Part shown: positions 1 through 20,668 of the stretch, one piece after another
Layout: each line of letters opens with the position of its first letter
Numbering within the stretch: the first letter of the stretch is position 1
Source of the DNA: a virus
IMG/VR virus record: IMGVR_UViG_3300032677_001428
Location: 1-20,668 of that record
Reading direction: 5' to 3' (one strand)
DNA: 20,668 nucleotides
Notes under the pieces: generated by a model
Databases searched by the model: none
What the model was told of the DNA's origin: nothing
What the model saw: the letters and a program-made list of their open reading frames with translations, nothing else
Position numbers and translations under genes: made by a program

Positions 1-2
1 CA

Positions 3-2861
3 GGTAACTTCAGCATGATTCCTAAAAATGCATGGGCATATCTAAAGAGCGGAAAAACACAAACATCGTCAGGTGCCCCTACAGTCATGAGAAACCCGAA
101 TGATGTGAAATCATTTGTGTTAGGTACCGGTAGCGGAGATCCAAAAGCGAGAGAAGTGTTCGCTAAACAGTTTGCTAGTCTATGGCCTTATTTTGAACAG
201 ATTAGTCCTAAGCAAGGATATATAGAAGGCGGGTTGTTATTCTACCCAGGCACTAAACCAGACGGTGTGTCTGCTATGCCTATATATACTAAAGAGACTA
301 ATACTTACGACTTTACTCCTAATATCACGACATTCCATGTACCAGCAGATAGCGAGCTAGGCAAGAGAATTGCTAAGGCAAAGGTAATGGTAGCTGCTAC
401 AGGATATTTCCCCACATTAGGATCATCCGATGAGCAGCGTTATCCAGATGCAGCAAGTTTGAGTACACCGGATGTGATTGTTCAGGGCACGACTTATGTG
501 CAGGATCCAGTAAAAGTAGATCAAAAAGGATTAGATAGGCTAGAAGCATTCATCAAGACTAATGCAAAAAAGATTGACGACTATCTTGCTCCTAAGCCAG
601 GTATGAGCAATCCAGGTAGAGAACTATATTCATATCTAAACAAACATCTACGCACTGAGGGATTGGTAAATGATTTTCCAGATTGGGCTAAGTCAAATCT
701 AAGTGCGAAAAAAGCAGAGACTTTACTCTCTGATAAAGAAGGGTTAAAAACGACGCTAGGTGCGATAGAAGCCCTTGGTATTCATAAGAAACTATTGATT
801 GACGAGTTGAGTCAAGGATTACATGGTGGAATCAAGCAGACTAAGCCAGAAGGATATGCACAAGCACACCCTGGCGCAAAATTTGACTATGATATCCCTG
901 GACAATTCATAAAGACAATTGACCAAAAGAATTGGTCTCCTAAGGAATCAGTACTTAATACAGGTACAGCTATAACTGAAGCACAGCAAGGTAAATCAGC
1001 CGTAGTAGGCTGGGGTCGTGGCATGGGACACACCGGACATGATGCTCTTGTCATCGCAGTATTGCATCAGGCAATAAAGACTAATGCGACACCGTTCTTT
1101 ATCATATCACGCAGTTTCGGTAAAGATGATCCTATTCCACCTGAAATGAAGTTGGAACTTTATAGGAAGAAATTCCCTAAATATGCGGATATGTTTCAAC
1201 TTAAAACTAATCTAAACGATGAATTAGCTGCATTAGCTTCTAATGGATATACTGACGTGACGCTTGTAGTTGGTGCTGATCAGAAAGAAGCATTTGGTTA
1301 TCTCACCCGCCCTGATAAATCAGGTACAGAACCCTATAAAAAATTCGGATTAGATAGCTTGACTATAATGAGCAGACAAGATACGAAGGCTCCCGGAAGC
1401 GATACAGAAAGTCCTGACTATCATGAAGGACCTAGAGCAACACCCATGCGCGAGATATTAATGAATCCGAACGCAACTAAAGAAGAACAATTTGCCGTCT
1501 GGAGACAAGCAATCAGTCCTAAAATCAGCGATGAAGAAGTATTACATATGATGCGTGTGGCAAAAGAAAATCTCACGCAGTTTCACGCTCCAAAGCCAAA
1601 AGGTCGTAAACTAAAAGAATTCATACAGCGTATTCAGCCACTCATTGTTTCTGAATCTATCTCGGTTGATGAAAAGATACCTCTTATTCGTATGTTCAAT
1701 CAAGCATCAAAGCAACTCAGCGAAGCTGCTGTAAAACCCAAATATGACAAAGACAAAATATATGAACTATTCATTAATCATCTTGACTCAGGTCCATTTG
1801 ATGGTGGATGTCTAACTGCGGCTGAAGTCATTAAAAATCGTATAGGAGGAAATATTGTTGTTCTTGTTGATAAAAACAACATAGCACAACATGCAGTGGT
1901 TGAAAAAAACGGAGTCTATCACGATTTTGACGGACCTGCCAGTTCATTGAAAGCCATAATAAGCCGTTTCAATAAAAATGAGATGGCTAATGCGACGGGT
2001 GCTAGAAAACTCAAAGCAGGTGACCTACCTAATGCTAAGTTAGACAAAGCACTAGCAAAAGATATCGCTACTATATACCCGTATGAAGAACTTTTCGCTT
2101 CTCGTATAAACGAAGGTGATATGAAACCTACGCATGTCACTGGTAAGGAAAAGCCAGGGGCAGTAGAAATGCTAGAGAAAGCATTATTGAAAGCCAAAGA
2201 ACGCGGCATAAAACTTGATTACGATAAGATAGACAAGATGATGCAAGTCGTCTGCAAAGAATACCATCTTACTGGTGATAAGTTACACAATGATTTCGTG
2301 AAGAAGCATCATATGATTCCGGATAATTGGATAAAAAAACAAAAGATAAACGAGACCACTTTTGATTGGTCTGACTACAACTACATTGAAGACATGGATA
2401 CTAGACTTAGGATAACAGAGGCATTTTTTACTAGAAATACGGTGCTAACAGAAGCAAATGATCCTGAAATAGATTCTTATTTCAAATCATTAGTAAACAT
2501 GTCTGATAATGTTAAACTTAATAAAAAATGTATTCTTGTACCGTTGGTATTGATCAATGATCATGTGTCTCCTGCACATGCACCTGAGGTAGTAACATTA
2601 CTGAGCAAAGATAATGGCACATGTACTGCCCAAAGAAACTCAGGTCAAAAAGAAACTTATCCTCTTAGTAGATCCGTTGGTAATCTAACTACAGTGACGT
2701 TGTTGTTTAATAAAGCAGACTCGTATAATAAGGTACAAACATTATTGGCATTAAAGTTTGAAACATCTTTGCCAAATATAGAGGCAATTATTGGCATGAA
2801 AAAAAATGCCCAATCAAACACTAATATATCTCAAAACAACGATTATCTAGAAGAAAAATAA
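3..2861 (+). CDS. Large multidomain nucleotidyltransferase / cysteine-hydrolase-like phage protein, 5' end outside window
   Basis: The reading frame is open to the left edge, and the first ATG (position 15) has no Shine-Dalgarno, so the true start is probably upstream. Residues are numbered from that ATG. Residues 1-315 resemble the ligase-like DUF6267 proteins of T4-like phages: a motif-III-like EGGLLFYP, then FTPNITTFHVP, a motif-IV-like PEGYAQAH and a motif-V-like FIKTIDQ. The nucleophile motif KxDG would lie upstream of the window. Residues 330-530 look like an HxGH nucleotidyltransferase (GMGHTGH, H339 and H342, later ATPMRE). Residues 590-660 have a papain-like Cys-His-Asp order (GGCLTAA C599, QHAVVE H626, HDFDG D637/D639). 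A lysine-rich helical segment (about 705-775) and an unrecognised C-terminal domain follow. Domain names come from motif memory, not a search. It could be an injected virion enzyme or a capsid-associated protein. Confidence 0.75.
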   Translation, partial: GNFSMIPKNAWAYLKSGKTQTSSGAPTVMRNPNDVKSFVLGTGSGDPKAREVFAKQFASLWPYFEQISPKQGYIEGGLLFYPGTKPDGVSAMPIYTKETNTYDFTPNITTFHVPADSELGKRIAKAKVMVAATGYFPTLGSSDEQRYPDAASLSTPDVIVQGTTYVQDPVKVDQKGLDRLEAFIKTNAKKIDDYLAPKPGMSNPGRELYSYLNKHLRTEGLVNDFPDWAKSNLSAKKAETLLSDKEGLKTTLGAIEALGIHKKLLIDELSQGLHGGIKQTKPEGYAQAHPGAKFDYDIPGQFIKTIDQKNWSPKESVLNTGTAITEAQQGKSAVVGWGRGMGHTGHDALVIAVLHQAIKTNATPFFIISRSFGKDDPIPPEMKLELYRKKFPKYADMFQLKTNLNDELAALASNGYTDVTLVVGADQKEAFGYLTRPDKSGTEPYKKFGLDSLTIMSRQDTKAPGSDTESPDYHEGPRATPMREILMNPNATKEEQFAVWRQAISPKISDEEVLHMMRVAKENLTQFHAPKPKGRKLKEFIQRIQPLIVSESISVDEKIPLIRMFNQASKQLSEAAVKPKYDKDKIYELFINHLDSGPFDGGCLTAAEVIKNRIGGNIVVLVDKNNIAQHAVVEKNGVYHDFDGPASSLKAIISRFNKNEMANATGARKLKAGDLPNAKLDKALAKDIATIYPYEELFASRINEGDMKPTHVTGKEKPGAVEMLEKALLKAKERGIKLDYDKIDKMMQVVCKEYHLTGDKLHNDFVKKHHMIPDNWIKKQKINETTFDWSDYNYIEDMDTRLRITEAFFTRNTVLTEANDPEIDSYFKSLVNMSDNVKLNKKCILVPLVLINDHVSPAHAPEVVTLLSKDNGTCTAQRNSGQKETYPLSRSVGNLTTVTLLFNKADSYNKVQTLLALKFETSLPNIEAIIGMKKNAQSNTNISQNNDYLEEK

Positions 2862-2880
2862 TTTCACTACCTTCTACTGA

Positions 2881-2888
2881 TGTAAATA
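2881..2888 (+). promoter_or_regulatory. Late-type promoter box TGTAAATA
   Basis: This is a T4-late-like octamer (T4 consensus TATAAATA) 32 bases upstream of the glycosyltransferase start, in the 59-base gap after the preceding gene. The gene's Shine-Dalgarno (AGAGGA) lies between the box and the ATG. No -35 element is needed for this promoter class. Confidence 0.45.
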
Positions 2889-2920
2889 TCATTATAAGTT
2901 TACAACAGAAGAGGACTTAA

Positions 2921-3877
2921 ATGGCACGTAAACCAAACACTAAGAAGGCAGCCGCAGCAGAAGAAAAGACTGTTCCGGTTGAGAAGATTCATGAGATCGC
3001 AGAACAGGCTGCTGCCGAGCAACAAGCTCCGCAAGAAGGCCAGATTCAAGTCAACGTAGATTTCTTACGTACAACTAAGGTTCATATCGCAATGCCTTGT
3101 TACGGTGGCATGTTGACTGAATCTACATTCATGTCATTCATCAAGTGGGCAAACACTGCCCGTCAACTTGGTATTGATTGGACCTTAGAGACTATGGTTA
3201 ATGAATCTCTCATCAGCCGCGCTCGTAATACGCTAACGGCAAAGTTCTTAGACATGCCTGAAGCAACTCACTTGTTCTTCGTTGACGCGGACATCGGTTG
3301 GGAACCCTGGCATTTGCTAGTCCTTCTAAATCGTGATGTTGATGTCATCGGTGGTCTTTATCCGATGAAGACGATGCCGATCAAGTGGGTCGTCAACGGG
3401 TTTGAAGGTGCTGAAGAAGGTCCTGATGGTCTTCAAGAAGTCTCTAAGGCAGGCACTGGCTTCCTTCTCATGAAGAAGCATGTATTTGAGAAGTTAAATT
3501 CTCACCCAGCAGTCAAGCAGTACAAGAACGACATTGGTCTTGATCCAAAGTATGATCAATATCTAAAGACATACTTTGATACTGCTGTACGTCAGAATCG
3601 TTACTACAGCGAGGATTGGACTTTTTGCGAGAACCTTAGGGATTTAGGCGGCAAGATTTGGGTTGACAAGCGTGTACTTCTCCGTCACTCAGGTTCATAT
3701 GTGTTCTGCATGGAGAACCAGCAGCATCTCATGAGCAGTATCGGCCCGATGTATGTTCAAGAGCAGCAAAACATTGCTGCACAGCAGGCTGCACAAGATC
3801 CGATCACCGAGCCTCTATCACCTGCTGATGCTGCCGCTGCCGCTGCTGCATCAGCAGGTATTCCTGCTGCTGCTTAA
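2921..3877 (+). CDS. GT-A fold glycosyltransferase-like protein
   Basis: This 318-residue protein has a Lys/Ala/Glu-rich N-terminal tail (1-50), a GT-A (family 2-like) core and an Ala-rich tail. The core opens with TKVHIAMPCYGG and continues with ESLISRARNTL, typical of phage family 2-like glycosyltransferases. A DxD metal and nucleotide-sugar motif (FFVDADIGWEP, D122 and D124) follows, and then a GTGFLLMKK acceptor-side segment. T4-like phages of aquatic bacteria often carry such genes among virion genes. They are thought to glycosylate virion proteins or host surface sugars, but the substrate is not predictable here. The start has a good AGAGGA site, and a strong terminator follows the gene, so it is probably transcribed alone from the box at 2881. 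Confidence 0.85.
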   Translation: MARKPNTKKAAAAEEKTVPVEKIHEIAEQAAAEQQAPQEGQIQVNVDFLRTTKVHIAMPCYGGMLTESTFMSFIKWANTARQLGIDWTLETMVNESLISRARNTLTAKFLDMPEATHLFFVDADIGWEPWHLLVLLNRDVDVIGGLYPMKTMPIKWVVNGFEGAEEGPDGLQEVSKAGTGFLLMKKHVFEKLNSHPAVKQYKNDIGLDPKYDQYLKTYFDTAVRQNRYYSEDWTFCENLRDLGGKIWVDKRVLLRHSGSYVFCMENQQHLMSSIGPMYVQEQQNIAAQQAAQDPITEPLSPADAAAAAAASAGIPAAA

Positions 3878-3902
3878 TTGCTACCGATAACTATTAAGAT
3901 TG

Positions 3903-3929
3903 GGGCCTCAGAAATGGGGCCCTTTTTTT
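3903..3929 (+). terminator. Intrinsic terminator after the glycosyltransferase gene
   Basis: A 7-bp stem (3903-3909 with 3916-3922, GGGCCTC/GGGGCCC with one G-T wobble) closes a 6-base loop and is followed by seven T. It lies 25 bases after the stop codon and directly before the next promoter box. Confidence 0.85.
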
Positions 3930-3936
3930 ATTACAT

Positions 3937-3944
3937 GATAAATA
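3937..3944 (+). promoter_or_regulatory. Late-type promoter box GATAAATA
   Basis: T4-late-like octamer located just after a terminator and 24 bases before the next start codon. The identical octamer recurs upstream of four other genes in the window. Confidence 0.6.
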
Positions 3945-3968
3945 CTACATCACTATGGGATCAATTCA

Positions 3969-5357
3969 ATGAAAATCAATGATATCTACGAAAGCACAAC
4001 ATCTGGCTCTGTCGCTACAGTAGCACAACCGATGACAGGCGGCGCATTAAAGCGTGTTGGCCAAGGTGTTTACGGCAAGCAAAAGGGCGGCAATCTATTG
4101 ACTGGTACAAAGAAGAAGGGTCCGTATGCTAATAGTTTGCGTGAGTCTGAAGAAGTTCATGTTGTTTATATAGACGGCAAGCCAGCAACTAAATCTACAA
4201 ATGAAAAAGATGCTAAACGCCATGTAGAAATCATGAAGGCAAAACATCCTGATAAAAAGTATGAAATCAAAAAAGAGATTAGAGAAGGAGAAGAAGTAGA
4301 AAAATTCATTGTAACATACTATAGTCCTAAGCATGACAGAAATATTACCAAAACAATTTCCGCTAAAAACGAAGACGAAATTTGGAATGTTTGTCAGAAT
4401 AAAGGATTAAGTGTCATAGAAGTCAAAAAGAAAAATAATAACATTAAAGAAGATGAACTACAAGAAGATGATTTGATCCTACTTCCTGGACAAGGCCGTA
4501 CACAGAGAACTGGCTTTACTCAACATGATCCAGACAAAGCAGAACATGAAGGCGAGACATTAAAGAATAGCCTTCATACTATCGCCCGCGCCGCCATGAA
4601 GTTAGACCAACATTTATCCATACGAGATGATTTTCCAGAATGGGTTAGTGAAAAGATCGGTGCTACCAAAAGTATGATTACCTCAGTCATGCAATATCTT
4701 ATTAGCAAACAAGAGATGGATCATGATCCGGATGCAATGAATGAAATAGCGATTGGTGAAGGCGGCCAACGTCTTGTCTATTCTAGGGACGGAGTTGCGA
4801 AAGGATTCAGTGATCCTTACAGCCAAGCAGCAACCAATTGGAAAAATTCACAACAGCGCAAAGATAAACCAGAAAAACCATTCAGAATGGAGAAGCCTAC
4901 CAATGACGAGATATGGGACAAGGTAACGACTGTGATTGGTAATATGTTTCCAGATGGAGATCCTATTGATGCTTTGGGTCCATATATGGAAAAAAACGAG
5001 TTGTACTGGGATGACCTGAATAGGGCTGCTAGAAAAAATGGCTATAAGAGTGTAGAAGACTACTGGCATGATCTTGAACAACAACACGGGCAAGATACTG
5101 GAATGTATCCGATGGATGAATCAACCGGCGGCGTAATTGCTGGCGGTGGTGTCGGTGAAAGCGATGATCATGAACTCTCCGAGATCCGACGCCTCAGCGG
5201 TGTTGGTGAAGGTAAGAAGGTTGACCGCATGGTAAAACATATTGAGAAGTCCGAAGAGAAGGCCGGCAAGTCCAAGAAAGAGGCAGAAAACATCGCTTGG
5301 GCTACGGTCAACAAAAGAGGTTATCTAGACAATAAGAATCATATCAAAGGCAAGTAA
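3969..5357 (+). CDS. Mosaic virion-associated protein built of phage cassettes
   Basis: I recognise no enzyme in this 462-residue protein. It is a chain of short modules of a kind I associate with T4-like aquatic phages. It opens with a capsid-targeting-like peptide (MKINDIYE, I-Y-E at 6-8). Next come a Gly/Lys-rich segment (TSGSVATVAQPMTGG to GPYANSL) and a small alpha/beta module (VVYIDGKPATKSTNEKDA). A helical module (RDDFPEWVSEKIGATKSMI), an ELSEIRRLSGV helix and a C-terminal KHIEKSEEKAGKSKKEAENI / AWATVNKRGYLDNK module follow. It is strongly charged, has no signal peptide or membrane segment, and lies one base upstream of the next mosaic gene, so the two are co-transcribed. The site before the ATG (GGGA) is weak. 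A role inside the virion is inferred from the modules and the promoter class. Confidence 0.75.
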   Translation: MKINDIYESTTSGSVATVAQPMTGGALKRVGQGVYGKQKGGNLLTGTKKKGPYANSLRESEEVHVVYIDGKPATKSTNEKDAKRHVEIMKAKHPDKKYEIKKEIREGEEVEKFIVTYYSPKHDRNITKTISAKNEDEIWNVCQNKGLSVIEVKKKNNNIKEDELQEDDLILLPGQGRTQRTGFTQHDPDKAEHEGETLKNSLHTIARAAMKLDQHLSIRDDFPEWVSEKIGATKSMITSVMQYLISKQEMDHDPDAMNEIAIGEGGQRLVYSRDGVAKGFSDPYSQAATNWKNSQQRKDKPEKPFRMEKPTNDEIWDKVTTVIGNMFPDGDPIDALGPYMEKNELYWDDLNRAARKNGYKSVEDYWHDLEQQHGQDTGMYPMDESTGGVIAGGGVGESDDHELSEIRRLSGVGEGKKVDRMVKHIEKSEEKAGKSKKEAENIAWATVNKRGYLDNKNHIKGK

Positions 5358-5358
5358 T

Positions 5359-7380
5359 ATGAGTTCCATCCTTAAAGGATTGATGCGAGAAGGCGGTAAG
5401 CGTACTGTAAAGGGCGTTGCCGACGAGATCGCGAGTTATATCGGAGATCATCCTAGTGATTCTGCTATAGTTGATGCGGTTGAGCATGAAGCAGAGTTAA
5501 ACGACCTTGATCCTTCAGAACTCTTTGATGCGGTATATGATCACTTCAGAGACCATATTGATGAGAATCTACACAAATGGTTCAAAGAAAAGTGGGTACG
5601 CTTTGGCCCTGACGGCAAGATAAAAGGTCCTTGTGCAAGAGGCAGTTCCAAAGAAGGTAAGCCTAAATGCCTACCACAAAAGAAAGCACAAAACTTAGGC
5701 AAAAAGGGTCGCAAGTATGCAGCAGCAAAGAAGCGCAGAGAAGATCCAAATCCAGATCGTCATGGTAAGGCTAAGAATGTAGCTACTAAGAAAAAGTCCA
5801 ACGAAGATATTTCGCACTTGGATGAAAAGTGGAGTGCAAAATACAAGAGCAGCATCAATTGCTCGCATCCTAAAGGCTTCAGTCAAAAGGCTCATTGTGC
5901 TGGTAAAAAGAAACACAATGAAAGCATAGAGATGGAAATGACATGCCCAGATTGTGGTATGTGCCAGACTCACGGAAATCACACTCGCGATACATTGGAT
6001 GAGGCCTGCTGGAAAGGCTATCACAAAGAAGGTAACAAAGAACTATTCGGCAAGACTGTTCCTAACTGTGTGAAGAATGAAGGTGTGGCGGAAGCGGAAG
6101 ACAGCAAATGCCCGCCAGCCACACAAAACATCACACTTAACTTAAAAAATCGTCAAAAGGCCATTGATGAATATGGTTATGGTCCACTCAACCCAGACAT
6201 GCCCAATCGTAAATTTTGGCAGGCCAAAGTTGAAGAATGGAATCTGGACTCACCAGAAGAGGCAAAGCAAAGTCTTTGCGGCAATTGTGCGGCATTTGAT
6301 CAGCGAGAGGCCACACTGGATTGTATTGCTCAGGGCATAGGTTCAGATGCCGGCGAAAACGATCCTACCATCCAAGCAGGCGATCTTGGTTATTGTCGTT
6401 TCTTGAAGTTCAAATGTGCTAGCCGAAGAACCTGCGATGCCTGGGTTACCGGTGGCCCACTCACTGATGAGCAAGGTGTAGCGGAAGAAAAATGCCCACA
6501 TTGTGGTGGTGAGTTAGTCAGCGAAGAGATGATGAACGAAAAAAAAGATGCTTGCTATCGTAAAGTCAAATCTCGCTACAAGGTCTGGCCTAGTGCTTAT
6601 GCCAGTGGTGCCCTAGTTCAGTGCCGTAAAAAGGGTGCAGCAAACTGGGGCAATAAAAGTGAGAGTGTTGAAGAAGCAGCGAATGCAGCACAACAAGCGG
6701 CTATCGCTATCAATATGAAGAAGCATCATAAGAAGCCAAAACATGTAGATGAAGACTACACTGGAATAGAATCAGGTCCCAGCACTGGCCCGTTCACCGC
6801 AGAGAAGACTCCGGCAATCAATCCATACGGTGGCATGAAAGATAGAAAGTATCGCGGTGCTATCGGTGAAGATGCTCTGAACGAGATGCCAGACACATCA
6901 GGACCAGTAGGAGTTCAACCAGGTGGATGGAGAACATACAAAATAAAACCTGCAGGAACTCATATGAAGCGAGAGAGTTCAATATTAAAAGGTCTGATGA
7001 GAGAAGAAGAGAGCCTCAAGTCAAATAATCCAGTGGGTATCCCTGAAGATGAAGAGATGGATGAAGACACTTCATACGCAGGCGGTATGGGTCAAGGTGG
7101 TTATGCTGGTCAATCATACCGCAAGTTCAAGCCAAAAATGGCAGGAACTCATATGAAGCGAGAGAGTTCAATATTGAAAGGTCTGATGAGAGAAGAAGAG
7201 TTGGAAGAGGTCAGTTCTACTGGACAAGGTGGCGGGTCCGCTGGAATCGGTGGTGGCTCAATGGTAGGGGGTCCAACAACCTACGAACAAGAATACGCGA
7301 TGTTCAAGCGCAAAGGTCCCCGTAGGATAACAGCGATGACGACTGAAATGAAAAATGTCCCACCTAAAAGAAGTAGATAA
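5359..7380 (+). CDS. Cys-rich mosaic protein with repeated SSILKGLMRE modules
   Basis: This 673-residue protein has no known function. In order it contains: an N-terminal SSILKGLMREGGKR peptide; a WFKEKWVRFGPDGK segment with two Cys (GPCARG, KPKCLP; DUF5872-like); KYKSSINCSHPKGFSQKAHC; CPDCGMC; ACWKGYHKEG...VPNCV; a central Cys cluster (CGNCAAFD ... YCRFLKFKCASRRTCDAW); CPHCGGE; and DACYRKVKSRYKVWPSAYAS / GALVQCRKKGAANWG, a module I recall from many aquatic phage proteins. The C-terminal 140 residues hold two near-identical GTHMKRESSILKGLMREEE copies separated by Gly-rich linkers. Several CxxC pairs suggest metal binding. The gene starts one base after the previous stop, with AAAGGCAAG upstream, so it is coupled to it. 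It may be a virion or packaged DNA-binding protein (inference). Confidence 0.75.
   Translation: MSSILKGLMREGGKRTVKGVADEIASYIGDHPSDSAIVDAVEHEAELNDLDPSELFDAVYDHFRDHIDENLHKWFKEKWVRFGPDGKIKGPCARGSSKEGKPKCLPQKKAQNLGKKGRKYAAAKKRREDPNPDRHGKAKNVATKKKSNEDISHLDEKWSAKYKSSINCSHPKGFSQKAHCAGKKKHNESIEMEMTCPDCGMCQTHGNHTRDTLDEACWKGYHKEGNKELFGKTVPNCVKNEGVAEAEDSKCPPATQNITLNLKNRQKAIDEYGYGPLNPDMPNRKFWQAKVEEWNLDSPEEAKQSLCGNCAAFDQREATLDCIAQGIGSDAGENDPTIQAGDLGYCRFLKFKCASRRTCDAWVTGGPLTDEQGVAEEKCPHCGGELVSEEMMNEKKDACYRKVKSRYKVWPSAYASGALVQCRKKGAANWGNKSESVEEAANAAQQAAIAINMKKHHKKPKHVDEDYTGIESGPSTGPFTAEKTPAINPYGGMKDRKYRGAIGEDALNEMPDTSGPVGVQPGGWRTYKIKPAGTHMKRESSILKGLMREEESLKSNNPVGIPEDEEMDEDTSYAGGMGQGGYAGQSYRKFKPKMAGTHMKRESSILKGLMREEELEEVSSTGQGGGSAGIGGGSMVGGPTTYEQEYAMFKRKGPRRITAMTTEMKNVPPKRSR
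6952..7011 (+). repeat. 60-bp direct repeat, copy 1
   Basis: This copy matches 7141-7200 at 59 of 60 positions (A versus G at offset 36). It encodes AGTHMKRESSILKGLMREEE in the same frame. The repeat includes AGGA seven bases before an in-frame ATG at 6964, so it also carries a possible internal translation start. Confidence 0.95.
7141..7200 (+). repeat. 60-bp direct repeat, copy 2
   Basis: Second copy of the repeat at 6952-7011, 189 bases downstream (63 codons), in the same frame. Its internal ATG is at 7153. A diverged third version of the peptide (SSILKGLMREGG) forms the N-terminus of the gene at 5359. Confidence 0.95.
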
Positions 7381-7492
7381 AACCTACCTTCAACATCTAT
7401 TGCGTGCTTGGAACATTGCTGGTATCCTGATCATTCATGGTATATTTCCTGATATCTGGAAAACAAAAGCCAGCGACATCTTGCACAAATGA
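7355..7492 (+). CDS. Small DUF6356-like membrane peptide (45 aa)
   Basis: A 45-residue frame (MSHLKEVDKTYLQHLLRAW...) overlaps the end of the preceding gene by 26 bases and fills most of the following gap. The pattern SHLKEVDKTYLQHLLRA, then a hydrophobic stretch ending in IHGIFPDIW and a KASDILHK tail, matches my recollection of the DUF6356 family of short phage and bacterial membrane proteins. The hydrophobic segment is about residues 21-34. The family's function is unknown. An in-frame TGA lies six bases upstream, so ATG 7355 is the only possible ATG start. The ribosome site is poor, so translation probably depends on coupling to the upstream gene. Confidence 0.6.
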   Translation: MSHLKEVDKTYLQHLLRAWNIAGILIIHGIFPDIWKTKASDILHK

Positions 7493-7499
7493 ATAAATA
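7492..7499 (+). promoter_or_regulatory. Late-type promoter box AATAAATA
   Basis: Octamer 22 bases before the Dps-like start, overlapping the last base of the preceding small gene. A TATAAT (7503-7508) lies just downstream but has no convincing -35, so the late-type reading is preferred. Confidence 0.45.
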
Positions 7500-7521
7500 G
7501 ACTATAATAGGACTATTTAAT

Positions 7522-7962
7522 ATGTTAGCAGATGATCTAAAAACACTATTAGGAAGCACCTTCGTCGTCTATACGAAGACACACGGATTTCACTGGAATA
7601 TCGAAGGAAGTGATTTCCCGCAATATCATAAGTTCTTACAAAAAATGTATGAAGAGATTTATGAGAGCATTGATACTATTGCTGAGTATATCAGGACGCT
7701 AGATTTGTATTCTCCTGGCAGCCTTGCCAGGATGCTTGAACTCTCTGTAATTGAAGAACAATACAAGATTCCAAGAGCCGAATTGATGCTCGCTGAACTA
7801 TTAGAAAACTGTGAACAGATGTCAGCACTAGTCGTTCAAATATTTGATGTGGCCACACAAGAAAAAGCCCAAGGTATCGCTAACTATATGGCAGAACTAC
7901 AAGACCTCTACAATAAGAAGGCTTGGATGCTGAGAGCAACACTCAATAAAAATAGAGCCTGA
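7522..7962 (+). CDS. dps: Dps-like ferritin (DNA-binding/iron-sequestering protein)
   Basis: This 146-residue helical protein matches the Dps family: a KTHGFHWNIEG N-terminal helix, then FPQYHKFLQKMYEEIYESID and IAEYIRTL. The inter-subunit ferroxidase ligands are present as H24, H36, D51 and E55, with the same spacing (12, 15, 4) as H51, H63, D78 and E82 of E. coli Dps. Known Dps proteins form 12-mers that oxidise and store iron and protect DNA from hydroxyl radicals. The N-terminus lacks the Lys-rich DNA-binding tail of E. coli Dps, so it may act mainly on iron. It opens an operon of overlapping genes running to 9764. A phage Dps could protect phage DNA during infection, or possibly be packaged; that is inference. 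Confidence 0.85.
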   Translation: MLADDLKTLLGSTFVVYTKTHGFHWNIEGSDFPQYHKFLQKMYEEIYESIDTIAEYIRTLDLYSPGSLARMLELSVIEEQYKIPRAELMLAELLENCEQMSALVVQIFDVATQEKAQGIANYMAELQDLYNKKAWMLRATLNKNRA

Positions 7963-7963
7963 T

Positions 7964-8230
7964 ATGCGGAGCAGAGAGTTATACAAAAAACCAGAGTTGT
8001 ATAAAAAGCCAACGTTATATAAAAAATCAGCATCGCATTCACATCCTGATGATCCGAAACATGCGTTGATCCACAAGGCCATGTCACATATATTAGGTGA
8101 GATGTTAGATGAGGATTCTGAATTTGAAAAATACTTTCCTGGTCTGATGAAAAGAATTATTGATGCATTAGAACAACATGCTAAAGAATTGAAGAATTCA
8201 TCAAATAGAAAGAAGTCCGTAAGTAAATGA
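7964..8230 (+). CDS. Small protein with N-terminal LYKKP repeat
   Basis: This 88-residue protein is of unrecognised family. Its N-terminus has three tandem hexapeptides of form [ET]LYKK[PS] (residues 5-22), giving a strongly basic, Tyr-rich tail. A helical region follows (HALIHKAMSHILGEMLDE and YFPGLMKRIIDALEQHAKEL), then a basic Lys/Ser tail. The start lies one base after the Dps-like stop, and its own stop overlaps the next start (AATGA), so it is coupled on both sides. The basic repeats could bind DNA and might supply the tail that the Dps-like neighbour lacks (inference). Confidence 0.7.
   Translation: MRSRELYKKPELYKKPTLYKKSASHSHPDDPKHALIHKAMSHILGEMLDEDSEFEKYFPGLMKRIIDALEQHAKELKNSSNRKKSVSK
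7976..8029 (+). repeat. Three tandem 18-bp units encoding LYKKP
   Basis: Three consecutive 18-base units (GAG TTA TAC AAA AAA CCA and variants) with synonymous differences encode ELYKKP, ELYKKP and TLYKKS. The synonymous divergence suggests selection on the peptide. Confidence 0.85.
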
Positions 8231-8397
8231 ACCTAGACGAACTAAAAAGATTAGCCGGCATCATTGACCATCGGGGCATAAATACTGTATCAGAATCCGA
8301 TAATCGTGTCATGGCTCGGCCCGGTACCGAAGAATGGTTCAGGCGGTCAGTTAATGATATGCAGATGCCAATCGGGTTCAGGGGTCGTAAGAGATGA
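8227..8397 (+). CDS. 56-aa small protein with LDELKRLAGI motif
   Basis: This 56-residue frame begins MNLDELKRLAGIIDHRG and ends in a basic FRGRKR. Its ATG overlaps the previous stop (ATGA), and its stop overlaps the next ATG (ATGA at 8394-8397), a classic coupled arrangement that supports it as a real gene. The DELKRLAGI helix resembles the ELSEIRRLSGV segment of the mosaic protein at 3969 and a motif I recall in virion-associated proteins of T4-like aquatic phages. No function is known. Confidence 0.7.
   Translation: MNLDELKRLAGIIDHRGINTVSESDNRVMARPGTEEWFRRSVNDMQMPIGFRGRKR
8277..8284 (+). promoter_or_regulatory. Possible internal late-type box CATAAATA
   Basis: Octamer inside the 56-aa gene, 110 bases upstream of the GH19 gene. 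It fits the local late-type pattern but lies farther from the start than the other boxes, so it may be chance. Confidence 0.25.
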
Positions 8398-9764
8398 GAG
8401 CAATTGAGTTCATAACTGAAGAAGTAGGCAGAGTTCTTGACTTAACCAAGAACTATCCGCATTACTCCACCCTTAAAGGTAAGATACTTGATATTTCTCC
8501 TAAAGGGAAATACAAGATACAAATCATTGATGCTAAGATAATTCCCGGAAAGAAAGCATCAGTAAAGATCGGCGATACTGTTGCTATTAATGCAAACTTT
8601 CTCAAACAGGCATTGAAAGAATCTGAATTAGAAGAAGATTGGAAGAAGACTCTAGGCGGAATCGCTGCTGCTGGAGCATTGGCATTGCCAGGTAATATGA
8701 TGCATAAACCTGCGACTGAACATCCACCGGTTGTTCAAACAGAAAAAGCCGATCCTTCAGTCGTCAAACAAGTAGCAGCGTCAATGGCAACACCAATCGG
8801 ACAGGCGTTAAAAAGAGCAGCCGCTACTATCAAGAATAAAGCAGAGCGGGCGCAGTTCCTAGCACAATGTGCCCATGAGACACTGAATTTTTCCACACTT
8901 AAAGAAAAAGGCGGTACCCTTGACTTCAGGAAATATGATCCCAGATTCAATCCCAGTAAGGCCAGAGCATTAGGCAATGACAAACCAGGTGATGGTGCTA
9001 GATATGCTGGACGTGGCTATATTCAGTTGACTGGCAAGGCTAACTATCAAAAGGCAGGCGATGAGTTAGGTATTCCATTAGAGAAACATCCACAGTTAGC
9101 AGAACGTCCGGACATTGCTGCACAAGTCGCACTGTGGTATTGGCATCATAGGGTAACACCAAAGGTGAGTAACTTCAATAATACAAAAGCAGTGACCAAA
9201 CCCATCAATAGTCACTTGAATGGTCTAGAGGATAGACACCAGAAATTTCTTGCCTTTAGCGAACTGTTAGGTAATAACAACGCGCCTTCTCAAGGGCTTG
9301 AAGAGCATGAGATGGATAACACAGATGGTTGGGGCGCCACTCCAATAAACGGAAATGTTGATTATATGGGATTGCGTGTAATGATGCTTCCTTCAATCTT
9401 TCTCAAGTTAGCATTATTCTTAAAAGAACCAAAGAGTGCAGCTAATATCACAAAATACATAGAACAAGGCGGACATATCGCTTCTCCTTTCCTCATCCTA
9501 GAAATTCCTGAAGAATGGGATGATGGTGATTTTTCTGAGACAGCAAGGGTGATCGGACATGAAGGCAGAAACCGCATGATCGCATTGCAAGAACTTGAAA
9601 GGAATCAACCTCAAGAAGTTCATATCTTTCCGCAAGGTCTCCGTAATAGACATATGACTCCCGAATTCATCAAGAACATGAATAACCAGCTCATCCCAGA
9701 AAGACAAGAACAACCTATCTCCGGTCCCTTTTGGAGTGATGTCCTAAATGCCAGGGCTAAATAG
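8394..9764 (+). CDS. GH19 chitinase/lysozyme-like virion protein with C-terminal ParB-like domain
   Basis: Four parts are visible in this 456-residue protein. The N-terminus MRAIEFITE resembles the T4 capsid-targeting peptide, with a gp21-type I-x-E site at 7-9. A short hydrophobic Gly/Ala patch (TLGGIAAAGALALPG) lies near residue 90. A GH19 domain (about 120-290) has FLAQCAHETLNF with candidate catalytic E162, YAGRGYIQLTGKANY (204-218) and ALWYWHHR. The C-terminal domain (about 305-456) contains VIGHEGRNRMIAL, loosely like the ParB/sulfiredoxin signature, then PQGLRNRHMTPEFI. GH19 phage enzymes cleave peptidoglycan glycan strands, so a lysis or entry role is likely. The extra domain's role is unknown. 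The start overlaps the previous stop by ATGA. Confidence 0.8.
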   Translation: MRAIEFITEEVGRVLDLTKNYPHYSTLKGKILDISPKGKYKIQIIDAKIIPGKKASVKIGDTVAINANFLKQALKESELEEDWKKTLGGIAAAGALALPGNMMHKPATEHPPVVQTEKADPSVVKQVAASMATPIGQALKRAAATIKNKAERAQFLAQCAHETLNFSTLKEKGGTLDFRKYDPRFNPSKARALGNDKPGDGARYAGRGYIQLTGKANYQKAGDELGIPLEKHPQLAERPDIAAQVALWYWHHRVTPKVSNFNNTKAVTKPINSHLNGLEDRHQKFLAFSELLGNNNAPSQGLEEHEMDNTDGWGATPINGNVDYMGLRVMMLPSIFLKLALFLKEPKSAANITKYIEQGGHIASPFLILEIPEEWDDGDFSETARVIGHEGRNRMIALQELERNQPQEVHIFPQGLRNRHMTPEFIKNMNNQLIPERQEQPISGPFWSDVLNARAK

Positions 9765-9775
9765 TAGTATAAATT
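9756..9775 (+). promoter_or_regulatory. Two overlapping late-type boxes before the GH2 gene
   Basis: GCTAAATA (9756-9763) and TATAAATT (9768-9775) lie 13-32 bases upstream of the start, and the Shine-Dalgarno TAAGGAT (9776-9782) follows directly. The second box is the better match to TATAAATA. With initiation about six bases downstream it would leave a very short leader, so the first may be the functional one. Confidence 0.45.
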
Positions 9776-9787
9776 TAAGGATTATCC

Positions 9788-12475
9788 ATGAATCTAAAAA
9801 CATTGAAGGCTAGAATTATTTGGCTAGCCATTGGCATAGTACTGTTCGCGACACCGGTGTTCGCACAAAGAACTGCTACACCATTAATGAATGGTTGGAA
9901 GTTTCAACAGAACTCAGCGATGACTGGCCCTGAACAACCTAACTACAATGATTCATCATGGGCTACGGTAAGCGTCCCCCATACATGGAATCGGGTTGGT
10001 TACTACACGAATCAAACGATTCCGCATCAAAATACTGCTGCTAATCAAAATCTATATCAGGGCAATGCTTGGTATAGGATTTCATTTTCTCCCCCTCCTA
10101 TGACCAATAAAAGAGTATTCCTTCAATTTGATGCTGCCAGTCGTATTGCAGAAGTATGGTTAAACGGTGTTCGTTTAGGACAACATAAAGGTGGCTTCTC
10201 AAGATTTAGATTTGATGCTACGACCGCAATGAAAACAAATGCGGTAAATGTCTTAGCAGTACGAGTTAACAATGCTGCTCCTGCTGCTGGAAATGAAACA
10301 GCAAATGTACTTCCGCTGACTATTGGAGTGGATTTCTTCGTCTACGGAGGATTGTATCGTTCAGTGTCACTCGTAACAACTCCTACTGTCCATTTTGACA
10401 TGCTTGACTACGGCGGTTCCGGAATGTATGCAACTGCTGCTAATGTGTCAGCTAACTCTGCTAACCTAACAGTGGTATCTAAATTCAAGAATGATAGTAA
10501 TGCATCTGTTACAGGAGCGTCAGTAAACTATAAACTAGTTGATGCGAGCGGTAATACTAAAGCATCATGGAGTACTCCTATAAATGTTCCTATCGGTAGC
10601 AATGTTCAAGTTTCAAGTACTGTTACTGTCACATCCCCGCATCTATGGAATGGGGTCGCTGATCCCTATCTTTATCAAATCGTAGCACAACTATACACTC
10701 CTCAGGCAGGCGTACTTGATCAAATGAATCAATCATTTGGATTTCGTAATATCGTGCTTGATCCTGCTCACGGTTTATATCTGAATGGTAAGCATATCCC
10801 TCTGCACGGAGTATCTCGTCACCAAGATCGTGAAACAAAAGGTTGGGCAGTATCAGCATCTGATGAAGATCAAGATGTCTCCATCATCAAAGAAATGGGG
10901 GCGAATACTATCCGTCTAGCGCACTACGAACAGAGTGAACATATGAATGAACTATCTGATAAGAATGGACTTATCATCTGGGATGAGATTCCATTGGTGG
11001 GTGCGCTCACACTTACGCCAGGACAACCTACGCCGCCGCCAGCAGAGTTAGTAGCAAATGCCCAGCAACAACTAAAAGAATTAATCATTCAAAATTACAA
11101 TCATCCTGCTGTCGCAGTCTGGAGTATTTCAAACGAAATAGATTTGTTAGGGCCTCCGCCTGACCCTATTCCGATGTTGACTGATTTGAACAATCTTGCA
11201 CACGCAACGGATCCTAGTCGTCCAACAACACTAGCTAGTTGCTGCGAAGGTAGAAAAAATTACTCAGGAGTTTATCCTCCTAATATATCAGCTATCACTG
11301 ATACATTTGGTGCTAATCGCTATCCCGGTTGGTATTATGGTGCGGCTGGTGATATGGGTTCCATTCTAGATACCTTACATGGTAATCATTTAAATCAACC
11401 GATGTCGGTAAGCGAATATGGTGCTGGAGCAGGCATTTCTATACATACTGATAATCCATTAGGTGGGCCTTGGAATGCTTCTGGATATGCTCAGCCAGAA
11501 GGATATCAATCATACTTGCACGAAACTATCTGGCCTCAACTAAATGCAAGAGAGTATCTATGGTCTACTTGGGTATGGAATATGTTTGACTTTGCGACTA
11601 CTATCCGCACTGAAGCAGATTCAGTAAATATCAACACTAAAGGCCTAGTTACATATGATCGTACTGCTAGGAAAGATGCTTTCTACTATTATAAAGCGAA
11701 TTGGACAACTTCTCCAGTCGTACACATTGCCGAACATAATTATACCAATAGAGATTATCAGGTAACCGACGTAAAGGTATATTCTAATGTTCCTTCTGTA
11801 GAATTATTGCTCAATGATATATCATTAGGATCAAAATCAAGTTGTGCTAATGCTGTTTGTATCTGGAAAGATGTAAAACTCTCAGCAGGTAACAACAACT
11901 TAATTGCTAAATCTTCATCTGCAACAGATACTGTCATTTGGCAGCTTGATTCCATCAGAACTAGCCAAATATGGATAGCCTCAGGTTCTATCATACCGCA
12001 GACTACATCTAAAGGACTATACGGATCAGATAACTATTTCACAGGTGGAACTGGCTCTGGTACATATCGCTATGGTGGTAATTTCAGCTATAATATTCCA
12101 GCAAACAATGGAACTTACAATGTCACATTGACTTTCCTAGAACCTGATGCAAATGCTGCATCTAGTCGTGTCTTCAACGTCACTGCTAACGGTCAAGTCG
12201 TATTGAGCAACTTCAATGTTGCTACGGCTGCAGGCGGAGTCAACAAAGAGGTCACTGAAACTTTTCCGGTAACTATTTCTAACGGAAATCTAAATTTGGT
12301 CTTTACATCGGTAACAGGTGATGCTATAGTGTCTTATGTAGAAGTTACATCTACGAGCATTCTGACTAACCCTCTTGCTACGACACCAACTTTGTTAATG
12401 GTAGGAGGAGGGTTAGCAGCGGCACTTGCTGGTGCAGCAGCACTACTAGGTCGTAAGAAAAAGATAAATAGCTAA
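9788..12475 (+). CDS. Secreted GH2 beta-galactosidase-like glycosidase with malectin-like domain and C-terminal membrane anchor
   Basis: An 895-residue exported enzyme. Residues 1-26 form a Sec signal peptide (cleavage after PVFA). A sugar-binding jelly-roll (WKFQQN, VSVPHTWNR, RVFLQFDAASRIAEVWLNG) and an immunoglobulin-like domain lead to the GH2 TIM barrel: LNGKHIPLHGVSRHQD, NHPAVAVWSISNEID with acid/base E450, SEYGAGAG with probable nucleophile E543, and WSTWVWNMFDF. About 735-855 is malectin-like (YRYGGNFSYNIPANNGTYNV, VFNVTANGQVVL). The C-terminus has a hydrophobic helix (about 868-887) and GRKKK, like a tail anchor or CTERM-type sorting signal without a visible PEP. The real substrate may be any beta-glycoside. 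Signal peptide and anchor point to the periplasm or envelope. It is very unusual for a T4-like phage and was probably acquired from a bacterium. Confidence 0.9.
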   Translation: MNLKTLKARIIWLAIGIVLFATPVFAQRTATPLMNGWKFQQNSAMTGPEQPNYNDSSWATVSVPHTWNRVGYYTNQTIPHQNTAANQNLYQGNAWYRISFSPPPMTNKRVFLQFDAASRIAEVWLNGVRLGQHKGGFSRFRFDATTAMKTNAVNVLAVRVNNAAPAAGNETANVLPLTIGVDFFVYGGLYRSVSLVTTPTVHFDMLDYGGSGMYATAANVSANSANLTVVSKFKNDSNASVTGASVNYKLVDASGNTKASWSTPINVPIGSNVQVSSTVTVTSPHLWNGVADPYLYQIVAQLYTPQAGVLDQMNQSFGFRNIVLDPAHGLYLNGKHIPLHGVSRHQDRETKGWAVSASDEDQDVSIIKEMGANTIRLAHYEQSEHMNELSDKNGLIIWDEIPLVGALTLTPGQPTPPPAELVANAQQQLKELIIQNYNHPAVAVWSISNEIDLLGPPPDPIPMLTDLNNLAHATDPSRPTTLASCCEGRKNYSGVYPPNISAITDTFGANRYPGWYYGAAGDMGSILDTLHGNHLNQPMSVSEYGAGAGISIHTDNPLGGPWNASGYAQPEGYQSYLHETIWPQLNAREYLWSTWVWNMFDFATTIRTEADSVNINTKGLVTYDRTARKDAFYYYKANWTTSPVVHIAEHNYTNRDYQVTDVKVYSNVPSVELLLNDISLGSKSSCANAVCIWKDVKLSAGNNNLIAKSSSATDTVIWQLDSIRTSQIWIASGSIIPQTTSKGLYGSDNYFTGGTGSGTYRYGGNFSYNIPANNGTYNVTLTFLEPDANAASSRVFNVTANGQVVLSNFNVATAAGGVNKEVTETFPVTISNGNLNLVFTSVTGDAIVSYVEVTSTSILTNPLATTPTLLMVGGGLAAALAGAAALLGRKKKINS
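12463..12470 (+). promoter_or_regulatory. Late-type promoter box GATAAATA
   Basis: Identical octamer to 3937, 12910, 14191 and 17115. It lies within the last codons of the GH2 gene, 21 bases before the next start. Confidence 0.5.
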
Positions 12476-12491
12476 CACAAAGGATCATCAT

Positions 12492-12866
12492 ATGAAAATC
12501 AGAGAACTACTGAACGAAGGCGAACTTGATGACTTTGATCGTGAAGAAGAGCCGGAAACTGAACCTGATCAGGAAACGATCAAACCGCTCATGGTGCAAC
12601 TCCGTAGTGTCTATAACCTTGTCAAGAAGTATCGTGATTTCCAGAATAATCCTGAGATCAAAGAGATCCTAGCTGATCATCCTATCATCTTCAAGAATTC
12701 AGAATCGGCAGTCATTCCTATCGGAATGATGGCTGATCTGCTGAACATCTATCCTATGCTCATTCCACACATGCGTGAGAAGGTTCAAGCACAAGCTTGG
12801 GAAAGCCCTGAAGCATTCCGCAAGACCGTGACTCAATTGAAGGCGGCAGTAGCAAATAGGCGGTAA
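12492..12866 (+). CDS. Small acidic-headed protein with capsid-targeting-like N-terminus
   Basis: A 124-residue protein of unrecognised family. It starts MKIRELLNEGELDDFDREEE: a capsid-targeting-like peptide (L-N-E at 7-9, a gp21-type cleavage pattern) followed by an acidic linker to about residue 28. The remainder is predicted helical (MVQLRSVYNLVKKYRDF, IPIGMMADLLNIYPMLI, FRKTVTQLKAAVANRR) with no transmembrane helix. A clear AAAGGAT site lies eight bases upstream of the ATG, and a late-type box lies just before that. A packaged or core protein is plausible by analogy with the T4 internal proteins (inference). Confidence 0.75.
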   Translation: MKIRELLNEGELDDFDREEEPETEPDQETIKPLMVQLRSVYNLVKKYRDFQNNPEIKEILADHPIIFKNSESAVIPIGMMADLLNIYPMLIPHMREKVQAQAWESPEAFRKTVTQLKAAVANRR

Positions 12867-12909
12867 ACCAATATTTTACCCATATTATTTGATCTGTGCC
12901 ACAAATCAT

Positions 12910-12917
12910 GATAAATA
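12910..12917 (+). promoter_or_regulatory. Late-type promoter box GATAAATA
   Basis: Octamer in the 117-base gap before the outer-membrane barrel gene. It would give an untranslated leader of about 60 bases that contains a stem-loop, making this the longest leader among the late-type units here. Confidence 0.55.
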
Positions 12918-12936
12918 TAAGTTGTACTAGAAAAAA

Positions 12937-12955
12937 GATTCGCATAACGCGAATC
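12937..12955 (+). promoter_or_regulatory. Leader stem-loop upstream of the outer-membrane barrel gene
   Basis: A perfect 7-bp stem (GATTCGC/GCGAATC) with a 5-base loop, preceded by six A. Just downstream TCCTTT (12954-12959) is complementary to AAAGGA (12972-12977), which is the ribosome site, so a second weaker hairpin could mask it. There is no proper T run, so a terminator is unlikely. Confidence 0.5.
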
Positions 12956-12983
12956 CTTTCATAGTCTTTTAAAAGGAAACTAC

Positions 12984-13550
12984 ATGAATAAGTTAATCGC
13001 AATCGCAGCATTCGCATTTGCTGCTATTACTACCCCAGCACTCGCTGGTACTCTATCTGCTGAAGGTCGTACTGCTTTGGCTCCTAATGCTGCTGGAGTT
13101 GATCTGTCCGCATCTGGATTAAATGCAGGTCCGGTAACACTTGGTGCAGAAGTTCAAACTGTTCAAGCTAGTCACAATGGAGCGGTAGTTGATCTATTCT
13201 CTGTTAACGCTACTAAGACATTTGCTTCGGTAGACGGTTTCACCCCTCAAGTAGGAGTTGAAGTTGGTAAGAGTGTTTCTACTGCTAAGGATTTCGGTTT
13301 CTGGGGTCTAGATGCTGGTGTCTCGCACGCTGTAGCAGGTCCAGTAACTGCGTCAGTTGGCTATCGTTATCGCCAAGGATTCGCTGATCGCAAGCTAGAA
13401 GAAAATCGCCTCAATGCAGGTCTAACTTATGCAGTGTCAAAGGCAACATCACTAGGTCTTAACTACTATCGTTATGACGAAAAGTATGTTCCGGCGCGTG
13501 TGCGTAAGGTATCTAATGTACTCGGCGTTGGTGTAAACTACAACTTCTAA
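12984..13550 (+). CDS. Phage-encoded outer-membrane beta-barrel protein
   Basis: A 188-residue exported protein. Residues 1-21 are a textbook Sec signal (MNKLIAIAAFAFAAITTPALA, cleaved before GTLS). The mature part alternates polar and hydrophobic residues in short strands (VTLGAEVQTV, TPQVGVEVGKSV, VTASVGYRYRQ, RLNAGLTYAV, TSLGLNYYRYDE) and ends VLGVGVNYNF with the C-terminal Phe recognised by the BAM machinery. It looks like a small barrel of perhaps eight strands, like Lom/OmpX/OmpA-type proteins, though no family was identified. The ribosome site is strong (AAAAGGA). Known phage-encoded outer-membrane proteins such as lambda Lom or the phage PA-2 porin alter the lysogen surface. Here, blocking superinfection is one possible role (inference). 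Confidence 0.8.
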   Translation: MNKLIAIAAFAFAAITTPALAGTLSAEGRTALAPNAAGVDLSASGLNAGPVTLGAEVQTVQASHNGAVVDLFSVNATKTFASVDGFTPQVGVEVGKSVSTAKDFGFWGLDAGVSHAVAGPVTASVGYRYRQGFADRKLEENRLNAGLTYAVSKATSLGLNYYRYDEKYVPARVRKVSNVLGVGVNYNF

Positions 13551-13574
13551 TAAAACTTATTTAAGTTATGATAG

Positions 13575-13610
13575 GCGGCGAAGATTGATTTCTTCGTCGC
13601 TTATTTTTTT
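13575..13610 (+). terminator. Intrinsic terminator after the outer-membrane barrel gene
   Basis: A 10-bp stem (13575-13584 with 13591-13600, one G-T wobble) closes a TTGATT loop and is followed by TTATTTTTTT. It lies 25 bases after the stop codon. Confidence 0.9.
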
Positions 13611-13627
13611 GGTTACGTGGTAAAAAC

Positions 13628-13635
13628 TGTAAATA
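13628..13635 (+). promoter_or_regulatory. Late-type promoter box TGTAAATA
   Basis: Octamer just after the terminator, only eight bases before the next ATG. With T4-like initiation about six bases downstream of the box the transcript would have almost no leader. Confidence 0.45.
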
Positions 13636-13643
13636 GTATCTGA

Positions 13644-14192
13644 ATGAGAATCGGATTAAGCCAAAGAACAGTGAAACACAAAGGTAGAACCTATGATGCG
13701 ACTGATCATGGTTGGTACACCTTGTTGGCTGGACATAATCTATTTTTTCTACCTAACACAATTAAGCAAGACTTTGATCTAGTCGCAGATAATTTAGATT
13801 CATTTATAATTACTGGCGGAGCGAATAGTGAAGTCGGTGAGAATGTTGAACTTACGTTGATGTCTAAGATGATAGAACGAAAAAAGCCAGTAGTGGGAAT
13901 CTGTCAAGGGGCGTTGTTTATTGCTAAGGGTCTGGGAAGCAGCGTGCAACCTATTCCTAAGCACACGAACGTGGATCACTATGTGATGTATCACGGAGAA
14001 GCCATCAAAGTGCCTAGTGACCATGAATTAGGAATAACAAAGTTGCATGATGCCGGACAGATATTATGCCTAGCCGATACCGGAGAGATTGAGGCATTCA
14101 TAGATAATAATCTTGCAGGAGTGATGTGGAATCCTGAAAGAATGGAAAAACCTTGGATTCCTCCTGAAATAGCCTTAATACTCCGAATTTGA
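13644..14192 (+). CDS. Class I glutamine amidotransferase-like protein with substituted catalytic His
   Basis: A 182-residue protein with the class I amidotransferase / gamma-glutamyl hydrolase fold pattern: FIITGGAN, the nucleophile elbow VVGICQGALFIAKGLG (C87) and GVMWNPERMEKPW near the C-terminus. In active members the last motif reads HPE, giving His and Glu of the Cys-His-Glu triad. Here it is Asn163-Pro-Glu165, so the usual general base is missing and ordinary glutaminase activity is doubtful. Similar stand-alone proteins occur in T4-like aquatic phages, with the His, as I recall. No ribosome site is visible, because the ATG follows a late-type box by eight bases. It ends just as the next promoter box begins. 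Confidence 0.8.
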   Translation: MRIGLSQRTVKHKGRTYDATDHGWYTLLAGHNLFFLPNTIKQDFDLVADNLDSFIITGGANSEVGENVELTLMSKMIERKKPVVGICQGALFIAKGLGSSVQPIPKHTNVDHYVMYHGEAIKVPSDHELGITKLHDAGQILCLADTGEIEAFIDNNLAGVMWNPERMEKPWIPPEIALILRI

Positions 14193-14198
14193 TAAATA
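14191..14198 (+). promoter_or_regulatory. Late-type promoter box GATAAATA
   Basis: Octamer overlapping the stop codon of the amidotransferase-like gene and ending five bases before the ATG at 14204. The expected start of transcription coincides with that ATG. Confidence 0.5.
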
Positions 14199-14203
14199 TA
14201 TTC

Positions 14204-14590
14204 ATGTTAATTGAAGACATCACCCGCGAACATGAGTTAGACCTGGATGCTGAGGTAAAGAAGTTTGCGGAGTGGGCCGGTAGGCGCCTGCATATTCAAT
14301 CTTTGCCGGAGATTGAACTAAGCCAAGATACTGAAGATGCCCAAAATAATCATCATACTGGTTCTCATGTAGAAGGTTCTAATAACATCTGGGTCTATGC
14401 GAAGAACCGCAATCTTGTGGACATACTTAGAACCGTCGCACACGAACTTACTCATGTGCGCCAGGGAGAACTCGGAATGATTAAGCCAGGTTCCAGTTAT
14501 CCAGGTAGTCCAATAGAACTACTAGCAGATATGGTAGCTGGAAAATATATTAAGATATGGGGTGAGAAGAATCACCACATCTTTCAGTAA
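14204..14590 (+). CDS. Small HExxH metallopeptidase-like protein
   Basis: A 128-residue protein from ATG 14204. A TTG at 14189 is in frame but lies within the upstream stop and promoter box, so it is not preferred. The zinc motif is AHELTHVRQ (H80, E81, H84), followed by SPIELLADMVAGKY with E105 as a likely third ligand, a gluzincin-like arrangement. The N-terminus MLIEDITREHELD again resembles the short targeting peptides of neighbouring genes. No ribosome site precedes the start, which suggests a leaderless message or re-initiation after the upstream stop. It could be a protease acting on host or virion proteins, or a metal-binding relic; the substrate is unknown. Confidence 0.75.
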   Translation: MLIEDITREHELDLDAEVKKFAEWAGRRLHIQSLPEIELSQDTEDAQNNHHTGSHVEGSNNIWVYAKNRNLVDILRTVAHELTHVRQGELGMIKPGSSYPGSPIELLADMVAGKYIKIWGEKNHHIFQ

Positions 14591-14606
14591 ACGGCACACA
14601 AAAACA

Positions 14607-14634
14607 TTGACTTCTATGCACGGTGTAGTATAAT
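14607..14634 (+). promoter_or_regulatory. Strong sigma70-type (early) promoter
   Basis: TTGACT (14607-14612), a 16-base spacer and a perfect TATAAT (14629-14634), followed by the AAGGAG ribosome site of the DsbA-like gene. It differs clearly from the late-type boxes to its left and would drive dsbA and the first polymerase fragment with host RNA polymerase. Confidence 0.85.
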
Positions 14635-14656
14635 AACTATATTAGAAGGAGAATAT

Positions 14657-14914
14657 ATGTCTAGAACTTTTAACAACGAAGCAAAGACTAAGCTAACCGA
14701 ACTCGTCCACGAAGGTATGGCTGTGCTACAAGAGATTGAGACCTTGCGTGAGGGTCTCGGGGATACAGTCAAGGCCATCGCAGAAGAACTGGAAATCAAG
14801 CCTAGCATCCTCAAGAAGGCAATCGCTATTGCCCACAAGTCTCGTCTTGCTGAGACTAATCAAGAAAATGCTACATTGAATGAAATTTTGGAGACTGTTG
14901 GCCAGACTTACTGA
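14657..14914 (+). CDS. dsbA: DsbA-like double-stranded DNA-binding protein
   Basis: An 85-residue helical protein: helix 1 FNNEAKTKLTELVHEGMAVLQ, then ETLREGLGDTVKAIAEELEI and KPSILKKAIAIAHKSRL. It matches my recollection of the DsbA family of T4-like phages (T4 DsbA is 89 residues), which binds double-stranded DNA and, in T4, late promoter regions. The segment DTVKAIAEELEIKPSILKKA also resembles a helix-turn-helix. It has a strong early promoter and ribosome site (AAGGAG), and its stop overlaps the polymerase start (TGATG), so the two are translationally coupled. Placement directly before the polymerase fits a replication/transcription role. Confidence 0.65.
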   Translation: MSRTFNNEAKTKLTELVHEGMAVLQEIETLREGLGDTVKAIAEELEIKPSILKKAIAIAHKSRLAETNQENATLNEILETVGQTY

Positions 14915-17112
14915 TGTATATTGACGCTATCCATGACGGCAAGAACGACCGTATCCATGTAGTAGAACGAACTCCTGAAGGTAAGCGGACGTATAAGGAA
15001 TATTCAACCAACTACACCTTATACTACGCTGATAATAAAGGCAAGTATCGTTCTATCTTCGGTGATCCGTTGTCTCGTTTCTCTACCCGCAAGAGAGCAG
15101 AGTTTGAGAAGGAACGTAGGATTCACTCTAACAAGAAATTGTTTGAGAGTGATGTGAATGTCCTATTCAGATGTTTGTCAGACAACTACCTTAACGTTGA
15201 TCCACCTAAACTCCATACTTGTTTTTTTGATATTGAAGTGGACTTTGATCCTGAACGGGGTTTTAGCCCGACGGATGATCCATTCAATCCAGTAACAGCT
15301 ATCACTTGCTATCTTGATTGGTTAGACCAACTTGTCACACTTGTCATGCCCCCAAAGCACATGACAGATGAGACAGCGCAAGAACTCACGAAAGACTTTA
15401 CTAACTGCATCCTGTTTCGCAGTGAAATTGAAATGTTTAAGACCTTCTTTGACCTGATTGAAGATGCAGATGTGCTTACTGGTTGGAACTCAGAAGGATA
15501 TGATATTCCATACTGTGTGAATCGTATCACCCGTATCATGTCAAAGGATGATACACGCAAGTTCTGTCTATTAGGGCAATTTCCTAAAGTCAGGACGTAT
15601 GAGCGATTTGGTAAGGAAGAAAAGACTTACGATCTTGTTGGCCGTATTCATATGGACTACTTGCAACTCTATAAGAAGTACAACTATGAATCTCGCCACA
15701 GTTATTCACTTGACTCTATTGGCGAATACGAATTAGGTGAACGCAAGACTCAGTATGAAGGCACACTTGATCAGTTGTATAACAAAGACTTCAAGACCTT
15801 TGTAGAATATAACAGACAAGATACGATGCTTGTCGTGAAGATTCACGATAAGCTGAGGTTCCTTGATCTTGCTAATGCACTGGCGCATGAGAACAGCGTA
15901 TTGCTGCCGACTGTTATGGGTTCGGTGGCGATGATTGAGATGGCGATCTTCAATGAAGCACACGCTCGTGGAATGATCGTTCCTGACAAGCAACGCAAAC
16001 AATCTTATGGGGATGAGCAACAAGCAGCAGGTGCATATGTCCTGCCACCTAAGGTCGGAATGCATGAATATCCGGGAGCAGTTGATATCAACTCGCTGTA
16101 TCCATCTGATATCCGTGCATTGAATATGTCTCCGGAAACTATCGTAGCACAGGTTCGTCAGACTCTAACTGATCAATATATGTATGAGAAGAGCCTGAAG
16201 CTTGCTAAAGAGAAGCGCAAGAAGAAGAACGGTGATGATGCGGAAGCAGTGACTGGTTCTGTTCTATGGGAAAATCTATTTGGTTCTCTAGAATATACTG
16301 CTATCATGAACCAAGAACGCGGCACATTGCTCACTGTTGACTATGAAGATGGTCGCAGTGTAGAGATGACCGCTGCTGAAATCTGGAAGATGGTGTTTGA
16401 TAGTAACAAACCGCTGATACTATCCGCTAATGGTACGATCTTTACGTATGAGAAAGAAGGGGTCATTCCTGGACTTCTGACGAGATGGTATACAGAACGA
16501 AAAGCCCTACAGAAACAAGCTAAAGAAGCATATGGCACTGATATGTATGAATATTATGATAAGCGTCAGCTTGTGCGTAAGATTCTGTTGAACTCAGCAT
16601 ATGGCGCACTTCTGAACGAACACTGCCGATTCTATGATAAGCGCATAGGTCAATCTGTTACCCTGTCTGGTCGTCAGATCGTGAAACATATGATGAGCCA
16701 GATCAATGAGATCATCGCAGGTGAATATAAACACGACGGTGAAGCGATTATTTACGGTGATAGTGTAACCGGAGATTCCGTTATTAGAACGGGCGACGGC
16801 GACAAAACTATTGAAGAGTTATTCAATGAGTGTCTAGAACATTCAGTTGTCGGAGAAAAAGAATATGGAGTTTGGAATGAGAATTCTGTTCTTGGATTTA
16901 ACTCGTATGAGATGGAGCCAGTCAGTGCCAAAATAAACTATGTAATGCGGCACAAAACTAAAAAGAAGTTGTATCGCATAACGACGGAAAACGGAAAACA
17001 AATCACTGTTACTGAAGATCATAGCATCATGGTTGATAGAAATGGGTTCTTGATTGAATGCAAGCCCAATGAGATTCTTGAGACTGATGGAATTATTACT
17101 TTTGTTCCGTGA
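14914..17112 (+). CDS. 43: DNA polymerase gp43 N-terminal fragment fused to an N-intein
   Basis: A 732-residue product. Residues 1-616 are the N-extein of a T4-type family B replicative polymerase. The 3'-5' exonuclease motifs are CFFDIEVDFD (D106, E108), GWNSEGYD (D197) and YNRQD (Y299, D303). Polymerase motif A is VDINSLYPS (D391) and motif B is RKILLNSAYG (K556, N560, Y563). Motif C is cut after IIYGD (D616), and residue 617 starts the intein (SVTGDSVIRTGDG). The fragment therefore holds the exonuclease, fingers and most of the palm, but only one of the two motif C aspartates. Positions align closely with T4 gp43 (D112, D408, K560, D621), so nothing else is missing. The start is coupled to dsbA (TGATG). 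It should be inactive as a polymerase until spliced to the product at 18084. Confidence 0.95.
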   Translation: MYIDAIHDGKNDRIHVVERTPEGKRTYKEYSTNYTLYYADNKGKYRSIFGDPLSRFSTRKRAEFEKERRIHSNKKLFESDVNVLFRCLSDNYLNVDPPKLHTCFFDIEVDFDPERGFSPTDDPFNPVTAITCYLDWLDQLVTLVMPPKHMTDETAQELTKDFTNCILFRSEIEMFKTFFDLIEDADVLTGWNSEGYDIPYCVNRITRIMSKDDTRKFCLLGQFPKVRTYERFGKEEKTYDLVGRIHMDYLQLYKKYNYESRHSYSLDSIGEYELGERKTQYEGTLDQLYNKDFKTFVEYNRQDTMLVVKIHDKLRFLDLANALAHENSVLLPTVMGSVAMIEMAIFNEAHARGMIVPDKQRKQSYGDEQQAAGAYVLPPKVGMHEYPGAVDINSLYPSDIRALNMSPETIVAQVRQTLTDQYMYEKSLKLAKEKRKKKNGDDAEAVTGSVLWENLFGSLEYTAIMNQERGTLLTVDYEDGRSVEMTAAEIWKMVFDSNKPLILSANGTIFTYEKEGVIPGLLTRWYTERKALQKQAKEAYGTDMYEYYDKRQLVRKILLNSAYGALLNEHCRFYDKRIGQSVTLSGRQIVKHMMSQINEIIAGEYKHDGEAIIYGDSVTGDSVIRTGDGDKTIEELFNECLEHSVVGEKEYGVWNENSVLGFNSYEMEPVSAKINYVMRHKTKKKLYRITTENGKQITVTEDHSIMVDRNGFLIECKPNEILETDGIITFVP
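16762..17109 (+). other. N-intein of split gp43 intein (residues 617-732)
   Basis: A 116-residue N-terminal splicing half. Block A is SVTGDSVIRTGDG with Ser1 as nucleophile. Block B is ENGKQITVTEDHSIMVD with the T-x-x-H pair. It ends at a stop shortly after a K-P-N-E-I-L segment. Ser rather than Cys at position 1 is known among DNA polymerase inteins. The insertion point, YGD/TDS, is the conserved polymerase site often called pol-c. Confidence 0.92.
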
Positions 17113-17114
17113 AT

Positions 17115-17122
17115 GATAAATA
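17115..17122 (+). promoter_or_regulatory. Late-type promoter box GATAAATA for the endonuclease
   Basis: Octamer three bases after the stop of the first polymerase fragment and 23 bases before the endonuclease start, with ribosome site TAGGAG (17131-17136) between. Late promoters directly upstream of homing endonuclease genes are common in T4, where they limit early expression. Confidence 0.6.
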
Positions 17123-17145
17123 TATGATGATAGGAGTATCGCCAT

Positions 17146-18108
17146 ATGATAACATGCTTAGAATGCGGTTTCGTTACCGGAAGACTACAATGGACACATT
17201 TTAAATATAAATGTACTGGAAGATTTAACAATAGTAAGGAATATCTTGCCGTATATCCAACGGCGGATATAGTATCACCGGAAGTCTCAGCTAAAACATC
17301 TGTCACCAAAAATAAACTGATAGAGAAATACGGTGAAGAGGAAGGACTACTGCGATGGAATCAATATCGGGAAAAACAAGCGACCTCAAACTCGTTTGAA
17401 TATAAACAGCAGAAACTCGGCTGGAATAAAGAACAATTTGATTCGTATAATAAATCTCGCGCTATCACGCTGAAAGGAATGATAGAAAAGTATGGAGAAT
17501 TAGATGGCATTTCTAGATGGGAGTCATATTGCAACCAGCAAGCATACTCAAATACGCTGGAATATTTCGTTGAGAAACATGGAAGAACTGATGGAATCAA
17601 AAGATTCCTGACCTACAACAAACAGAAGGGTTCTTCAAATGATCCTGTTGCAGTTTCTAAACGAATGGGCATTTCAGTTGATGAGGCAGTTGATTTGATC
17701 ATTACTCGTTACAATAAAGATGACAAAAGATGGTCAAGTGAGTTGGAACGAGAATTCACTACTATGCTTGAAGAGAAACATGGAAAGCTAGAACGGACCT
17801 CATTCTCCAGTCCGTTTGGCAAATGGTCTCATTATTTGAACGGATATGTAATTTACGACATCAAACACGATGATTGTATCATTGAATTTAATGGAGATTA
17901 TTGGCATGCCAATCCTAGCTTATATCAAGACGAAGCGGTTATTCGCGGTAAAAAAGCGAAGGATATACAAAAACGTGACGAACTCAAACTAAAAACAGTC
18001 ACTGATCTCGGATTCAGAACCTTAGTTGTCTGGGAATCCGATTTCAGAGCAGATAAAGAACAAACCATTAAGGAGGTTATTATATGGATGCAGAATGGAC
18101 CACAGTAG
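17146..18108 (+). CDS. Vsr-like (EDxHD-type) homing endonuclease within the gp43 fracture
   Basis: A 320-residue protein. The N-terminus is a zinc-finger-like module (C4, C7, H18, C23: CLECG ... LQWTHFKYKC ... KEYLAVYP), of a type common in phage endonucleases. Three repeats follow, about residues 64-160, of form KYGEEEGLLRWNQY...QATSN, KYGELDGISRWESY...QAYSN and KHGRTDGIKRFLTY, probably DNA-contacting. The C-terminal catalytic domain (about 196-305) has SSELEREF, YVIYDIK (D238), CIIEFNGDYWHANP (E247, D251, H254), KRDELK and TLVVWESDF. This resembles the Vsr-like family described with fractured split-intein genes and I-Bth0305I. It probably cleaves intein-free gene 43 near motif C. Its last 25 bases overlap the second polymerase fragment. 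Confidence 0.88.
   Translation: MITCLECGFVTGRLQWTHFKYKCTGRFNNSKEYLAVYPTADIVSPEVSAKTSVTKNKLIEKYGEEEGLLRWNQYREKQATSNSFEYKQQKLGWNKEQFDSYNKSRAITLKGMIEKYGELDGISRWESYCNQQAYSNTLEYFVEKHGRTDGIKRFLTYNKQKGSSNDPVAVSKRMGISVDEAVDLIITRYNKDDKRWSSELEREFTTMLEEKHGKLERTSFSSPFGKWSHYLNGYVIYDIKHDDCIIEFNGDYWHANPSLYQDEAVIRGKKAKDIQKRDELKLKTVTDLGFRTLVVWESDFRADKEQTIKEVIIWMQNGPQ
18068..18076 (+). promoter_or_regulatory. Near-perfect Shine-Dalgarno for the C-intein/polymerase fragment
   Basis: TTAAGGAGG with seven bases to the ATG at 18084 is the strongest ribosome site in the window. It lies inside the endonuclease coding sequence, so one message can yield both products. The ATG at 18088 is in the endonuclease frame and is not this start. 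Confidence 0.85.
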
Positions 18109-18209
18109 CTAAGATAGAATGCTTGGGCGAGGTAGATGATTATGTGTATGATTTAAGCATTGAGGATCAAGATCCATTTTTCTTTGCCAACGACATACTG
18201 GTACACAAT
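18084..18209 (+). other. C-intein of split gp43 intein (residues 1-42)
   Basis: It contains block F (DDYVYDLSIEDQDPFF) and block G (FANDILVHN), with penultimate His41 and terminal Asn42, followed by Thr as the +1 extein residue. All residues needed for Asn cyclisation and transesterification are present, so the half looks functional. Confidence 0.93.
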
Positions 18210-19067
18210 ACCGACTCGTGTTATTTCTCTGCCTATGCTATCCTAAAGGAACAGATTGATAAGGGTGAGGTGGAATGGTCTAAGGAGATGTGCATAGAAC
18301 TCTATGATAACATCGCAGATCAGACAAATGCCAGCTTCCCTGCGTTCATGGAGAAGTCATTCCATTGTCCAAGAAAGAACGGTGACATCATCAAGGCTGG
18401 GCGTGAACTCATCGGTGAGCGTTCTATCTTCATCACTAAGAAGCGTTATGCTATCAATATCTTTGATAAAGAAGGCAAACGCAAAGATGTGAATGGCAAG
18501 AACGGTGAGATCAAAGCGATGGGTCTTGACCTCAAGCGAGCAGATACTCCTAAGTATGTTCAAGAGTTTCTAATGGAAATTCTCGTCATGGTCCTCGGAG
18601 GTAAGCAACGCGATGAAGTCATTGAAAAGATCAAGGAGTTCAAGAATCATCTATCCCAACAAGATTCTTGGACTAAGGGTTCACCTAAGTCTGTCAATAA
18701 TCTGACGAACCATACTATCAAGTTTGAGAAGACTGGCGTGTGTTCAGTTGGTCATGCGAGAGCAGCAATTAACTATAACTATTTGCGTAAGATGAACAGT
18801 GACAACTATAGCCAGAAGATCGTTGACGGCATGAAGGTCATCGTCTGCAAGCTACGAACTAACGCATTAGGGTTTACTTCAATCGCATATCCTACAGATG
18901 AACTCCGTCTTCCACAATGGTTCCTTGATCTACCATTTGATGACAAGGATATGGAAAGGATTCTCGTAGATGAGAAGATTGATAATCTCTTGTCAGTGTT
19001 GAACTGGGATATTCGTAGTAATACTGATACAAATTCAACCTTTGATGAATTATTCAGTTTCGGTTAA
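18084..19067 (+). CDS. 43: DNA polymerase gp43 C-terminal fragment preceded by a C-intein
   Basis: A 327-residue product in a different frame from the first fragment. Residues 1-42 are the C-intein and residue 43 is the +1 Thr. The C-extein (285 residues) begins TDSCYFSAY, supplying the second motif C aspartate. It continues with the FITKKRYAINI motif of the palm and the thumb, and ends STFDELFSFG, which resembles the C-terminal clamp-binding peptide of T4/RB69 polymerase (FDMFDF). N- and C-exteins add up to 901 residues against 898 in T4 gp43. There is no promoter of its own; it is read from upstream transcripts using the strong internal ribosome site. The gene at 19146 encodes its processivity clamp. 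Confidence 0.95.
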   Translation: MDAEWTTVAKIECLGEVDDYVYDLSIEDQDPFFFANDILVHNTDSCYFSAYAILKEQIDKGEVEWSKEMCIELYDNIADQTNASFPAFMEKSFHCPRKNGDIIKAGRELIGERSIFITKKRYAINIFDKEGKRKDVNGKNGEIKAMGLDLKRADTPKYVQEFLMEILVMVLGGKQRDEVIEKIKEFKNHLSQQDSWTKGSPKSVNNLTNHTIKFEKTGVCSVGHARAAINYNYLRKMNSDNYSQKIVDGMKVIVCKLRTNALGFTSIAYPTDELRLPQWFLDLPFDDKDMERILVDEKIDNLLSVLNWDIRSNTDTNSTFDELFSFG

Positions 19068-19075
19068 ACAGACTG

Positions 19076-19104
19076 TTGACCTTTACAATAATTTTTGTTA
19101 CTAT
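19076..19104 (+). promoter_or_regulatory. Sigma70-type promoter with extended -10 for the clamp gene
   Basis: TTGACC (19076-19081), a 17-base spacer and TACTAT (19099-19104) preceded by TGT, an extended -10. It lies just after the polymerase stop and gives the clamp its own early promoter. Confidence 0.75.
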
Positions 19105-19145
19105 ACATCATAAACCTAAATACACTAACAAACAAAGGAAAACAT

Positions 19146-19865
19146 ATGAAAGATAATTTACTAGACCTAATCCATCATACACAAGGACTTGGCGTCATTG
19201 AACTCGTCAAGGTTGAAGGGACTGATGAAGAGACTAAGGTTTCTGCACTTGCAGAAGACAAGTCAGTGATTGTCCATGGTACATTCAACACTCCGCTCGC
19301 AGATTTTATCGGTGTGTTCGGTATGCCTAATCTATCTAAACTTAAGACAATTCTTAGCTTTGATGATTATGATGAGACTTCTACTATCAATGTCACCCGC
19401 ACAGAAGATGTACCGACATCTGTTCACTTTGAGACTAAGACAGGTGACTTCGTTAATGACTATCGGTTGATGGCTAGGGTCATTGTTGAAGATAAGGTAA
19501 AGTCTGTCTCCTTTAAGGGTGCAACTTGGAATGTAGAATTTGAACCAACTAATGCTGGTATCATGCGTCTAAAGAAGCAGGCTCAGGCTAATAGTGAAGA
19601 AGTTAACTTTACTGTCAAGACTGATAAGGGTGATTTGAAGATTTTCTTCGGTGATCACTCTACGCACTCTGGAAACTTCGTGTTTCATACAGGAGTGAGT
19701 GGTACGCTTTCTAAGAACTGGCAATGGCCCGTAAAGGTATTTCTTGCTATCATGGATCTTCCTGGTGACAAGATTGTCCGAATCAGTGATCAAGGTGCTG
19801 CCGAGATTACTGTTGACAGCGGTCTTGCGACTTATCGTTATCTCTTGCCCGCCCAATCCAAATAG
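19146..19865 (+). CDS. 45: Sliding clamp (T4 gp45 family)
   Basis: A 239-residue protein from ATG 19146 (T4 gp45 has 228). This start has AAAGGAA upstream; an in-frame ATG at 19095 lies within the promoter and is rejected. Family signs are the N-terminal helix LLDLIHHTQGLGVIELVKVEG, a LADFIGVFGMPNLSKLKTIL segment typical of gp45 proteins of T4-like aquatic phages, and a second, similarly folded half ending RYLLPAQSK. The T4 protein is a trimeric ring that tethers gp43 to DNA and also activates late transcription with gp33/gp55. The order 43-45 differs from T4 (45-44-62-regA-43). The gene ends against a convergent terminator. Confidence 0.9.
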   Translation: MKDNLLDLIHHTQGLGVIELVKVEGTDEETKVSALAEDKSVIVHGTFNTPLADFIGVFGMPNLSKLKTILSFDDYDETSTINVTRTEDVPTSVHFETKTGDFVNDYRLMARVIVEDKVKSVSFKGATWNVEFEPTNAGIMRLKKQAQANSEEVNFTVKTDKGDLKIFFGDHSTHSGNFVFHTGVSGTLSKNWQWPVKVFLAIMDLPGDKIVRISDQGAAEITVDSGLATYRYLLPAQSK

Positions 19866-19866
19866 A

Positions 19867-20668
19867 TTAGGAGCTATAGATCATAAAAGCAAAGAGAAAG
19901 CCTTGATCTACTGAGGCTTTCTCTTTAGCTAAATTTTTTTCTTCATCTATTTTAAAAGTCCAGGTAGATTTTACTTCAACTATCTGATTTTTACTAATTA
20001 TGTAAATATCGGGGAAATATATGCGTTTCTTTCCATCGTATACATATGTTATCTTGGGGGTTTGTGAAGATCCAATTAATAGGTCATCTTCACCGTATAT
20101 AGGCAGTAACTCATCTAGCGCGCGGTCTTCATATCCTTGAATATTAACTTGTTTTCCGGAAGGTAATGTATATTTGCGTGTTTTAAATTTCTGTTGTTTA
20201 GCTTGAATTTCAGGAACTTGACTTATGTGGCACCCGTATTTTTTCTGCCAAGCCAATGCTATATTATCTATTCTAGATTGGCGCCTACTTGGATCAGACC
20301 AATCTTGTTTTAACCGATCTATTCCTTCTGTGCTAGCAAAGTAATTTTCAGCTCCATATCGTTCTAGAACGGTTGCCTTGATCTTATCTTGTATTTCGGC
20401 TGATTTAGCCGGATTACCAACTCCATATTTTTTAAGCCAGGTGTTCTTTCGCTTTTGGTTAGATTCGCTATTTTTGTTTGCTGCTCCTCTTTTAGAAAAC
20501 ATAAAATATTTTGATCCAAACCATCTTGCCGGCCGCCCAGTATCAATCGTTAATACTATTTCTAATTTATCATTTAGTATATGCCAACATCTTTGTTTTG
20601 GAGTAGCACTCGCTGGCAAAAAAGAAGTAATAGAGACTATTTCGGCCCATAATTCAGGATTGTTTTTT
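19867..20668 (-). CDS. Homing-endonuclease-like protein with PD-(D/E)xK core, 5' end outside window
   Basis: The minus-strand frame stays open to the right edge. A TTG at 20619 is not a convincing start, because the upstream codons (ELWAEIVSITSFLP) read as family sequence, so the gene is 5'-partial. The N-terminal part has SFLPASATPKQRCWHIL, then NUMOD-like repeats (WLKKYGVGNPAKSAEIQDKI, VLERYGAENYFAS). The C-terminal part is a PD-(D/E)xK-type nuclease: GYEDRALDELLPIY, YFPDIYI (PD at 20008-20013) and IVEVKST (E-V-K at 19969-19977), with ten residues between D and E. It is probably a free-standing mobile endonuclease inserted next to gene 45. It lies opposite to all other genes in the window, with two bases between its stop and the clamp stop. 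Confidence 0.8.
   Translation of the reverse strand, partial: KNNPELWAEIVSITSFLPASATPKQRCWHILNDKLEIVLTIDTGRPARWFGSKYFMFSKRGAANKNSESNQKRKNTWLKKYGVGNPAKSAEIQDKIKATVLERYGAENYFASTEGIDRLKQDWSDPSRRQSRIDNIALAWQKKYGCHISQVPEIQAKQQKFKTRKYTLPSGKQVNIQGYEDRALDELLPIYGEDDLLIGSSQTPKITYVYDGKKRIYFPDIYIISKNQIVEVKSTWTFKIDEEKNLAKEKASVDQGFLFAFMIYSS
19888..19940 (+). terminator. Strong, probably bidirectional terminator between convergent genes
   Basis: A perfect 13-bp stem (19891-19903 with 19914-19926) with a 10-base loop, extended by three more pairs past a bulged A. A T run at 19934-19940 serves the plus strand. The structure lies inside the last codons of the minus-strand gene. On that strand the following TTTGCTTTTAT is a weaker T run. 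Confidence 0.85.

What the first reader, a model, noticed from the sequence alone, without database searches (positions are those of the whole stretch)
16762..18209. DNA polymerase fractured in motif C by a split intein
The first fragment ends with a complete N-intein (SVTGDS..., TEDH). The second begins with a complete C-intein (YVYDLSIED..., FANDILVHN) followed by Thr. Joining exteins rebuilds YGD-TDS, and the 901-residue total matches T4 gp43. The halves lie in different frames, separated by an endonuclease gene. Fractured genes with split inteins are published for several phage and metagenomic genes. A Ser1 split intein exactly at gp43 motif C may be a new allele and a new trans-splicing tool-like pair.
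Basis: partly seen in the sequence, partly recalled or inferred. Interest (0 to 1): 0.93.

Follow-up and report, generated by a model that had tools for sequence, protein, structure and literature searches.

The report
Split-intein phage polymerase carrying homing cassette
A jumbo-type phage DNA polymerase gene is broken into two genes by a mobile split intein plus its own DNA-cutting enzyme, so the working polymerase must be stitched together after translation; the arrangement is of an already known kind, but its relatives show the element jumping between phages and repeatedly reverting to an unbroken form.

Summary
N half 14914-17112 is 616 aa of polymerase ending YGD plus a 116-aa N-intein. 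C half 18084-19067 is a 42-aa C-intein plus T-DS and 285 aa. Between them lies a separate endonuclease gene with a Vsr fold (17146-18108). Five near-identical copies and dozens of diverged relatives keep the layout, so it is not an assembly error. It is not a new kind: Aeromonas Aes123/Aes508, Campylobacter CP21, Tenacibaculum PTm1 and Pseudomonas MIJ3/PA5oct have annotated or published split PolB inteins with a nuclease gene between the halves. YGD|TDS is the published pol-c site; the Aes/CP21/PTm1/PA5oct inteins sit two residues later. New here, at family level: (i) homing footprints, i.e. near-identical inteins in saturated-divergent polymerases with 23-44 bp co-converted downstream; (ii) many HEN losses and five separate cis inteins, one traceable to a 952-bp deletion of a split cassette; (iii) a late-promoter motif and a possible RBS hairpin before the endonuclease, as for T4 I-TevI. 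Splicing, cutting and the hairpin are inferred, not shown.

The parts
14914..16761 (+). N-extein of family B DNA polymerase (exonuclease and first part of the polymerase domain, ends in YGD of motif C), 616 aa
   Evidence: Pfam PF03104 and PF00136; phrog_262 E 1.1e-141
16762..17109 (+). N-intein, 116 aa: Ser1, block N3 TEDH, block NX His64
   Evidence: PF14890 E 5.7e-10; Aes123 PolB1 structure 9hth E 8.6e-15; alignment A3
17110..17112 (+). TGA stop of the N half; three further in-frame stops follow before the endonuclease ATG
   Evidence: sequence
17116..17122 (+). T4-type late promoter motif ATAAATA, 23 nt before the endonuclease ATG
   Evidence: the same motif upstream of the endonuclease in 38 of 59 relatives; all 7 copies in the window lie on the + strand
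17122..17147 (+). possible RNA hairpin with the ribosome-binding site AGGAG (17132-17136) in its loop and the start codon in the 3' arm
   Evidence: pair count with changes on both sides in 6 of 10 pairs; single-sequence fold of 17105-17165 at -7.9 kcal/mol; RNAalifold predicted no consensus structure
17146..18108 (+). homing endonuclease gene, 320 aa: CxxC-H-C zinc-finger-like N terminus, helical repeats, Vsr-fold catalytic domain (residues about 190-320)
   Evidence: alignment A2; profile match to Vsr E 0.01; model pLDDT 90; VIA-align Z 12.0 to Vsr 1cw0 and 10.7 to I-Bth0305I
18070..18076 (+). Shine-Dalgarno AAGGAGG for the C half, inside the endonuclease gene
   Evidence: sequence; upstream sequences of relatives
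18084..18108 (+). 25-nt overlap of endonuclease end and C-half start
   Evidence: the same 25-nt overlap in most relatives
18084..18209 (+). C-intein, 42 aa, ends ...ANDILVHN
   Evidence: PF14890 positions 117-155, E 2.3e-6
18210..19067 (+). C-extein, 285 aa, starts Thr+1-Asp-Ser (rest of motif C and C-terminal part of the polymerase)
   Evidence: phrog_262 and phrog_1918

Best explanation
This is a mobile split-intein cassette at the pol-c site of a jumbo-type phage PolB. Three proteins are made. The two half-polymerases bind through their intein halves and trans-splice (Ser1 N-O shift, transfer to Thr+1, Asn cyclisation) to give an unbroken 901-aa polymerase with an intact YGDTDS catalytic motif (inferred). 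The middle protein is a Vsr-fold homing endonuclease that cuts intein-less polB alleles just downstream of the insertion point, so the whole cassette is copied in (cutting inferred; transfer shown by footprints in relatives). A late promoter at the end of the N half, and possibly a hairpin hiding the ribosome-binding site, keep endonuclease expression to late infection (inferred by analogy with T4 I-TevI). In relatives the endonuclease is repeatedly deleted, leaving a split intein without endonuclease and at times a re-fused cis intein.
For: Anatomy. Intact splicing residues and best structural relative 9hth. Uninterrupted sister polymerases L014 and (for L012) L028 have the exact empty site. 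Homing footprints: pairs with 98-100% identical N-inteins but flanks only 71-82% (one 53%) identical share 23-44 bp downstream of the site (controls: median 2, maximum 9) and 0-24 bp upstream (controls: 95th percentile 9); intein synonymous differences 0.00-0.08 against 0.71-0.98 in flanking exteins. L012 against intein-less L028: 8 of 42 bp differ just downstream, 32 of 808 beyond, Fisher p 4e-4. Endonuclease fold. Endonuclease losses on the tree. Cis forms: 5, needing 5 changes; L186 equals L130 minus 952 bp, 472 of 480 bp identical. Late promoter; regulation precedent PMC2988022.
Against: No splicing or cutting data. RNAalifold predicts no consensus hairpin for the 35-sequence set; the pair-count support is modest and shuffles are inflated by relatedness. 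For the window itself a recent transfer is not shown: intein and extein are both saturated against L012/L093, and the downstream excess of differences to L014 is not significant (p 0.07). Host and full genome of this phage are unknown.
Confidence: 0.9

Rival explanations
1. The two halves never splice but work as a non-covalent two-subunit polymerase, with the intein pieces as dead tails (as for split 43A/43B polymerases without inteins).
For: T4-type polymerases split without inteins exist: in Aes508 and Aes123 a further break (43A/43B) has no intein.
Against: The break lies between the catalytic residues of motif C, where unspliced tails would sit in the active site; Ser1, TxxH, NX His, HN and Thr+1 are kept across the aligned split relatives; intein amino acids stay conserved while synonymous sites saturate; cis forms of the same intein exist with the same residues.
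Confidence: 0.05
2. A cis intein with an internal endonuclease, broken by frameshift or assembly error.
For: Cis forms exist among relatives; N half and endonuclease are in one frame.
Against: Several stops separate N half and endonuclease; the C half has its own SD and start with a 25-nt overlap kept in most relatives; five near-identical and dozens of diverged copies show the same breaks.
Confidence: 0.02
3. The split intein is now fixed and no longer mobile in this phage; the endonuclease is a passenger kept only because it carries the start signals of the C half.
For: In the window both intein and extein are saturated against the nearest split relatives, so no recent jump is visible; the C-half SD lies inside the endonuclease gene.
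Against: Catalytic Vsr-domain residues are conserved and the nearest polymerases L014-L016 lack the intein; endonuclease loss without loss of the C half occurs at least 10 times elsewhere, so the full gene is dispensable for expression.
Confidence: 0.2

Closest known systems
Aes123/Aes508 PolB1 split intein with putative VSR endonuclease (Aeromonas T4-like phages; PDB 9hth)
   Same: Same order N-intein, Vsr-like endonuclease, C-intein; Ser1; NX His (His68 there, His64 here); endonuclease 36% identical over 81%; also overlapping genes
   Different: Inserted two residues later (YIDTD|S, +1 Ser) against YGD|TDS, +1 Thr here; N-intein only 33% identical; not cysteine-less here (Cys at non-catalytic positions); the Aes polymerase is also split elsewhere
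MIJ3/PA5oct PolB split intein (Pseudomonas jumbo phages; PMC6892783)
   Same: Polymerase split at motif C by a split intein with an endonuclease gene between; N-intein 41% identical, C-extein 46%
   Different: Endonuclease is of another, Hef/HNH-annotated type; intein sits at YGDTD|S
pol-c PolB inteins (archaea, Mimivirus, split Nanoarchaeum PolI; PMC549080)
   Same: Identical insertion point YGD|TDS; Ser1 and Thr+1 in Mimivirus
   Different: Mimivirus is cis with a LAGLIDADG endonuclease; Nanoarchaeum is split as two separate genes (NEQ068, NEQ528); sequence similarity to the archaeal inteins is remote
'Fractured genes' of Dassa et al. 2009 (gp41, NrdJ, IMPDH and others; from my own knowledge and citations, paper not held)
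   Same: Gene broken by split intein halves flanking a free-standing endonuclease ORF of a Vsr-related family
   Different: Host gene and insertion site
T4 I-TevI, I-TevII, I-TevIII, SegB and Aeh1 MobE regulation (PMC2988022)
   Same: Late promoter just upstream and a predicted hairpin over the ribosome-binding site
   Different: Those are GIY-YIG or HNH enzymes of introns or free-standing; here a split-intein Vsr-like enzyme; hairpin not experimentally shown

Membership tests
Naturally split class-1 intein, canonical split site | Ser1/Cys1, block N3 TxxH, C-terminal His-Asn, +1 Ser/Thr/Cys | tested here: met
   S1, T84-E-D-H87, H41-N42 of the C-intein, Thr+1
Naturally split class-1 intein, canonical split site | IntN about 100-120 aa and IntC about 35-45 aa, split at the endonuclease position | tested here: met
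   116 and 42 aa; Pfam profile positions 9-93 and 117-155
Naturally split class-1 intein, canonical split site | Trans-splicing activity | not testable with these tools
   needs protein expression
Cysteine-independent (Ser1) inteins of the Aes type | Block NX histidine | tested here: met
   His64 aligns with Aes His68, invariant in 21 sequences (PMC13014065)
Aes123 PolB1 intein allele | Same insertion point (Y.DTD|S) | tested here: not met
   window YGD|TDS; Aes508, PTm1, CP21, PA5oct after .TD|S
pol-c intein allele | Insertion point YGD|TDS | tested here: met
   definition in PMC549080
pol-c intein allele | Closest in sequence to archaeal pol-c inteins | tested here: inconclusive
   PDB ranking 9hth, MJ0781, then PI-PkoII E 5.5e-4; no tree with archaeal inteins made
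Fractured-gene arrangement (Dassa 2009) | Free-standing endonuclease ORF between N- and C-intein genes | tested here: met
Vsr-like / I-Bth0305I homing endonucleases | Vsr-type catalytic fold with conserved acidic/His residues | tested here: met
   Z 12.0 to 1cw0, 10.7 to 3r3p; D238, E247, H254, W296-E297 conserved
Vsr-like / I-Bth0305I homing endonucleases | Site-specific cutting of the empty allele | not testable with these tools
   only indirect: co-conversion footprints
T4 I-TevI-type expression control | Late promoter within the locus | tested here: met
   motif only: ATAAATA upstream in 38 of 59 relatives, about 0.5 expected; promoter activity not tested
T4 I-TevI-type expression control | Hairpin sequestering the ribosome-binding site | tested here: inconclusive
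   79% of cells paired and 6 pairs with double changes, slid controls at most 58% and 3; RNAalifold finds no consensus

The most novel reading that the evidence does not exclude
Split (fractured) PolB inteins are not an evolutionary dead end: in phages they run a full homing cycle in which the split cassette jumps between diverged polymerases, loses its endonuclease many times, and is re-fused into a cis intein by simple deletion, so that some cis mini-inteins descend from split ones, the reverse of the usual scheme.
Probability: 0.8. Interest if true: 0.55.

Novelty: new member of a known kind. Interest (0 to 1): 0.4.

Why it matters
The locus itself adds one more natural Ser1 split intein to a toolbox that engineers actively seek, at a site where dozens of diverged natural pairs now exist for choosing fast or orthogonal ones. 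At family level it makes an old question directly testable: how split inteins arise, spread and revert. Pairs such as L130 (split, with endonuclease) and L186 (cis, endonuclease deleted) differ in the intein by one deletion and eight substitutions and could be compared side by side.

Tried and rejected
Megablast of the locus against phage records: no match. Rfam on the window: no match. TATAAATA in full is absent from the window; only ATAAATA is present, and its total number is not above chance (7 found, 5.8 expected), so its position and strand carry the argument. RNAalifold gave no consensus structure for the leader. Read-through from N half into endonuclease rejected (further stops). Assembly error rejected. 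Gain/loss counting on the extein tree (4 changes) is not used as evidence because intein-less genes were sampled only near the window. A recent transfer into the window itself could not be shown. The genome-contig scan returned only remote, mostly archaeal, inteins. I did not find a published description of split-to-cis reversion in the paper searches, judging by titles and abstracts; the library lacks most subscription papers, and Dassa 2009 is not held. An alignment call with wrong coordinates failed, a script ended early on a missing row (after the lines used here).
Full report
OBSERVATION. The N half (14914-17112, 732 aa) is a family B polymerase that stops being polymerase at YGD (residue 616) and continues with a 116-aa N-intein. 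The C half (18084-19067, 327 aa) begins with a 42-aa C-intein ending VHN and continues Thr-Asp-Ser plus the rest of the polymerase. The exteins add up to 901 aa. Pfam's Intein_splicing model matches both ends with complementary parts of the profile. Relatives without any intein, for example L014 (95% and 92% identical exteins), have YGDTDS uninterrupted with the junction at the same base.

NOT AN ARTEFACT. The same break is found in five further IMG/VR contigs with 1-4 differences in 3,067 nt and in the diverged L012, L093, L113 and L075. In most of the diverged relatives with a full endonuclease the C-half start overlaps the endonuclease end by exactly 25 nt. The C half has a perfect AAGGAGG 7 nt before its ATG, and its frame is closed 4 codons upstream. 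The N-half TGA is followed by TGA, TGA and TAG in the same frame before the endonuclease ATG, so neither read-through nor a frameshifted single gene explains it.

SPLICING MACHINERY. Ser1, the TEDH block, the penultimate His and final Asn, and Thr+1 are present. His64 aligns with His68 of the Aes123 PolB1 intein, the block NX histidine that recent work finds only in cysteine-independent inteins (PMC13014065; PMC12707363). The best structural relative of the N-intein is that same Aes123 intein, 9hth (E 8.6e-15). That it splices is inference.

ENDONUCLEASE. The 320-aa protein has a conserved CxxC...H...C start, helical repeats and a C-terminal catalytic domain. Its profile matches E. coli Vsr weakly (E 0.01). 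The model (mean pLDDT 90, pTM 0.58) superposes on Vsr (Z 12.0, 117 residues) and on the catalytic domain of the homing endonuclease I-Bth0305I (Z 10.7, 96 residues). Annotated 'putative VSR endonuclease' genes of Aeromonas phages at the same place are 36% identical.

WHAT IS KNOWN. Aes508 and Aes123 records annotate N-intein, VSR endonuclease and C-intein in this order. Tenacibaculum PTm1 and Campylobacter CP21 have the same order. The MIJ3 paper describes a split PolB intein with an endonuclease. The Aes intein is an engineered, crystallised trans-splicing tool. Those inteins, however, sit two residues downstream (.TD|S). The window's YGD|TDS is the pol-c site, where Mimivirus, archaeal and split Nanoarchaeum inteins sit (PMC549080), and also Salicola SCTP-2 (cis) and Klebsiella phiKp_21 (split, endonuclease 31% identical). 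So neither the arrangement nor the site is new.

STATES OF THE FAMILY. Among 83 distinct motif-C intein loci, 59 were classed as split with an endonuclease-sized ORF, 14 as split with it deleted or eroded (Vsr-domain remnants are often readable), 3 as cis, and 7 were cut by contig ends (the class is by ORF length, so a few distant members may carry another ORF there). On the intein tree the losses need at least 10 separate changes. A second scan added cis L289 and L306, giving five cis inteins that need five changes, at least three forced by well-supported branches. The clearest case: the cis intein of L186 equals the split cassette of L130 (472 of 480 bp) minus 952 bp, with an AAAA repeat at the break; it still carries the last 13 bp before the old C-half ATG, and that ATG. 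Direction split to cis is therefore well supported for this pair.

MOBILITY. L186/L130, L193/L132 and L207/L111 have inteins with synonymous differences of 0.00-0.08 in polymerases whose flanks differ at 0.71-0.98 of synonymous sites. In the seven such pairs (five independent) identity continues 23-44 bp into the C-extein, against a median of 2 and a maximum of 9 bp in 314 control pairs; upstream it usually stops within 0-9 bp (one pair 24). L012 and intein-less L028, otherwise 95% identical, differ at 8 of the first 42 downstream bases but 32 of the next 808 (Fisher p 4e-4; the 42-bp cut was chosen after seeing the data), with no excess upstream. I infer that the enzyme cuts in the first codons of the C-extein. 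For the window itself the nearest polymerases (L014, L015, L016) lack the intein, but no recent footprint is significant.

EXPRESSION. All seven ATAAATA motifs of the window lie on the + strand, four of them 21-24 nt before start codons, as expected of T4-type late promoters. One lies 23 nt before the endonuclease ATG, and 38 of 59 relatives have the motif upstream of theirs (about 0.5 expected). The following 26 nt can fold with the Shine-Dalgarno in the loop: 79% of cells are paired and 6 of 10 pairs show double changes, against at most 58% and 3 in slid versions, but RNAalifold predicts no consensus fold. This is the I-TevI/MobE logic (PMC2988022): polymerase halves made early from a message in which the endonuclease start is hidden, endonuclease made late. 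It remains a proposal.

VERDICT. A real, well-preserved, new member of a known kind. The reusable result is the family-level cycle of homing, endonuclease loss and re-fusion.

Noticed in passing
L186 5001-5480 versus L130; also L177, L289, L306: Cis inteins nested among split ones; L186 derives from an L130-like split cassette by deletion of the endonuclease, scar defined to within 4 bp.
   Followed up: yes
window 9788-12475: GH2 glycosidase with Malectin domain, apparent signal peptide and a hydrophobic, basic C-terminal tail resembling a PEP-CTERM-type anchor, on a phage contig; no PHROG match.
   Followed up: no
window 19867-20667, minus strand: A second homing-endonuclease-like gene (DUF7487, E 1.2e-38) on the opposite strand just after the polymerase region.
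   Followed up: no
window 12984-13550 and 13644-14192: Porin-like outer-membrane protein and a peptidase C26/GATase-type protein in the phage contig.
   Followed up: no
window 3938, 7493, 8278, 12464, 12911, 14192, 17116: Seven ATAAATA motifs, all on + strand, none on minus; four sit 21-24 nt before start codons, suggesting T4-type late promoters.
   Followed up: partly
L024-L027 (polymerase residue about 535), L041 and L083 (residue about 113), L075 (about 535): Gaps of about 0.3-1.2 kb in the polymerase coding sequence at other fixed points, perhaps introns or further inserts.
   Followed up: no
L004 (PA5oct) 3171-4853: At a motif-C split intein two residues downstream, a different (Hef/HNH-annotated) endonuclease occupies the slot, so the nuclease type seems exchangeable.
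   Followed up: no
L236 (Prevotella Lak-C1) 5001-6871: Lak megaphages carry the same order of N-intein, related endonuclease (34%) and C-intein, in records without annotation.
   Followed up: no
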